Shown: piece after piece, positions 1 to 55,088 of the stretch
Layout of the letters: each line of letters opens with the position of its first letter
Numbering within the stretch: position 1 is the first letter of the stretch
From: Candidatus Aenigmatarchaeota archaeon
Lineage (GTDB): Archaea > Aenigmatarchaeota > Aenigmatarchaeia > QMZP01 > JAFGSV01
Assembly: GCA_016931255.1 (NCBI GenBank)
Contig: JAFGFG010000001.1
Span: 94,961 to 150,048, forward strand
Reading direction: 5' to 3'
DNA length: 55,088 nucleotides
Notes under the pieces: model-generated
What the model was told of the DNA's origin: nothing
What the model saw: the letters and a program-made list of their open reading frames with translations, nothing else
The model's database searches: none
Made by a program: the position numbers and the translations under genes

Positions 1-555
1 AAAGAAGGCAATTCAATAGGCGTGAGAGGCCCGTACGGGAAGGGTTTCTCGCATGTGAAGGACTGTATAATGGTGGGCGGGGGAATAGGCATGCCTCCTC
101 TCATGAATCTCAGCGAGTCCATGGACGGGAACATGAGAATGCTTCAGGGTGCAAGGACAAAGAACAGGCTGATTTTCACGGACAGACATGATATGATGAC
201 AGCAACAGACGACGGCAGCGAAGGCCACAGGGGATTCGTGACAGATCTCCTGGAAAAGGAAATACTCAAGAAGAAGCCCAGGATTGTCTACACATGCGGC
301 CCGGAGCTCATGATGGTAAAGGTCATGGAAATATGCAAAAGGCACGGCGTCGGCATGGAAGCGTCGCTTGAAAGATACATGAGATGCGGAATAGGCATTT
401 GCGGTTCATGCGTCTGCGGGAAGAGCATCGTATGCCTTGACGGTCCGGTATTCACAATGGAGCAGCTGGAGAAAAATCCGGATTTCGGGAAGCATGCGCT
501 TTCAAGGTCCGCAAAAAAGCTGACGCTCGGGGAATACTACGGAGGGAAGGAATGA
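1..555 (+). CDS. pyrK: Dihydroorotate dehydrogenase electron transfer subunit (5' truncated by window edge)
   Basis: The frame is open from base 1, so the start lies outside the window; about 184 residues are visible. PyrK passes electrons between the FMN of dihydroorotate dehydrogenase and NAD(H) through FAD and a [2Fe-2S] cluster. Visible are the flavin/NAD-binding stretch GVRGPYGKGF and GGGIGMPPL, the CGPELMM nucleotide-binding end, and the C-terminal cluster loop CGIGICGSCVCG followed by a fourth cysteine before LDGPVF. The family is about 250 residues long, so the N-terminal flavin barrel is missing. It overlaps pyrC by ATGA. HydG at 20518 is a homologue and shares the GPYGKGF motif almost base for base; the downstream pyrC-pyrE-pyrF genes favour PyrK here. 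Confidence 0.88.
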   Translation, partial: KEGNSIGVRGPYGKGFSHVKDCIMVGGGIGMPPLMNLSESMDGNMRMLQGARTKNRLIFTDRHDMMTATDDGSEGHRGFVTDLLEKEILKKKPRIVYTCGPELMMVKVMEICKRHGVGMEASLERYMRCGIGICGSCVCGKSIVCLDGPVFTMEQLEKNPDFGKHALSRSAKKLTLGEYYGGKE

Positions 556-1754
556 ACATACTGATACGGAATGCGCTCACCCCGGACAGCGGGAGGCTGA
601 GGAAATGCGACCTGAGGATATCAGGTGAGAGGATAGATGATTTCTCTTTCACAGACATGGAACCGGAGGATGATAACGAGGTAATGGATGCCGAAGGCCT
701 TCTCATGCTTCCGGGCATCATAGACCCCCATGTCCATCTCAGGGAACCGGGACTGACTCACAAGGAGGATTTCATGACTGGCTCTCATGCAGCCGCGGCA
801 GGAGGCGTGACAACTGTGCTGGACATGCCGAACAGCATCCCTCCGGCGAAGACAGCCGCCGGCATAGAGGAGAAAAGGAAGCTTTCAAAAGGGATGGTCG
901 TCAACCATGCATTTCATATATGCGGATTTCCCGGTACAATCAGCGAGGTATCAAAAGCAAAAAATGTCCCTGCCACCAAGGTCTTCATGAATGACACGAC
1001 CGGCTGCCTTATGGTAAGCGACAGGTACCATCTCATGAACATATTCAGCCAGTCGCGTCTTGTCGCAGTGCATGCTGAAGGAGAGAAAGTCAGTGAGGCA
1101 ATAGACATCTCATCGAGGACAGGAAAGCCTGTTTACTGCTGCCACATATCAGCGGGAAGCGAAATAATCATGATAAATAATGCAAAAGCAGACAGCAGGA
1201 AAGTATTCTGCGAGGTCACCCCTCATCATCTTTTTCTCAACAGGAAAAACGACAGGAGTCCGTTCACCAAGATGAAGCCGCCGCTCAAGAGCGAGGCTGA
1301 TGTGGAATCACTCTGGAAAGCGGTTAACGACGGCATTGTGGATACCATCGGCTCCGACCATGCGCCCCATACGGTAGCTGAAAAGGAATCCGGAAATCCC
1401 CCATTCGGGGTCCCGGGTCTGGAAACATCACTTCCCCTTATGCTTACTGCAGTCAGGGACAGGAAGACTTCATACGGAAAGGTGCTGGACCTGATGTGCA
1501 GGAACCCCGCGAAAATATTCGGCATCTCCGGAAGGGGAGAGATACGGAAGGGAAATTATGCGGATATCGTACTGGCTGACATTAAGGGAACGAAGAAGGT
1601 CGAAGGCAGTAAGCTTTTCACCAAGTGCAAATGGTCGCCGTTCGAGGGGATGGAGCTCACCGGATGGCCCAAATATACATTCGTCAACGGAAAGCTCGTG
1701 TATGACAGCGGCAGGATAAACGAGATTCCTGCCATGGAGGCGGAAATCGCATGA
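552..1754 (+). CDS. pyrC: Dihydroorotase
   Basis: Forms dihydroorotate from carbamoyl aspartate, the third step of pyrimidine synthesis, in the cytosol. At 400 residues it has the length of class I dihydroorotases of the amidohydrolase superfamily. The metal-binding HxH is in DPHVHLREPG (H60, H62), the probable carbamylated lysine is in KVFMND near residue 143, and the catalytic aspartate is in GSDHAPH near residue 268. The start ATG overlaps the pyrK stop (ATGA) and its stop overlaps the pyrE start in the same way, so the genes are translationally coupled. No key residue appears to be missing. Confidence 0.95.
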   Translation: MNILIRNALTPDSGRLRKCDLRISGERIDDFSFTDMEPEDDNEVMDAEGLLMLPGIIDPHVHLREPGLTHKEDFMTGSHAAAAGGVTTVLDMPNSIPPAKTAAGIEEKRKLSKGMVVNHAFHICGFPGTISEVSKAKNVPATKVFMNDTTGCLMVSDRYHLMNIFSQSRLVAVHAEGEKVSEAIDISSRTGKPVYCCHISAGSEIIMINNAKADSRKVFCEVTPHHLFLNRKNDRSPFTKMKPPLKSEADVESLWKAVNDGIVDTIGSDHAPHTVAEKESGNPPFGVPGLETSLPLMLTAVRDRKTSYGKVLDLMCRNPAKIFGISGRGEIRKGNYADIVLADIKGTKKVEGSKLFTKCKWSPFEGMELTGWPKYTFVNGKLVYDSGRINEIPAMEAEIA

Positions 1755-2389
1755 AAGAAAGGATAGCAAGGATACTTCTTGACATAAAGGCAGTCTCGAT
1801 AAATCCCGCGAAGCCCTTCAGGTACGCCTCCGGGATACTCAGTCCGATATACTGCGACAACCGCATGATAATGTCTTATCCCGGCAGGAGAAAGGAAGTC
1901 ACAGACGCGTTCGTCAGCGTGATAGAAGAGAACAGCCTGACATTCGACATAGTCGCCGGAACCGCCACCGCAGGAATACCCCATGCAGCATGGTTAGCAG
2001 AACGGCTTGGGAAGCCGATGATATACATAAGATCCGACTCCAAGGACCACGGAAAGCAGAACCGGATAGAAGGGCTGCTTGAAAATGGAAAGAAAGTGAT
2101 AGTCATTGAGGATCTTATATCCACAGGAGGCAGTTCGGTTTCTGCAGTGGAAGCTGTAAGGGAATCAGGCGGAATCGTAGAAGACTGCATAGCGATATTC
2201 ACCTATGGAATGGAGAAGGCCGAAAAGAGATTCAAGGAGGCGAAATGCAGCCTGCATGCGCTGTCTGATTTCTCTGTCCTGATTGATGTTGCAGCTGAAG
2301 AGGGCTACATTGATAAGGACAAGGTCGAAATGGTAAAGAAATGGAATAAAGCGCCTTCGGAATGGGGAAAGGAGATGGGATTCGAATGA
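1751..2389 (+). CDS. pyrE: Orotate phosphoribosyltransferase
   Basis: Transfers the phosphoribosyl group of PRPP to orotate to give OMP. The PRPP-binding motif VIVIEDLISTGGSS is at about residues 116-129, and the N-terminal segment with FRYASGILSPIYCDNR is typical of archaeal and bacterial PyrE. At 212 residues the length is normal. It is coupled to pyrC and pyrF by 4-nt ATGA overlaps, in the biochemical order of the pathway. Confidence 0.95.
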   Translation: MKERIARILLDIKAVSINPAKPFRYASGILSPIYCDNRMIMSYPGRRKEVTDAFVSVIEENSLTFDIVAGTATAGIPHAAWLAERLGKPMIYIRSDSKDHGKQNRIEGLLENGKKVIVIEDLISTGGSSVSAVEAVRESGGIVEDCIAIFTYGMEKAEKRFKEAKCSLHALSDFSVLIDVAAEEGYIDKDKVEMVKKWNKAPSEWGKEMGFE

Positions 2390-3087
2390 CAGGACTTATC
2401 GCATTGAACAAGAGCATAATACCGTCATGTGACGTGGCAACGCTTGAAGAGCTGAGGGAGCTTGTAAAGCAGACCTGTAATGTTAAGGGAATAGGCGCAT
2501 ACAAGATAGGTTTCGAGCTCGTGATACCATTCGGCATGAAGAAAGTCCTGGAAGTGATAAGGGAGTTCACAGACATTCCTGTGATATACGACCACCAGAA
2601 GGCAGGAACAGACGTGCCTTTCGTGGGGGAGAAGTTCATCCGTGCATGCGAAGGCGCGGATGCTGTGATAATATTTCCGCAGGCAGGTCCTGAGACCGAA
2701 AAGGCTTTCATAAAGGCATCAATGGACGCGGGCATGAAAATAATAGTCGGAGGCGAGATGACCCATCCAGCATACCTTGCGGGTGATGGCGGCTATCTCA
2801 AAGACGACACGCCTGAAAGGATATACACGATTGCAGCTGAGATGGGCGTGACGGATTTCGTGGTTCCGGGAAACAAGCCTGAGATGATAAGGAAATACAG
2901 GAAGTTTCTGGTTTCAAAGGGAATCGACCCGGTATTCTACTCACCGGGACTTGTCGCTCAGGGAGGAAAAGTCTCTGATTCAGCAAAGGCTGCAGGAGAC
3001 AAATGGCACGCCATAGTCGGAAGGGGCATATACTCGCAGAAAGACATGAGGAAAGCAGCAGAGGAACTCGTGGACGCGCTGAAGTGA
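2386..3087 (+). CDS. pyrF: Orotidine 5'-phosphate decarboxylase
   Basis: Decarboxylates OMP to UMP, the last step of the pathway. The catalytic DxKxxD-type array is in YDHQKAGTDVP (D69, K72, D76), and the phosphate-binding end GLVAQGG lies before the C-terminus. I chose the ATG at 2386, which overlaps the pyrE stop as ATGA like the rest of the operon and has a GGAG about 13 nt upstream. An in-frame ATG at 2362 would add eight residues inside pyrE and is less likely. 233 residues. Confidence 0.93.
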   Translation: MTGLIALNKSIIPSCDVATLEELRELVKQTCNVKGIGAYKIGFELVIPFGMKKVLEVIREFTDIPVIYDHQKAGTDVPFVGEKFIRACEGADAVIIFPQAGPETEKAFIKASMDAGMKIIVGGEMTHPAYLAGDGGYLKDDTPERIYTIAAEMGVTDFVVPGNKPEMIRKYRKFLVSKGIDPVFYSPGLVAQGGKVSDSAKAAGDKWHAIVGRGIYSQKDMRKAAEELVDALK

Positions 3088-3092
3088 TTGTT

Positions 3093-3482
3093 ATGTACAA
3101 AGAATTTCTCAGGCGTGACAACAGGATAGCAGTCGTTGGCGCATCTTCCAATCACAATAAATGGGGATACCGCATTTACAGTCATCTTCTCAGGGGAGGC
3201 TTTAAGGTGTTCCCTGTAAACCCAAATGATGCTTCCATAGACGGCAATCCGTGCTTCCGTGACATTATCTCCATCCCGGAAAAGCCCGACCTTGTGATAA
3301 CCGTGGTGAAGCATGAGGTGACGGAATCCATTGTCAGGGAAGTGCACGAAGCAGGCGTAAAGATGGTGTGGATGCAGCCCGGGTCTGAATCCAGGAATGC
3401 AATAATATACTGCAAGGAGCATGGCATAGAGGTCGTATACAACTCATGCTACGTTGTTGACGGGCTGAAGGAAAACTGGTGA
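3093..3482 (+). CDS. CoA-binding domain protein (YccU-like)
   Basis: A 129-residue protein made of one Rossmann-like CoA-binding domain (CoA_binding_2 type). Visible are the nucleotide-binding turn IAVVGASSNHNKWGYRI at the N-terminus, GFKVFPVNPN, and the C-terminal VYNSC segment. Proteins of this family bind CoA or related nucleotides; no reaction is established. It starts 5 nt after the pyrF stop, so it is probably the last gene of the pyrimidine operon. A longer frame reaching into pyrF lacks a good start and is not preferred. Confidence 0.8.
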   Translation: MYKEFLRRDNRIAVVGASSNHNKWGYRIYSHLLRGGFKVFPVNPNDASIDGNPCFRDIISIPEKPDLVITVVKHEVTESIVREVHEAGVKMVWMQPGSESRNAIIYCKEHGIEVVYNSCYVVDGLKENW

Positions 3483-3534
3483 TTTTTTAAGGCACCTGAC
3501 CAATTAGATTACTATACATTTTGGAGGTTTTGAT

Positions 3535-3702
3535 ATGGTAAGTGTTGACGCAGACAAGTGCATCGGATGCGGCGCGTGCGCAGCCACATGCCCTGACGGA
3601 TTCGAGATGGGCGATGATGGAAAGGCTCGCGTGAAGAATGACACAGCAGCATGCGTGGAAGAGGCAATCTCTGCATGCCCTGTGGAAGCTATCAGCAAGT
3701 AA
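3535..3702 (+). CDS. Small single-[4Fe-4S] ferredoxin, Thermococcales type
   Basis: A 55-residue ferredoxin, preceded by a clear Shine-Dalgarno GGAGG at 3523-3527. The cluster ligands are C9, C12, C15 and C48 (CIGCGACAATCP and SACP). C19 and C40 match the disulfide pair of single-cluster ferredoxins such as that of Pyrococcus furiosus, but the second ligand is cysteine here, where P. furiosus has aspartate. It is the likely electron donor for the membrane-bound hydrogenase 0.6 kb downstream and for other ferredoxin-dependent enzymes; this link is inferred from context. Confidence 0.92.
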   Translation: MVSVDADKCIGCGACAATCPDGFEMGDDGKARVKNDTAACVEEAISACPVEAISK

Positions 3703-3704
3703 GC

Positions 3705-3729
3705 TTTTTGTTTTTATTTCAGGTTTTTA
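3705..3729 (+). terminator. T-rich tract after ferredoxin
   Basis: Three runs of five T interrupted by short A/G/C segments follow the ferredoxin stop directly. Archaeal RNA polymerase terminates at such T tracts, so this probably ends the ferredoxin mRNA, with possible read-through to the next gene, which has its own GGAG. Confidence 0.5.
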
Positions 3730-3744
3730 TTCGGAGTTGATTTA

Positions 3745-4017
3745 ATGGATGAAAAAGAACAGATGGAAGAAATGAAAAAAGGCTACGGTAAGTACGCCGC
3801 AAGCCAGGGATTCAGCTTGAACCCCGATAACGCGACAGTAGAAAGGATATGCAAAGGGCTTCTGATGAATCAGTCAAAGCACGGCGCAAGATACTGCCCG
3901 TGCAGGCTTGTCACGGGAAAGAAGGAAGACGACAGGAAGATAATCTGTCCATGTGCATATCACAAGGACGAAATCGCAAAGGACGGACACTGCCACTGCA
4001 ATCTTTTCGTGAAGTGA
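3745..4017 (+). CDS. ftrB: Ferredoxin:thioredoxin reductase catalytic subunit
   Basis: A 90-residue protein with the full cysteine pattern of the FTR catalytic chain: CPC (51-53), CPC (68-70) and CHC (83-85). By comparison with the plant enzyme, C51, C68, C70 and C83 would hold the [4Fe-4S] cluster and C53-C85 the active disulfide; C36 is extra. It would pass electrons from ferredoxin to a thioredoxin-like partner. No variable (FtrA-like) subunit is in the window, as is usual in archaea. GGAG lies 10 nt upstream of the ATG. Confidence 0.93.
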   Translation: MDEKEQMEEMKKGYGKYAASQGFSLNPDNATVERICKGLLMNQSKHGARYCPCRLVTGKKEDDRKIICPCAYHKDEIAKDGHCHCNLFVK

Positions 4018-4058
4018 AATACGCTCGTTTTTTAAATTTTTCCGCATAAAGAAAGTGA

Positions 4059-4307
4059 ATGGAAATTTTATCTCCTGAACATCGGAAAGACGTAGAGCTC
4101 TGTTTTCAGATGTGCAACGACTATCTCAGGGATGCCGCGAGGGCGGTGACCCTGAATAACGGCGAGGTCATGAAGCACATAGATGACGCCACGGAGGCCA
4201 TCCAGATGGCGGAGCCGTACGTCTCGGAAGGCATGCCTGAAATGGAGACTTATAGAAGCCTTCTGAAGAAATGCGACATAATGTGGTCCAGATACGGAAG
4301 CATCTAA
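4059..4307 (+). CDS. Small helical protein of unknown function
   Basis: 82 residues, predicted mostly alpha-helical, with two cysteines near the N-terminus (ELCFQMC). I do not recognise the family. A TATA-like TTTTTAAATTTT centred near 4033 is 26 nt from the ATG, so it probably has its own leaderless mRNA. It stands alone just before the hydrogenase operon. Confidence 0.65.
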   Translation: MEILSPEHRKDVELCFQMCNDYLRDAARAVTLNNGEVMKHIDDATEAIQMAEPYVSEGMPEMETYRSLLKKCDIMWSRYGSI

Positions 4308-4345
4308 CTGCTAACCAATAAATATACTATGTGACAATATTCTGT

Positions 4346-4861
4346 ATGGCCGTTCTAGTGGTTTCGTTCATCTTTTCAATGATTTTTTATTTAGCGCTGA
4401 CAGCAGGCTCCGGAACAGCATTCTACTACTGGAGCTCATCTGAGCTGATTACCGGCGTGTTCTTTTCCCTGATTGCAGCAGTTCTTGCAAAAAAGCTCAT
4501 CGGTTCTTCCGGCATAAAGCCTGGATGGCAGTTCATGAACCCCATAAGATGGGTGAAGTTTCTGGTATTCGCTTTCGGACCGTTCCTTTACAACCTTACC
4601 AAAGCCAACATAGACGTTGCCGGAAGAGTGATAACAGGACGAATAGACCCCGGCATAGTGAAAGTCAATACAGGACTGAAGAATGATTTCGGTCTGATGC
4701 TTCTGGCCAATTCCGTGACACTCACACCAGGCACGCTTTCAGTGGATGCTGACAGCAAGAGAAATCTCTACGTACATTGCATAAACCTTGAAAACAAGGA
4801 CAGGAAATGCGATAATGTCTGCGGTTCTTTCATAAAATGGGCAAGGAGGATAACGGAATGA
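4346..4861 (+). CDS. mbhA: Membrane-bound hydrogenase subunit A (MrpE-like antiporter subunit)
   Basis: First gene of the 14-gene membrane-bound hydrogenase operon. It resembles the MrpE/MnhE subunit of multisubunit Na+/H+ antiporters: two or three N-terminal membrane spans, then a soluble domain with NSVTLTPGTLSVD, the family hallmark. I chose the ATG at 4346 (171 residues) because a TATA-like AATAAATATACT at 4317-4328 sits about 25 nt upstream. An in-frame GTG at 4331 would lie almost on that box. The stop overlaps mbhB by ATGA. Confidence 0.9.
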   Translation: MAVLVVSFIFSMIFYLALTAGSGTAFYYWSSSELITGVFFSLIAAVLAKKLIGSSGIKPGWQFMNPIRWVKFLVFAFGPFLYNLTKANIDVAGRVITGRIDPGIVKVNTGLKNDFGLMLLANSVTLTPGTLSVDADSKRNLYVHCINLENKDRKCDNVCGSFIKWARRITE

Positions 4862-5118
4862 TACCTTACGAGTTCTTCCTCATGTCCGGATTCCTTGCAG
4901 TGCTTGTAATTACATCTGTACTCAGGGCATTCCTCGGAAGGACTTCGCCTGACAGGCTTGTCGCTGCTGACACAATAAACACACTTACAGTGGCCATACT
5001 CGTGCTTCTCGGAGCAGCATACGAGAACATAATGTACATAGACGTTGCCATAGTATATGCAATGCTTTCATTCGTTACCACTCTCTTCGTATCCAAGCAT
5101 CTGGAGGGCGGAAAATGA
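4858..5118 (+). CDS. mbhB: Membrane-bound hydrogenase subunit B (MrpF-like)
   Basis: 86 residues with three predicted membrane helices, and the MrpF-like segment PDRLVAADTINTLTVAILVL. Part of the antiporter module that lets the complex exchange Na+ for H+. The start overlaps the mbhA stop and the stop overlaps the mbhC start, each by ATGA. An upstream in-frame ATG at 4837 lies inside mbhA and is not preferred. Confidence 0.9.
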   Translation: MIPYEFFLMSGFLAVLVITSVLRAFLGRTSPDRLVAADTINTLTVAILVLLGAAYENIMYIDVAIVYAMLSFVTTLFVSKHLEGGK

Positions 5119-5465
5119 TAAACGAGGTGCTTTATGCCATAATGGGTATAGGGATGTTTTTCCAGATGATGGGAACGCTCGCCCTCCACAGGTTCCCCGA
5201 TGTTTATACAAGAGTGCACGGAGCAACCAAATGCACCACATTCGGCTCCATGTTCCTTTACATAGGTGTCATGGCCTACAGCGCGCTCATGTACTTTTCA
5301 GGCGATGCAGTCTACCTTTCAATGGCTCTCCATATATTCATCGTGATGATTCTTATACTGCTTACGAATCCGACAGGCGCCCATGCCATAGCGAGGGCCG
5401 CTTACAGGAGCGGAGTGATGCCTGTAAAGGCAAAAGTCGACATGCTGAAAGGGGCTAAGTTATGA
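5115..5465 (+). CDS. mbhC: Membrane-bound hydrogenase subunit C (MrpG-like)
   Basis: 116 residues, three predicted membrane helices, with the MrpG/MnhG hallmark HRFPDVYTRVHGATKCTTFG. A structural part of the antiporter module. Overlaps both neighbours by 4 nt. Its place after the MrpF-like gene matches the Thermococcales mbh order. Confidence 0.9.
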   Translation: MINEVLYAIMGIGMFFQMMGTLALHRFPDVYTRVHGATKCTTFGSMFLYIGVMAYSALMYFSGDAVYLSMALHIFIVMILILLTNPTGAHAIARAAYRSGVMPVKAKVDMLKGAKL

Positions 5466-5719
5466 TAATAGACCAGATTGTGCACGGACTTCTGCTTGCG
5501 GGTGTGCTTTCAACGGCATTCATGGCGCTCAGGTGCAAAGACCTGCTGAATTCAGTGATATACCTTGCTGCAATGAGTCTTGTGCTCTCTGTGGAATTCT
5601 ATATGCTTCATGCGCCTGATGTGGCCATAGCGGAGGCTGCTGTCGGAGCAGGATTGTCAACAGCCATTTACGTGATCGCAATAAACCGGACGGAGAGGAT
5701 GGAAAATGGAAAGTCTTAG
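5462..5719 (+). CDS. mbhD: Membrane-bound hydrogenase subunit D (MrpA C-terminal/DUF4040-like)
   Basis: 85 residues, three predicted helices. The middle helix region LHAPDVAIAEAAVGAGLSTA is the motif of the hydrogenase/Mrp subunit family related to the end of MrpA, and carries the acidic residues expected in the ion path. It overlaps mbhC by 4 nt and mbhE by 14 nt. Confidence 0.88.
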   Translation: MIIDQIVHGLLLAGVLSTAFMALRCKDLLNSVIYLAAMSLVLSVEFYMLHAPDVAIAEAAVGAGLSTAIYVIAINRTERMENGKS

Positions 5720-5972
5720 GTACACTGTGCTTCTGGCATTCGCAGGACTGCTTCTTCTGACAATAATTTATCTGCACCCGGTCGGATTCCCGGGAGATGC
5801 ACCGATGGACGAATATTTCATAAGGAACAGCCAGTCCGAAACAGGCTCGAACAATGTCGTGACAGGCGTCCTCTTCGATTACAGGGGACTTGACACACTC
5901 GGTGAAGCCAGCGTGCTTTTCGCAGCAGCCAGCGGAGTGATGCTTCTTTTCAGGAGGAAGAAAAATGAATGA
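5706..5972 (+). CDS. mbhE: Membrane-bound hydrogenase subunit E
   Basis: 88 residues with an N-terminal and a C-terminal membrane helix and an exposed loop between them (NNVVTGVLFDYRGLDTLGE is the conserved MbhE/MrpB N-terminal motif). It overlaps mbhD by 14 nt and mbhF by 8 nt, which makes co-translation likely. Confidence 0.87.
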   Translation: MESLRYTVLLAFAGLLLLTIIYLHPVGFPGDAPMDEYFIRNSQSETGSNNVVTGVLFDYRGLDTLGEASVLFAAASGVMLLFRRKKNE

Positions 5973-6429
5973 AGGAATGTCCGCTATTGTGAAGACCATG
6001 TCAGTGCTGCTTATTATGCCTATGACAATCTTCGGAATGTACGTCATAATCCACGGGCATCTTACGCCAGGAGGCGGCTTCCCCGGAGGAGCTGTCATGG
6101 CGACAATGATGGCCATGCTGTTCGTTGCCTTCGGAGCTGAGAAATCAAAAAAATTCCTCGGAAAAGGCTCGCTTTCGACAATCGAGAGTCTCGGTCTCCT
6201 TGCTTTCGCAGCTGTGGCATTCATAGGCATACAGGCCACGTTCTTCAGCAACTTCCTCGCAAACAGCGCCTCATACTTCGGAATGAGCATCTCATACGGC
6301 CCGAACCCGGGTTATCTCAACAGCGGCGGCGTGCTTCCGTTAATGAACCTCGCCGTGGGCATTGAGGTATTTGCAGCCATAACGGCTATTGTTCTTGTCA
6401 TGCTTACTTACAGGGAGGAGAAATCATGA
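5965..6429 (+). CDS. mbhF: Membrane-bound hydrogenase subunit F (MrpB-like)
   Basis: 154 residues, four predicted membrane helices, with the MrpB/MnhB motif HGHLTPGGGFPGGAVMA. Belongs to the antiporter module of the complex. Overlaps both neighbours. Confidence 0.9.
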   Translation: MNEGMSAIVKTMSVLLIMPMTIFGMYVIIHGHLTPGGGFPGGAVMATMMAMLFVAFGAEKSKKFLGKGSLSTIESLGLLAFAAVAFIGIQATFFSNFLANSASYFGMSISYGPNPGYLNSGGVLPLMNLAVGIEVFAAITAIVLVMLTYREEKS

Positions 6430-6764
6430 TTGACATCCAGATGATTGCAGTCGTTGTTCTGATAGCGCTCGGTATCTCAGCTGCTGTACTGAAAAGAAAC
6501 ATGATAAAGGTCGTCATGGGCATAGGCGTGATGGGAAGCGGTGTTAACCTGTTCCTCGTGTCCATGGGATATGTTGAAGGAGGGGTCGCACCGATATTCA
6601 CTAACACCCCGAATCTCACGATGGTCCTTGCCACCCCGCAGGCGCTGACGCTCACCTCCATAGTCATAAGCCTTGCTGTGACTGCTCTGATGCTTTCATT
6701 CTCTGTCATGATATACTCGAAATACGGAAGCATTGACACAAGGAAAAGGAGGCTGAAGGAATGA
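6426..6764 (+). CDS. mbhG: Membrane-bound hydrogenase subunit G (MrpC/NuoK-like)
   Basis: 112 residues, three predicted membrane helices, of the NuoK/MrpC family. The segment MGSGVNLFLVSMGY and the later TPQALTLTSIVISLAV are the family hallmarks. The NuoK-like subunit lies beside the antiporter subunit MbhH in the known complex. 4-nt overlaps on both sides. Confidence 0.9.
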   Translation: MIDIQMIAVVVLIALGISAAVLKRNMIKVVMGIGVMGSGVNLFLVSMGYVEGGVAPIFTNTPNLTMVLATPQALTLTSIVISLAVTALMLSFSVMIYSKYGSIDTRKRRLKE

Positions 6765-8323
6765 TAGACGCATGGCTGGAATTCTGCTCGCAGAATGCGC
6801 CCGCGCTTGTCATAGCCATACCGCTGATTGCTGCATTCGCCACTCCGCTATTTTCAAGAATCAGCGAGAAGGTGAGGAACATATGGGTCGTACTCTCGCT
6901 TCTTGCGACATTCAGGGTGACAGCCACACTCCTTCACAACGTGCTTGACAACGGCCAGGTTGTATACACACTCGGCGCGTCTGTGCCCAGCCTCACCGCA
7001 CCGGATGGCTTCCCGTTCAGGATAATACTTCAGGCAGACGCGATGTCCGCTTTCATGGCCATAATATCAGTTTCAATGGCACTAATCGTCTGCATCTACT
7101 CGTTCAGGTTCATGGGAAAAAAGAGCGGGCTTGACAAGTATTTCGCGCTGCTGCTCGTCATGACAGCCGGAATGATAGGCCTTGTCACAACAGGCGACCT
7201 CTTCAGCATGTTCGTTTTCCTTGAGCTGCTTTCAGTGGCATCAGCCGCGATGATAGCGTATTACAGCAAAGGTGAGAGTGCCGAGGCTGCCTTCAAGTAC
7301 ATGGTAGTAAGCTCCATAGGCGCGCTCATGATTCTCTTTGCAGCAGGCATGCTCTACGGCCAGTACAACCTCCTCAACATAGCAGGGCTTGCCGGTGTCA
7401 TAGAGTTCACGCTCATCGACAAGATGGCTCTCGTACTCCTGTTCTCGGCATTCGCCCTCAAGTGCGGCGCTGTGCCCCTTCACATGTGGGTATCGGATGC
7501 ATACGGTGAAGCCCCTGCTCCTGTGTCGGCATTCCTTGTAGTGGCAAGCCAGGCAGGCCTTTACGCGCTTTTCAGGATATCGTTCACGCTCTTCGGCGGA
7601 CTTCCAGGCATAGCAACCATGGGCTGGGCGATGATAATATTCGGCCTGCTTTCGATGTTCGTGGGGGTTACGATGGCCATTCCGCAGAAGGACATCAAAA
7701 GGCTTATGGCTTATCATGCGGTTTCCCAGACAGGTTACATGCTGCTTGGCGTGGGAGTCGGTCTGGCTGTCATCAACGACATGGGGTCTCTTGCATTATT
7801 CGGTAAATCAGCCATGGAAGGCGGCATATTTCATGTGATAAATCATGCGATGTACAAGGGACTTCTGTTCCTCACAGCCGGCGCAATAATATACAGGACT
7901 GGTACGAAGAACCTCAACGAGATGAGCGGGCTTGCACACACGATGCCGCTGACAACAATATTCTTCATAGTGGGGGCGCTTTCAATTGCAGGACTTCCCC
8001 CGTTCAACGGTTTCGCATCAAAGCTTATGATATACGAGTCAGTGTTCCTATTCAATCCGCTGTTCGCGGTGATAGCAATGGTTGTGAGCATACTGACGCT
8101 CGCATCTTTCGTAAAGGTATTCCACTCGGCTTTCATGGGACCGAAGGTCAGCAAATCCGCCAAAGGCGGGGAAGTGCCATTGTCGATGTGGTTCGTAATG
8201 GGGATACTCGCAGTGCTTATAATATTCTTCGGCATATTCCCTGATGTCATGCTTGACAATCTGGTCACGCCTGCAGTGGACGCTCTCCTGAATCAGGCCG
8301 GCTACATAGGAGGCGTGATATGA
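6761..8323 (+). CDS. mbhH: Membrane-bound hydrogenase subunit H (MrpD/NuoN-type antiporter subunit)
   Basis: 520 residues, about 14 membrane helices, of the proton-conducting family shared by NuoL/M/N and MrpA/D. Characteristic segments are FVFLELLSVASAAMIAYY (the TM5 glutamate), LKCGAVPLHMWVSDAYGEAPAPVSAF (the TM7 lysine region) and the H-containing FHVINHAMYKGLLF. This is the main ion pump of the module. Normal length, no visible lesion. Confidence 0.94.
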   Translation: MIDAWLEFCSQNAPALVIAIPLIAAFATPLFSRISEKVRNIWVVLSLLATFRVTATLLHNVLDNGQVVYTLGASVPSLTAPDGFPFRIILQADAMSAFMAIISVSMALIVCIYSFRFMGKKSGLDKYFALLLVMTAGMIGLVTTGDLFSMFVFLELLSVASAAMIAYYSKGESAEAAFKYMVVSSIGALMILFAAGMLYGQYNLLNIAGLAGVIEFTLIDKMALVLLFSAFALKCGAVPLHMWVSDAYGEAPAPVSAFLVVASQAGLYALFRISFTLFGGLPGIATMGWAMIIFGLLSMFVGVTMAIPQKDIKRLMAYHAVSQTGYMLLGVGVGLAVINDMGSLALFGKSAMEGGIFHVINHAMYKGLLFLTAGAIIYRTGTKNLNEMSGLAHTMPLTTIFFIVGALSIAGLPPFNGFASKLMIYESVFLFNPLFAVIAMVVSILTLASFVKVFHSAFMGPKVSKSAKGGEVPLSMWFVMGILAVLIIFFGIFPDVMLDNLVTPAVDALLNQAGYIGGVI

Positions 8324-8655
8324 CAGGAATGATATTCACCCCCGCGGGATACTGGAACCCCATTGTATGGGTGGCTGTTGTAATCATAGCTTCAGTGATA
8401 GTATTCATGCTCAGGTCAACCGGAAGAAAGACATTCAAGAATGGTGCCCAGCAGATACCTTTCTACTCCGGAAACGAAGCCCCAAGAGGTCATATAAAGG
8501 CATCAAACATGTACTGGGGTTTCTTTGAGAGCCTTGAGAAGTACTACATTTGGCTGCGAAAGATGCACACAGGTATAATCAATGATTACGTATATTTCCT
8601 TGTCATTGTCATAGTCATACTGATGGCAGCGCTTGCATTGGGAGGATTGCTATGA
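8320..8655 (+). CDS. mbhI: Membrane-bound hydrogenase subunit I
   Basis: 111 residues with one membrane helix near each end and a polar middle that contains NMYWGFFESLEKYY, typical of MbhI, which bridges the antiporter module and the hydrogenase module. Overlaps mbhH and mbhJ by 4 nt each. Confidence 0.82.
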   Translation: MTGMIFTPAGYWNPIVWVAVVIIASVIVFMLRSTGRKTFKNGAQQIPFYSGNEAPRGHIKASNMYWGFFESLEKYYIWLRKMHTGIINDYVYFLVIVIVILMAALALGGLL

Positions 8656-10700
8656 AGGCAAAGACGCTGAACAGGTCGCTCTGGGTATTCCATGTGAATA
8701 CAGGAAGCTGCCTCCCACCCGAATCAGAAATCATACTTGGAGATGGAAGAATTACAGGAATAGGAGAATTCGTTGATGGGCATCTGACAGATCCAGGAAT
8801 CAATGACATAACAACACAAAGGAAACATAAAGTGCTGTCCTGGAATTCATATTCACCCGCATTCAAAGATATACTTCAAGTACACAGGCTTAAATCACCT
8901 GAAAAACTAGTCACTGTAAAGACTCTCGCAGGCGAATCTCTCAGAATGACACCGGATCATAAGGTACTTGTGGACGGACTGAATGGTACAGAATGGATAG
9001 AAGCAAAGGATCTGAAAGTGGGGTGTCACATTTATTCGCCTTCGTCAATTGAAGTAGATGAATATATTCCCTCTATCATAGATTTGGTTTCCGATCATTA
9101 TGTCGCTACTATCCCTGAAGAAATAAGGTCGTCACTGAAGAAGAAACTCACGAAAAAATTCAGTACGCTTGCCAATGCCTCGCGCACGCTTGGAATAGAC
9201 ATGATAAGGATTGGTTCAAAACATAGATCATTATCCATCGGGGAACTCAAGAAGATAGCAGAATGCATTAACATAAATTGGAAAGATATATCCGGATCCG
9301 TAACTAGGATCTCAGGGAAAAATTTCGTGTATGATATCAAGAAAATGGAAGTCGATTCAGATTTCATGAGGATGATGGGACTCGTGGCATCTGATGGCTG
9401 GATAATGCGCATAAAAGATAACGGTCATGCAAACTACCAGATAAACTTCTCGAATACGTCTGATGAACTGATAAATGATTTCGTTCGCTGCTGCAAATCA
9501 TGGACTGACGGAAATTTCATGAAAGAAGAGAAGAACGGCGTCAAGAAAGTCTACACATACAGTCCGGTATTGGTAAACATAGCACAATCACTGGGATTGA
9601 AGGTGACAGGGAAGGATGCAGATTTGAGGCCAATATTCAGACTACCTAAAAAACTTATTGCGTCTTTCCTTTCGGGTTACTTCGACGGAGACGGATCAAT
9701 CCATTTCTTAAGAGAGGAAAACAGAAAGAGAGTGGGAATATGTTTCACTACCGCTAATGCTAGAACCGCAGACCAGATACGCCTTCTGCTGAAGAGATTG
9801 GGAATAAGGACACGGACATACAACCATATCGCCAGAAGCTCATTTTCAGATTGCAGACTTTACAAAATAAACATAACATCTCAGTCAGATATCAAAAGAT
9901 TCCTTGACATTATTAAATTCAGACATCCGAAAAAAGTGGGAATAATAAAATCTGCCATGTCCATTATGGCAAAAAGTAAAAAGAAACAGTCACTCCACGA
10001 AAGAGCACCGCTTGTATGCGGCAAGATCATAAAAATGATGAGGCAGAAGCACGGAATTAAACAATCTGATATATCTGGAATAGATTATATGCCGATGATA
10101 GAAGGACAGAAGAGAAGGTTCCAGAAGACAACAATCATGAATGTCATCAAGTCGCTCAAATCTAATGGATGTGACAATTTATCTGAAATTGAAAATTTGG
10201 TATCTGACAGTTTTTATCTGGACTCTGTCAAAGAAGTCAAAATTGTCAAATCTGATACAAAATGGGTATATAACATCACTGTAGATGAAAGTCATTCATT
10301 CATACCTAACGGTGGCTTCGTAGTCAAGAACTGCAACGGATGCGACATAGAAATAGTCGCGGCGCTGACACCGAGGTATGATGTCGAGAGGTTCGGCATG
10401 AAGCTCGTCGGAAGCCCCAGACATGCTGACGTTCTTCTGGTGACAGGACCTGTCACACGGGACATGAAGAAGAAGCTGAAGCTTGTGTATGACCAGACGC
10501 CTGACCCGAAGGTTGTCATGTCCGTAGGTAACTGCGGAAACAGTACAGGAGTCTTTTATGAATCTTATAATATCGAAGGCCCAATAGACAGGATAGTTCC
10601 TGTTGATGTTTATGTCAAGGGTTGCCCTCCGAGGCCGGAGGCTATAATCGACGGAGTCGTGAAGGCATGGAAGAAGCTTGAGGAGCTTGGAAAGAAATGA
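8652..10700 (+). CDS. mbhJ: Membrane-bound hydrogenase small subunit J (NuoB-like), precursor with intein
   Basis: The 682-residue precursor contains a 141-residue NuoB-like protein split by a 541-residue intein. The exteins are residues 1-19 (ending HVNTGS) and 561-682 (starting CNGCDIE). Joined, they give the GSCNGCDIE motif of the [4Fe-4S] small subunit, followed by VGNCG and VKGCPPRP with the other ligands. The mature protein passes electrons to the [NiFe] site of MbhL. The frame is intact throughout, so splicing would restore a full protein. Because the insertion point is the first cluster cysteine, no working cluster can form before splicing (inference). Confidence 0.93.
   Translation: MKAKTLNRSLWVFHVNTGSCLPPESEIILGDGRITGIGEFVDGHLTDPGINDITTQRKHKVLSWNSYSPAFKDILQVHRLKSPEKLVTVKTLAGESLRMTPDHKVLVDGLNGTEWIEAKDLKVGCHIYSPSSIEVDEYIPSIIDLVSDHYVATIPEEIRSSLKKKLTKKFSTLANASRTLGIDMIRIGSKHRSLSIGELKKIAECININWKDISGSVTRISGKNFVYDIKKMEVDSDFMRMMGLVASDGWIMRIKDNGHANYQINFSNTSDELINDFVRCCKSWTDGNFMKEEKNGVKKVYTYSPVLVNIAQSLGLKVTGKDADLRPIFRLPKKLIASFLSGYFDGDGSIHFLREENRKRVGICFTTANARTADQIRLLLKRLGIRTRTYNHIARSSFSDCRLYKINITSQSDIKRFLDIIKFRHPKKVGIIKSAMSIMAKSKKKQSLHERAPLVCGKIIKMMRQKHGIKQSDISGIDYMPMIEGQKRRFQKTTIMNVIKSLKSNGCDNLSEIENLVSDSFYLDSVKEVKIVKSDTKWVYNITVDESHSFIPNGGFVVKNCNGCDIEIVAALTPRYDVERFGMKLVGSPRHADVLLVTGPVTRDMKKKLKLVYDQTPDPKVVMSVGNCGNSTGVFYESYNIEGPIDRIVPVDVYVKGCPPRPEAIIDGVVKAWKKLEELGKK
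8709..10331 (+). mobile_element. Intein with LAGLIDADG homing endonuclease in MbhJ
   Basis: 541 residues, from the catalytic Cys1 (CLPPESEIILGDG, block A) to the C-terminal Asn (VVKN, block G), followed by the extein cysteine. Block B is MTPDHKVLV with the conserved T-x-x-H; block F is VYNITVDESHSFIPNGG. Two endonuclease motifs are seen: MMGLVASDGWI near residue 240 and FLSGYFDGDGSIHF near residue 340 of the precursor, with Asp in both. Helix-turn-helix-like segments flank the second motif. The penultimate residue is Lys, not the usual His. Codons are somewhat more AT-rich than in the exteins, which fits recent mobility. Confidence 0.94.
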
Positions 10701-11224
10701 AAGCGCAGGAAGTTTTAGCTGGTCTGAAAAAGGAATTCGGTGCAGCGATAAGGGATGCCACAATCCAGAAGAACGAAAACAACATGAAAAAGAAGACCGT
10801 TGCTGAGAGGATATGGTTCCATATCGGCAGGAAGCAGCTGCATGACGCAGTTGCATACTTATGCAAAAAATATCCTGACCCGCATTTTGCTGTGTGTTCA
10901 GGATATGATCTTGGAAAGGAGATAGACATACTTTATCATTTCACAGTCAATTACGGTGTCCGTGCGTCCGAGATAACCATAACAATGCATGTGCTTCTGC
11001 CGAAGAAGGATGCAGTAGTTGATACAATAACAGACCTTATTCCCGGTGCAATCATATCCGAGAGGGAGATGCAGGAGATGCTCGGCATAAAGGTAAAGAA
11101 CATACCTGACGGCAGGCGGCTGTTCCTCGACCCGTCGTTCCCAAGGGGCGTATACCCGTGGAGAAAGGACGAGACAGGACCTCACAAGCTTATCAGGAAT
11201 GTGCATGGGGGTGACAGCAAATGA
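10697..11224 (+). CDS. mbhK: Membrane-bound hydrogenase subunit K (NuoC-like)
   Basis: 175 residues, similar to the 30-kDa NuoC subunit: the segment ERMQEML-like SEREMQEMLGIKVKNIPD followed by LFLDPSFPRGVYPWRKD is the NuoC C-terminal motif. Peripheral subunit that packs against MbhL. 4-nt overlaps with both neighbours, so the operon continues unbroken across the intein-bearing gene. Confidence 0.9.
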   Translation: MKAQEVLAGLKKEFGAAIRDATIQKNENNMKKKTVAERIWFHIGRKQLHDAVAYLCKKYPDPHFAVCSGYDLGKEIDILYHFTVNYGVRASEITITMHVLLPKKDAVVDTITDLIPGAIISEREMQEMLGIKVKNIPDGRRLFLDPSFPRGVYPWRKDETGPHKLIRNVHGGDSK

Positions 11225-12459
11225 CACTGGAAAAGAAAGAGAATTCATATTCCATATGCGTCGGCCCGGTCCATCCGGCGCTCAAGGAGCCTGTCAAGCT
11301 CAACATGGAGATAGACGGCGAGAAGGTCATAGGCGTTGACTTCGAGCTCAGCCAGGTGCACAGGGGCATCGAATGGGCAGCCACGAGAAGAAATCCTCTT
11401 CAGGTGCTTTTCCTTGCTGAGAGGATATGCGGGATATGCAACATGTGCCACATGCTTTCATTTTCACGGGCAATAGAGACCATAGGTGACATACACGCGC
11501 CTCCGAGGGCTGAGTACATCAGGGTCATAGGGGCTGAACTTGAGAGGATACATTCCCACATACTATGGGCAGGCGTTGCTGCGCATGAGCTTGGATTCGA
11601 TTCGCTCATGCATTACACATGGAAGCTGAGAGAGAATGTGCTCGATACAATAGAGTATATCACCGGCAACAGGATAACGAAGGGCCTTATCACAATAGGC
11701 GGGGTCAGGCATGACATTCCTGAGAAGAAGATACCAAGAATATTGGAATCAGTTAATTTCTACTACAGTCACTTTGACAAGATGGCGAAGGTTTTCCTCA
11801 ACGACCCTGTGATAAAATCAAGGACACGTGACGTGGGCATCCTTTCAAGGAGGGACGCGCTAACCACATGCGCGGTCGGACCGACAGCAAGGGCTTCAGG
11901 AGTAAAGAAGGATGTCCGTAAAGACGAAGCGTATGCAGCTTACCAGGACTTCGATGTGGAACCAATTCTTCCGGATGCTTACACTGGTGAGATACACGGC
12001 GATGTTTATGACCGCGTCCTTGTCAGGCTGCTTGAAGTGAAGCAGTCCGCGGAGATTATTGAAAAAGCAGTGAAGAGCATGCCCAAGGGACCGATAGCGT
12101 GGGAAGAAAAGCCGGCAGTAATTCTTGCAAAGCTCAAGCCGCTTGTGGGCGAGGGTATAGGAAGGCATGAAGCACCGAGAGGAGAAGTCATACATTACGT
12201 CAAGCTTGTAGGCGAGGAATCACCGTATTCCTGGAAAGTCAGGGCGCCGACGTACAACAACATGATGCCGTGGGTTCCGATGCTTATGGGAGAGCAGATA
12301 GCCGACATACCGATAATAGCAGCGTCAATAGACCCGTGCATGTCATGCACCAACAGGGCTGTCAGTGCTGACAAAACCACGACCATGTACACGATGGACC
12401 AGCTTCGCAGGCTCTCATTCCTGAAGACAAGGGAATTGAAAAGGGGGCTTGGAAAATGA
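11221..12459 (+). CDS. mbhL: Membrane-bound [NiFe] hydrogenase large subunit (group 4)
   Basis: 412 residues, NuoD-like. Both nickel-binding pairs are present, C70/C73 in ERICGICNMCH and C373/C376 in DPCMSCTNR. It is therefore a true hydrogenase, not the related sulfur-reducing complex, which lacks these cysteines. A 33-residue tail follows R379. In E. coli HycE a tail of similar length after the equivalent arginine is removed by HycI once nickel is inserted; the same is likely here. Forms H2 with electrons from ferredoxin. Confidence 0.95.
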   Translation: MTLEKKENSYSICVGPVHPALKEPVKLNMEIDGEKVIGVDFELSQVHRGIEWAATRRNPLQVLFLAERICGICNMCHMLSFSRAIETIGDIHAPPRAEYIRVIGAELERIHSHILWAGVAAHELGFDSLMHYTWKLRENVLDTIEYITGNRITKGLITIGGVRHDIPEKKIPRILESVNFYYSHFDKMAKVFLNDPVIKSRTRDVGILSRRDALTTCAVGPTARASGVKKDVRKDEAYAAYQDFDVEPILPDAYTGEIHGDVYDRVLVRLLEVKQSAEIIEKAVKSMPKGPIAWEEKPAVILAKLKPLVGEGIGRHEAPRGEVIHYVKLVGEESPYSWKVRAPTYNNMMPWVPMLMGEQIADIPIIAASIDPCMSCTNRAVSADKTTTMYTMDQLRRLSFLKTRELKRGLGK

Positions 12460-13460
12460 TAGACCTTCTGGTTGCCAGGATACTCATGATAGTGCCGGTG
12501 ACTGTTCTCGGAATATTCATAGGGCTGCTGTACAAGGGCATAGACCGGAGGCTTGCCGCGAGGATGCAGGCCCGGATAGGACCTCCTCTTGTCCAGCCTT
12601 TCAGGGATGTGAAAAAGCTTATGCTTAAGGAGAACATTGTGCCCAGGGATGCAGTTGCATGGGTTTTCAATCTCATGCCTTTCGTGGCACTCGCCTCATC
12701 AATCGTGCTGCTCATGTATGTCCCGCTCTTCGGGTATCCCCCGCTCCTTGAAGGACACGGAGACCTCATGCTCGTGCTGTACATGCTCATGTTCCCGTCG
12801 CTTGCGCTCGTCATAGGCGGGTTCGCTTCATCATCGCCATACGCGACAGTCGGCGCACAGAGGGAGATGATAACAATGGTAAGCTACGAGTTCCCACTTG
12901 CGATAACAATCGTTGCTCTCGCATGGCTTGTCTCGGCAACAGCTCCCGGCGCAGCTGCATTCTCGTTTTCAGCCATAACAGCGATTCCCGTATGGCATCT
13001 GGTCGGTGTGCTGGGAAGCATTGGTCTTGCCCTGCTGTTCGCTGTGATTATATTCGTGACAACAGGAGAGATGGGTGAAGTGCCTTTCGATTCAGCGGAA
13101 GCTGAAACAGAGATAGCAGGCGGACTGCTCTCGGAATATTCAGGACGCAACCTTGCGCTGTTCTATCTGGCAAGTGCCATAAAGATACTGGTTCTCGGCT
13201 CGGTTGTCATTGCTCTTTTCATCCCCTTCGGCATATCCGGATATGCAGGACTCTCCGGAATCGCAGGAGAGGCTGCTGACATCGGGTTCTTCCTTGTGAA
13301 GCTTTTCATAGTCATGTTCATCAGCTCGACATTCATAAGGGTGGCTGCTGCAAGGTTCAGGATAACGCAGGTCGTTAAAATTTACTGGGGATACACCACA
13401 ATGATAGCCCTTCTGGGACTCGTTCTCATAGGTCTTGACATTTTCATGGGGGTAATCTGA
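12456..13460 (+). CDS. mbhM: Membrane-bound hydrogenase subunit M (NuoH-like)
   Basis: 334 residues, about eight membrane helices, of the NuoH family. Hallmarks are RMQARIGPPLVQPFRDVKKL near the N-terminus and EMGEVPFDSAEAETEIAGG in the loop facing the peripheral arm. It links electron transfer to ion movement. Normal length; overlaps mbhL by ATGA and mbhN by one base (TGATG). Confidence 0.93.
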   Translation: MIDLLVARILMIVPVTVLGIFIGLLYKGIDRRLAARMQARIGPPLVQPFRDVKKLMLKENIVPRDAVAWVFNLMPFVALASSIVLLMYVPLFGYPPLLEGHGDLMLVLYMLMFPSLALVIGGFASSSPYATVGAQREMITMVSYEFPLAITIVALAWLVSATAPGAAAFSFSAITAIPVWHLVGVLGSIGLALLFAVIIFVTTGEMGEVPFDSAEAETEIAGGLLSEYSGRNLALFYLASAIKILVLGSVVIALFIPFGISGYAGLSGIAGEAADIGFFLVKLFIVMFISSTFIRVAAARFRITQVVKIYWGYTTMIALLGLVLIGLDIFMGVI

Positions 13461-13837
13461 TGTTCACAATGCAGAAAGAACTTTTCAGGCAGTTGTTCAA
13501 AAGGGCGTTCACCAACCAGTTTCCGGTGAAACACGCGCCCAAGTCAGTTGCAAAGCTGCTTGAGGATGTCGGAAAAGGAAAGAAGAAGATAAATCCCCCT
13601 GTGCCCGTGCCCGATGACTTCAGGGGAAAGCTCGCATACGATAAGGACAAATGCATCGGATGCCAGATGTGCACAAGGGTCTGCCCGTCTAAAGCGCTTG
13701 TTTTTGACACCAAGACACGCAAAGTCAAGTATTACCTTTCACGGTGTACTTTCTGCGGGGAATGCGTCAGTATATGCCCTGTGAAATGCCTGTCATTCAC
13801 AAAGGAGTTCCTTCTTGCTGACTACAGGAAGGACTGA
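13460..13837 (+). CDS. mbhN: Membrane-bound hydrogenase subunit N (NuoI-like 2[4Fe-4S] ferredoxin)
   Basis: 125 residues with two complete [4Fe-4S] motifs, CIGCQMCTRVCP and CTFCGECVSICP. It carries electrons from ferredoxin to the MbhJ cluster. Last gene of the operon; its stop is immediately followed by the stop of a convergent gene. Confidence 0.94.
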   Translation: MFTMQKELFRQLFKRAFTNQFPVKHAPKSVAKLLEDVGKGKKKINPPVPVPDDFRGKLAYDKDKCIGCQMCTRVCPSKALVFDTKTRKVKYYLSRCTFCGECVSICPVKCLSFTKEFLLADYRKD

Positions 13838-14056
13838 TTATTTTTTCTTAATCCTTATGAAATCGTAGACTGCAACAACTGTAAAAATGAACTGCAGCAC
13901 TATGAAGATGATGTCACCTATGTATATGCTGTAAATCTCAAGGAGCGTTCCGCCGAATATGTAGAGAATGTCTCTTCTTTTCCGGCTTTTCAGGGCAATG
14001 CCGACTATTATAAGAACAAGCCCCATTGCGCCTAAAATGCTGAACGCGTCAACCAT
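13838..14056 (-). CDS. Small membrane protein, three helices
   Basis: 72 residues with three predicted membrane helices and a basic C-terminus (RIKKK). The layout recalls small SemiSWEET/PQ-loop-like or CBU_0592-like proteins, but I cannot assign it. It is read toward the mbh operon and its stop abuts that of mbhN. The promoter is the TATA element at 14081-14090, shared with the divergent radical SAM gene. Confidence 0.7.
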   Translation of the reverse strand: MVDAFSILGAMGLVLIIVGIALKSRKRRDILYIFGGTLLEIYSIYIGDIIFIVLQFIFTVVAVYDFIRIKKK

Positions 14057-14080
14057 AAATAATCTTATGCATTTCCTGAA

Positions 14081-14090
14081 TATTTATAAC
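14081..14090. promoter_or_regulatory. Shared divergent TATA element
   Basis: TATTTATAAC reads as a TATA box on both strands. Its centre lies about 27 nt from the plus-strand ATG at 14113 and about 30 nt from the minus-strand ATG at 14056. With only 56 bp between the genes, one element appears to serve both. Confidence 0.55.
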
Positions 14091-14112
14091 AGTCAAAAAC
14101 AATCATGTCAAG

Positions 14113-15102
14113 ATGATGCAGAGCCTTTTCAATGTCCTTGCAGGACGCCCGGCCTTATGCGTTTACGACGTAACGACAAGATGCAATTCCAGATGCGCCA
14201 TGTGCAGCATATGGAAGCGCCGCGAGAAGGAGATGCCGCTGAAAGACATAAAGAAGGTGTTTTCAGACCTGAAGAGGTTCGGCATCCATACATTGTTCCT
14301 TCAGGGAGGGGAGCCGCTTGTACGCAGGGATGTTTTCGAAGTTGTGAAAATTCTCGATGACATGGGATTTCACACAGTTGTTCTCTCAAACGGCATACTG
14401 CTTGATGAGAAGGTACTGAAAAAACTGGATTCTCTCAACAGGTCCGGAAGGATATTCGTCACTGTAAGCCTTGATACGCTCGACAGGAAGAAGTACATAA
14501 AGATACGCGGAGTGGACAAGTTCGATGTCGTCACCAGTAATATAAGACTCCTTGCAAAGCATCCCGGACTTAAGGGCAGCGTCCACGCCACTGTCACGAG
14601 CATAAACTACAATGAGCTTGACGATGTCAGGGAATTCGTCCACAGCCTCGGGCTTGACTTTACATTCAACAGCTACAATGACACGAAAAATTATGCATCA
14701 TCAGGCGACAAATCCCTTCATCTCGGAAATTGTATGGAGAATGTGATAACTGAGATGAGTAAAGTGTCTCAAAAGCTTCCCCCCCTTTACAGGCCGTTTA
14801 TAAAGGACAACATAAGGTATCTCAGAGGAGAGGATGTTGGCAGGTGCGATGCGTTCGTCCATTCCTTCAGGCTGACATCAGAGGGGATGCTCACACCATG
14901 CCTTGAGTTCCCGCCGATGTTCGACCTGAAGAAGGAAGACATAAACAGGAAATGGGGTGAATGGAGCAAAAAAATGGCATGTCCGGTAAAGAGATGCTAT
15001 GAAAAGACCCCGTGCTTCTACGGATGCACAAGAGGCACAGGCAGCATCAGGAAGCGTCCGTTTGCAGCTTTAAACGGCCTTATATACACGCTGAGAAGAT
15101 GA
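14113..15102 (+). CDS. Radical SAM protein with SPASM-like C-terminal cysteines
   Basis: 329 residues. The radical SAM cluster motif CxxxCxxC is C24, C28, C31 (CNSRCAMC), followed by FLQGGEPLVR (the GGE motif) and an AdoMet-binding barrel. The C-terminal third has further cysteines (GRCDAF, TPCLEF, CPVKRCYEKTPCFYGC), as in SPASM/Twitch domains that bind extra Fe-S clusters. The substrate cannot be told from the sequence, and no peptide precursor gene is evident next to it. The ATG fits a leaderless transcript from the TATA element at 14081. Confidence 0.88.
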   Translation: MMQSLFNVLAGRPALCVYDVTTRCNSRCAMCSIWKRREKEMPLKDIKKVFSDLKRFGIHTLFLQGGEPLVRRDVFEVVKILDDMGFHTVVLSNGILLDEKVLKKLDSLNRSGRIFVTVSLDTLDRKKYIKIRGVDKFDVVTSNIRLLAKHPGLKGSVHATVTSINYNELDDVREFVHSLGLDFTFNSYNDTKNYASSGDKSLHLGNCMENVITEMSKVSQKLPPLYRPFIKDNIRYLRGEDVGRCDAFVHSFRLTSEGMLTPCLEFPPMFDLKKEDINRKWGEWSKKMACPVKRCYEKTPCFYGCTRGTGSIRKRPFAALNGLIYTLRR

Positions 15103-15147
15103 CCGACTTTTATTTAACGGGGTTAATTATTATATACTGGTGAAATT

Positions 15148-15582
15148 ATGAAAGCTGAAAAAGGCGACACAGTGAAAGTCGAGTACGAAGGGAAGCTTGA
15201 GAACGGTGAAATATTCGACAGCACTGAGAAGCATAATAGCGAGCCGCTTGAATTCAAGATAGGCGCCGGCCAGATGATTCCCGGTTTCGACAAGGCTGTT
15301 GAAGGCATGTCAGTCGGTGAAACCAAGACCATCACGCTGAAGCCTTCAGAGGCTTACGGGGATATGAAGGATTATCTCATAAGGGACATACCCGGTGAAA
15401 GCCTTCCGAAGAACATGAAGTTCGAGAAAGGCATTATGATAGGAATGACCATGCCCAACGGAATAAACCTTGAGGCAAAGGTCGTCGCTGTTAACAAGAA
15501 GAGTATAAAAGTAGATATGAACCACCCGCTTGCAGGAAAGACACTTACATTCAAGGTGAAACTCGTAGAGGTTAGTTCTTAA
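15148..15582 (+). CDS. FKBP-type peptidyl-prolyl isomerase (short archaeal SlyD-like)
   Basis: 144 residues. The FKBP core is seen in VKVEYEGKLENGEIFDST and GAGQMIPGFDKAVEGMSVGE, with an inserted-flap (IF) region at about residues 70-125 that resembles SlyD. It lacks the histidine-rich metal tail of bacterial SlyD. Acts as a prolyl isomerase and chaperone in the cytosol. AT-rich TATA region just upstream; the next gene has its TATA box over this gene's stop codon. Confidence 0.92.
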   Translation: MKAEKGDTVKVEYEGKLENGEIFDSTEKHNSEPLEFKIGAGQMIPGFDKAVEGMSVGETKTITLKPSEAYGDMKDYLIRDIPGESLPKNMKFEKGIMIGMTMPNGINLEAKVVAVNKKSIKVDMNHPLAGKTLTFKVKLVEVSS

Positions 15583-15610
15583 ATATCTGACTGCGCAATA
15601 AGGAAGTTGT

Positions 15611-16849
15611 ATGAAATTCAAAGACATAGAGATAAGCACGAAGCTTAAGGAGACGATAACCAGACTGGGCTTTGAGGACATGACGTACATCCAGGAGATG
15701 GTTGTACCGAAGATACTGAAAGGGCATGATGTTGTAGGCCAGGCAGAGACCGGCTCCGGGAAGACCATAGCATTCGCTATGCCAATAGTCGAGAAGATAA
15801 CGCCGGGACGCGGGCTGCAGGTGCTTGTTCTTACACCGACAAGGGAGCTCTGCGTGCAGGTCACTGATGTTTTTAAGGATTTAGGGAAACCGAATGGCCT
15901 GAGTGCCCTAAGTGTCTACGGAGGCGTTGGCATCGAGCCGCAGATAAAGAACATTCAGAAGGCAGAAGTTGTCGTTGGCACACCCGGAAGGATACTTGAC
16001 CACATGTCCAGAAACACCATAAAGTTCCATAACGTGAAGTTTCTGGTTCTCGACGAGACTGACAGAATGCTTGACATGGGTTTCATAGACGATGTCGAGA
16101 GGATAATAAGGGAGACTCCGAAGAGCAGGCAGAGCCTGATGTTCAGCGCGACCATATCCTTTGAAATAGAGGACATAATGAAAAGGCATTTGAGGGACCC
16201 TGTAATAATAAGGACGAAATCCCAGGTAGACGCCAAGAACCTGAAGCAGTTCTACTTTGACATATACTACCAGAAAGACAAGTTCCCGCTGCTGGTTCAT
16301 CTTCTCAAGAATTCAACATCAGGGCTTGCCATAGTATTCTGCGCCACGAAGGATGAGACAGGCATAGTGGCCATGAACCTCAGGAAGCAGGGAATCAATG
16401 CCATGGAGATTCATGGAGGCATGACCCAGAACAAGAGGGAAGAATCCCTTAGCATGCTCAAGAACGAGGAGATAGACGTTCTTGTGGCAACTGATGTTGC
16501 GGCAAGGGGACTTGACATCAAGAATGTAAGCCATGTATACAATTATGACGTGCCGAACACTGCCAAGGAATACATACACAGGATAGGAAGGACAGCCCGT
16601 GCAGGCGAAGACGGCGACGCGATAACGCTTCTCACCAACCGTGACCACGACAGCTTCAGAAGGATAAACAACGAGGAAGACCTGAACATACAGCGTGCCG
16701 AGATGCCCCGCTTCAACATGGTTCCTTTCGTAAGGCCGAGCTTTGAAGGACGCGGAAGGGGGCCGCAGAGACGCGGATTCGGCTCCAGGAACAATTCCAG
16801 AAACGCACGTTCAAGCGGCGATTTCAAAAGACGGCCAAGAATAAACTAG
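15611..16849 (+). CDS. DEAD-box-family ATP-dependent RNA helicase (DETD variant)
   Basis: 412 residues with all main motifs: Walker A AETGSGKT (45-52), PTRELCVQ, TPGR, motif II as DETD near residues 148-151 instead of DEAD, SAT (MFSATIS), VATDVAARGLD and HRIGRTARAG. The tail from about residue 375 is rich in Arg, Gly and Ser (RGRGPQRRGFG), as in RNA-binding tails. Unwinds or remodels RNA. TATA CTTAAATATC lies 26 nt upstream of the ATG. Its stop shares a CTAG with the convergent gene. Confidence 0.94.
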   Translation: MKFKDIEISTKLKETITRLGFEDMTYIQEMVVPKILKGHDVVGQAETGSGKTIAFAMPIVEKITPGRGLQVLVLTPTRELCVQVTDVFKDLGKPNGLSALSVYGGVGIEPQIKNIQKAEVVVGTPGRILDHMSRNTIKFHNVKFLVLDETDRMLDMGFIDDVERIIRETPKSRQSLMFSATISFEIEDIMKRHLRDPVIIRTKSQVDAKNLKQFYFDIYYQKDKFPLLVHLLKNSTSGLAIVFCATKDETGIVAMNLRKQGINAMEIHGGMTQNKREESLSMLKNEEIDVLVATDVAARGLDIKNVSHVYNYDVPNTAKEYIHRIGRTARAGEDGDAITLLTNRDHDSFRRINNEEDLNIQRAEMPRFNMVPFVRPSFEGRGRGPQRRGFGSRNNSRNARSSGDFKRRPRIN

Positions 16850-17127
16850 AAATCAGTGTAAAGCCTGAGACCGCGGATTCCTATATCTTTCTTTTTTCCG
16901 ATGGCCTTGGCGCCTTTCTTTTTGAGATTATCAAGAACATAGTCTATATCATCGACCAGTTTAGTACCCTGAGTGCCAGAAATCTCACCAGGTATGATCC
17001 TGAAAATGTATTCACGTGTGTTATTCAGGCCTGTGTAAAGAGTGTTAAGTTCGCCATGGCTGAGGTTTATTTCTCCGTTTATGTACCTCTTTGCTCGGTT
17101 CATTCCTATTTCATTTCCCGTTGACAT
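16846..17127 (-). CDS. Hypothetical protein
   Basis: 93 residues, mixed helical, strongly basic near the C-terminus (KKKGAKAIGKKKD). No family recognised. The start is supported by a TATA-like TTTTAAAAC about 26 nt upstream on the minus strand. It overlaps the helicase stop by 4 nt. Confidence 0.6.
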   Translation of the reverse strand: MSTGNEIGMNRAKRYINGEINLSHGELNTLYTGLNNTREYIFRIIPGEISGTQGTKLVDDIDYVLDNLKKKGAKAIGKKKDIGIRGLRLYTDF

Positions 17128-17191
17128 ATTCTATCTATTGGCCGAAAGTTTTAAAAGGATAAAAGTCCGGTTTTTGGAGGATTTCACGTTT

Positions 17192-17554
17192 CTAAATCAG
17201 GCCCAGTCCATTAAGGATTCTGGGAACTATCGGGACATCATCAATGCTCCTTCCTGAAAAATATTTTGTGTGTATCTCATTTGCATGCATTATCGTATTT
17301 CCTGCCCTGTACCATATCTTCTCGTCATTAGGCTTGCGGGGGTCCGTAGCTTCTCTCTTCACATAATCCATATTCTGTATTCTCAGGGTGTCCGTTATAA
17401 GCGACTGCACCTTCATGACATCCTTAAAAGACATCGGAAGATATCTTTTCATGCTGTGATTCGTGTAAATGAATTCAATAGAGTCGAGACTGGAATTTAT
17501 TGTACCAAGTCTTTCTTCTGCTTCGCTGAGCCCTCTTCCATAGCATGTTGCCAT
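17192..17554 (-). CDS. Hypothetical protein
   Basis: 120 residues, mostly helical, no membrane span, no family recognised. A minus-strand TATA box (TTTTATAAA near 17588) precedes it with a leader of a few nucleotides. It is followed by the 93-residue unknown gene on the same strand, which has its own promoter. Confidence 0.62.
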   Translation of the reverse strand: MATCYGRGLSEAEERLGTINSSLDSIEFIYTNHSMKRYLPMSFKDVMKVQSLITDTLRIQNMDYVKREATDPRKPNDEKIWYRAGNTIMHANEIHTKYFSGRSIDDVPIVPRILNGLGLI

Positions 17555-17595
17555 TTCAGCACCTGATTACCACTAACAGGTAAATTTTATAAAAT

Positions 17596-18033
17596 TCACA
17601 GTGTTTTTATTCCGGAAAAGCCCGCTTTTTGGAGAATTTTCAGCAATTTCCCCGCAGAAGATGCGACCGCTGGTGACATCTCTTCCCCTGTCTCCATGCT
17701 TTCAGGCTGTATGCCGATGAACAGAATTTTTCCTGCGTGCTTCTCAAGCTCGCTGACAAGAAAATGAAGTGAAAGGCTGTGCGTACTGTCAACCTCTGAG
17801 TTGAGCCTGTTCTTGGATATCAGTCTTATTTCACCGGGTTCGAGTTCCATTTCAGTGGCATCCACGAGAACCAGCAGCTCTGGCTTCTCACGCTTTATCA
17901 CGCCAAGGAAATTCTCAGGCACAGTCTCGCAGTTTATGCTTTTCCATCCTTTTGCGGAAAAACGCTTTGCTATGAAAACACCTGCTGCGTCATCGCCGTT
18001 TATCTCATTGCCTATTCCCATAAGGATGTTCAT
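17596..18033 (-). CDS. hycI: Hydrogenase maturation endopeptidase, HycI type
   Basis: 145 residues from the ATG at 18033. The family opening MGIGNEINGDDAAG supplies the nickel-sensing N9 and D14, and VLVDATEME holds the second acidic ligand. Such peptidases remove the C-terminal tail of a [NiFe] large subunit after nickel insertion. HycI acts on group 4 enzymes, so MbhL with its 33-residue tail is the expected substrate (inference). A minus-strand TATA-like CTTATTAAG about 25 nt upstream supports this start; a longer frame to 18078 would overlap hypA. Confidence 0.85.
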   Translation of the reverse strand: MNILMGIGNEINGDDAAGVFIAKRFSAKGWKSINCETVPENFLGVIKREKPELLVLVDATEMELEPGEIRLISKNRLNSEVDSTHSLSLHFLVSELEKHAGKILFIGIQPESMETGEEMSPAVASSAGKLLKILQKAGFSGIKTL

Positions 18034-18064
18034 AAAAAGAATTGCGGATGCGCTTAATAAGATG

Positions 18065-18445
18065 CTACTCAGTGACATTTATCTTCTTCAGGATGACTTC
18101 ATTCCCGCTGGTTATCTCGTAGCCGTCTGACCTGCATTCCGGGCATTTCATCGTGAATATTCCCTGATGCATGAGGTCGTGGTCGTTTTCATGTTCATTA
18201 ACAGCGCCTTCATAACCGCAGCTGCATTTTATCATAGGGTCAATCTTTTCTATGTCAGCAGAGACCTTCAGCTTCTTTCCGAATTCCTGCTGGAGAAACT
18301 CCTTTAACCAGAACCCGACCTGTGAAGTGTCATGGAACCTCAGTGAGCCTACATCCATTTCGATGCTTATGCTTTTCGGCTTCCTGCCTTCAAGCTTTGA
18401 TATCACCTCATCGGCGACCATCTGGGCTACTGACATGTCATGCAT
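18065..18445 (-). CDS. hypA: Hydrogenase nickel incorporation protein HypA
   Basis: 126 residues. It begins MHD, with the essential His2 that binds nickel. The zinc domain has CSCGYEG and CPECRSDGYE; the first pair is C-x-C rather than the usual C-x-x-C. HypA delivers nickel with HypB, which is not in the window. The start at 18445 is forced by the need for Met-His at the N-terminus. Upstream there is a palindrome-like GTGATGTCAC at 18465-18474 and a TATA box shared with the divergent gene. Confidence 0.92.
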   Translation of the reverse strand: MHDMSVAQMVADEVISKLEGRKPKSISIEMDVGSLRFHDTSQVGFWLKEFLQQEFGKKLKVSADIEKIDPMIKCSCGYEGAVNEHENDHDLMHQGIFTMKCPECRSDGYEITSGNEVILKKINVTE

Positions 18446-18464
18446 AAAATCACTTGTACTAAAA

Positions 18465-18486
18465 GTGATGTCACATGTTATAAAAC
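18465..18486. promoter_or_regulatory. Divergent promoter of hypA and the 312-residue gene, with possible operator
   Basis: GTTATAAAAC at 18477-18486 lies 26 nt before the plus-strand ATG at 18507 and serves hypA on the other strand with a short leader. Next to it GTGATGTCAC (18465-18474) is an inverted repeat, and CACTT...AAGTG (18451-18467) is a second one; either could be a regulator site for the hydrogenase maturation genes. Confidence 0.45.
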
Positions 18487-18506
18487 TTTCTGTTGTAAAC
18501 ACAGGT

Positions 18507-19445
18507 ATGTGGAACCTAGGAAGGAACCAGGAAATGATACCCGACGAGCTCAGGGAAATCTATACACCTCTTCAGATACACATACCTGATTCCGTATACG
18601 GGAACAACAACACATGGATGGGTCATGCGATAAATCCTCAGAGAGAAGACGTGAGCATCCCGATAGGCGCGGTTTATTATTCACTCTGGGGAAACAGGTA
18701 TGCTGAAAAGAATGGTACATCGCATGTCAATATCATAGTCGATGACCCCCTCATCCATGACGAGATACCTGAGAAACTGGTCCGTGAGAAATCAGAAATA
18801 AAAATGGATAAACTTGAAAAGATAAAAGACCATTTCAGTCTCGGAAGCACTGAAAATATGAGATGGGATTTCTTCAAGGAATGCAACGGCGACTACTGTG
18901 AAGACTATGCAAGAAGGTTTGAGAGTATTACACAATACATCAAGTCTAACCCGGAATTCGCTGAAAAAATAAAGAGTGAATGCATACCTGACAAATATAG
19001 GAATTTCCCGAACAGCATGAGGTATATAATCGATGAGATGACTGCGGTGCTTACAATGACTGATACAGGTTACGCACTGCGCTTCGGCCACCTTCCTGAG
19101 AAAAGCCTTGACAGAAGGATATGGGAAATCGTGGATGACAGCGAATTCAGGGAATTCGTGGATGTGATGCCCGGTGTTATATACCTTCGCGGTGACTATT
19201 CACTCAGTTCGCAGGACTACAAGAACAAGATTCTTCCTCCTTCAAAGGAATGGGATCCGAAAAGAAGGATAACGCTTAACGACAATATAAGCGAAGTACG
19301 TGAAAAGGTAGAGTCTTCCACAAAGTTCTATCGGGGATGGCTCAAATCCATACTGAATCTTGCGGATCTGGATATCAGTAATATTGATACGGGCAACCTG
19401 GCTGATGCAGTCTATGAGGGCCTGATACAACCGCTTCAGAAGTAA
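18507..19445 (+). CDS. Uncharacterised protein next to hydrogenase genes
   Basis: 312 residues, soluble, no family recognised. Notable are the N-terminal segment around YGNNNTWMGHAINP and two cysteines in ECNGDYCEDYARR. The frame stays open upstream into hypA, but the ATG at 18507 is 26 nt from a TATA box, so I take that as the start. It lies between hypA and hydB, which makes a hydrogenase-linked role possible but unproven. Confidence 0.72.
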   Translation: MWNLGRNQEMIPDELREIYTPLQIHIPDSVYGNNNTWMGHAINPQREDVSIPIGAVYYSLWGNRYAEKNGTSHVNIIVDDPLIHDEIPEKLVREKSEIKMDKLEKIKDHFSLGSTENMRWDFFKECNGDYCEDYARRFESITQYIKSNPEFAEKIKSECIPDKYRNFPNSMRYIIDEMTAVLTMTDTGYALRFGHLPEKSLDRRIWEIVDDSEFREFVDVMPGVIYLRGDYSLSSQDYKNKILPPSKEWDPKRRITLNDNISEVREKVESSTKFYRGWLKSILNLADLDISNIDTGNLADAVYEGLIQPLQK

Positions 19446-19514
19446 ATCACCTGAACGACATTACCTGAAGAACAAATTTATGCAGGCCTCCCAACTATTA
19501 GTATTGGGATTCTG

Positions 19515-20531
19515 ATGACGCAAGATTCTTACTATTTCATCGAGAAGAAAGACCTTCAGGGATTCATAGATGCGCTGACCTTGAAGATGTCCGTTTTTGC
19601 GCCAGTCAGGAAAGGCCGCGGGTTCAGGTTCGAGAAGCTGAAAAATAAGCAGAAACTCGACCTTAATGGATATATCAATACGGAATTTCCACCAAAATCC
19701 ATACTCATGCCCGAAGGCGAGGCACTTGTCAGATACAAGGAAAGCATGATATGCGAGGTTTTTGATGATGTAAAAAAGGCTGTGTTTGCCATAAGGCCGT
19801 GCGATGTGCATGCTATGCTTCTTCTGGACAAGGTCATGATGGGTCACGGAGACATAGAAGAGCACTATGAAGCAAGAAGAAAGAACCTGATTGTCATAGC
19901 AATGAACTGCACTGAAGCAGGTGAAAACTGCTTCTGTGAATCCATGGAGACTGACAGGCTATATGGCGGATTCGACCTTCTTTTCACTGAAAATGGAAAC
20001 GGCTATCATGTCGAAGCAGGAAGCGAAGAAGGCAAGAAGATTATCGATGATTCGGCAAAACTGTTCAGGAAATCCAGCGGAATGCCCGCAAAGACGAAGC
20101 CCGGATGCACCAAGAAGATAGATACAGCCGGACTTCCTGAGATTATGAAGAAAGCTGCCAATAGCAGCATCTGGGAGGACACTGCAAAGCGATGCCTTTC
20201 GTGCGCTTCCTGCACATTTGTCTGCCCTACATGCTATTGCTTCAGCCTGAAGCACGAGCCTGATGTCACTGACCTGAAAAATGGTGAAGTAAAGAGAGAG
20301 ATGGATTACTGCATGCTTCTGAGGTTCTCTAAGGTTGCCGGAGATTATGTCTTCAGGCAGCACAGGACTGAGAGGGTCAAGCAGTTCTTCTACCACAAGC
20401 TGGTTTACGGTCTTGAGAATGAAGGGAAGAACCACTGCGTCGGATGCGGCCGCTGCATAACCGAATGCATGGCAGGGATAGACATAACCGAGGAAGCTGC
20501 GAAAGTGAGGAAGAAATATGCCAAAGTCTGA
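19515..20531 (+). CDS. hydB: Sulfhydrogenase I beta subunit (Fe-S)
   Basis: 338 residues, of the family shared with anaerobic sulfite reductase subunit A. Two C-terminal [4Fe-4S] motifs are seen: CLSCASCTFVCPTC near residue 230 and CVGCGRCITEC near residue 312. In the group 3b enzyme of Pyrococcus this subunit carries electrons between the flavin subunit and the hydrogenase core. First gene of the hydBGDA operon, in the same order as Pyrococcus. TATA AAATTTATG lies about 35 nt upstream. Confidence 0.93.
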   Translation: MTQDSYYFIEKKDLQGFIDALTLKMSVFAPVRKGRGFRFEKLKNKQKLDLNGYINTEFPPKSILMPEGEALVRYKESMICEVFDDVKKAVFAIRPCDVHAMLLLDKVMMGHGDIEEHYEARRKNLIVIAMNCTEAGENCFCESMETDRLYGGFDLLFTENGNGYHVEAGSEEGKKIIDDSAKLFRKSSGMPAKTKPGCTKKIDTAGLPEIMKKAANSSIWEDTAKRCLSCASCTFVCPTCYCFSLKHEPDVTDLKNGEVKREMDYCMLLRFSKVAGDYVFRQHRTERVKQFFYHKLVYGLENEGKNHCVGCGRCITECMAGIDITEEAAKVRKKYAKV

Positions 20532-21357
20532 CAGGCACACATACAAGCCGGTACCGGCTGAAGTGGTCAGGATAATAGACGAAGCTCCGGGCATAAAGAC
20601 GTTCAGGCTAAGATTTGAACGTCCGGGAGACAGGAAGAGGTTTGATTTCCTTCCGGGCCAGTTCGGGCTGTTCTCCCTCATGGGAATAGGCGAGGCCACT
20701 TTTTCGATGTGCTCGTCCCCGAGGGAGGAGGAAATCGAAATAAGCGTCAGGAATGTCGGCAATACAACCGATGCAATGTTCACGATGAAGAAGGGAGACC
20801 TTATCGGAGTGAGAGGCCCGTACGGGAAAGGATTTCCTCTTGATGTTGTAAAAGGAAAGGATGTTGTCATAGTTGCAGGGGGAATAGGATTTCCGCCGCT
20901 CGTTTCTGTTCTCGAGTACCTTCTGTTCAGAAGAAAGGACTACGGGAAGATATGGGTTATCTACGGCGTAAAGACTGTTGATGACATAGTCTACCGGTAC
21001 AAAGGACCCAGATGGAGAAAGCACAAAGACGTGACCATAACAACAACAGTTGAGAAGAAATGCAGGGAATGGAACGGATGCACAGGGATGGTCACTGACC
21101 ATATAAGGAAGCTGAAGATAAATCCTGCGAACACAGCGGGATTTTCTTGCGGCCCTCCGGTTATGCTTAAGTTCGTGTCAGAAGAATTCCAGAAGCTCGG
21201 AATTGAGCCTGAGAACATACACCTCTCACTCGAAAGGATGATGCAGTGCGGAATAGGAAAGTGCGGCCACTGCAACATTGGCGACAAGTATGTCTGCAGG
21301 GATGGCCCTGTCTTCAGTCTGGCTGAACTGAGAAGGATGCAGGAGGACGTATGGTGA
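20518..21357 (+). CDS. hydG: Sulfhydrogenase I gamma subunit (FAD/NAD(P)-binding)
   Basis: 279 residues, ferredoxin-NADP reductase fold related to PyrK: flavin site FSMCSSPREEE, GVRGPYGKGF, GGGIGFPPL, then CGPPVMLKF and the [2Fe-2S] loop CGIGKCGHCNIG with a fourth cysteine before RDGPVF. It exchanges electrons with NAD(P)H. It overlaps hydB by 14 nt and hydD by 7 nt. Confidence 0.93.
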   Translation: MPKSDRHTYKPVPAEVVRIIDEAPGIKTFRLRFERPGDRKRFDFLPGQFGLFSLMGIGEATFSMCSSPREEEIEISVRNVGNTTDAMFTMKKGDLIGVRGPYGKGFPLDVVKGKDVVIVAGGIGFPPLVSVLEYLLFRRKDYGKIWVIYGVKTVDDIVYRYKGPRWRKHKDVTITTTVEKKCREWNGCTGMVTDHIRKLKINPANTAGFSCGPPVMLKFVSEEFQKLGIEPENIHLSLERMMQCGIGKCGHCNIGDKYVCRDGPVFSLAELRRMQEDVW

Positions 21358-22100
21358 AGCCGAAAGTCGCATTCTTTGGCATGACATCATGTAAGGGCTG
21401 TTATTTTCAGCTGCTGCTCGCCAATGAGAAGCTTCCGGCGATATTCGGGAGCATAGACATCGTTGACTTCTGGATGCTGAATGAGAAGCCAAAGGACGAT
21501 GACATGTATGACATCGCATTCATAGACGGCGCCGTGTCCAACCACGAGAATGCCGAACTGGTCAGGAATGTCAGGGAACGGTCGAAATACGTGATAGCAT
21601 TCGGGACATGCGCCTGCCACGGTGGCATACCCGCAGTGAGAAATCCTGACGAAAGGAAGCACAGTGCTTATCATAAACTCGTCTACGGGAAGGACATCAA
21701 AGTGAAGTCGTACCCGCATGCAGACCCTGTAAGCAGGCACATACATGTTGATTATGAGATGACAGGATGCCCGATAAACGAGCGGGAGGCTGTGGAAGTC
21801 ATAAGGGATTTGCTTCTCGGAAAAAAGCCTGTAGCACCCGATTATCCCGTATGCGTTGACTGCAAGAAGGCCGGCGTCTCGTGCCTTTTCAAGGAAGGCA
21901 CACTCTGCATGGGACCTGTTACAAGAGCCGGATGCAATGCGCCGTGCCCCGCCAGCAGGACTGCATGCGACGGATGCAGGGGACCGCTTCCCGATGCCAA
22001 CTGGAATGAAATGGAGAAACTGATGAAGGAGCATGGAATAGAAAAGAAGACAATGAATATGATGCTCGGCAAATATACAGGAGGGAAGATGGCAAAATGA
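21351..22100 (+). CDS. hydD: Sulfhydrogenase I delta subunit ([NiFe] hydrogenase small subunit)
   Basis: 249 residues of the hydrogenase small-subunit family. The proximal cluster begins with C14/C17 in MTSCKGCYFQ, continues with FGTCACHGG, and the C-terminal third has the cysteine-rich medial/distal region (CVDCKKAGVSCLF, CNAPCP, CDGCRG). Together with HydA it makes the hydrogenase core. Confidence 0.93.
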   Translation: MVKPKVAFFGMTSCKGCYFQLLLANEKLPAIFGSIDIVDFWMLNEKPKDDDMYDIAFIDGAVSNHENAELVRNVRERSKYVIAFGTCACHGGIPAVRNPDERKHSAYHKLVYGKDIKVKSYPHADPVSRHIHVDYEMTGCPINEREAVEVIRDLLLGKKPVAPDYPVCVDCKKAGVSCLFKEGTLCMGPVTRAGCNAPCPASRTACDGCRGPLPDANWNEMEKLMKEHGIEKKTMNMMLGKYTGGKMAK

Positions 22101-23386
22101 GCCACAAGAGCTACGCGCTTAGCTGCATGACAAAGGTCGAGGGACACGCAAAGCTTGAGGTAGAGATGGACGGAAACAAAGTGAAGAAAGCCGAAATAGC
22201 CGTATTCGAGCCGTCCAGATATTTCGAGCACATGGTAAGGGGAAAGCCTTTCGACATGGTTCCCACAATATCACAGAGGATATGCGGCATATGCTCAGTG
22301 ATTCATACAGTGACATCCATAAAGGCTGTTGAGAATGCGATAGGCGTGAAGGCGTCCCAGGAAACGCATGACCTCAGGAGGCTGCTTCTTCATGCAAGCA
22401 ACATACACAGCCACACAGCGCATCTTTTCTTCTTCGCCGCTCCTGACTACCTCGGCGTCGGCGATGTCATGGAGATAGCGCGGAAAAACAGGGACAAGAT
22501 GGAACTGGCCATAAGGCTTCAGAAGATATCCTCAGGCATAGTCAGGAAAATCGGCGGAAGGCCGCTTCATCCTGTGAACTGCCGCGTCGGCTACTTCAAT
22601 TCAGTTCCTGACAAATCGATGGTAACAGAACTCATGTCCGATTTCAGGGATCTGAAGAAGCTCTCCACGGAAGCTGCTGAACTATTCTTCTCATTCAGAT
22701 ACCCGGATTTCGAGAATCCGACGAACTATCTCTCGGTCAAAGAGAAGAATTCATACGACTTGTATGAAGGCGATATAGGCGTTCTTGGCGAAAAGGGGTT
22801 CAAGGTGAAAGATTATCAGAAGCATCTGGAAGAGGAGACCATCTACAGGTCAACTGCCAAATACGCAAGATATGACGGAAAACCGTACATGACAGGAGCG
22901 CTTGCAAGGCTGAACATAATGGGTGACAGGCTATCAAAATCAGCCAGGTCAATTGTCAGGAAGCATAAGCTAAAACTGCCTAATTTCTCGACATTCACTA
23001 ACAATATCTCCCAGGCTGTGGAAATGGTGCATTTCTGCGACCGCGCATTAGAAGTGCTGTCCAAGTATGAGAAGACAGGTTTCAGGGAGGAAAAGCGTAA
23101 AATAAAGCCCAGGGGAGGTGAAGGGATAGCCGCCTGCGAGGCGCCGAGGGGAACACTGATACATCATTACAAATTCGATTCGAAAGGCATATGCACTTAT
23201 GCAAACATAATGACACCCACATGCCAGAATGTCAGGAACATGGAATCCGACATGCAGAAATGGATGCCGGAGCTGATAAAGAAGAATGACGAGAAGGTCA
23301 AGCACAGCCTTGAGATGCTCATCAGGGCGTATGACCCATGCTTCTCGTGCTCCACGCATTTCCTGAATTTTAACCTCAAAAGATGA
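22097..23386 (+). CDS. hydA: Sulfhydrogenase I alpha subunit ([NiFe] hydrogenase large subunit, group 3b)
   Basis: 429 residues with both nickel-binding pairs, C63/C66 in RICGICSVIH and C415/C418 in DPCFSCSTH. An eight-residue tail follows H421, the usual cleavage point in this class. The enzyme oxidises or forms H2 with NAD(P)(H) and, in Pyrococcus, can reduce polysulfide. The peptidase gene that ends 2 nt away on the other strand is the probable processing enzyme. Confidence 0.94.
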   Translation: MSHKSYALSCMTKVEGHAKLEVEMDGNKVKKAEIAVFEPSRYFEHMVRGKPFDMVPTISQRICGICSVIHTVTSIKAVENAIGVKASQETHDLRRLLLHASNIHSHTAHLFFFAAPDYLGVGDVMEIARKNRDKMELAIRLQKISSGIVRKIGGRPLHPVNCRVGYFNSVPDKSMVTELMSDFRDLKKLSTEAAELFFSFRYPDFENPTNYLSVKEKNSYDLYEGDIGVLGEKGFKVKDYQKHLEEETIYRSTAKYARYDGKPYMTGALARLNIMGDRLSKSARSIVRKHKLKLPNFSTFTNNISQAVEMVHFCDRALEVLSKYEKTGFREEKRKIKPRGGEGIAACEAPRGTLIHHYKFDSKGICTYANIMTPTCQNVRNMESDMQKWMPELIKKNDEKVKHSLEMLIRAYDPCFSCSTHFLNFNLKR

Positions 23387-23387
23387 A

Positions 23388-23768
23388 TCATTTTAGTTGG
23401 TCTTCCAGTTCCTTTCTGACGTCATCGGCGACATCTTCCGCTTTCGAACCGAATGGTATGCCTATTATCCGCACTTTCAGGGGCCATCCCATTTCCTTCA
23501 TTATCTTCAGGTGCGTGCCGAGGTCAAGGTCATGCGCGCTCATGCTCCTGAAATAAGAAAATGCCTCAATGTCCATGAAGACTGAGACCTTCTCGATTCC
23601 CTTTACGACGTCGACGATTACGACTTCGCCCTCCTCGGGTATGTCATATACGCTTTCGCATCTCAGAAGCTCCGCCTTTCCCTTCATCTTGGGCTTCAGC
23701 AGCTCCATCACCCTGAAGGCTGTTTCATCCCCGGAGACCTCGCTGCCGAAGAAAATCACTTTTTTCAT
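23388..23768 (-). CDS. Hydrogenase maturation endopeptidase (second type)
   Basis: 126 residues starting MKKVIFFGSEVSGDETAF. D14/E15 match the nickel-binding acid of the HybD/FrcD class, although the usual Asn after the first Gly is Ser here. H in the SAHDLDLGTHLK segment matches the third ligand, and VRIIGIPFG is a family C-terminal motif. It lies end-to-end with hydA, so HydA is its likely substrate. The frame stays open far upstream, but that part is antisense to hypC and its neighbour and is not coding. Confidence 0.82.
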   Translation of the reverse strand: MKKVIFFGSEVSGDETAFRVMELLKPKMKGKAELLRCESVYDIPEEGEVVIVDVVKGIEKVSVFMDIEAFSYFRSMSAHDLDLGTHLKIMKEMGWPLKVRIIGIPFGSKAEDVADDVRKELEDQLK

Positions 23769-23850
23769 TGTAAACAATTGGATGCCATCAGACATAAGTT
23801 TGTTTGCCCGGAGGAATCTTACTTTTATTAACAACTGGCCAATAATGGTT

Positions 23851-24012
23851 ATGTGCCTCGCTCTCATAGGAAAGGTGCTCAGCGTGCGCGGAAAGAAGGC
23901 TGTGATAGACTTCGAAGGTGTGGAAAGGGAAGCGAGCGCGGAGTTCATAAAGCCTGAAGTCGGGGACAGTGTAATGGTTTTCAATGACATCATACTGGAG
24001 AAGGTGGAATAA
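23851..24012 (+). CDS. hypC: Hydrogenase assembly chaperone HypC (short form)
   Basis: 53 residues beginning MCLALIGKV, the HypC signature in which Cys2 becomes N-terminal and binds the Fe(CN)2CO unit and HypD. Start at 23851 is required for this Cys; an in-frame ATG six bases earlier would bury it. TATA-like TTTTTATTA lies 25 nt upstream, so the mRNA is probably leaderless. Shorter than most HypC (about 75-90): the C-terminal helix is absent. It overlaps the next gene by one base. Confidence 0.9.
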   Translation: MCLALIGKVLSVRGKKAVIDFEGVEREASAEFIKPEVGDSVMVFNDIILEKVE

Positions 24013-24539
24013 TGGAATTCAAAGTGCTTCCGATAAAGAACAGGGACCTTTTTCTCAGGTACGCGGTTCCGTGCGGCGATGTTCTTGTGAGAAGAGGGGA
24101 GCTTGACAAAAAGCTTCTGGATGAAATGGGAAACGCTGTCAGGAGCGGAAGGGACGTTGACTTTCCGATAGAAGACAAGTTCAAGGTGGCTTCGAGGATG
24201 TGCACCATACTGGCGAAGAGGATGCAGAAGGATGTCATAGATGATGAAGTCATACGAAAATACTTTCTCGTGGAGCACGAAAAGGCCATACTGTGGAGAA
24301 AGCAGATAAAGCCTGACATAGATGTCCGGGAATGCAAGGTATATGCGGGGAAGGTCAGAAAAATCGAGGACAACCGCGCCCTTGTCCATACACCACTCGG
24401 TGAGATAATGCTAAGGACAGACTTCAGGGAAGGGCTGAAGCTGAAGGAAGGCGACTGGATCAGCAAGCATTACGGATACATCTCAGAGAAGCTCAGCCAG
24501 AACCATGTCTCAGCCATGCATAAGAAGGATCGTGTATGA
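24012..24539 (+). CDS. Two-domain protein with internal HypC-like domain
   Basis: 175 residues. Residues 108-162 resemble HypC: CKVYAGKV has the same spacing as the N-terminal CLxxxGKV of HypC, then NRALVHTPLGE, EGDWISKHYG and ISEKL follow the HypC beta barrel. C108 would be the counterpart of the HypC Cys2, but it is internal here. Residues 1-100 are an unrecognised domain with helical segments and two further cysteines (C21, C64). It is joined to hypC by a one-base overlap, so a role in Fe(CN)2CO assembly or in holding a large subunit is likely (inference). Confidence 0.75.
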   Translation: MEFKVLPIKNRDLFLRYAVPCGDVLVRRGELDKKLLDEMGNAVRSGRDVDFPIEDKFKVASRMCTILAKRMQKDVIDDEVIRKYFLVEHEKAILWRKQIKPDIDVRECKVYAGKVRKIEDNRALVHTPLGEIMLRTDFREGLKLKEGDWISKHYGYISEKLSQNHVSAMHKKDRV

Positions 24540-25012
24540 AGCTTTCTTACATAAAGGGCCTGACATTCGGGCTGACTTCGGGGATAATAACAACGCTCGG
24601 CCTCATGGTCGGGCTTAATTCAAGCACCGGCTCAACGCTGGCTGTCATAGGCGGGATACTGATAATAGCTATCTCTGACGCTCTTTCCGATGCTTTCGGC
24701 ATGCATATATCGGAAGAGTCGGAAGCGAAGCACACGCCGAAAGAGATATGGGAATCGACACTCGCGACATTCCTGTCCAAGTTCATATTTGCGTGCACCT
24801 TCATAGTACCCGTCCTGATGTTTCCTCTTAATACAGCCATGCTGGTCAGCATCGCGTGGGGCATGCTCCTGATAACAGTCCTGAGCTACATCGTCGGAAA
24901 GGATGAGAAACAGAACACCTTTTTGGTTGTCGGGGAGCACTTGGGTATAACAATTTTCGTTGTCCTTGTCGCGAACTACACCGGACTCATGATTGCATCA
25001 GTATTCGCCTAG
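24536..25012 (+). CDS. VIT1/CCC1-like small membrane protein
   Basis: 158 residues with five predicted membrane helices. The first part, GLTFGLTSGIITTLGLMVGL followed by ISDALSDAFGMHISEES, resembles the vacuolar iron transporter (VIT1/CCC1) family, which moves Fe2+ or Mn2+. It overlaps the HypC-like gene by ATGA, so iron supply to hydrogenase assembly is a possible role (inference). The stop shares CTAG with the convergent gene. Confidence 0.72.
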   Translation: MKLSYIKGLTFGLTSGIITTLGLMVGLNSSTGSTLAVIGGILIIAISDALSDAFGMHISEESEAKHTPKEIWESTLATFLSKFIFACTFIVPVLMFPLNTAMLVSIAWGMLLITVLSYIVGKDEKQNTFLVVGEHLGITIFVVLVANYTGLMIASVFA

Positions 25013-25380
25013 ATGTCAACAGAGCAGCTGCTTCCGTCATAGCATACGGGATTTATCTGGAGCTGCACATAAAGCACGATGAAATAGAATGTGATAATTG
25101 TTGATATTACGACAACCGATGTCATGAAGAGGCTGAAGTTCTTCTCGCTGCTGAACCATCTTCCAAGACGGACCATCCTGTGCCTGGTGAGCCATGTGCT
25201 CAGTGCAAGCCGCATGCGGTTGTCGAAGGACACAGCACATTTCTTGCCGCGGAGCTTGTCCGTGAAGCATATCCAGCCTTCCCTGATGTACCGCCGGTAC
25301 TTGGGAAAGAAAATGCCTGCTATGCCGAAGTACACAAGCAGTCCAAGACACGGAAGGCAAAAGAGAACCATATTAATCAC
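25009..25380 (-). CDS. Membrane protein of unknown function
   Basis: 123 residues with an N-terminal membrane helix, a basic central part with conserved-looking Trp and Cys, and a second helix near residue 95 followed by a short tail with CYDGSSC. No family recognised. It overlaps the upstream lipoprotein gene by ATGA and belongs to the iscS operon. Stops in CTAG shared with the convergent gene. Confidence 0.65.
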   Translation of the reverse strand: MINMVLFCLPCLGLLVYFGIAGIFFPKYRRYIREGWICFTDKLRGKKCAVSFDNRMRLALSTWLTRHRMVRLGRWFSSEKNFSLFMTSVVVISTIITFYFIVLYVQLQINPVCYDGSSCSVDI

Positions 25381-25844
25381 TGAAGTATCTCCACTGAAAT
25401 CGTATCACTGTCTATTATGTCACTGTTATAAACGCTTACCTCGAATGTGTAGTTTCCGGGAGTTATGCCGCCGCATACATTACATCTCGGAAGCGTGTAC
25501 TCCAGACTGAATAGATTCTCTCCCGGAACCATGTCAACTGCCTTCACAATCGACATCTTGCCGTTTATGCCGTAAGCCTTCAGTTCAAGTCCCTCAGCGG
25601 CGATATCAGAAAGTAGTGTGACATTGAATCTCATCACCTCAGCGGAATGGTAAACATTTTTTTCAATAGATATGCCGGCGATTGAAATGCCGCTGTAGTC
25701 CGCAGGCGAATCAGCTACAGTAATCTCAGCCTGAAAGGACTGTTCGTTAAAACCCGTCTCATTGGCAACAGCACCACTGTCATGATATGTTGTGCATCCT
25801 GAAGACAGGAGCAGTAATATGAATGCTGCAGCGAATGCTTTCAT
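25377..25844 (-). CDS. Predicted lipoprotein
   Basis: 155 residues. The N-terminal helix ends in LLLLSSGC, a lipobox, so the protein is probably anchored outside the cell by a lipid on C17. The rest looks like a beta-sandwich with PRCNVCGG near residue 120, a CxxC that might bind metal. No family recognised. Overlaps both neighbours by 4 nt. Confidence 0.68.
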   Translation of the reverse strand: MKAFAAAFILLLLSSGCTTYHDSGAVANETGFNEQSFQAEITVADSPADYSGISIAGISIEKNVYHSAEVMRFNVTLLSDIAAEGLELKAYGINGKMSIVKAVDMVPGENLFSLEYTLPRCNVCGGITPGNYTFEVSVYNSDIIDSDTISVEILQ

Positions 25845-26056
25845 TTATTCTTCCCCTCTGATGCATTGAGCTTTTCAAGCATTTTCTTAAGGTCCAAACC
25901 ATATGTTTTGCATATATCCTCAAGTGTCAGCTGGTTCATCTCGTACTGCGCCATTGGGCAGTGCATGCACGGCGTATTGAAATCATTCAGCACCTTGCCG
26001 GCATCCTTTACCTTCAGTGCATCTCCGAGAGTTGTCTTTCCTGTTATTTTTGACAT
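25841..26056 (-). CDS. DUF1858-like CxxC redox-disulfide protein
   Basis: 71 residues, matching the small 'hybrid-cluster-protein-associated redox disulfide' domain: TLGDALKVKDAGKVLNDF followed by CMHCPMAQYE and ICKTYGLDL. The CxxC is probably redox-active or binds an Fe-S intermediate. It sits 6 nt downstream of iscU, which supports a role in Fe-S or sulfur handling. Confidence 0.82.
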   Translation of the reverse strand: MSKITGKTTLGDALKVKDAGKVLNDFNTPCMHCPMAQYEMNQLTLEDICKTYGLDLKKMLEKLNASEGKNK

Positions 26057-26062
26057 CTTATC

Positions 26063-26476
26063 TCATTCTCCTTCATTGTTTTTATTATTTGCAGTTTTCT
26101 TTCGGTAATTATCTATTGCATCCTGAAGTGCCTCGGATGCAAGGTTCGAGCAGTGCATCTTAATGGGAGGCAGTCCCCCAAGCTTCCCGGCAACATCATC
26201 CCTGGTAAGCTTATACGCTTCATCCAGTGTCTTTCCTTTCACCATTTCAGTTGTAACGGATGTCGTGGCTATGGCTGAGACGCAGCCGTAAGTCTGGAAT
26301 TTTATGTCCTTTATGATGTCCTTCCCATCCTTTTTCCCGACCATGAGGTAAATCTTCATCACATCCCCACATCTCTGGTTTCCAACCATTCCCACTGCAT
26401 CAGGGTTCTTCATCTCCCCCATGTTCTTTGGGGACTTGAAATGTTCCATCACTTTCCTTGAGTACTGCATTGCCAT
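26063..26476 (-). CDS. iscU: Fe-S cluster scaffold protein IscU
   Basis: 137 residues with the three scaffold cysteines C36 (QRCGD, with D38), C65 (TYGCVSAIATTS) and C109 (MHCSNLA). Builds [2Fe-2S] or [4Fe-4S] clusters from sulfur supplied by IscS. The C-terminal tail is hydrophilic (KKTANNKNNEGE). Eight bases separate it from iscS. Confidence 0.93.
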   Translation of the reverse strand: MAMQYSRKVMEHFKSPKNMGEMKNPDAVGMVGNQRCGDVMKIYLMVGKKDGKDIIKDIKFQTYGCVSAIATTSVTTEMVKGKTLDEAYKLTRDDVAGKLGGLPPIKMHCSNLASEALQDAIDNYRKKTANNKNNEGE

Positions 26477-26484
26477 ATTATCAC

Positions 26485-27630
26485 CTATCTGAGAGGGCTT
26501 ATCTTCCTCAGTGTCTCAACAGATTCCCTGAGTGCCCCTATAGTGTATTCAATCTCCTCTTTTGTATTATCCCTGCCCACGCTGAACCTCACGGAACCGT
26601 GCGCCTCTTCCGGCCTGAGCCCGAGTGATGTAAGTACGTGGCTGGGTTCAAGTGTTTTCGATGAGCATGCAGAACCTGTTGATGACGCGATGCCCTTGAG
26701 GTCGAGATGTATTATGAGAGACTCGCCTTCAATGTGCTTGAATGTTATATGAGCATTGTTTGCGAGCCTAAGATTCCCTGAGGGCCCGTTGAGCCATGAA
26801 TCCTTTATCTCAAGCGCTCCCTCTATCAGCATGTCCCTCAGCTTCGCCATGTGTTCGACATGATTCTCTTTCATCATATCAGCAGCCTTTGAGAATCCTA
26901 TTATTCCGGAGACATTCACAGTGCCGCTCCTGTAGCCGAATTCCTGCCCTCCGCCATGAAGCAGGGGATCTATCCTCATTCCCTGCCTTATGAAAAGCCC
27001 TCCAACACCCTTCGGGCCGTAAATCTTATGTGAGTTGACTGTCATGAGGTCTATGTTGTCCTTCTTCAGGTCTATGGGAACCTTGGTGAAGCTCTGGCAG
27101 GCATCAGTATGGAAGAGCACACCCTTTTCATGGGCTATCTTTCCAAGCTCGCGTATCGGCTCTATTGTCCCTATCTCGTTGTTGGCGTGAATAACGGAAG
27201 CGAGTATAGTGTCCTTCCTTATGGCGTCCGCGAAATCATCAGTGCTTACGAATCCCTGCCTGTCAACAGGAAGGTATGTCACCTCGAATCCCTGCTTCTC
27301 AAGCCATCTTGCAGAGTTAAGAACGCAGTCATGCTCTATCCTTGTCGTTATTATGTGCTTTCCTTTTCCCATGTTGGCAAATGCAATTCCCTTAAGTGCA
27401 AAGTTATTGGACTCCGTCCCGCCGCTCGTGAATACGAGCCTGTGTTCCTTTCCGTTGACCTTGCCTGATATGAGCCTCCGCGCCTTCTCAACAGCATTCT
27501 CTGCGTCCCTTCCTGCTGAATGGAGGCTTGCCATGTTGCCGAAATCCCTTGTAAAGTAAGGCTCCATCGCCTTCATCACTTCGGGGTCGACCCGTGTCGT
27601 TGCCGCTGTATCGAGATATATCCTATTCAT
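26485..27630 (-). CDS. iscS: Cysteine desulfurase
   Basis: 381 residues, group I NifS/IscS type. The PLP lysine is K202 (NSHKIYGPKG) and the active cysteine C322 lies in SSTGSACSSKTLEPSH. H in the HANNEIGTIEPI segment is also conserved. Supplies sulfur for Fe-S clusters, which both hydrogenases need in large numbers. The start overlaps the ArsR-type regulator gene by 8 nt. Confidence 0.95.
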   Translation of the reverse strand: MNRIYLDTAATTRVDPEVMKAMEPYFTRDFGNMASLHSAGRDAENAVEKARRLISGKVNGKEHRLVFTSGGTESNNFALKGIAFANMGKGKHIITTRIEHDCVLNSARWLEKQGFEVTYLPVDRQGFVSTDDFADAIRKDTILASVIHANNEIGTIEPIRELGKIAHEKGVLFHTDACQSFTKVPIDLKKDNIDLMTVNSHKIYGPKGVGGLFIRQGMRIDPLLHGGGQEFGYRSGTVNVSGIIGFSKAADMMKENHVEHMAKLRDMLIEGALEIKDSWLNGPSGNLRLANNAHITFKHIEGESLIIHLDLKGIASSTGSACSSKTLEPSHVLTSLGLRPEEAHGSVRFSVGRDNTKEEIEYTIGALRESVETLRKISPLR

Positions 27631-27922
27631 TCTTGCACCTTCCGCTGCAGCATTTCTTCACATGCTTCTCAACTATCTCCAGTATAGGAAGCACAGTGTC
27701 CCTGTTGAGGGAATATATCCTCTGCTTTCCCTCGCGCCTGACATTCAGCACGCTGCACATTGACATCTTCCTCAGGTTATGTGACACAGCGCTCTGCTCA
27801 TCCCCTATCTTCTCGGCTATCTGGCTGACATTCAGCGGGCCGTCCCTGAGCGCCGTGAGTATGTCGAACTTTGACTGGGTTGCAAAATTCATGAAGAAAT
27901 TATTATATGAAGATTTTTTCAT
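27623..27922 (-). CDS. ArsR-family winged-helix regulator with cysteine tail
   Basis: 99 residues. The winged helix has recognition helix DEQSAVSHNLRKM. A cysteine follows it (MSMCSVL) and a CCSGRC cluster stands at the C-terminus, a possible Fe-S or metal-binding sensor. It heads the iscS-iscU operon, so it probably controls Fe-S assembly, in the place IscR holds in bacteria (inference). The palindrome over its own start codon suggests autoregulation. Confidence 0.88.
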   Translation of the reverse strand: MKKSSYNNFFMNFATQSKFDILTALRDGPLNVSQIAEKIGDEQSAVSHNLRKMSMCSVLNVRREGKQRIYSLNRDTVLPILEIVEKHVKKCCSGRCKNE

Positions 27923-27924
27923 AT
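27905..27924. promoter_or_regulatory. Palindromic operator over the ArsR start codon
   Basis: ATATGAA and TTCATAT form an inverted repeat of 7-bp arms with a 6-bp spacer, and the regulator's ATG (27920-27922) is inside it. A TATA-like TTTAAATATT lies about 25 nt upstream. A bound dimer here would block the transcript start of the iscS operon. Confidence 0.6.
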
Positions 27925-27959
27925 GATTTATATTTCATGGGTAATATTTAAAGGTATCG

Positions 27960-28247
27960 TCAGGCGTCAAAGCTGCTGACAAGCTCCCTGAAGAGGATAC
28001 GTATCTCCTTCAGTTCTTCAACGGGGTATCCGAATTTACGTGAGTACTTCTCCATGTCAGTGATATCCCATTCGGATATCTTTGTGTTATACCCGTCAGA
28101 ATCAGTGAACAGCATGCGTCCGCCTTTCCTGTCCTCTATTATTATTCCGTGCTCAAGGAACCCAAGCCTCTCTATGTAATTACCTGCATCATGGGATTCT
28201 ATGGACTTTGTGTAAAAATCAGGATTTTCATTGATGATAAAGCTCAT
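27960..28247 (-). CDS. Hypothetical protein
   Basis: 95 residues, acidic, soluble, no family recognised. Minus-strand TATA-like CTTTTAAAATTT is about 30 nt upstream of the ATG. A divergent gene follows. Confidence 0.6.
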   Translation of the reverse strand: MSFIINENPDFYTKSIESHDAGNYIERLGFLEHGIIIEDRKGGRMLFTDSDGYNTKISEWDITDMEKYSRKFGYPVEELKEIRILFRELVSSFDA

Positions 28248-28334
28248 ACACTTCTTTTAACCGAAAAATTTTAAAAGAGGTAGAAACCCTTTGATTTTTA
28301 ATCATGACGGTACAATATAATTAAATAGGCTGAT

Positions 28335-28643
28335 ATGTCTGAAAAACTCTGTTCTTCCGGGAAAACCGTTGCTGTTGCAGATATTTCTGTAGATGATATC
28401 AAAAAGCAACTCACCGAGTTCGAATCCGTGTATGATTCAATTAGCAGGAAGTACGAAAGCCATATGCGTCTGAGGATGTCTGACAGCGACGCTGAAAAAC
28501 TCAGGGAGATGAACAACATCCTTCTGGAAATGAGATACAGCGACCCTGTCCTGAAATCAATTGAGCCTGACGGTCTTTCGTACAAGGCGCTTGACCTCAT
28601 GAACGGCGTTGTAAGCCTTCTTTCCCGATATAACGAACTCTAG
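28335..28643 (+). CDS. Hypothetical helical protein
   Basis: 102 residues, largely helical and probably coiled-coil in the middle (KKQLTEFESVYDSISRKYES). No family recognised. Upstream AT-rich TATA region ATATAATTAAATA. Its stop shares CTAG with the convergent zinc-ribbon gene. Confidence 0.62.
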   Translation: MSEKLCSSGKTVAVADISVDDIKKQLTEFESVYDSISRKYESHMRLRMSDSDAEKLREMNNILLEMRYSDPVLKSIEPDGLSYKALDLMNGVVSLLSRYNEL

Positions 28644-28930
28644 ATGCTGTCCAGAAACTGGATGCCTGCTGCTGCCGGATCAGGACTGTGAGCACCTGCA
28701 TGGGAACCGGGCGACATATACGAGGTTGTCTGGACATTTTCCGTGATGACATCCATGTCCTTCTTGAGACCGTCGATATCATCAACGACTATCCTGCTGA
28801 ACCTGTCCCCGCACGCCCTGCAGACGAAAGTCTGCTTGATGAGAATCTTCATTGGCGTGGTGTTTTCGAGAATCTTCGATACGTCCTCGTCAGCGAGGTA
28901 TGCTCCTCCCTGGCATTTCGGGCAGTTCAT
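28640..28930 (-). CDS. Zinc-ribbon protein of unknown function
   Basis: 96 residues. CPKC at residues 3-6 and CRAC near residue 37 form a zinc ribbon; the C-terminal half is low-complexity (Pro/Ala/His/Ser). It may bind nucleic acid. It is separated from mcm by 33 bp but read on the same strand downstream of it. Confidence 0.68.
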   Translation of the reverse strand: MNCPKCQGGAYLADEDVSKILENTTPMKILIKQTFVCRACGDRFSRIVVDDIDGLKKDMDVITENVQTTSYMSPGSHAGAHSPDPAAAGIQFLDSI

Positions 28931-28963
28931 AAGAATTATATTGTCCGGAACTGCTTAAAATTG

Positions 28964-30994
28964 TTAGGGCCGCTGGATATATCCTGGATTGGGTTCGAAC
29001 AGGATGCCGTCCCTCTTGAGCCTGTCGACTATGTCCTCGACTTCATTGCTGTCTATGCCGTCCTTTGATGCCCTGTCCTTGAGCTTTCCTATCGGGACTA
29101 TCTCCCTGCTGCTTCCTGAAAGCTCGTCAATCATGTTCAGTATCTTCGTTATCTTTGACCTCTCGCTGAATGTGGTACCGCCTTCGCTCTTGTCTACGTC
29201 TATCTCGCCTGTCTCTGTGTCATACCCGAGGTCTCTGAGGGAGTTCGTCATCAGCTTTATGGCGCGAAGCGCATCCTCCTTGTTAATCTCATTAGACAGC
29301 CTTATCTTGGCTGAAGCTTCGCTGAGCCTGAGGAGTCCCTCGAACTGCCTGAGTGAAATGGGAACAGGACCCCCGCCTTCTGCCTTTGACCGCGTCTTCA
29401 CATAGAAGTTCCTTAGGAGCTTGCTGACTTCGGGTGTCATGTTCGGGCTGTAATTTTCCTTGGCGTATGCCACATACTTCCTGACGAAATCAGGATGTAT
29501 TACGGGCGCTATCTCGCTGCCCGGGGTTCTCGAACTCATGACGTGGTCGACAATCTTCCTGTCCTTCTTCGACTCAGGAACGTCCCTGAGGGTGAACTTG
29601 AGGTCGAACCTTGAAAGGAGGGTTGGCGGTATGTCTATCTGCTCGCTTATGCTCCTCATCGGGTCGAATCTCGAGAATTTCGGGTTTCCGCCGGCAAGAA
29701 CCGATGTCCTCGCGGGAAGCGTTGCGACTATGCTTGCCTTTGCTATTGATATGGTTCCCTGCTCAAGCGCCTCGTGCATTGCTACCTGGTCATCCTGGCT
29801 CATCTTCTCGAACTCGTCTATGGAAAGCAGCCCCTTGTTCGTGAGCACCAGCGCGCCTGCCTCAAGCACCCATCCTCCCATGAACTGCTCGTCCTTGGTG
29901 ACAGTTGCAGTGAGACCTGCCCCTGTGACGCCTTTTCCTGAAACATAACGTCCCCTGGGAACAATCTCCGGGACGAGCTTGAGCAGCTGGGACTTACCTG
30001 CTGACGGGTCGCCGATTATGAGCACGTGTATATCCCCCCTGAAATGGGTGCCGTCTATGAGATCGCGCTGGACGCCTCCGAACAGCTGGAGTATTATGGC
30101 TTCCTTTATGTGCCTGAGTCCGAAAAGTGAAGGTGCAAGGGAGTCTATCAGCTTCTCGTATATCATGGGATCCTTGGCCAGCTCTATTATCTTCTCCTTT
30201 TCCTTCGGGCTTATCTTGAGCCTTTCCCATGTCGTCTCCGTGGGCTCAACTGAATTGGCATCGAGATAGAAGTCAAGCTTTGTCGACCCGAGCTTTCCTT
30301 TGGGCACTTCCCTTAGGACTCCCACTATCTTCAGGCGGTTCCCGGGGTCTGTCATCCTCCTCCCGTCAGAAGAGACGAGGTCCTCGCTGAGCCATATGTT
30401 AACCTGTGAAGGCTTTTCGCCCTCTGTCAGCTCAAAAGGCTCCTCTATTGTAACCCATCTGGCATCTATCATCACTTTCTTGTGCTCGTCGAAAGACTTG
30501 CCATCGCATGACTTGCCGTCAACTGAATTGGAGCACCTGAATGGTTTTGATATGAAAGTGCCCTTCACGCCGCTTCTTATAATGGACTCGCATTCCAGGC
30601 ATTTCCAGTCAATGGCGATTATCTCGGGCCGTATCTCGGAAGCGCGCCTGACTATGCCTTCGATGCTTATCATCTTTCCGATATGCTTTGACCTGAGATC
30701 CCTTATGTTGACGATGCTTGTATCGGGAAAGCCTCCGAATCTTATTTTCACAGGGCCTGGAACGTCTATTCCGTCCACTGCCGCCTGTGCAACCCTAATC
30801 AAATAGTCCGGATTTTCCTTGAGAAGTACGGAAAGCTCGCTGAATCTCTTGTCAAGTTTGTTGAACTCTATTACAAGTGGTGTCTCTTCCTCAGCGGCCT
30901 TGTACAGGTCCTGCTTGTAATCATCTGAAAGGAAAAGCCTGAACTTGTCTACATGCTCCGTGTTCAGGTCGTCGAATCCGTCTTTCCTTCCCAT
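28964..30994 (-). CDS. mcm: Replicative helicase MCM
   Basis: 676 residues from the ATG at 30994. N-terminal domain with zinc site (CLECES and later cysteines RCSNSVDGKSC), AAA+ core with Walker A GDPSAGKSQLL near residue 330, Walker B LLSIDEFEKM near 388, arginine finger LLSRFDLKF near 460, and a C-terminal winged helix. It unwinds DNA at the replication fork as a hexamer. The frame continues upstream to a TTG at 31045, but TATA TTTTTTAAGC 26 nt upstream of 30994 supports the ATG. No intein is present, although archaeal mcm genes often have one. Confidence 0.96.
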   Translation of the reverse strand: MGRKDGFDDLNTEHVDKFRLFLSDDYKQDLYKAAEEETPLVIEFNKLDKRFSELSVLLKENPDYLIRVAQAAVDGIDVPGPVKIRFGGFPDTSIVNIRDLRSKHIGKMISIEGIVRRASEIRPEIIAIDWKCLECESIIRSGVKGTFISKPFRCSNSVDGKSCDGKSFDEHKKVMIDARWVTIEEPFELTEGEKPSQVNIWLSEDLVSSDGRRMTDPGNRLKIVGVLREVPKGKLGSTKLDFYLDANSVEPTETTWERLKISPKEKEKIIELAKDPMIYEKLIDSLAPSLFGLRHIKEAIILQLFGGVQRDLIDGTHFRGDIHVLIIGDPSAGKSQLLKLVPEIVPRGRYVSGKGVTGAGLTATVTKDEQFMGGWVLEAGALVLTNKGLLSIDEFEKMSQDDQVAMHEALEQGTISIAKASIVATLPARTSVLAGGNPKFSRFDPMRSISEQIDIPPTLLSRFDLKFTLRDVPESKKDRKIVDHVMSSRTPGSEIAPVIHPDFVRKYVAYAKENYSPNMTPEVSKLLRNFYVKTRSKAEGGGPVPISLRQFEGLLRLSEASAKIRLSNEINKEDALRAIKLMTNSLRDLGYDTETGEIDVDKSEGGTTFSERSKITKILNMIDELSGSSREIVPIGKLKDRASKDGIDSNEVEDIVDRLKRDGILFEPNPGYIQRP

Positions 30995-31044
30995 TGGACT
31001 TAGATTTTTGTCATGAAGCTTAAAAAACTTTGATAAGTGAAACA

Positions 31045-31055
31045 ATTATAAAAAC
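31045..31055 (+). promoter_or_regulatory. TATA box of tRNA-Val
   Basis: ATTATAAAAAC is centred 29 nt before the first base of the tRNA, as expected for an archaeal promoter. Confidence 0.6.
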
Positions 31056-31078
31056 AGTTTGTCACTATTATAATGCTC

Positions 31079-31152
31079 GGGCCCGTGGTCTAGTTGGTTA
31101 TGACATCGCCTTGACGTGGCGGGGATCGCCGGTTCGAATCCGGCCGGGCCCA
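31079..31152 (+). tRNA. tRNA-Val (anticodon GAC)
   Basis: 74 nt. The acceptor stem GGGCCCG pairs with CGGGCCC, the anticodon stem TCGCC with GGCGG around loop TTGACGT (anticodon GAC), and the T arm is GCCGG-TTCGAAT-CCGGC. The discriminator base is A at 31152 and CCA is not encoded. No intron. The first bases after it belong to a 42-bp dispersed repeat. Confidence 0.95.
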
Positions 31153-31153
31153 T

Positions 31154-31195
31154 TGAGCCCTTTTAGAAAAAGCGCTCGCGGAAAAGAATACTTTT
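31154..31195 (+). repeat. Dispersed 42-bp repeat, copy 1
   Basis: Matches 48784-48825 at 37 of 42 positions in the same orientation. It has two AAAAG boxes around a GCGCTC core and ends in CTTTT. It lies between tRNA-Val and argS; a T-rich part could act as a tRNA terminator. Confidence 0.7.
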
Positions 31196-31236
31196 AGGAA
31201 AAACTACTTTTAAATTCCGGGCCCGAATAAAGTACC

Positions 31237-32904
31237 ATGCAGCTTCTCAGGAATGACGTGGAAAGGATTCTGAAGAAAGGAAAGCTGGACGTCGCATTAC
31301 TTGAAGTTCCGCCTAAGGCTGAGATGGGGGACTACGCATTCCCGTGCTTCTCGCTTTCGAAGAAGATGAAGAAAGCGCCGGCGGAGATAGCAAAAGACAT
31401 TGCATCCAAGATGAAGGCATCCGGATTCATCAGGAAAATCAGGGCGGAAGGCCCTTATGTCAACTTCTTCGGGAACTGGGAAAAGCTCGGCGAAAAGACG
31501 CTAAAGAAGATTGCGGAAGAAGGCGGACGCTTCGGTTCAGGGAAAAAGTCCGAAAAGATGATGATTGAATTCGCCCATCCGAACACGCACAAGGCACTGC
31601 ATATAGGTCATGCCAGAAACCTCACGCTCGGGGAAGCGCTCTCAAGGACAATGTCATTCGCTGGATATGACGTGAAAAGAGTAAACTATCAGGGGGACAT
31701 AGGGCCGCACGTAGCAAGATGCATATGGGGACTGATGAACCTTAAGGAAAAGGAACCTGAGAAAGGCAAAGGCGAATGGCTTGGCAGGATTTATGCAAAG
31801 GCCAGTACAGAGGCAAAGAATTACAATGCAGAAAAGGAAATACGGGAGACAAACAAGGACCTTTACGCAGGAAAGCCTGAACTGCTGAAGCTATGGAAGA
31901 AAACGAGGAAGTGGAGCCTTGATTATTTTGACGAGGTGTACAGGGATTTCGGTATAAAGTTCGACCGATTCTACTTCGAGAGCGAGGTGGAGGGCCCTGC
32001 CATAAAGCTCGCCAGGGAGCTGGAGAAGAAGGGAACAGCCAAGATGAGCGAAGGCGCCATAGTGATGGACCTTGAGAAATACGGGCTTGGCATATTCGTA
32101 TTGCTCACACAGGACGGGACCCCCCTCTATTCGGTAAAGGATTTCATACTCGCCCGGATGCAGGACAAGGAATACAAGCCTGACAGGATAATCCATGTGG
32201 TCGGTTCCGAGCAGGAGCTGCATTTCCGTCAGGTCTTCAGGGGCCTTGAGCTGATGAAGTCTCCCATAGCCAGAAAGGAGTATCACCTTTCATATGGCCT
32301 TGTGAACCTTGAATCAGGGAAGATGAAGTCAAGGGAAGGCCGTGTCATACTTTACGAAGAGCTCAAAGAAAAGACCATAGAGACCGCAAGGGAGATAACA
32401 ATGAAAAAGAATCCGAAGCTCTCGAAGACTGAACTGGAAAAGATTGCGAGAACAATCGGGCTCGGTGCCCTCAAGTACGACATGGTCAAGGTCTCCCCTG
32501 AGAAGACAATAATATTCGACTGGAACAGGGCGCTCAGCTTTGAGGGAAATAACGCACCTTATCTCCAGTACACCCATGCAAGATGCTGCTCGATTCTCGG
32601 CAAGGCCGGAAAACCGGGAAAGTATGACGCATCTCTCCTGAAAGAGGAAAGTGAGATTTCGCTCCTCAGGAAACTTTCTTCATTTCCTGTTGCAGTGGAA
32701 AGGGCAGGACGCGAGATGAGGCCTCATTACGTGGCCACATACATTTACGAGCTCTGCGATGCTTTCAATGAATTCTACCAGAAGGTTCCTGTAATCAAAG
32801 CCGCAAAGGAGAAGGCTGCAAGAATCGCGCTTGTTGACTCTGTGCGCATAACCATACGGAATGCGCTGAATCTTCTGGGAATAGAAGCCCCTGAGAAGAT
32901 GTGA
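31237..32904 (+). CDS. argS: Arginyl-tRNA synthetase
   Basis: 555 residues, class I synthetase of the short archaeal form. HIGH motif in ALHIGHARNL near residue 122; the KMSKS loop is SGKMKSREG near residue 362; the C-terminal anticodon-binding domain ends with RITIRNALNLLGIEAPEKM. Charges tRNA-Arg. TATA CTTTTAAATTCC lies 26 nt upstream of the ATG. Confidence 0.96.
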   Translation: MQLLRNDVERILKKGKLDVALLEVPPKAEMGDYAFPCFSLSKKMKKAPAEIAKDIASKMKASGFIRKIRAEGPYVNFFGNWEKLGEKTLKKIAEEGGRFGSGKKSEKMMIEFAHPNTHKALHIGHARNLTLGEALSRTMSFAGYDVKRVNYQGDIGPHVARCIWGLMNLKEKEPEKGKGEWLGRIYAKASTEAKNYNAEKEIRETNKDLYAGKPELLKLWKKTRKWSLDYFDEVYRDFGIKFDRFYFESEVEGPAIKLARELEKKGTAKMSEGAIVMDLEKYGLGIFVLLTQDGTPLYSVKDFILARMQDKEYKPDRIIHVVGSEQELHFRQVFRGLELMKSPIARKEYHLSYGLVNLESGKMKSREGRVILYEELKEKTIETAREITMKKNPKLSKTELEKIARTIGLGALKYDMVKVSPEKTIIFDWNRALSFEGNNAPYLQYTHARCCSILGKAGKPGKYDASLLKEESEISLLRKLSSFPVAVERAGREMRPHYVATYIYELCDAFNEFYQKVPVIKAAKEKAARIALVDSVRITIRNALNLLGIEAPEKM

Positions 32905-32905
32905 T

Positions 32906-33121
32906 TCAGAAAGAGAAGCTCTGCATTCTGCTGAGAACAAGAACAGCCACGAATGATGTTATGACTGAAATGGCAATCCCCATGTACATCTGGGCTGTCA
33001 TTATGCTGTGGAATCCGTATTCATCCGGGTCAGCATAATATCCTGTGGCAGTCTGCATTCCCGAGAGAAGGAAACCCAGTGATATTAATATAACAAGAAG
33101 GTACACAACGTTCATTTTCAT
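32906..33121 (-). CDS. Small two-helix membrane protein
   Basis: 71 residues, two membrane helices separated by a short exposed loop rich in Tyr/Asp. No family recognised. The ATG at 33121 is supported by a minus-strand TATA-like AAAAATATAATAC; a longer frame reaching 33199 would cross the divergent gene's promoter. Confidence 0.6.
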   Translation of the reverse strand: MKMNVVYLLVILISLGFLLSGMQTATGYYADPDEYGFHSIMTAQMYMGIAISVITSFVAVLVLSRMQSFSF

Positions 33122-33180
33122 CCTAGAACTTTGGCTGCGAAGTATTATATTTTTATTGGAGTTCATGCAACTAATAACTA

Positions 33181-34002
33181 ATGAACGGAAAATTCGCATA
33201 TATCATGGCCGCATTCATACTGGTTGCATTCGTAAGCGGATGCATAAGCGAGGAGTCTGTTGTACCAGACCAGTCAGGCGGCCAGTGCAATGCGCCAAAG
33301 AAGATGATTGGCGAAGTATGCTGCTACGACCAGAATGCAAATGACATATGCGACATGGAAGAGGCGGGATGTCCTGACTCATGCGATGACAGCAATGCAT
33401 GCAGCAATGACACATGCTCGGCATCAACCAACTTCGAGTGCGTTCATGCCATGAATTATCCATGCTGCGGGAATGATGTCTGCGAAAGGGACGAGGAAAT
33501 CAACAATATATGCCCCGAGGACTGCGTCATTCTTGATGTCACAGACTTCCAGCTCATGGAAGAGAAGGCATTCATTGACAATGGCGTCTACCAGTTCATA
33601 CACACTGTCTCAGCATCCCCCGTAAAATTCTTCAGGCTTAACATAACAGCAGGAAAGGGTGGTATGGAGGACATCAGGTACACATTCACCTGCAACTCGA
33701 CCCAGCACGCAGACCTTGACAGCATAAACTCGGAAGCATACAACGAGACTGATGATATAGAAGAGAAAGTCAACATCCTGGAAACAGCTGACTACATGGT
33801 GTACACCAACTTCTTCAACAAGCAGGAAGCGGGATTCGAACGTGACATAGAGGAACTCAACAGGAATGGTATAGCTTACTTCAACTTCAAGATAGAGAAG
33901 ATAAACCCACTGAAGAGGGATGACCTGACGTGCCTTGTGAAGCTCTATTTCATAGAGCCGAAGAAGATACTCTACAAATGGCTTGAGATATCATATATCT
34001 GA
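33181..34002 (+). CDS. Cysteine-rich lipoprotein
   Basis: 273 residues. Signal helix ending in AFVSGC (lipobox), then about 110 residues with 16 or so cysteines in small repeats (CCYDQNANDICDMEEAGC, CDDSNACSNDTC), which would form disulfide-rich modules outside the cell, and a beta-rich C-terminal domain. I do not know the ligand or partner. TATA TATTATATTTTTATT upstream. Confidence 0.75.
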   Translation: MNGKFAYIMAAFILVAFVSGCISEESVVPDQSGGQCNAPKKMIGEVCCYDQNANDICDMEEAGCPDSCDDSNACSNDTCSASTNFECVHAMNYPCCGNDVCERDEEINNICPEDCVILDVTDFQLMEEKAFIDNGVYQFIHTVSASPVKFFRLNITAGKGGMEDIRYTFTCNSTQHADLDSINSEAYNETDDIEEKVNILETADYMVYTNFFNKQEAGFERDIEELNRNGIAYFNFKIEKINPLKRDDLTCLVKLYFIEPKKILYKWLEISYI

Positions 34003-34043
34003 GAGAGTTACGGAAAGTTTTTTAAGCGCTTTCCTTTCTTAAT

Positions 34044-35801
34044 ATGGGAAAACCGGATATAGACCGCATAACTGAGGAAGAGAGAAGTTCCTCAATGAAC
34101 TACTCCCTGATGGATTCCCTTTTCTCCTCAGCGGGGCTGACGCTGACAACCACGATGTTCTCGGCATTCGCAGTGGCAATCGGCGCAGACAACATATTCA
34201 TTGGACTTCTCGCATCCATACCCCTCATATTCTGGACCGTAATGCAGATACCTGCGTACAAGCTTGTGGATTTCAGGTTCCCGAGGAAGCTGATAACTAT
34301 ATCCGCTCTCGGGATTTCCAGGCTCATGGTCGTGCCCATAATATTCATACCGTTCATGCCGGCTGACAGCAGGCTCATGACATTTCTCGTCCTGGTCACA
34401 TTATCATCGCTGTTTGGAGCAATAGCAGGACCTTCGTGGTCATCGTGGATGGGCGACCTCGTGCCGTCAAGGATACGGGGAAAATACTTCAGCAAGAGGC
34501 TCAGGCTGGCATCGCTCTTCTCGATAATGGGTCTCATACTGGCGACAGGCGTCCTGGCATTCTCAGCTGACAGCAGCCTTACCGGATTCCAGATAATATT
34601 CAGCGTTGGCCTTGCGGCTGGAATGATAGCCCTCTTCTTCATAGCGAGAATGAAAGACCCGGGATTTTCAAGGAGTCCGGATTTCGACGATTATTCAGGA
34701 ACTGCGAAGAGGTTCAGAAAGTTCATACTGATGTTCTTCATCTGGCACTTCGGTGTCACGCTTTCCGCGCCGTTCTATGTGGTGAGGCTTCTCAGCGACC
34801 TCAATGCCGCATACTTCTGGGTTCCTGTACAGGTCATAACAGCGAGCGCAGCCATGGTATTCTTCCAGACAGCATGGGGAAAGTACGCTGACAAGTTCGG
34901 AAGCCGTGTGATAATGCTGATAGGAGCTGTATCGGCGTCATTCTATCCGTTCGTGTGGCTGTTCGTCCAGAACCCGTATCAAATGCTTCCCACTGAGATA
35001 CTGAGCGGATTCGCGTGGGGTGGCTTCAACCTTGCATACTTCAATTACCTCCTTGAGATAAGCCCGGAAGGAAAAAGGCACAGGTACTCGGCATTCTTCT
35101 ACCTGACATTCGGTGTTGCAGGTGTCCTCGGACCGATTACCGGAGGGTTAATATCGGCATATTTCGCAGAGTCGTACCTGCTCTGGTTCACAGGGCTTGA
35201 GGTGACGTTCTTCATCTCCTGGATATTCAGACTGGCTGCTGCGATACTATTCATCAAATTCCTTGAAGAGCTCAATTTCAGGCCTGTTGTCAGCATGAGC
35301 TATGTGTTCGGCGAGATGGTGAGATACGGGCACAAGCGTGCTGTCTCGCGTGTTTACATGACAAGCAAGAAAGGCATCCGGGCTGCTGTGCTCACAGGAA
35401 AGGGCTTCAGGGTTGTTGGCAGGGAGCTCAACGGCATGATGAAGGATGTCCGCATAGGAGCCAAGCTCATGAATAAAATGGAAATAGAGCAGGGTGTGAA
35501 AATCGTCAGCAATATGGACAAGGCTCAGAAGATTCTCACGAAAACCCTGAAATCAATTCCTTCGAAGCTTGAAATAATTGAACGCGGGAAGGGCTCTGAT
35601 GAGGCAAAGCTCCTCAGACTCGATATGGATGCTGCAAAGAAAAGCCTTGACGGTGTCGGTGAAGCCATGTCAGGGATTGTGAGCAAGCCCGAAGATGCCA
35701 CGGACAACATACTCGAGAAGATGATAAGGGACACGGACAAGACCCTCGACCTGACAAGAAAGGTCAGGGAGCATGCGGACAGCGTAAAGAAGGAAATGTA
35801 A
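34044..35801 (+). CDS. MFS-type transporter with long C-terminal helical extension
   Basis: 585 residues. The first 420 or so give about 12 membrane helices with the MFS loop RIRGKYFSKRLRLASLF. The remaining 160 residues are soluble, charged and helical, rich in Lys/Met/Asp (KMEIEQGVKIVSNMDKAQ), a domain I do not recognise. Substrate unknown. TATA GTTTTTTAAGC centred 22 nt before the ATG. Confidence 0.78.
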   Translation: MGKPDIDRITEEERSSSMNYSLMDSLFSSAGLTLTTTMFSAFAVAIGADNIFIGLLASIPLIFWTVMQIPAYKLVDFRFPRKLITISALGISRLMVVPIIFIPFMPADSRLMTFLVLVTLSSLFGAIAGPSWSSWMGDLVPSRIRGKYFSKRLRLASLFSIMGLILATGVLAFSADSSLTGFQIIFSVGLAAGMIALFFIARMKDPGFSRSPDFDDYSGTAKRFRKFILMFFIWHFGVTLSAPFYVVRLLSDLNAAYFWVPVQVITASAAMVFFQTAWGKYADKFGSRVIMLIGAVSASFYPFVWLFVQNPYQMLPTEILSGFAWGGFNLAYFNYLLEISPEGKRHRYSAFFYLTFGVAGVLGPITGGLISAYFAESYLLWFTGLEVTFFISWIFRLAAAILFIKFLEELNFRPVVSMSYVFGEMVRYGHKRAVSRVYMTSKKGIRAAVLTGKGFRVVGRELNGMMKDVRIGAKLMNKMEIEQGVKIVSNMDKAQKILTKTLKSIPSKLEIIERGKGSDEAKLLRLDMDAAKKSLDGVGEAMSGIVSKPEDATDNILEKMIRDTDKTLDLTRKVREHADSVKKEM

Positions 35802-35828
35802 CCTTATTTAAATACACTGAAACAATAA

Positions 35829-35891
35829 CTCTGATATCAACCCGGAGATGAGTCGGCCAAACAGCCGTGTCGCAATCTGGGAAGAGGTGAT
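35829..35891 (+). promoter_or_regulatory. Structured leader of the eS6 gene
   Basis: A TATA box TTTAAATA at 35806-35813 implies a leader of about 60 nt. Within it CCC..AGAT (35841-35849) can pair with ATCTGGG (35875-35881), enclosing a hairpin CGGC-6 nt-GCCG (35854-35867). GAGGTGAT at 35884-35891 is a strong Shine-Dalgarno for the ATG at 35895. Possible autoregulatory site of the ribosomal protein. Confidence 0.5.
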
Positions 35892-35894
35892 AAA

Positions 35895-36320
35895 ATGGCA
35901 TTCAAATTGGTAATATCCGATCCGAAGACGAGGAAATCATACCAGAAGGAAGTCTCAGGTGAGGGATTGCTCGGCAAGAAAGTAGGCGAAAAATTCTCAG
36001 GCGCTGTTGCAGGGCTTGACGGATATGAGCTTCAGATAACCGGCGGTACGGACAAGGACGGTTTTCCCATGAGGAAGGACGTTGACGGAACCGGAAGGAA
36101 GAAGATTCTACTGTCAAAGAGCATTGGTTTTAAACCAAAGCTCGAAGGCCAGAGGAAGAGGAAATCCATCCGCGGCAACACCGTATCAGATGAGGTTGCC
36201 CAGATAAACACGAAGGTCATCAAGCAGGGCAAGGAGCCTATGGAGAAGATTTTCCGCGCCAAGGAAGAACCAAAAGAAGGCGCCGAAGCCGCAGAAAAGC
36301 CAGCTGAAGAAAGCAAATGA
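35895..36320 (+). CDS. rps6e: Ribosomal protein eS6
   Basis: 141 residues. Opens MAFKLVISDPKTRKSYQKE, with FSGAVAGLDGYELQITGGTDKDGFPM and the basic EGQRKRKSIRGNTVS, all eS6 hallmarks. The acidic C-terminal tail (EEPKEGAEAAEKPAEESK) is low in complexity. Part of the small ribosomal subunit in archaea and eukaryotes. Confidence 0.95.
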   Translation: MAFKLVISDPKTRKSYQKEVSGEGLLGKKVGEKFSGAVAGLDGYELQITGGTDKDGFPMRKDVDGTGRKKILLSKSIGFKPKLEGQRKRKSIRGNTVSDEVAQINTKVIKQGKEPMEKIFRAKEEPKEGAEAAEKPAEESK

Positions 36321-36324
36321 TGTT

Positions 36325-36873
36325 TCAGGGATTCAGCCAGCTTGCGAATTTTTCCAAGGCCTTTCTTCTGTGGGAGATTTCATTCTTTTCTTCTGCGCTC
36401 ATTTTAGCGAACGTCTTTCTCTTTCCGTCAGGAACGAATATCGGGTCGAAACCGAAGTCGCTTTCGCCGCTCGGTCTCCATGTTATCCTTCCCGGAACCT
36501 CTCCGGTGAAATGGAACAGCGAGCCTCTTCTGTCAGCATAAGTGACAACGCATACCGCCTTGGCCATGCGCTTCTTCCCGTATAGGCATTTGGTTATGCC
36601 CTTCCTGCCTATGGAATCGAGGAAATGCTTGACAAAGCTTCCGGGATATCCGTTGAGTCCTGTTACGTAAAGACCTGTGTCCTCCACGAACAGCGGCTTC
36701 CTAAGCTTTTCAAATGCCTTCCTGGCCTTGTGCGCCGAGACATTCAGAACATCCCTGTCCTGTATCTCCTCGAGCTCCATGAACTTCCGGACAGCCCTTA
36801 TGCCGTAGCTCGAAAGTATTTCAGATGCCTCCCTGAATTTTCCCGGATTACAGGTTACGAAGAGTACTTCCAT
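36325..36873 (-). CDS. XTP/dITP pyrophosphatase (HAM1/RdgB)
   Basis: 182 residues from ATG 36873. Hallmarks are VTCNPGKFREA at the start, PLFVEDTGLYV in the middle and ISHRRKALEKF at the end. Removes non-canonical purine nucleotides from the pool. The start follows the rhomboid stop by two bases (TGA-GC-ATG); an ATG at 36891 would overlap the rhomboid gene. Confidence 0.93.
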   Translation of the reverse strand: MEVLFVTCNPGKFREASEILSSYGIRAVRKFMELEEIQDRDVLNVSAHKARKAFEKLRKPLFVEDTGLYVTGLNGYPGSFVKHFLDSIGRKGITKCLYGKKRMAKAVCVVTYADRRGSLFHFTGEVPGRITWRPSGESDFGFDPIFVPDGKRKTFAKMSAEEKNEISHRRKALEKFASWLNP

Positions 36874-36875
36874 GC

Positions 36876-37502
36876 TCACCAGCTTTCCCATATGAACTCA
36901 ACGCTGTTTTCAGAAGAGCCACCCCTGCTGCGCTTCTGCCAGAAAAACATCAGTGCCAGGCTGACGAGTATCCCGCCAAGGTGCCCGAAGTTGGCAATGC
37001 CCGGCTGGAGCCCGAAAAGTCCTGAGAAGAACTCAAAGAACACGAAAAACACCACAAGTATGGCTGCGGGGACAGGTATACCGGGAAAGACCCATACAGT
37101 GTTTTTCGGGAACCTGTAAGCATATGCCGCAAGAATTCCGAATACAGCACCGCTTGCGCCCAGCATCGGTATGTCCGATATGCCTGTGAGAGCCATGTGG
37201 AGGAAGCTCGAACCGAGACCCGACAGGATGTAGAGGGTGATGTACTTCCTCTCACCGAGGACGCGCTCCATGACGCCGCCGAATATGAAGAGGCCGAGCA
37301 TGTTAAGGCCTATATGCGAAATAGAACCGTGTGCAAACATGTAGGTGAAGAACTGCCAGTAGTATCCGCTGACAGCGAGGGACGGCGTGAGCGCGACGAG
37401 CTCGCTGAATCCATCGATTGAAAGCTGAAGGATGAAAACTATAAAATTCGCTGCAATAAGGCCGATTGTTATTCTCGTGTATCCGTGCAGGCTTCCAGTC
37501 AT
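36876..37502 (-). CDS. Rhomboid-family intramembrane serine protease
   Basis: 208 residues, six membrane helices. The catalytic serine is S117 in GASGAVFG and the catalytic histidine H174 in FGHLGG; H63 and N67 (ISHIGLNMLG) help form the oxyanion site. Cleaves membrane-protein helices. Promoter region shared with the divergent RDD gene (TTAATAAATATAAC). Confidence 0.92.
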   Translation of the reverse strand: MTGSLHGYTRITIGLIAANFIVFILQLSIDGFSELVALTPSLAVSGYYWQFFTYMFAHGSISHIGLNMLGLFIFGGVMERVLGERKYITLYILSGLGSSFLHMALTGISDIPMLGASGAVFGILAAYAYRFPKNTVWVFPGIPVPAAILVVFFVFFEFFSGLFGLQPGIANFGHLGGILVSLALMFFWQKRSRGGSSENSVEFIWESW

Positions 37503-37561
37503 GTCATCACAGTCTTGTTATATTTATTAACAGAAACCCAATTTAAAACTGGAGGTGTTTT

Positions 37562-38011
37562 ATGGTCAAAAACAATGCTGATGTAATAAACAGGATCGTA
37601 GCCGTTGTGATAGACAGCGTAATACTGGCTGTTGTCATGTTCGTTCTCTCGTTGCCGCTGGGCGCACAGGCAATGATGATGAGCGCATTTGACGTCACGA
37701 ATCCATTGGCAGCGACCCAGATGGCAGCATCATCGATGCTTCTCTCGATACTCTCTCTTCTGATAGGTCTCGGGTATTTCGTATACTTCGAGGGAACAAC
37801 CGGACAGACAATCGGAAAGAAGATTGTCAACATAAAGGTTGTGAGAGAGGATGGAAAGCCGATGACATACATGGACGCTCTTCTCAGGACAATACTGAGG
37901 GTAGTGGACGGAATCGCTCTCTACCTTATCGGCCTGATTGTAGTGCTTTCAAGCGAGAAGAACCAGAGAATAGGCGACATGGCTGCCAAGACCATTGTAG
38001 TGAAGGCTTAG
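37562..38011 (+). CDS. RDD-family membrane protein
   Basis: 149 residues, three membrane helices, with the RDD motif N-terminal (VINRIVAVVIDSVILAVV) and the conserved GQTIGKKIVNIKVVREDG and GDMAAKTIVV. Members are proposed to be small transporters or membrane regulators; function here unknown. GGAGGTG at 37549-37555 is a strong Shine-Dalgarno. Confidence 0.88.
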   Translation: MVKNNADVINRIVAVVIDSVILAVVMFVLSLPLGAQAMMMSAFDVTNPLAATQMAASSMLLSILSLLIGLGYFVYFEGTTGQTIGKKIVNIKVVREDGKPMTYMDALLRTILRVVDGIALYLIGLIVVLSSEKNQRIGDMAAKTIVVKA

Positions 38012-38051
38012 GCCTTCCACTTTTTTATTTTACTTTTGCTTATTATTTATC

Positions 38052-38303
38052 ATGGCTCTCGAGATAGTGGAGATTCTGAAATGGGCTGCAGTTATTTTCG
38101 TTGCAGGCTTCATAGGATATTTCGGTAAGTACCTTAGCAAGCTTGTTCTGGCCAGAGTACATAAAAGCGGCCCTGAGGGAGCTAAAAGTACTTCTGAAAA
38201 GCCTGCGAAAACCAGGGAAGAAATTGAATACATCCTTGAGAAGAAACGGATGAAAATCGAAAAGAAACGGGCAAAGTCTTTGAAGAAAGCCAAGTCTAAT
38301 TGA
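38052..38303 (+). CDS. Small membrane-anchored basic protein
   Basis: 83 residues: one membrane helix (residues 9-25) and a long lysine-rich cytoplasmic tail likely forming a helix (EYILEKKRMKIEKKRAKS). No family recognised. TATA TTTTTATTTTAC 26 nt upstream. Overlaps the convergent tspO stop by 8 nt. Confidence 0.62.
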   Translation: MALEIVEILKWAAVIFVAGFIGYFGKYLSKLVLARVHKSGPEGAKSTSEKPAKTREEIEYILEKKRMKIEKKRAKSLKKAKSN

Positions 38304-38772
38304 GCAGCCACAATGAAAGGTTAAGCAGTGCTGCGAAGCTCACCCATGCTATATACGGCATCAGCAGGTAGCCCGACCTCCGGTCGACATTCCAGAACAG
38401 GCGGATGGTGTATGCGATGAATATCCACAGAATGATTATCTCCACGAATGCTGCCGCAAGATTCTTTGCGCCGAAGAACAGTACAGACCAGAGTATGTTC
38501 AGTACAAGCTGTGCAGTGAAGACCTTGAGGCACCTGTTGCATTCACGGCTGAATTTCTCCTTCTCCCATACAAAATAGAAGGATACGCCCATCATTATGA
38601 AGAGCGTTGTCCATACAGGAGCAAACACCCAGTTCGGCGGCACGAAAGAAGGCTTTACAAGAGTTGCATACCACGTGGTTATGTTTGGCGTCGTAAAGAT
38701 GGAACCGATTACACCAGCGACATTGCAGACTATGACCGAGAACAAAAGCTTGGACCAGCTTTCAACCTTCAT
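38296..38772 (-). CDS. tspO: TspO/MBR family membrane protein
   Basis: 158 residues, five membrane helices. The family signature WYATLVKPSFVPPNWVFAPVW followed by TTLFIMMGVS is complete, and the helix LNILWSVLFFG and VSFAALLNLSLWLLN end match TspO. Binds porphyrins or similar ligands; role in archaea uncertain. Confidence 0.92.
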   Translation of the reverse strand: MKVESWSKLLFSVIVCNVAGVIGSIFTTPNITTWYATLVKPSFVPPNWVFAPVWTTLFIMMGVSFYFVWEKEKFSRECNRCLKVFTAQLVLNILWSVLFFGAKNLAAAFVEIIILWIFIAYTIRLFWNVDRRSGYLLMPYIAWVSFAALLNLSLWLLN

Positions 38773-38807
38773 GTTAATTATTTCTGGAATGCTTACTAAA
38801 ATAATTT

Positions 38808-39491
38808 ATGACAGCGGAGGAAATACTAGAGAAACTGGAATCCATGCGCAATGAGAAGAACATCGAAGGCATGAGACGGTTCGGAATAAGCGGTACCAGA
38901 ATGCTGGGAATTTCAGTCTACGAGCTGAGGAAGATAGCAAAAGAAACGGGAAGGGACCACATGCTTGCGCTGAACCTTTGGGAATCCGGGATACACGAAG
39001 CTAGGATGCTGGCAGTCTTCATGGACGAGCCCGCAAAAGTCACAGAAAGCCAGATGGAAAAATGGGCAAAGGATTTTGATTCATGGGACATATGCGACCA
39101 GGCATGCACGGACCTCTTCGACAGGACGCCGTTAAGATGGAAGAAAACACGGGAATGGTCATCAAGAAAGGAAGAGTTTGTCAAACGCGCGGCATTCGCG
39201 CTCATGGCAGGACTCGCAGTGCACGACAAGGATGCGAAAGACGCTGATTTCGAGAGCCTGCTGCCGCTGATAAAAAGGGGGGCGGATGACGAACGCAATT
39301 TCGTGAGAAAGGCTGTCAACTGGGCCCTGCGGAATATAGGCAAAAGAAATGTGTATCTCAATGGCAAAGCCATAAATGTGTGCAGGGAAATAATTAACAT
39401 AGACTCGCCTGCAGCCAGATGGATAGCAAAGGATGCGCTGCGCGAGCTGGGCAGCGAAAAGGTAAAGGAAAGGATTTTGGTGGGTAAATGA
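38808..39491 (+). CDS. DNA alkylation repair protein, AlkD-like
   Basis: 227 residues of HEAT-like helices. The motifs GVSV-like LGISVYELRKIAKE, LWESGIHEARMLAVFM and DSWDICDQACTDLF with FVKRAAFALMAGLAV match the AlkD/DNA_alkylation family, which removes bulky alkylated bases. Overlaps the next gene by 4 nt. Confidence 0.88.
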   Translation: MTAEEILEKLESMRNEKNIEGMRRFGISGTRMLGISVYELRKIAKETGRDHMLALNLWESGIHEARMLAVFMDEPAKVTESQMEKWAKDFDSWDICDQACTDLFDRTPLRWKKTREWSSRKEEFVKRAAFALMAGLAVHDKDAKDADFESLLPLIKRGADDERNFVRKAVNWALRNIGKRNVYLNGKAINVCREIINIDSPAARWIAKDALRELGSEKVKERILVGK

Positions 39492-40060
39492 AAATGAGAC
39501 TGGATAAAGATACTACAGGCATGGTGGGCCTTCTTGCAGGCGCTGTGCCCATGGCATCCATATTCATAGCGATTTCAGTCTCTCCATGGTTCTCTTTCAC
39601 CAACAGCTTTCTCAGCGACCTCGGAGGGAATGTGCTTTCAGCTGTTGTTTTCAACACAGGCCTCATGGCCGGTGGAATTCTGGGCACGATTTTCGCATGG
39701 GGTTTGTACACGAATAAAATTTACAGGAATGAAATAGGTCTGAAATCATTCATGCTGGCGACAGTATCGCTTTTCTTCGTCGGGGCGTTTCCTCTCACAA
39801 CAGGATGGTGGCATACAGCCCCTTCGGTGGCGTTCTTTCTGTGCTCCACTCTCGCAATGATACTTATAGGCTGGACTGAAAGAAAGGGAAAGCGCTTCCC
39901 GTGGTTCATATTCATACTGGGAATTGTTTCACTGGCTGTGGCTCCGCTTTACGGAATACCCAGACCAATAGGATTCAATGCAATAACAGAACTTGTGACA
40001 TCTCTTGCAATGGCAGCATTCGTCCTCATGACATCGCTGAAGCTTCTCACAGAGCCTTAG
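39488..40060 (+). CDS. DUF998-family membrane protein
   Basis: 190 residues, six membrane helices. The SPWFSFTNSFLSDLGGN segment is the DUF998 hallmark. Function unknown. ATGA overlap with the AlkD-like gene indicates co-transcription. Confidence 0.82.
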   Translation: MKMRLDKDTTGMVGLLAGAVPMASIFIAISVSPWFSFTNSFLSDLGGNVLSAVVFNTGLMAGGILGTIFAWGLYTNKIYRNEIGLKSFMLATVSLFFVGAFPLTTGWWHTAPSVAFFLCSTLAMILIGWTERKGKRFPWFIFILGIVSLAVAPLYGIPRPIGFNAITELVTSLAMAAFVLMTSLKLLTEP

Positions 40061-40075
40061 CTTTATCCGTAAATG

Positions 40076-40645
40076 CTAGAAATATATGACTTTGTCTTCG
40101 AATGCAGACAGGCTCTTACACTCCGGCCTGATTGACATTGTTGGTTCCCTCTGGGTGTTTTCCTTGTACAGCATGTACATCTTCTCCCTAAACTCGTCTG
40201 CACTGGCCAGCTTATCAATATGGTCTCCAAAAATTCGCTTTCCCTCTATTTCATGACGGGGAACGATTTTGCAATGACGCTCGAGTGTGTGGCCAAGCGC
40301 TACTGAACCTTCAACATCAATCCTTAACCAATCTCCATTCGCACGATTTTGCAATTGTTTCAATTCCTCTGTAACATCTTTCTGAATATCATAAACACCA
40401 AGGTCGTCAACAAAAATTCCATTCTCAAACGGTATGATTGTCTTCTCGCCCTTGAACTTGGTTAAGCCAAAGAGATTTCCGTTATGATAGACAAGTATCC
40501 CCTTCGAATAATACTCATTGCCCTTCTCCACTACATTGGAAAAATACGTTTCAAGATGGTAGCATTTATTGTTGCATGGAAATATTGACGTGTAAAAACT
40601 GTCATTATCAGCTGTAGCCTGAACTATTGCTATTTTGTATTTCAT
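40076..40645 (-). CDS. Hypothetical protein
   Basis: 189 residues, soluble, two cysteines early (FPCNNKC). No family recognised. ATG 40645 has a minus-strand TATA CTTTAAAAATTT about 24 nt upstream; a GTG six bases earlier is possible. Codon use is a little more AT-rich than neighbours. Confidence 0.65.
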   Translation of the reverse strand: MKYKIAIVQATADNDSFYTSIFPCNNKCYHLETYFSNVVEKGNEYYSKGILVYHNGNLFGLTKFKGEKTIIPFENGIFVDDLGVYDIQKDVTEELKQLQNRANGDWLRIDVEGSVALGHTLERHCKIVPRHEIEGKRIFGDHIDKLASADEFREKMYMLYKENTQREPTMSIRPECKSLSAFEDKVIYF

Positions 40646-40669
40646 CAGCACATAATGATGAAAAAATTT

Positions 40670-41287
40670 TTAAAGGGGTTTATTGTATTCACAAACCTTC
40701 CGGAGTCCGCATTCACGGCAGTTCGGATTCCTCGGGAAGCATACCTGTTGTCCGTACCTGACCATGAGTAGATTGATTTCCTTCCAGTACTTCTTCGGTA
40801 CAGCCTTCTTCAGAGCGGGCTCTGTCTCTTCGGGTGTCCTTGTCTTCACCAGGCCTAGCCTGTTTGAAATCCTGTGAACGTGTGTGTCCACGGGAAGCGC
40901 ATCGTCATCGAATCCATAAACCTGAACGCAGCCGGATGTCTTGGGCCCGACTCCTTCCAGAGACATCATCTTCTCGCGGTCGCGGGGAACCTTCCCGTCA
41001 AACCTTTCAATAAGGTCTCTGGATATCCTTTGTATACGGGCAGCTTTCACCCTGTAGAATCCGGCAGGTCTTATCAGATTCTCTACTTCTTCAGTGGACG
41101 CTTCCGCCAGCTTCTCAGGAGTATCATACCTTGCAAAGAGCGCCTCGCTTGCTTTCGCTGTATTCCTGTCCTTCGTCCTCTGGGAGAGTACAGTTGATAT
41201 CAGCACACGAAACGGGTCCTCGTTCCATACGATGGCCTTCCCTCCGACCTTCTTCCGCATCTCTTTGACTATGAAGCCTATGTCCAT
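40670..41287 (-). CDS. nth: Endonuclease III (base excision DNA glycosylase)
   Basis: 205 residues. The helix-hairpin-helix LEGVGPKTSGCVQVYGF includes the catalytic lysine, VDTHVHR the catalytic aspartate, and the C-terminal cluster loop CFPRNPNCRECGLRKVC ligates [4Fe-4S]. Removes oxidised pyrimidines. Confidence 0.94.
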   Translation of the reverse strand: MDIGFIVKEMRKKVGGKAIVWNEDPFRVLISTVLSQRTKDRNTAKASEALFARYDTPEKLAEASTEEVENLIRPAGFYRVKAARIQRISRDLIERFDGKVPRDREKMMSLEGVGPKTSGCVQVYGFDDDALPVDTHVHRISNRLGLVKTRTPEETEPALKKAVPKKYWKEINLLMVRYGQQVCFPRNPNCRECGLRKVCEYNKPL

Positions 41288-41341
41288 GAGAATCCTTCAC
41301 AAAGAATGTTAAATCTTTTATTCATGTACAAAATAAATAGA

Positions 41342-42124
41342 ATGATATTCGAGATTGCGCTCATGACCGGACTGTCAATAGCACTCATGGCATTCTTCGC
41401 TGAGTATGCTGACTCGTCGCTGGGAATGGGATACGGCACTTCACTGACACCCATTCTGCTTCTGATGGGATTCGAGCCGCTTCAGGTGGTGCCGTCAGTG
41501 CTTGTTTCCGAGCTTGTAACAGGCATACTTGCAGGCATAATGCACCATAAAGCAGGAAATGTCAGCTTCGGTCGGGAAAAGGGGAAAATCAGCAGGGACA
41601 CGACTATAATGGCTGTCATAGCAGCGTGCAGCATAGTCGGAACCGTGGCAGCCGTGGTCATGGCGGTGAGCCTTCCCCCCATTTACGTGAAGCTGTACAT
41701 AGGCATTCTCATGACTTCAATGGGCGCGTTCATACTGATTACATCCAGGAAAATATTTCCATTCTCATGGACAAAGATAACTGCAATCGGAATGACGGCA
41801 TCATTCAATAAGGGCATAAGCGGTGGAGGATACGGGCCGCTGGTAACAGGGGGGCAGATGATTTCAGGAGTGAAAAGCAGGAACGCTGTCGGAATAACAT
41901 CGCTCGCTGAAGGGCTGACATGCGCAGTCGGTATAGCTGCATACATAGCATGGGCGGCCCTTGTTGACTGGACGCTCGTCCCGTACCTGACCGCAGGTGC
42001 CGTGCTTTCGGTCCCCCTGTCAGCGAAGACAGTAAAGAAGATAAATCATGGCACGCTTAGGGTACTGATAGGCGTAGCTACGCTCATCCTGGGTGCTTTC
42101 ACCATTGTAAAGATTTTCATGTAA
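41342..42124 (+). CDS. TauE/SafE-family membrane transporter
   Basis: 260 residues with about eight helices in two similar halves; GMGYGTSLTPILLLMGF in the first and GISGGGYGPLVTGGQMISG in the second are the TauE/SafE repeats. Moves sulfite, sulfonates or other anions. I take ATG 41342, about 27 nt after an AT-rich TATA-like stretch; ATGs at 41306 and 41324 are alternatives. Confidence 0.86.
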   Translation: MIFEIALMTGLSIALMAFFAEYADSSLGMGYGTSLTPILLLMGFEPLQVVPSVLVSELVTGILAGIMHHKAGNVSFGREKGKISRDTTIMAVIAACSIVGTVAAVVMAVSLPPIYVKLYIGILMTSMGAFILITSRKIFPFSWTKITAIGMTASFNKGISGGGYGPLVTGGQMISGVKSRNAVGITSLAEGLTCAVGIAAYIAWAALVDWTLVPYLTAGAVLSVPLSAKTVKKINHGTLRVLIGVATLILGAFTIVKIFM

Positions 42125-42205
42125 TTCTGGAAGAATGAAGACATTGAAAGGCACGGCCTCCAGATAATGGCTCTGAAATAAAAGATTTTCCATGTAATAG
42201 TAGGA

Positions 42206-42610
42206 ATGAGAAAAATCTTCCTGTCATTCAGGTACACGGGCGAAAGCCACGAAGAGATGTCCGAGGTCATAGGTAACGCCGCTGAAAGCCTTAGATACGC
42301 CGGTCATGATGTCTTCTCGTCGCTGGAGCATGAGGACTACTTCATCAGGAGCGGATTCGACAGGCAGAGGGTAATGGACTACTGCCTTGAGAACATGCGC
42401 GGCCGGGATACATTCCTTCCTATTGTAAGAAGCGGAAAGAAGAGCATCGGCATGAATGACGAATCCGATGAGGCGCTTAAAATGGGAATGAGCTACATAA
42501 CCGCAATAAAGAGCGGCATATGGATGCCAAGGTTCGTGGAGAATGCCGGCAGTGTAATAGAATACGACGAGTATGACGAGCTTTACGACAGGCTGAGAAG
42601 GCTGGAATGA
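42206..42610 (+). CDS. Nucleoside deoxyribosyltransferase-like / TIR-like small protein
   Basis: 134 residues. It starts MRKIFLSFRYTGES, as TIR and 2-deoxyribosyltransferase-like folds do, then GHDVFSSLEHEDYF, and KSIGMNDESDEALKMGM has the S-x-GM-x-x-E...A...G pattern that holds the catalytic glutamate in deoxyribosyltransferases. It may act on nucleotides or NAD-like ligands. No partner gene is evident. Family placement is by motif only. Confidence 0.6.
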   Translation: MRKIFLSFRYTGESHEEMSEVIGNAAESLRYAGHDVFSSLEHEDYFIRSGFDRQRVMDYCLENMRGRDTFLPIVRSGKKSIGMNDESDEALKMGMSYITAIKSGIWMPRFVENAGSVIEYDEYDELYDRLRRLE

Positions 42611-43420
42611 TCACGTGCCTATCTGCACTGTTTCTGAAATCTTCTTCAGCGTTGCGATTGCTGACATCGAAGCAAGCCTTGATGTCTTCTGATTATGGGG
42701 AGACGGATTGTTCTCCAGCTTGACTGTCATGGACCCGAATTTGCCTTCAGCTATTATCTCGTGTATATTTCTCTCGGCGAACGGGTCTGCTATTATCCTT
42801 ACTTTCGTCCTCTCAGGTCCTATGCCTGCAAGAGCTAATGCTATGGAGACATTCACGTTCTTCGGGAACCATTCTGCAGCATGCTTCGCGCTGCCCTCGA
42901 ATATGATCTCAGGCTTCTTTATGGAGTGTATGGGTATGTCGTGCTTTATCACCCATGGGGTTCCTTCAAATGACTTTGGATTCTTCCTCGTGGTGAGCAT
43001 GACAGTCTCAAGTCCTGACTGGGCGGCTGCCTTGATGCCGTCGAGCCCTGCTATTGCTCCCGACGGTATGTAAATCCGGTGGCTGCTCTTCTCAGCCCTT
43101 TCCTTCAGGTCGTTGAAAAGCATCATGTCCGAGAAAGCGCCGATACTCATGAACATCGTGTCAGCCTTCTCGACCATCTTCGGCCCCCTTTCGCGCACGC
43201 ACTCCTGTGAGGCGGCCTCGATTATGAGGTCGGTTCCTGTCATGTCATCAGTCCTTATCACGCTGGCAGGCTTTGAATGAAGTCCCTTCATGAGAATCTC
43301 GCATCTTTCGGCATCGTCATCGAGGATATGCGTGAGGCTGAACTGAGGAGATGCGTCTATGAACTTTGCAAGAACCGTGCCTATCGAGCCGCATCCTATG
43401 AGGCCGACTTTTATTGTCAT
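42611..43420 (-). CDS. nadX: Aspartate dehydrogenase
   Basis: 269 residues. N-terminal Rossmann motif GLIGCGSIG, IPSGAIAGLDGI and the C-terminal NVNVSIALALAG plus HEIIAEG match the NadX family. Oxidises L-aspartate to iminoaspartate with NAD(P)+, the first step of NAD synthesis in many archaea. Its stop codon abuts that of the convergent gene within TGATCA. Confidence 0.93.
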   Translation of the reverse strand: MTIKVGLIGCGSIGTVLAKFIDASPQFSLTHILDDDAERCEILMKGLHSKPASVIRTDDMTGTDLIIEAASQECVRERGPKMVEKADTMFMSIGAFSDMMLFNDLKERAEKSSHRIYIPSGAIAGLDGIKAAAQSGLETVMLTTRKNPKSFEGTPWVIKHDIPIHSIKKPEIIFEGSAKHAAEWFPKNVNVSIALALAGIGPERTKVRIIADPFAERNIHEIIAEGKFGSMTVKLENNPSPHNQKTSRLASMSAIATLKKISETVQIGT

Positions 43421-43458
43421 ACTAGTGATTTGAGGCTAGGATTTTTTAAGCGTGCCAG

Positions 43459-44307
43459 TTAATCGAAGTTATTTGACAGGGGATGATACGTTACCTCGTT
43501 CACTTCATAGCCGCGCTCATCGCCGATGATGAGTATCTCTGCCTTCTTCTTGGCGTGGATGCCTATCGCCTTTATCTCAGGGTGTTCAAGAATCTGATTT
43601 TCGACTGTAGCAAAAACGTGAGCGCCTCCCATTCTGTCTGATGCCGGGAACGACAGTTGCAGGAGAGAGCGGTCTTTCGGGTAGCTCTTGACAGGGATGC
43701 CTATGTCCCTGGACTTTATAGCGACCTTGACCCCGAACTCTTCCGTGAATAAATCCTGCATGTATCTCCTCACATCCTGCTCGCTTCTTTTCATGATCTC
43801 GACGGGTATGGTGAGTTCAGCGCTGCCTATTGACGGCATGCCGCTTTCAGAGTAATTGAGACAGGCCCTGTCGTGGATGTCCACGGGCACGAGGAACGGT
43901 ATGGCGTAGTAGCCCATCTTCTTGACGCCCTCCAGCGTGGTCTCCTTTTCGTACGTCTTCCTGTCAGAGCCGACGAGGACAACCCTCGAGTCCGTGTATG
44001 CGTCGACGCCATTGACGTAGAGATACGTGTAGTTCTTTGATCTTTTCGGCTTCATATCTTCCTGTGAAGTTCTCTCTATCATCACGCCGGGGTACATGCT
44101 GCTTACCTTCTTGCGTACCCTCTCGTTGTCGCAGAAGATGCTTACGTGCCCGTTGTCATGGAGCCCCCTGTATATGACATCGGAAAGCGCAAGCTCGGCA
44201 ACCTTTGAAGGCCCGAAGACCATGTCACCGCAGTTTGCTATATTATTCTCTATGTAATCTGCAGCTCCCTTTGCAGCCCTGTAGATTTCCGGGGTGAGAG
44301 TTTTCAT
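43459..44307 (-). CDS. Uncharacterised protein
   Basis: 282 residues, soluble, alpha/beta. I do not recognise the family. Distinct segments are FGPSKVAELALSDVI, GYYAIPFLVPVDIHDRACLN and DRMGGAHVFATVENQI. A TATA box GCATTTAAAAAATT fits a leaderless mRNA. It shares an upstream region and an inverted repeat with the divergent taw1. Confidence 0.72.
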   Translation of the reverse strand: MKTLTPEIYRAAKGAADYIENNIANCGDMVFGPSKVAELALSDVIYRGLHDNGHVSIFCDNERVRKKVSSMYPGVMIERTSQEDMKPKRSKNYTYLYVNGVDAYTDSRVVLVGSDRKTYEKETTLEGVKKMGYYAIPFLVPVDIHDRACLNYSESGMPSIGSAELTIPVEIMKRSEQDVRRYMQDLFTEEFGVKVAIKSRDIGIPVKSYPKDRSLLQLSFPASDRMGGAHVFATVENQILEHPEIKAIGIHAKKKAEILIIGDERGYEVNEVTYHPLSNNFD

Positions 44308-44336
44308 AACCTAACTATGAAGCATAATTTTTTAAA

Positions 44337-44353
44337 TGCAGTATTGCACTGCA
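44337..44353. promoter_or_regulatory. Inverted repeat between divergent promoters
   Basis: TGCAGT-ATTGC-ACTGCA is a perfect 6-bp inverted repeat between the two TATA boxes: directly upstream of that of the minus-strand gene and about 25 bp upstream of that of taw1. A regulator bound here could affect both genes. Confidence 0.45.
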
Positions 44354-44403
44354 GTGAAAGGTAAACGCATTATATTAATAAGAACGAACTTTCACTCCTT
44401 CTT

Positions 44404-45315
44404 ATGATACCAAAGGAAACGGCCGAGCTCTTCCTCAAACATCAGTACCGTTTCGCAGGCGAGCATTCGGCTGTCAAGATATGCGAATGGACCAAGAAGT
44501 CGCTGAGAAACGAAGGTGCATGCTACAAGCAGAAGTTCTACGGTATTGAGAGCCACCGCTGCCTGCAGATGACGCCGAGCGTTTCATGGTGCCCGAACCG
44601 CTGCGTGTACTGCTGGCGCGCGATAGAAAAGACAGAGGAAAGTCCGAAAACAGGAGAGAAGACAGACAATCCCAATGATATAATAGACAGATGCATAGAA
44701 GCGCAGAGGAAGCTCCTGACAGGCTTCAAGGGACTGGAAAGAGTCGAAAGGAAGAAATGGAAGGAAGCGCAGAACCCGAATCAGGCCGCTATATCGCTTT
44801 CAGGAGAACCGACTGCGTATCCAAGGATATCCGAACTCATAAATGAGTTCCACAGGCGGGGCTTTACAACATTCCTCGTTACCAACGGGCAGTATCCTGA
44901 GAGGCTTGAAGGGATGACAGAGCCCACGAACCTGTATATTTCTCTGGACGCGCCGGACAGGGAAACTTACAGGAAGGTGGACGCTCCTATGCTCAAGGAC
45001 TACTGGAAACGCCTGAACAGGAGCCTTGAGCTCATGAATGGTTTCAGCTGCACGAAAGTGATAAGGCTCACGCTCGTGAAGGGATGGAATGACCACGACC
45101 CCGAAGGCTACGCTGAGCTGATAAAGAAGGCCGGCGCTGACTTCATCGAGGTCAAGAGCTACATGTGGGTCGGCTACAGCCGCCTGAGGCTAAAGGAGAA
45201 AAACATGCTTTTACACGATGAAGTGAAAAGTTTCGCTGAAAAGATTTCTGAACTTACAGGATACCGGTATAAAGACGAGCAAAAATCAAGCAGGGTGGTG
45301 CTGCTGGCCAGATGA
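44404..45315 (+). CDS. taw1: 4-demethylwyosine synthase (tRNA-Phe)
   Basis: 303 residues, radical SAM. Cluster motif C63, C67, C70 (CPNRCVYC), further cysteines C27, C40 and C53 for the second cluster, SGEPTAYPRI and SLDAPDRETYRKVD. Makes the tricyclic imG-14 base at position 37 of tRNA-Phe from m1G and pyruvate. TATA CATTATATTAATAAG is 27 nt before the ATG. Confidence 0.93.
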   Translation: MIPKETAELFLKHQYRFAGEHSAVKICEWTKKSLRNEGACYKQKFYGIESHRCLQMTPSVSWCPNRCVYCWRAIEKTEESPKTGEKTDNPNDIIDRCIEAQRKLLTGFKGLERVERKKWKEAQNPNQAAISLSGEPTAYPRISELINEFHRRGFTTFLVTNGQYPERLEGMTEPTNLYISLDAPDRETYRKVDAPMLKDYWKRLNRSLELMNGFSCTKVIRLTLVKGWNDHDPEGYAELIKKAGADFIEVKSYMWVGYSRLRLKEKNMLLHDEVKSFAEKISELTGYRYKDEQKSSRVVLLAR

Positions 45316-45318
45316 CAG

Positions 45319-46416
45319 TTACCTGTATCCCATCACAAGATGGTTTCTCGGGGAAAGTATCACTGGCACATACTCGACGACATTCGCATCATAACCCCTC
45401 TCCTGAAGGTATATGGCCTTGTCAGTTGAAAGAAGCGATTCAGCAGGCTTGCATATGAGTTTCCTCATAAGGGAATGCCTTTTTTTAAGGCCGTGTATGA
45501 CATCCACAATCCTGTCTATGTTCTCGGTATTTGGTGACGGTACCTTCTTTCCGGCTGCGTCCAGTATACCTGTATACTCATCGCTGATATTATACCCGTT
45601 AGACACTATGCTGCTGTAGACCTCTTCACGCTTCCTGTTCCTTTCACTGGGGAGAAAGAATCCTATGCCCGAACTGGCAACACTGCATATTGTGCCGCCA
45701 TCGAACTCTGTCCTTTTTGAAGATGCGTAACCGCTCACGAAATAATCATTGTCCTTTATCTTGTGGTAGCAGCACGGGGAGACTGCGATGAGGTCGGCGT
45801 TTTCTGCGGATAGTATCCTGTTGCTTACATTTCCGCACCCGTGAAGCGATACAACCGCATTCCTTTTGCCGTCAAGCATCACGCCTATGTCTTCCTCCAT
45901 TACATCTCCCAGGAAGTAGGTTATGTCCATCCCGTTCTCATGTGCCCTGTGCATGGATTCTGCCACAGCAGGACCGCTCTTGTCCACCCCAGCTACCCTT
46001 GTCCCGGAAAGGCTGTGATAAAGATACCTCGAGAGATGCCCGCCGCCTGAAGCCACCTCAAGCACGAAATCCTTGTCACCGAGAAAGGGAATAACAGTTT
46101 TCGCGAAGTTGAATGATTCCTCAACTGAACGCCTCTTGAGGTTCTTGAAGACACCGGTCTCTTCCGGGTTTGCGAACGGCTTTGCCTTAGCATAGACATT
46201 TTCAAAGCCTGACACTTCCCTGCTCGCGCTTTCCATGTCAAGAATCGATTTAGGGGCACCGGCATCGCTCAGGCTGAAGCCGTGTATGAGGGCATTGTAG
46301 TCGGCCTCATCAAGGTTCAGAAGAAACTGTGACGGCTCTGTATTATAGTCTACAAGATTCACAGAGTACTCTTTAAGAAAGGAAGACAGCTCCATGAAAT
46401 TCTTCTTGAAATCCAT
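45319..46416 (-). CDS. METTL25/Trm13-like SAM methyltransferase
   Basis: 365 residues. SAM site LEVASGGGHLS (119-129), then LHGCG (191-195) and SPCCYHKI (213-220). The L-H-x-C-G plus PCCYH pair is typical of the METTL25 / Methyltransf_32 group and resembles the CCYH box of Trm13. The substrate could be tRNA or a protein. Its stop is 3 nt from that of the convergent taw1. TATA CTTATAAAAG 26 nt upstream. Confidence 0.78.
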   Translation of the reverse strand: MDFKKNFMELSSFLKEYSVNLVDYNTEPSQFLLNLDEADYNALIHGFSLSDAGAPKSILDMESASREVSGFENVYAKAKPFANPEETGVFKNLKRRSVEESFNFAKTVIPFLGDKDFVLEVASGGGHLSRYLYHSLSGTRVAGVDKSGPAVAESMHRAHENGMDITYFLGDVMEEDIGVMLDGKRNAVVSLHGCGNVSNRILSAENADLIAVSPCCYHKIKDNDYFVSGYASSKRTEFDGGTICSVASSGIGFFLPSERNRKREEVYSSIVSNGYNISDEYTGILDAAGKKVPSPNTENIDRIVDVIHGLKKRHSLMRKLICKPAESLLSTDKAIYLQERGYDANVVEYVPVILSPRNHLVMGYR

Positions 46417-46453
46417 TCACTTATTTCAGGGCAAACTTTTATAAGGTGTGCGT

Positions 46454-46960
46454 TCAGGCGAACGACTTTCCACGTTCATGGGGAACTATCTTCCTCTTCG
46501 CATTCCCGAAGTCGTTTCCAAGTTCCTTTCCCTGAAAATACTCATGGAGCAGCACAGCCATCGCTGCGACCTCCGAGTGCGGCTGGCTGGTGACGCCTAT
46601 GTTGAAGTCAACTGCATGATAGACTTCCATGGGCACCTTCTCCCCTCCGATGATAACGAGCATGTCCTTTCCCTCGCGTATCCTGCCTATCTCCTTTAGC
46701 AGGGGAAGTCCGTACATTGTGAGATGGACGGATATTCCGCTGAATGATTTCACGACCTTCCTCCAGCTCTTCTCGTGATGTATTTCAAAATCGCCGCCCC
46801 AGTTCCCGACTATCCTCTTCACGGAATTTTCCATGTCATCGTCCTTTACTCCCGTATAAACCAGCTTTTCAGCGCCGAATGCCCTTGCCACAAGAGCGCA
46901 GTGCGTTGATATGCGCGGGTCCCTTCCCGGACGGTGGCCAAGCCTGAGAACCGTTACCAT
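46454..46960 (-). CDS. trm56: tRNA (cytidine(56)-2'-O)-methyltransferase
   Basis: 168 residues, SPOUT class, archaea-specific. The opening VLRLGHRPGRDPRISTHC is the aTrm56 signature and IIGGEKVP with FNIGVTSQPHSEVAA forms the knot. Methylates C56 of the tRNA T loop. Its ATG follows the TAG of the ZIP-like gene with no gap, so they form an operon. Confidence 0.95.
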   Translation of the reverse strand: MVTVLRLGHRPGRDPRISTHCALVARAFGAEKLVYTGVKDDDMENSVKRIVGNWGGDFEIHHEKSWRKVVKSFSGISVHLTMYGLPLLKEIGRIREGKDMLVIIGGEKVPMEVYHAVDFNIGVTSQPHSEVAAMAVLLHEYFQGKELGNDFGNAKRKIVPHERGKSFA

Positions 46961-47695
46961 CTAAATCCCCAGAAGAAGAAGCCCTATGAATATGCCTATG
47001 AACATCGCTATCGCTGTCTCATGCATGTCGCGGCCGCCCTTGACTATGGGCATCATCTGGTCTATGAAGATGAATGACATCGCGCCTGCTGAGAATGCCA
47101 TGCCTGTTGAGAGAACCACGGGAAGCGCTCCGCTGATGACAGCGAACATCGCTGCTGAACCCACGAAGAGCGGCACAGCTGAGAACAGCAGCATAAGGAA
47201 TATCTTCTTCTTTATCATCCCTGTCTGCTCAAGCGGACTGTAGAGTGCGATTCCCCTTGGAATGTTCTGGAGTATGAGAGTTATGAAAATCGCCGCGCCC
47301 ATTGCGCCTGAGAATGCAGAGCCCGAGCCGAAGACAAGGCCTGCTGTAAAGTTGTACAGTACCAAACCTGTTAAAATAAGGGATCCTGTCTTGAGTATGG
47401 AATAAAGCCTGTCCTCGTATTTCTCGTTGAGGTAAGTATGAGGGAAAAGGAATCCCGTGACCATGAAGACCACGCCGCCCAGTATGAAGCCCAATGATGC
47501 ATATCCGATGCCTCCAAGGGTTATCGCGCTGGGCATCGCGCCAAGGAGGAGTATCGCAAGAAGGACACCGGTGGAACCGGAGAGCGCTGCCTGAAGCACC
47601 CTCTTAGATATTCTTTTGTAATTGTAGATTACCCCGCCAACTGCTGTTGATGCGCCGGCGATGAGAGATAAAAGCAAAACTGTCAGTATGTCCAT
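46961..47695 (-). CDS. ZIP-family membrane protein with degenerate metal site
   Basis: 244 residues with eight predicted helices arranged like ZIP transporters. The two metal-binding helices should have HNxPEG-like and (H/Q)NxPEG-like motifs. Here they are YNFTAG (114-119) and QNIPRG (143-148), so the main histidine and both glutamates are changed. It may have another substrate or a non-transport role. First gene of an operon with trm56. Confidence 0.75.
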   Translation of the reverse strand: MDILTVLLLSLIAGASTAVGGVIYNYKRISKRVLQAALSGSTGVLLAILLLGAMPSAITLGGIGYASLGFILGGVVFMVTGFLFPHTYLNEKYEDRLYSILKTGSLILTGLVLYNFTAGLVFGSGSAFSGAMGAAIFITLILQNIPRGIALYSPLEQTGMIKKKIFLMLLFSAVPLFVGSAAMFAVISGALPVVLSTGMAFSAGAMSFIFIDQMMPIVKGGRDMHETAIAMFIGIFIGLLLLGI

Positions 47696-47731
47696 TCTTC
47701 CACATCATAATTATCGGGAAGCTAAAATAAA

Positions 47732-48106
47732 TTACTTCTTGGTTTTGCTCTTCCTCGGTTCCTCTTCTTCCTCTTCCATGCCCTCTGTCATGAGAATATT
47801 TGAACCAAATAGCAGCCTTTCGACAGTCTGGGCGATGAAAAGCTGCTTGCTGATCTTTATCGGGTCGGTATTTCCGTGTATGGAACAAAAAATCTGCACG
47901 CGCAGAAGCGCATTCCTCACTTCCTTCTTGGCATTCTTTCCCAAACCGGGAAATCCGTCCGTTATGGCGTTGAGAAGGTAAGGTGTCTCATCCGGCTCGT
48001 CTATCGCCTCTGCAAGGCTTCCTGCAAAAAGAGGGTCTATCTTCATCTTCTTTGCCCATTCATCAAGCCCTGTCCCTTTCTGACCGGATATTATGTCTTC
48101 ATTCAT
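47732..48106 (-). CDS. Hypothetical protein with acidic tail
   Basis: 124 residues from ATG 48106, helical, ending in a run of glutamates and then basic residues (EEEEEEPRKSKTKK). No family recognised. GGTGAT 8 nt upstream is a Shine-Dalgarno that supports this ATG over the one three codons earlier. Confidence 0.62.
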   Translation of the reverse strand: MNEDIISGQKGTGLDEWAKKMKIDPLFAGSLAEAIDEPDETPYLLNAITDGFPGLGKNAKKEVRNALLRVQIFCSIHGNTDPIKISKQLFIAQTVERLLFGSNILMTEGMEEEEEEPRKSKTKK

Positions 48107-48154
48107 GCAAATCACCAGAATTACTGTTCTTATGGCGGAACTGATTAAAATAGG

Positions 48155-48736
48155 TTATGATATCTCGGTGAACTTTCCGAGAATCTTCCCGAACTTCATT
48201 ATCTTCCCGTGATTGCCCATATAATTGAAGAATCCGTCCTTGAGGACGAAGTCTTTCACACGGTCGGTTTTCATTCCCGACTGCTTCACCAGAAGCGTCC
48301 CGCTCTTCTTGAGCACCCTATGCGCTTCCGAAAGAAGTTCCCGTCTCTTCTCAGCTTTCCTCAGGACATCATAGAAAATGACCATGTCAACGCTCCCCCT
48401 TCCTATGCCTGTCTCCAGGTCGGAGTAGATGGTGTCTATGTTACGTATCCCGAGCTTCAGTGCGCGGCTCTCTATGTCGTATATCACAGTGGGATGGATG
48501 TCAACTGCATGGACTGTACCCTCATCACCGACAATTTTTGCAGCTGCAAATGTATAAACACCGGAGCCGCATCCGAAATCGAGAATATTATGTCCGGCTT
48601 TGAGCCCAAGGGATTTTAGCTCCTTTTCAGCGCTTTTCATCCTGAATTCCCTGTGGCCGAGCATGTTTTTCATCTTCATGACGGCATGAGGTGTCCTCTT
48701 CTCGTCGTCTATGTCCCTCTGCCATAACCAAGCCAT
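48155..48736 (-). CDS. Class I SAM-dependent methyltransferase
   Basis: 193 residues. SAM-binding motif ILDFGCGSGVYTFAAA near residue 52, DIHPTVI (motif II acid) and VDMVIFYDVL; C-terminal LKKSGTLLVKQSG. Substrate unknown. I take ATG 48736 (MAWLWQRD); the frame is open to 48964 but that part crosses the next gene's promoter and start. Confidence 0.82.
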   Translation of the reverse strand: MAWLWQRDIDDEKRTPHAVMKMKNMLGHREFRMKSAEKELKSLGLKAGHNILDFGCGSGVYTFAAAKIVGDEGTVHAVDIHPTVIYDIESRALKLGIRNIDTIYSDLETGIGRGSVDMVIFYDVLRKAEKRRELLSEAHRVLKKSGTLLVKQSGMKTDRVKDFVLKDGFFNYMGNHGKIMKFGKILGKFTEIS

Positions 48737-48783
48737 GAAAGCACCTGATTCTTTTTTCCCTCCATGCCTTAAATTAGAACGCC

Positions 48784-48825
48784 TGAACCCTTTTAGGAAA
48801 AGCGCTCCCGGAAAAGAACCCTTTT
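48784..48825 (+). repeat. Dispersed 42-bp repeat, copy 2
   Basis: 37 of 42 bases match 31154-31195, same orientation. Here the 3' end runs into the TATA box CTTTTTAACG of the MgtC-like gene, so the repeat lies directly in a promoter region. Confidence 0.7.
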
Positions 48826-48850
48826 TAACGGGCTGGGACAAATAATATTC

Positions 48851-49258
48851 ATGTGGGAAGAGTATGCGCTCATGGCACTCCAGCTTGTGATAGCACTTGG
48901 CCTCGGAGCGCTCGTAGGCCTTGAAAGGGAAATTGGAAGAAAGCCTGCCGGACTCAGGACACATATGCTTGTTTCCATGGGAGCGTGCCTTTTCACCATA
49001 GTTTCTGTCGGCCAGTTCGACATGGACCCCGCAAGGGTCGCATCGGGAATAGTGACAGGAATCGGTTTCATAGGTGCGGGTACAATCATGGGTTCCAAGA
49101 TAAGGATAAAGGGGATAACGACAGCTGCGACACTGTGGGTCACAGCAGGGGTCGGACTTGCAGTAGGAGCCGGCATGTACGTGCCTGCCATAATAGCGGC
49201 GATTCTCGTCTTCCTTGTTCTCCAGATGTGGAGAATAGAACTGGAGATAGGAGATTAG
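48851..49258 (+). CDS. MgtC/SapB-family membrane protein
   Basis: 135 residues with four membrane helices. ALVGLEREIGRKPAGLRTHMLVSMGACLFT and IGFIGAGTIM are family signatures. Members affect Mg2+ homeostasis or ATP synthase activity; the C-terminal soluble domain of bacterial MgtC is missing. TATA 26 nt upstream. Confidence 0.9.
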   Translation: MWEEYALMALQLVIALGLGALVGLEREIGRKPAGLRTHMLVSMGACLFTIVSVGQFDMDPARVASGIVTGIGFIGAGTIMGSKIRIKGITTAATLWVTAGVGLAVGAGMYVPAIIAAILVFLVLQMWRIELEIGD

Positions 49259-49292
49259 CTGTTTTTTATAATCCTGATGGGAATATCTGGTT

Positions 49293-50012
49293 ATGAAAGC
49301 TCTCTATATGACAGATTCCTATCTTAGGGAATTCGAGGCAACCGTCATGAAGGTTACGGACGGAAAATTCGTGGTGCTCGACAAAACTGCATTCTATCCC
49401 AACGCAGGAGGCCAGCCTTACGACACAGGAAAGATGACCAGGCTTTCGGACAGCGCTGCTTTTGACGTCGTGTTCGTCGGGAAGTTCGGCGGCGAGATAA
49501 GCCACGAGGTGAAAGCCTGCGGGCCTGACCAGATAAACGAGGGCGATACATTCAGATGCGAGATAGACTGGGACCGCAGGTACAAGCACATGAGGTCGCA
49601 TACGGCGTCCCATATAATAAGCGGAATAATAAACGAAAGGACAGGCGCGCTGATAACAGGCAACCAAATATCATCTGACAGGACGAGAATAGACTTCTCG
49701 CTCGATGATTATGACCCCTCGGTCATGGACAGCTTCGTGAAAGAAGCCAGCGAAAAGGCTGCAAAGGGCGCGGATGTGGAGGTCTCTTTCATAACGCGGG
49801 AAGACGCGGAGAAAGAGGAAAGCCTTTCAAAGCTCGCAAAAGGTCTTCCGCCGGGGATAAAAGAGATACGCATAGTCGACATAAAGGGTATAGACAGACA
49901 GGCTGACGGCGGCACGCACGTGAAGAACACGAAAGAGATAGGCCCCATAAAGCTCCTGAAATGCGAGAACAAAGGAAAGAACAACCGCAGGCTGTACTTC
50001 TCTATCGAGTAG
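49293..50012 (+). CDS. alaX: Alanyl-tRNA editing protein AlaX
   Basis: 239 residues: N-terminal glycine-rich barrel (FYPNAGGQPYDTG) and editing domain with HTASH (H103, H107) and GGTHVKNTKEIG. Hydrolyses Ser-tRNA(Ala). The residue before GGTH is Asp, where many family members have the zinc-ligand Cys. TATA TTTTTTATAATC is 26 nt upstream of the ATG. Confidence 0.92.
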   Translation: MKALYMTDSYLREFEATVMKVTDGKFVVLDKTAFYPNAGGQPYDTGKMTRLSDSAAFDVVFVGKFGGEISHEVKACGPDQINEGDTFRCEIDWDRRYKHMRSHTASHIISGIINERTGALITGNQISSDRTRIDFSLDDYDPSVMDSFVKEASEKAAKGADVEVSFITREDAEKEESLSKLAKGLPPGIKEIRIVDIKGIDRQADGGTHVKNTKEIGPIKLLKCENKGKNNRRLYFSIE

Positions 50013-50051
50013 AAAAGCAATGTTTTTATTAATTGCATTCAAATTCTATTC

Positions 50052-50447
50052 ATGGCTCACAAGCTTGAGGAAAGAATGCACTCTGAGGTGACTCTGGTAC
50101 ATCCTGACAAGAGCATAAAATATGCCGGGCAGATTCTGAAGGCAGTGGGAATAGGCTGCCTTGTTGTTGTCGATGAAAACGGCCCCGTGGGAATCCTCAC
50201 TGAAAGGGACATCGTCCAGAAGGTCGTGGCCAACGGACTCAACCCTGAAGAAATCAGAGTGGCCGACGTGATGTCAAAGGAACTCATAACGCTGAAGAAG
50301 GAAAGCACAATAGAGGATGCCGTGGACATCATGGAAAGCAAGGAAATAAAGAAGCTTCCGATAATAGACAACAACCATGTGGTGGGAATCGTCACGATGA
50401 GCGACATGGTGAAATACCTGAGGGAAATGGAGAAGAAAGCCAATTAG
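50052..50447 (+). CDS. Two-CBS-domain protein
   Basis: 131 residues: two CBS repeats, each with the pattern GILTERDIVQ and GIVTMSDMVKYL. They usually bind adenosine nucleotides and regulate a partner enzyme or channel, which is not identified here. TATA TTTTTATTA is about 30 nt upstream. Confidence 0.92.
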   Translation: MAHKLEERMHSEVTLVHPDKSIKYAGQILKAVGIGCLVVVDENGPVGILTERDIVQKVVANGLNPEEIRVADVMSKELITLKKESTIEDAVDIMESKEIKKLPIIDNNHVVGIVTMSDMVKYLREMEKKAN

Positions 50448-50451
50448 CCAC

Positions 50452-50550
50452 TCAGTTGCGTTTCCCGTGCCTGCCGCTTCTCTTTCCGAGTATGCGCTTG
50501 ACGAACTTCCTGAAGCGCGTGGTGTCCCTTTCTGGGGAATGGTCTCTCAT
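50452..50550 (-). CDS. Possible 32-residue basic protein
   Basis: ATG at 50550 to a TGA at 50452, giving MRDHSPERDTTRFRKFVKRI and then LGKRSGRHGKRN. It is strongly basic, with 13 Arg or Lys. A minus-strand TATA GTTTTTAAGC is placed about 26 nt upstream of the ATG. The gap between the CBS gene and the next gene would otherwise be empty. Could bind RNA; no family recognised. Confidence 0.5.
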   Translation of the reverse strand: MRDHSPERDTTRFRKFVKRILGKRSGRHGKRN

Positions 50551-50604
50551 GATATTAGATTGCAGAAGTTGCTTAAAAACGGTCAATCCAATGAGAAATG
50601 AGTC

Positions 50605-50799
50605 TCACACGGAATTGATGTCCTGACAGACAGGGCGGCTTTCCTGAGCGAATCCCATCTTTAAGTAATTGTTCACCGCATTGTTGTATTCTTTCCACAT
50701 CCCAAGCCTATAGCATTCACTGATATCGTTTTCCAGAATCCTCTTCAGTGCAGGGAGCACGCCATACTCCTCGAATACTATTTCAGGTATTTCTTCCAT
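50605..50799 (-). CDS. Hypothetical small protein
   Basis: 64 residues, helical, with C at the C-terminus (RPVCQDINSV). No family recognised. TATA CTTTTTAAAG lies about 30 nt upstream on the minus strand. ATG 50799 preferred over a TTG three codons earlier. Confidence 0.55.
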   Translation of the reverse strand: MEEIPEIVFEEYGVLPALKRILENDISECYRLGMWKEYNNAVNNYLKMGFAQESRPVCQDINSV

Positions 50800-50923
50800 G
50801 ATAACCAAAATCTAATGAGCTGCAAAACTTTAAAAAGTGGAATGCATCCGATGGAGAATGAAAAAAGGTTACAACGGTTAAATTCTTAATTCAGTGAAAG
50901 GATAAGCTCTTTATGGTGGAAGG

Positions 50924-52039
50924 ATGATTATTCGATACAATAAAAAATATAATATTCACATTGCTCTAACCATAACTATTTTTATTATATTTTTCTTAGT
51001 TACCAATTCCAACCAATTAAGTAATGAAATATCAATTCTCCAAGATGTTATGAATAGCCAATCAGTGGAAATAAACTCTTTGAATGACCAGATTAGATTT
51101 TTAAATGAAAGTCTTTCTAAGACTAATTCGTCTCTTGAAATTGTAGAAAAGGAAAGAAATATTTTAGAATTTGATTATTCGAATCTAAGAGATGAGACTC
51201 TTGATTTGATTAACGATGTTGATGAATACAAAAAAGAAATTAGTGAATCATTAGATTGGTACAAAATGAACTCCATTTTAGACGATTCAAGTGATCAAGA
51301 AAACATTAAAATGTACATAGATAATCATTGCTTTGATGTCGATGATGAGTGTCGTATAAAACTCGGTTGTTTTTGGTTAATAAATTCAGAAAAACTTGAT
51401 TTAGAATACATTTATGATTATACACCGTCTGGAGATAAAATAAGTTCTATAAGTGAAATTATCGAAAATGGAGGAGGAGATTGCGAGGATTATTCTTTAC
51501 TTTTCAAGGCCGAATATAATTATGCTCTGAGTCAATGTGACGGAAACGCCATAATTTTGGAAGGATGGAAATATCCCGAAGATGGTGATAATGAAATTAA
51601 ATATTGGGCAACTTTTAGAAAATCATGGTACATCGATGATGTTGTACGAGTTGATATAACTGAAAATGTTTTTCCCAATATTGTTTGTGGATCTTTGTAT
51701 GATCCAAACATTGAAGAAATCTCTGGGCATTGTATGATAGCTTTTACCACACAAAGAATAGAAACGATTTCTGATTTAAAGTATTTGAATGATGCACCTT
51801 TAATTGAACCTCAGGATGGTTCTTATCAAGGGAAAATAAACAATGAGAATAGTGAAGTCTATTTATTGAATGAAGACACTTGGTACGATAACTCTGTAAC
51901 GTCTTGGATAGATTCTGTAATTACAGATACTGACTATTTTTTATTCAGCTACGATGAATTGGATTGGAACTCATATTCTTTATTCGAATCTCTATTGGAA
52001 AAAAGTGAATGGAAAATTATAAGTATGTTGGATGAATGA
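50924..52039 (+). CDS. Membrane-anchored transglutaminase-like protein, AT-rich
   Basis: 371 residues: an N-terminal membrane helix (12-28), a coiled coil at about 35-100, then a transglutaminase-like (cysteine peptidase fold) domain with C187 in GGGDCEDYSLLF and H269 in SGHCMIAF. Codon use is clearly more AT-rich than in the first 50 kb, which suggests recent acquisition. The substrate is unknown. First gene of the accessory stretch. Confidence 0.75.
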   Translation: MIIRYNKKYNIHIALTITIFIIFFLVTNSNQLSNEISILQDVMNSQSVEINSLNDQIRFLNESLSKTNSSLEIVEKERNILEFDYSNLRDETLDLINDVDEYKKEISESLDWYKMNSILDDSSDQENIKMYIDNHCFDVDDECRIKLGCFWLINSEKLDLEYIYDYTPSGDKISSISEIIENGGGDCEDYSLLFKAEYNYALSQCDGNAIILEGWKYPEDGDNEIKYWATFRKSWYIDDVVRVDITENVFPNIVCGSLYDPNIEEISGHCMIAFTTQRIETISDLKYLNDAPLIEPQDGSYQGKINNENSEVYLLNEDTWYDNSVTSWIDSVITDTDYFLFSYDELDWNSYSLFESLLEKSEWKIISMLDE

Positions 52040-52135
52040 ATTGACGTAGCATTATAATTAATTATAATATGAGTCATGTAGTTGTGAGAGCTAGCTTCGA
52101 CACCGATATAGATTCCATGAAAACGGGTAACTCAA

Positions 52136-52588
52136 TCACTTCTTTTTGCTGTGCTTTTCCAAGAGTTCTTCCATTTTCTTCATGACTTTCTTGATGAAAT
52201 CACTTTTCATGAATTCCTTATCTTTCTTGAACTCATTGATCTTTTCCTCTATCGTCTGTCCGAAAATCTCATCAGAAATATCAGGCTTATCATTCTCAAG
52301 TTTCAGTCTGAAAAATATATCATAAGTGATAGACAGCAGCCCTCTGTTTTCAGTGAAGAATATTCCAGATCCCTCATCAACTCTACCTATATCGGTAACA
52401 CCTATGCTTGATTCTCTTTCTTCATAATTTACGTCACGAGCTATTTCGTTCTCAAATATCATTAGCCTTCTCATCATATCCCTGAGTTCCCTTGGAGATA
52501 TTTTATTGTGGCCTATCCTTCTCTTCTTTGGTTCTATCCTCATATCAGATCTATCGCCCGTCTTCTCTGTCTTGATTACCCAATCCAA
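52136..52588 (-). CDS. Hypothetical protein with uncertain start
   Basis: 150 residues from a TTG at 52588, highly charged, helical C-terminus (KKVMKKMEELLEKHSKKK). The frame stays open upstream to about 52667, encoding ILGFSVPKELLKVSKKLEPY in good-looking coding style, yet no ATG or GTG is there. Either a rare start codon is used or the 5' end is damaged, so it may be a pseudogene. No family recognised. Confidence 0.45.
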   Translation of the reverse strand: MDWVIKTEKTGDRSDMRIEPKKRRIGHNKISPRELRDMMRRLMIFENEIARDVNYEERESSIGVTDIGRVDEGSGIFFTENRGLLSITYDIFFRLKLENDKPDISDEIFGQTIEEKINEFKKDKEFMKSDFIKKVMKKMEELLEKHSKKK

Positions 52589-52659
52589 ATCCTCAGCGTA
52601 TGGTTCAAGTTTCTTTTTGGATACCTTAAGAAGTTCTTTCGGAACTGAGAATCCTAGAA

Positions 52660-52956
52660 TCCTATATTGGTACTAATCCAGTATTTTTTTATCTATAGGT
52701 GAAGAGAATATCTGCATAGAAAAATATTTGATTATTATCTTATAAGGTTATACTGTACAACTTGAAATCTCGAGTATTCTGGACGGATAATAATAAGTTA
52801 TCCGTTCCTTAAGGGAGCCTGAAGTGGTTACGGATAATATACCCATCGGTGTTCTGCGAGCTGACGAGACATGATACATTACGCCCACTGAAAGAATAAG
52901 TGATGCTGTGTAAGATATTCGAACCAGCATTCGAACCCGCTATATACTAATGTTGT
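52660..52956. other. AT-rich gap with remnant-like reading frames
   Basis: No convincing gene. A 60-codon minus-strand frame at 52748-52930 starts inside the 56-bp repeat (MLVRISYTA) but shows no recognisable domain; the second repeat copy begins the same peptide and then stops. This suggests duplicated 5' sequence and remnants of a mobile element. Confidence 0.4.
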
Positions 52957-52958
52957 TT
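52903..52958. repeat. 56-bp direct repeat flanking fic, left copy
   Basis: Nearly identical (53-54 of 56) to 54155-54210, in the same orientation. It contains ATTCGAACC twice, 12 bp apart. It ends inside the Fic stop codon. The complement GGTTCGAAT resembles the tRNA T loop, so it could be an attachment site. Confidence 0.7.
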
Positions 52959-53898
52959 AATTCACCCCTGATTTAAATGTATGTTGTTCCATCAGCACTT
53001 TGGCAATGTAATGCACCATTGCTTCATCATTGCCCTTATCCCCTTCTTCAACCGCATCATAATACTTGATTTTATCTCTTAATTCTATAAAGAACATCGG
53101 GAAGTTGTTCTTCATCAATATCCAGTTCATTATAACTCTTGACGTTCTCCCATTCCCGTCAGCAAACGGGTGAATCCTGACTAATTTATTATGCAAGATT
53201 GCACCCAATTCAACGGGGTGCAGTTTCTTTCTAGTAGAATAGTACCACTGGAAAATTCTTCTCATTTCTTCTTTAACCTTTTCATGAGTCGGAGGGATCC
53301 ATTCCGAACCAGAAATCCTGACTTCATGATCCCTATAGCTGCCTACAATCTTGCAGTTAGTGTTTTTAGTGAGAAGTTCATGAATTTTCAGTAAAAACTT
53401 CTGATTAAATTCGCCCCCATACTCCTTCATAAATTCATAACAGTCCTTTGAGTTTATGGCTTCATTGTAATCGTTGGGGGTAGCACCAGCGGGAATAACG
53501 TTCTCTGTTAAAATCATGCTTGTTTCACGAAGGCTTAAACGGTTGCCTTCAATAGCATTTGTGTTGTATGTGAATCTCACAACAAAATCTTCTTCATACT
53601 TCTTCTTTCCAACAGCACCTAATTTTCCGTACCACTCCTTAAAGACCTCTTTCAAATCCTGCAATTTCTCTGCTTCTTCATTGCTCAAATAAGCATATTT
53701 AGAAGCAGGCTTCATGAGGCCTTTTTTCAACGCTTCTTTTTCAATCTCTACAACAGCCTTCTTTGTCTGCTCTTTTGTGGGGGGCTTGTCACCAACATAT
53801 TTTCTTATTTTCTTCCACTTCTTATCACTAGTCCTGAAGTTCTTTGTGACATAATAATATGTCTTGCTTCCCCGTTCAATCTTTTCTAAATAAACCAT
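52957..53898 (-). CDS. Fic-domain protein (AMPylase-type) with inhibitory helix
   Basis: 313 residues. The Fic motif HPFADGNGRTSR is at about 241-252 with the catalytic His, and the N-terminal inhibitory helix TNAIEGN (T113, E117) is intact, which makes it an autoinhibited class II Fic. Such enzymes add AMP or another group to proteins. A basic N-terminal region (residues 1-65) may bind nucleic acid or a partner. AT-rich, between direct repeats, with GGGCACA boxes before it. Confidence 0.92.
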   Translation of the reverse strand: MVYLEKIERGSKTYYYVTKNFRTSDKKWKKIRKYVGDKPPTKEQTKKAVVEIEKEALKKGLMKPASKYAYLSNEEAEKLQDLKEVFKEWYGKLGAVGKKKYEEDFVVRFTYNTNAIEGNRLSLRETSMILTENVIPAGATPNDYNEAINSKDCYEFMKEYGGEFNQKFLLKIHELLTKNTNCKIVGSYRDHEVRISGSEWIPPTHEKVKEEMRRIFQWYYSTRKKLHPVELGAILHNKLVRIHPFADGNGRTSRVIMNWILMKNNFPMFFIELRDKIKYYDAVEEGDKGNDEAMVHYIAKVLMEQHTFKSGVN

Positions 53899-54154
53899 AT
53901 GTATTGTATGGGCACAAGAATATATAAAGTTATTGTTTTTTGTTATGATTTTGTGCCCTTATATTCTGATATTTGCCTTATTTATGTGGGCACATAAATA
54001 TACAAATACTTTTAATTCTGTTTTATATTGTGCCCGTAATATGTGGGATTTCCTTGCAAAATAGGTGGCAAGTGTAAATTCCTGTTTCCCTGCCTTCTTT
54101 TCACCTATAAAGACTGTATTTGCCCCCATAGACCTTCTTACTCATTGCGCATTA
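53899..54154. promoter_or_regulatory. fic upstream region with four GGGCACA boxes
   Basis: GGGCACA occurs at 53910-53916 (+), 53952-53958 (-), 53988-53994 (+) and 54029-54035 (-), forming two inverted pairs of 49 and 48 bp. The first box lies between the minus-strand TATA (CTTTATATATTC) and the fic ATG, an ideal place for repression. The rest of the gap is AT-rich without a supported gene. Confidence 0.6.
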
Positions 54155-54210
54155 ATGCTGTGTATGATATTCGAACCAGCATTCGAACCCGCTATATATT
54201 AATGTTGTTA
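54155..54210. repeat. 56-bp direct repeat flanking fic, right copy
   Basis: Second copy of 52903-52958. It ends six bases before the first CRISPR repeat, so the array's leader-distal end lies at this boundary. Confidence 0.7.
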
Positions 54211-54216
54211 AATATC

Positions 54217-55088
54217 ATCTACAATAGTAGAAATTAAAGCATGCTTCTAGACAACCGTTTCCCTCATGCTATTTGTGTGAATCTACAATAGTAGAAATTA
54301 AAGCATGCTTCTAGACTTAGTTGGACCTGACGTCACAAATATTACATCTACAATAGTAGAAATTAAAGCATGCTTCTAGACCGAAAGATGTAGTCTGGCA
54401 GGACCTATTATCTACAATAGTAGAAATTAAAGCATGCTTCTAGACCGAAAAACAACTCGCCAAGTTGAAACATCTACAATAGTAGAAATTAAAGCATGCT
54501 TCTAGACCCTGATGTATGAACATCCCTGAAGATCAATCTACAATAGTAGAAATTAAAGCATGCTTCTAGACCTGTGACAGGTTCGGTGATATTCAGGATA
54601 TCTACAATAGTAGAAATTAAAGCATGCTTCTAGACTCATACATACGAACGTCTACACTATGTCTATCTACAATAGTAGAAATTAAAGCATGCTTCTAGAC
54701 AAGTGTCATGTTATCACGCTGTCAGTTTGATCTACAATAGTAGAAATTAAAGCATGCTTCTAGACTGAAGTCATAAAACAACGTGACTATGTTATCTACA
54801 ATAGTAGAAATTAAAGCATGCTTCTAGACGATAAAGAAATTTTATATTCCCGAACTGATCTACAATAGTAGAAATTAAAGCATGCTTCTAGACATCATGT
54901 AAGCGGCAACTTCCGGTACTAGCGATCTACAATAGTAGAAATTAAAGCATGCTTCTAGACCCACCGAGTAGTTGATATTTATGAAATGATCTACAATAGT
55001 AGAAATTAAAGCATGCTTCTAGACCTTCGATACCATTCTTATCACCGTCTTATCTACAATAGTAGAAATTAAAGCATGCTTCTAGACC
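54217..55088 (-). CRISPR. CRISPR array with Cas12a (type V-A) repeats, 14 repeats visible, continues past the window
   Basis: Fourteen identical 36-bp repeats start at 54217, 54281, 54346, 54410, 54472, 54536, 54600, 54665, 54730, 54794, 54858, 54925, 54989 and 55052. The 13 complete spacers are 26-31 nt and all different. On the plus strand the repeat begins ATCTACAATAGTAGAAATT and ends AAAGCATGCTTCTAGAC. On the minus strand it starts GTCTAGAAGCATGC and ends AATTTCTACTATTGTAGAT, the Cas12a crRNA handle (stem TCTAC/GTAGA, loop TATT). Therefore it is transcribed leftward, with the leader beyond the right edge. The last repeat on the left is not degenerate. Confidence 0.97.

Follow-up and report, generated by a model that had tools for sequence, protein, structure and literature searches.

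A fic gene beside a Cas12a CRISPR array is probably cargo of a small mobile cassette docking at tRNA genes in DPANN archaea

Comparative analysis of 55,088 nucleotides from a Candidatus Aenigmatarchaeota archaeon (contig JAFGFG010000001.1, positions 94,961 to 150,048; hereafter the window) indicated that its fic region probably belongs to a family of small cassettes in DPANN archaea, mobile but non-autonomous, which would rely on a recombinase supplied in trans, dock at tRNA genes or at the end of an earlier cassette, and stack in tandem. The units are laid out as endB, cargo and endA, directly following either the 3' end of a tRNA gene or the endA of another cassette, and the two ends are conserved while the cargo differs by unit.

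Two 59-nt direct repeats in the same orientation (52903-52961 and 54155-54213; 95% identical, 1252 nt from start to start) enclose fic and its promoter region, in agreement with the original prediction of near-identical repeats about 1.25 kb apart. The proposed search for further copies in the source genome (929,379 bases, 9 contigs) returned only these two, and the 35-nt core of the repeat had 0 matches in 100 shuffles. Each copy contains ATTCGAACC twice, and its complement GGTTCGAAT is a T-loop motif; the likeness to a tRNA T loop pointed out earlier was confirmed and reaches further, extending to the pattern GGTTCRAAT-N10-GCA, which in tRNA genes spans the T-loop to the 3' end with spacing identical to that of endA. 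This pattern was found twice in the window compared to 0.03 expected, only at the two repeats.

The repeats had been taken as the left and right ends of one integrated cassette, possibly inserted at the trailing end of the CRISPR array; the fic region did hold up as an integrated cassette and the right repeat does lie at the array's trailing end, but neither the pairing of the repeats nor an insertion into the array survived. A conserved endB was found to abut the right-hand repeat, so that the fic unit is endB(54150-54081)-fic-endA(52957-52903) and the right repeat belongs to another unit as its endA, each repeat being the 3' end of a separate cassette (Table 1). The repeats as both ends of a single fic cassette were accordingly rejected, the other end being endB, as was insertion of fic into the array: the right repeat closes the CRISPR cassette as its endA, behind which the fic cassette is therefore docked. 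The segment joining the two units carries the palindrome GCATTAATGC.

The Fic active-site motif HPFADGNGRTSR is intact, matching HxFxDGNGRxxR, and a TNAIEGN motif is present, placing the predicted fic product among Fic domain proteins of the Fic/Doc family. Several inverted GTGCCC/GGGCAC motifs lie at 53890-54045 and likewise upstream of fic in two related genomes (G004 and G027; L002, L003), possibly as the operator of a self-regulated gene. Elsewhere in the window, a gene for a hydrogenase/NADH-dehydrogenase-like small subunit (8652-10700) carries an apparent large in-frame insertion with an intein-like start (C..GSCLPPESEI) and end (VVKNCNGCD), which is probably an intein.

Table 1. Features of the fic cassette, the preceding Cas12a cassette and their flanks. 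Positions are those of the window unless contig C5 of the same genome is given.
Feature	Position	Strand	Basis or remark
AlaX-like gene, synteny anchor in left flank	49293..50012	+	puts left flank of window beside HerA-tRNA of C5
Cassette/flank junction of fic cassette	52903
endA of fic cassette, T-loop-mimic docking end (AACAACATTAGTATATAGCGGGTTCGAATGCTGGTTCGAATATCTTACACAGCAT)	52903..52957	-	25 sites, 19 genomes; G004 homology stops here
fic, cargo, 313 aa	52957..53898	-	PF02661 4.6e-23
Region upstream of fic, inverted GTGCCC/GGGCAC motifs, putative promoter/operator	53899..54080	-	sequence
endB of fic cassette (GCGCAATGAGTAAGAAGGTCTATGGGGGCAAATACAGTCTTTATAGGTGAAAAGAAGGCAGGGAAACAGG)	54081..54150	-	conserved on the tRNA side of cassettes from several genomes
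TTAAT joining segment, CRISPR endA (..ACAGCA) to fic endB (GCGCAATGAG..)	54151..54155	-	sequence
endA of preceding Cas12a/CRISPR cassette	54155..54209	-	repeat comparison, endA profile, GGTTCRAAT-N10-GCA pattern
CRISPR array, leader-distal part, Cas12a-type, 14 repeats and 13 spacers in window	54218..55088	-	contig ends inside
tRNA	C5:68592-68743		Rfam tRNA match; intron-bearing
endB of Cas12a cassette	C5:68747-68810		starts 3 nt after tRNA
Nucleotidyltransferase gene	C5:69027-69641		Cas12a cassette cargo; pairs with HEPN
HEPN gene	C5:69638-70174		Cas12a cassette cargo
cas12a	C5:70171-74046		Cas12a cassette cargo
cas4	C5:~74034-74597		Cas12a cassette cargo
cas1	C5:74591-75565		Cas12a cassette cargo
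cas2	C5:75562-75834		Cas12a cassette cargo
Array start on contig C5	from C5:~76062

The array begins 4 nt past the right repeat copy and, on the minus strand, consists of Cas12a-type repeats (GTCTAGAAGCATGCTTTAATTTCTACTATTGTAGAT), so that position 54218 is its leader-distal end. The same CRISPR repeat was identified elsewhere in the genome only at the end of contig C5, in an orientation fitting continuation of the array, and the leader and cas2 of the array lie on that contig. By gene content (cas12a, cas4-cas1-cas2 and Cas12a-type repeats) the cargo is a Type V-A CRISPR-Cas system. Common array repeats and synteny were used to join contigs C5 and C7, giving an inferred order of tRNA, endB-(HEPN pair, Cas12a system, array)-endA, endB-(fic)-endA and left flank. 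The neighbors HerA, tRNA and AlaX are split between C5 and C7 in the source genome (G000), and in a genome of the same genus (G001) a HerA homologue, the same intron-bearing tRNA and an AlaX homologue span no more than 4.3 kb of a single contig, and neither endA nor endB is present in this region. This synteny without a cassette supports the C5-C7 join and identifies G001 as an empty site; the original prediction had proposed a search of related genomes for empty sites with one repeat copy. The spacers of the array gave no matches among the loci collected in the study. A gene of ~45 aa, ribbon-helix-helix-like by eye, lies convergently beside endB in the Cas12a cassette (L042 ~2840-2975) and in a cassette of another genome (L132, G176:C17), and the fic cassettes retain its apparent last codons (GGAATTTCCTTGCAAAATAG).

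Model searches with a sequence-only endA profile identified 25 endA sites across two archaeal phyla, with 10 sites in 8 of 156 Aenigmatarchaeota genomes and 15 sites in 11 of 87 Diapherotrites genomes (19 genomes in all). The exact endA core pattern matched five contigs among 84,980 species genomes, a scan that may not have covered the records of the window itself; all five came from archaea with the labels Aenigmatarchaeota, Diapherotrites or Nanoarchaeota. Searching for endA in viral contigs, phages and plasmids, and for fic and HNH cargo in viral contigs, was unproductive. At 18 of the 25 endA sites the unit is directly preceded by the 3' end of a tRNA gene in the same orientation, compared to a chance expectation that we estimate at ~3% with ~45 tRNA genes per Mb, and the gap from the tRNA end to endB, where present, is 2-9 nt. 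The fic unit of the window, docked behind another endA, is not among these 18, and the remaining sites were at contig edges (two), rearranged (L046), or without a recognizable tRNA (L044, L097); in L083 a transposase-like gene separates the unit from a tRNA-like 3' end ~2.8 kb upstream. Either endB or the upstream tRNA is missing from some units (L044, L046, L097 and the two at contig edges). Host tRNAs include Leu, Met, Gly, Ser and Glu, with Leu accounting for at least 11 of 19 docking tRNAs including that of L151 (P about 8e-7, assuming that 5 of 46 tRNAs are Leu). In the fic unit of L046 (G027:C17) the head of endB has been lost, and ~40 bp of the tRNA-Leu promoter region are duplicated, beside the unit and before tRNA-Leu, as if an upstream tRNA-Leu had been deleted.

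In the relatives, endA was found alone on one side of cargo such as fic (G004, G027), an ATPase (G040) and a small protein (G004), as well as beside an HNH endonuclease gene in a Diapherotrites genome, and the second conserved sequence, endB (GCGCAATGAG...CTTTATAGACGAAAAGAAGGCAGG), was located on the opposite side of the endA-bearing units. Cargo included fic, the Cas12a system, HNH, a metallo-beta-lactamase (MBL) fold, Asp/Glu racemase, DUF3795, OmdA, a ParE toxin with a small partner, a DUF4143-like ATPase (by eye), and unknowns, in units mostly of ~0.5-1.3 kb with the cargo oriented mostly in the direction of the tRNA. One unit (G176) contains an IS66-like transposase, probably a secondary insertion. 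A search with endB only retrieved a unit outside the building sets of both models, in which tRNA-Leu is followed by endB, a 46-aa ORF and endA (L151), an independent test that endB and endA belong together.

The fic units of the window and G004 share 88.6% nucleotide identity over 1277 bp, with up to 97% within fic and 95% amino acid identity of the Fic proteins, compared to 66% amino acid identity of HerA between these two genomes of different genera. The alignment stops exactly at ..ACACAGCAT of endA with unrelated flanks beyond, and at its other end extends only into the common T-loop/GCA signature. An HNH unit is likewise 86% identical at the DNA level between Diapherotrites and Aenigmatarchaeota. 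These alignments indicate that the units move between distant genomes, as the homology does not extend past the unit ends. The Fic of a unit in G242 (L094) is 29% identical to that of the window, which suggests that fic was captured by units more than once.

The aligned endA copies consist of a GGTTCRAAT-like motif, ten bases and a terminal GCA, with the exceptions of L093 (GAA) and L082 (one base short), and across the loci the exact pattern selects host tRNAs and endAs alike. That endA instead acts as an RNA signal, for 3' processing or termination of tRNA-cargo transcripts rather than in recombination, was considered barely credible; RNase Z would be expected to cleave at this T-loop-to-GCA geometry and the cargo lies downstream of a tRNA, but endA lacks a T-stem or tRNA-like fold, and such a signal leaves unexplained both the exact end of homology at endA between unrelated genomes and the tandem endA/endB junctions. 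A folded RNA or tRNA was likewise rejected for endA, which had no match in Rfam and displayed no covariation. For endB, a weak 9-bp hairpin (GTCTAT/ATAGAC) was identified with only one compensated pair. The tRNA-Leu genes of G004:C19 (L043, second tRNA-Leu) and G027 contain an intron-like insertion within the T-loop (GGTTCGAA), at the same spot that the cassettes mimic.

Units are positioned directly after the GCA (or GCG) of a tRNA or the GCA of an endA. In two loci (L088, L094) the tRNA ends in GCG and endA still in GCA, so the GCA is part of the unit and not a target duplication; target-site duplication was rejected, as the endA GCA does not follow the tRNA discriminator base. These observations also bear on casposon-like units moved by a Cas1-family integrase, a very unlikely explanation of the family. 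The 3' ends of tRNA-Leu genes are the target of the Methanosarcina mazei casposase, which requires CGCA together with tRNA sequence 12-17 bp upstream (PMC6977970), a type of target that endA mimics, and Leu tRNAs are over-used by the cassettes; against this, the 14-15 bp target duplication of casposons is absent and the endA GCA is kept at GCG tRNAs. Moreover, Cas1 scored above the cut-off in 3 of the 19 cassette-bearing genomes, leading to rejection of resident Cas1 as a general mover, and within the units cas1 was found only in the CRISPR unit.

Tandem endA/endB junctions were identified in the window and in G172 (L099/L136), and a tandem arrangement of small units sharing one 3' site is an integron trait. 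Integron gene cassettes, in which endA would be an attC site, share with the units the mostly co-oriented single cargo genes and a recombination site 3' of the cargo, and integrons with Aenigmatarchaeota attC sites were reported (PMC9668308). However, the RYYYAAC...GTTRRRY pair occurred in 1 of 24 endA windows per strand, no covariation supported an attC-like fold, and docking takes place at tRNA genes rather than at an attI beside intI. Identification of endA as attC was rejected on the consensus, and an origin as integron cassettes is extremely unlikely.

No recombinase gene was found inside any unit seen, and no integrase among the unit ORFs. Tyrosine recombinases (PF00589) were identified in 14 of the 19 cassette-bearing genomes, which are often incomplete, none of these recombinases being tied to cassettes, and some of their genes lie at tRNA 3' ends. 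One of these, a tyrosine integrase of ~406 aa in G004:C4 (L122 1230-2600; L127), is located at the 3' end of the intron-bearing tRNA of the Cas12a cassette, showing that this tRNA serves unrelated elements, and an integrase element in G176 is bounded by a classical 14-bp att repeat of the tRNA end. Such elements raise the alternative that the units are decayed tRNA-integrating islands, that is tyrosine-integrase elements that lost the integrase and in which endA is a degenerate attR. Besides these integrase genes and the 14-bp duplication, this reading is favored by a fic unit (L157 1483-2647, reverse strand, G128:C31) with endB and no clear endA, on whose far side 16 bp of the host tRNA 3' end are repeated (CCCGGCGGGGGCATTA), which may be a genuine att duplication or a leftover of an older element. 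L157 was the sole exception, as the host tRNA 3' end was not duplicated at the far end of the other units; endA is the same at Leu, Met, Gly, Ser and Glu tRNAs without a copy of the host acceptor sequence, and different single genes share the same ends in two phyla. The leaders of the tRNA-proximal integrase elements are also unlike endB, and this integrase family was rejected as owner of the cassette ends. Decayed islands are an unlikely source of the family.

In the favored model of mobile cassettes, a trans-acting site-specific recombinase, most likely a tyrosine recombinase, would recognize the tRNA T-loop and 3'-terminal GCA and recombine a circular cassette just after the GCA, leaving the tRNA intact. 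The left arm of the site would be any tRNA 3' end or endA and the right arm, in the incoming circle, endB, and the inserted unit would re-create the left arm at its far end. Since endA has GGTTCRAAT-N10-GCA at tRNA spacing, the docking site would be restored and tandem stacking made possible, which would explain the tandems of the window and G172: the Cas12a cassette would have docked behind the tRNA and the fic cassette behind the CRISPR cassette. The cargo may be transcribed from the tRNA, and the 16-bp tRNA-end duplication of L157 is an expected trace of site-specific recombination at tRNA 3' ends. Counting against this model, the segment from GCA to GCGCAAT varied from 2 to 8 nt, a range too wide for the fixed overlap of a single tyrosine recombinase, and fits none of the models considered. 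The broader proposal, of a gene-capture system new to archaea in which cassettes with one or a few genes dock at generic tRNA 3' ends, tRNA-end mimics regenerate docking sites and a dedicated trans recombinase collects defense and toxin genes in tandem across DPANN phyla, an entire Cas12a CRISPR-Cas system being the largest such cargo, is rated at an even chance; no published description of such cassettes was found in the open-access papers searched, and other papers may contain one. If true, small symbiotic (DPANN) archaea would possess an integron-like means of gene collection with tRNA genes as entry points, the arrival of a Cas12a CRISPR-Cas system as a mobile unit would be explained, and a recombination site would have spread by imitation of a universal cellular sequence. 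The short, well-defined ends allow the cargo to be catalogued over DPANN genomes.

Among known systems, the cas12a, cas4, cas1 and cas2 genes and the Cas12a-type repeat array resemble Type V-A CRISPR-Cas, which here is the cargo of a tRNA-docked cassette with a HEPN/nucleotidyltransferase pair. Family 2 casposons (PMC6977970) are similar in their tRNA-Leu 3' end target, (C)GCA and upstream tRNA sequence, whereas the mostly ~0.5-1.3 kb units lack a target duplication, Cas1-solo and PolB. The tRNA-targeting archaeal tyrosine-integrase elements of the SSV type and pT26-2 family (PMC8371274) also insert at tRNA 3' ends with the tRNA intact, can occur in tandem and use Leu and Ser tRNAs, but the units carry no integrase and, except for L157, have a constant mimic at the far end. 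Integron gene cassettes, including archaeal integrons (PMC9668308), share non-autonomous single-gene units, a 3' site, tandems and, under the favored model, a trans recombinase, compared to which no attC consensus or IntI was identified here and the sites are tRNA 3' ends of several isotypes and a tRNA-end mimic. The closest known systems are integron cassettes and tRNA-targeting islands, the unit working like an integron cassette without being classed as one.

Follow-up and report, generated by a model that had tools for sequence, protein, structure and literature searches.

The window, by which we mean the whole 55,088-nt stretch of DNA analysed here, ends in a CRISPR array (positions 54217-55087) made of 14 identical 36-nt repeats and 13 spacers of 26-31 nt, the distance from one repeat start to the next being 62-67 nt. 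With 14 perfect copies of the repeat, the array is not a product of chance. The repeat reads ATCTACAATAGTAGAAATTAAAGCATGCTTCTAGAC on the plus strand and GTCTAGAAGCATGCTTTAATTTCTACTATTGTAGAT on the transcribed minus strand, whose 3' end is predicted to fold into the hairpin UCUAC-UAUU-GUAGA. Of seven further V-A loci retrieved by the Cas12a search, six have the corresponding handle AATTTCTACTNTTGTAGAT, which the present repeat matches. As is typical of V-A, a repeat of 36 nt ends in AATTTCTAC-N4-GTAGAT and alternates with spacers of ~26-31 nt, and both repeats and fold agree with an earlier note on this DNA, made from the sequence alone, which had described a V-A-type array with a perfect handle at 54217-55088. 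The last base of the window is also the last base of contig C7 (C7:150048 of 150,048 bp) and lies one base into the next spacer, so that the array is cut off by the assembly. On another contig of the same genome, C5, the right end carries two copies of the identical repeat after cas12a-cas4-cas1-cas2, and the middle of the array, between C5 and C7, is absent from the assembly.

54217..55087, minus strand: CRISPR array, leader-distal part; 14 repeats, 13 spacers; continues beyond the contig end
54217..54252, minus strand: last (trailer-end) repeat, non-degenerate
55052..55087, minus strand: one repeat unit as an example, GTCTAGAAGCATGCTTTAATTTCTACTATTGTAGAT; the final 19 nt make up the handle of the Cas12a crRNA (stem UCUAC/GUAGA, loop UAUU)
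Contig C5, L004:16064-16163: leader-proximal array end; two repeats and one 26-nt spacer

The host is an archaeon. Its 16S gene is archaeal, and the genes of the window include those for TYW1, for the archaeal tRNA C56 methyltransferase (aTrm56) and for AlaX.

44404..45315, plus strand: TYW1 (TIGR03972, 425 bits), an archaeal-type marker
49293..50012, plus strand: AlaX (alanyl-tRNA editing protein), a chromosomal gene that flanks the island described below

A HerA-like gene on C5 forms the left flank of the operon, and AlaX is the flank beyond the array, on C7. In the congener G108, a single contig carries the HerA-like gene (81% identical) and AlaX (74%), separated by 1.5 kb and in the order HerA - tRNA - pyrophosphatase - AlaX, with no CRISPR between HerA and AlaX and with surrounding genes that are largely those of the window in the same order. 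The right ends of C5 and C7 therefore belong together and, since the same repeat stands at both, array and operon make up one V-A locus. This empty site bears out the archaeal neighbourhood described in the earlier note, both contig flanks being archaeal and contiguous in the congener. It also rules out a chimeric contig, the join to bacterial DNA that the note had raised as a concern.

The effector and the adaptation genes

A family search of the whole genome (929 kb in nine contigs, 93% complete) returned one match to the Cas12a REC1 family, on contig C5. The operon genes cas12a, cas4, cas1 and cas2 are all open and each overlaps the next.

L004:9027-9641: MNT (nucleotidyltransferase) gene, upstream of the HEPN gene
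L004:9638-10174: HEPN gene, its stop 3 bp ahead of the cas12a start
L004:10177-14046: cas12a, 1289 aa (TIGR04330, 1523 bits)
L004:14031-14597: cas4 (TIGR04328, cas4_PREFRAN, 232 bits)
L004:14591-15565: cas1 (TIGR04329, cas1_PREFRAN, 391 bits)
L004:15562-15834: cas2 (TIGR01573, 41 bits)
L004:15835-16063: leader, 229 bp, between cas2 and the array

The cut-off of the Cas12a model TIGR04330 is 300 bits; the Cas4, Cas1 and Cas2 scores likewise all exceed their NCBIfam cut-offs, Cas4 and Cas1 being of the V-A type. Five Cas12a Pfam domains (REC1, REC2, PI, RuvC_1 and Nuc) score over their cut-offs. In the alignment, the RuvC/Nuc residues D895, E988, R1201 and D1238 are kept, as are the residues for pre-crRNA processing (H822/K831/K848, aligned to H843/K852/K869 of FnCas12a) and, in Cas1, E163, H224 and D236. 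V-A systems work without a tracrRNA, and the lack of any anti-repeat above shuffled background in the locus fits this type. The V-A effector that the earlier note had inferred is thus found in the genome, on C5, in the company of cas4, cas1, cas2 and the same repeat. Its suggestion that the Cas12a might be divergent did not hold up: the protein is 55% identical to a Bacteroidota Cas12a (L007) over 1,279 residues, with all catalytic residues kept. Cas12a2 is a separate, RNA-triggered effector family expected outside the Cas12a equivalog. Judged with the Cas12a model alone, the present effector lies far above the equivalog cut-off, and its identity as Cas12a2 was rejected.

The MNT/HEPN pair lies directly upstream of cas12a and may have an accessory role. 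At approximately L004:8835-8975, on the minus strand, there is also an open frame of 46 aa that has no Pfam match and shows a good ribosome site (MPKIELEIKAQIEKDIHEAFEAKL...). Its DNA is kept upstream of cas12a in the related locus of genome G188 (see below), where the frame is broken; it may correspond to a small regulator.

Related loci in a second archaeal phylum

In a scan of genome contigs, the best match to the present Cas12a (80% identity) came from KA32, whose record JAHYJW010000001.1 (L006) is labelled 'Patescibacteria group bacterium', a label that NCBI puts in Bacteria. The KA32 genome contains a full-length archaeal 16S (1313 bits) and, near the cas operon, an archaeal NAC and an archaeal-type MinD. 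KA32 is consequently an archaeon, which excludes a bacterial origin of the closest match, and its label appears to be wrong. Its 16S is only 68% identical to that of the present host over 759 positions, which places it in a different deep lineage, and KA32 is not among the results of the search of the host's own phylum. Counting only matches above the 300-bit cut-off, a full Cas12a occurs in one of 156 genomes of the host's phylum and in three of 371 of KA32's phylum; weak family matches of 15-17 bits, from further genomes of the two phyla, were discarded. Cas12a is rare by these counts, as the earlier note had claimed for V-A in archaea, but the occurrence of V-A in archaea is not new, as V-A is known in three archaeal Thermoplasmata strains, Methanoplasma and Methanomethylophilus (PMC7145573).

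Four archaeal loci (the present one and those of KA32, G188 and G196) have the identical 36-nt repeat; their leader is likewise conserved, its core being AATGAGTTTTAGA...TCTAAAATGA. Their spacers all differ, which indicates that each array took up its own separately. Between KA32 and the present locus, Cas12a is 80%, Cas4 91%, Cas1 90% and Cas2 96% identical; the last three proteins are 87-96% identical among the present locus, KA32 and G188. At the DNA level, the three other archaeal assemblies hold related, differing copies with 73-85% identity over aligned operon stretches. The KA32 locus resembles the present one in its repeat, its leader and a tRNA gene just upstream. It differs in belonging to another archaeal phylum, in its site (a tRNA-Gly(CCC) ~120 bp before cas12a), in its 27 repeats and in having no MNT/HEPN pair.

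Several details of the relatives deserve mention. Within the KA32 array (L006:12851-14612), spacers 3 and 18 are two bases apart and spacers 1 and 2 are ~75% alike; such near-duplicates probably mean that one and the same site in related invaders was sampled more than once. The G196 locus has a nucleotidyltransferase gene upstream of cas12a (L023:6274-7146) and a Bro-N (phage antirepressor-type) gene between cas12a and cas4 (L023:1246-2103). In G370, from KA32's phylum, an N-terminal Cas12a fragment (62 bits, not counted as a full Cas12a) stands beside a differing V-A repeat (L025:3-170; minus strand ...ATAATTTCTACTGTTGTAGAT), which points to a second V-A lineage in that phylum.

Exchange of the effector gene

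The locus of G188, a genome of KA32's phylum, combines close and distant parts. Its Cas4, Cas1 and Cas2 are 91%, 91% and 93% identical to the present ones, while identity drops to only 36% for its 1434-aa Cas12a. The two loci share 82% DNA identity over 162 bp upstream of the operon, no similarity inside cas12a except for a 66-bp stretch at the gene start, and again 85% identity over 2.1 kb from the start of cas4 to the second repeat. The trees disagree in the same manner: the four archaeal loci form one clade for Cas1 (100/99), with a G188 branch of 0.009, whereas for Cas12a the present locus, KA32 and G196 group together (100/100) and G188 sits on a branch of ~3 changes per column. Such a long branch makes the exact placement of the G188 Cas12a uncertain and leaves the contrast between Cas1 and Cas12a unaffected. 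Since the same repeat and nearly the same Cas4, Cas1 and Cas2 accompany so different a Cas12a, the simplest explanation is that G188 had its effector gene replaced while leader, repeat, cas4, cas1 and cas2 would have stayed in place.

Besides the identical repeat, the upstream flank is common to both loci; an HNH gene (L024:9075-9641) takes the place of MNT/HEPN in G188, and its upstream tRNA is a tRNA-Ser(GGA), where the present locus has an intron-containing tRNA. The G188 effector was also considered as a Cas12a2 and rejected, at 674 bits on the Cas12a equivalog and judged with that model alone.

Origin and activity of the system

Most members of the Cas12a family are bacterial, the closest full-length Cas12a beyond the archaeal group belongs to Bacteroidota (L007; 55% identical, with a Cas1 only 41% identical to the present one), and the 80% match in KA32 bears a Patescibacteria label. 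A direct and recent import from a bacterium, for instance from Bacteroidota or candidate phyla bacteria, instead of an exchange among archaea, is nevertheless unlikely. KA32 is itself archaeal, the four archaeal loci form their own Cas1 clade, and one genome-contig scan seeded by the present Cas12a contained no bacterium with the identical repeat and a >85% identical Cas1. We rather favour a horizontal gain of the cassette, which settled beside a tRNA gene; its most likely donor is an archaeon of low GC akin to the KA32 lineage.

The targets of the system were sought among viruses and plasmids, as the earlier note had proposed, and no protospacer, with or without a T-rich 5' PAM, was found. 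Against viral contigs, 20-mers from five of the present spacers and one KA32 spacer gave chance-level matches only, and the whole array retrieved nothing convincing from phage and plasmid records. Neither the same repeat nor a Cas1 relative was found on viral contigs. Self-targeting was discarded, as the array has no other match in its own genome.

This lack of spacer matches, together with congeners that do not have the system and its presence in a single genome of the phylum, could be taken to mean that it was acquired and no longer works. We consider such an inactive relic improbable: the four cas genes are open and overlapping with every catalytic residue kept, the repeats show no variation, not even at the trailer end, the leader is conserved, and the absence of spacers in common with KA32, G188 or G196 indicates separate acquisition by each array. 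A functional system would, by the established V-A mechanism, transcribe its array from the conserved leader that adjoins cas2. With its three processing residues kept, Cas12a would then cut the pre-crRNA at each handle itself, instead of another enzyme as the earlier note had considered, carry the resulting crRNA, recognise a T-rich PAM and, with its single RuvC site, cut matching double-stranded DNA of viruses or plasmids. Insertion of new spacers at the leader end would be performed by Cas4-Cas1-Cas2.

A low-GC island beside a tRNA gene

The cas locus stands out from the chromosome by its composition. GC is ~35% in the island versus 47-52% in the host, and third-position GC is 0.32-0.41 in cas12a, cas4 and cas1 versus 0.64-0.70 in host genes. 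Judged by these values, the locus is in all likelihood a foreign low-GC island, placed directly after a tRNA gene.

50450..55088, no strand: low-GC island, right part
Contig C5, L004:8745-16163: low-GC island, left part, with MNT, HEPN, cas genes and leader
52957..53898, minus strand: Fic/Doc domain protein (PF02661, 82 bits), adjoining the array within the island
54045..54150, minus strand: 106-bp direct repeat, right copy, just after the array
L004:8747-8852: 106-bp direct repeat, left copy, beginning 2-3 bp beyond the tRNA 3' end

On the left side, homology to G108 extends no further than the tRNA 3' end; for this intron-containing gene ARAGORN calls Leu, an isotype that is uncertain. The two copies of the 106-bp direct repeat are 75% identical and bracket the cas cassette. 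A duplication of the tRNA 3' end (attachment site) was looked for at the right island edge and not found, and the examined part of the island contains no integrase gene. A tRNA gene precedes the operon in all three loci with a known 5' flank (present, KA32 and G188). It is extremely improbable that bacterial V-A DNA was misjoined to archaeal contigs during assembly or binning, since, although the locus is divided within its array between two contig ends and there is an abrupt shift in composition at the border of the island, the left edge coincides with a tRNA 3' end, both outer flanks are contiguous in the congener, three independent archaeal assemblies contain related copies (those of KA32 and G188 with archaeal flanks of their own) and contamination is estimated at 0.04%.

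Two further observations concern this region. A gene for a LAGLIDADG-type protein (L038:7046-7471) lies just upstream of the intron-containing tRNA at the empty site of G108. In the window, a 59-bp direct repeat (95% identical; 52903-52961 and 54155-54213) is found on either side of the Fic gene. It contains two tRNA T-arm-like GGTTCGAAT motifs, and one of its copies directly adjoins the last CRISPR repeat; this pair may mark a second inserted cassette.

Discussion

The operon, the array with its leader, the catalytic residues, the chromosomal context, the foreign composition and the relatives in another archaeal phylum are all directly visible in the data. On these grounds we are highly confident that the window ends in the distal array of a complete V-A system, carried on the chromosome of a small-genome archaeon as a horizontally gained, tRNA-adjacent cassette whose effector was replaced in at least one relative. 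Rather probable, in addition, is a wider view in which at least two phyla of small-genome archaea are home to a distinct V-A lineage that circulates as a tRNA-adjacent cassette, with stable leader, repeat and adaptation genes and an exchangeable Cas12a, two proteins of only 36% identity serving one repeat. The novelty lies in the identical repeat and the about 90%-identical Cas4, Cas1 and Cas2 of a second archaeal phylum, including an apparently mislabelled MAG.

A complete Cas12a system in two small-genome archaeal phyla offers a concrete case of reduced, probably host-dependent cells gaining adaptive immunity. G188 further amounts to a natural experiment, in which one repeat, leader and Cas4-Cas1-Cas2 set is combined with two very different Cas12a proteins. 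This contrast bears on how the adaptation module and the effector are matched (PAM choice, spacer length) and on how freely effectors can be exchanged. With KA32 an archaeon under a Patescibacteria label, Cas12a surveys that rely on organism labels will miss archaeal members. We found no literature report of V-A in small-genome (DPANN-type) archaea, including Micrarchaeota, Woesearchaeota and Nanoarchaeota, in a search that left most subscription journals uncovered, so that this absence is not proof.

Among known systems, V-F uses a tracrRNA. II-D does so as well (PMC12669027). Both II-D (Cas9d) and V-F (Cas12f) occur in DPANN archaea (PMC12669027, PMC7694759), a group reported to be poor in CRISPR-Cas (PMC12988326); they resemble the present system as class 2 systems of small-genome archaea and differ from it in their effectors. 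The systems of Methanoplasma termitum and Methanomethylophilus alvus are also archaeal V-A systems, set apart by their published description as those of Thermoplasmata methanogens (PMC7145573). Their Cas12a proteins are reported to be 39% identical, a value as low as that versus the F. novicida protein (PMC7145573). With the V-A system of Francisella novicida, the present one has in common a single Cas12a with all domains and catalytic residues, PREFRAN-type Cas4-Cas1-Cas2, repeats of 36 nt that end in the standard handle, 26-31-nt spacers and no anti-repeat. It differs by its small-genome archaeal host, by its setting in a low-GC island next to a tRNA gene and by the MNT/HEPN pair that precedes it. 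The system itself is an ordinary V-A system; its host, its spread across phyla and the exchanged effector are the points of interest.
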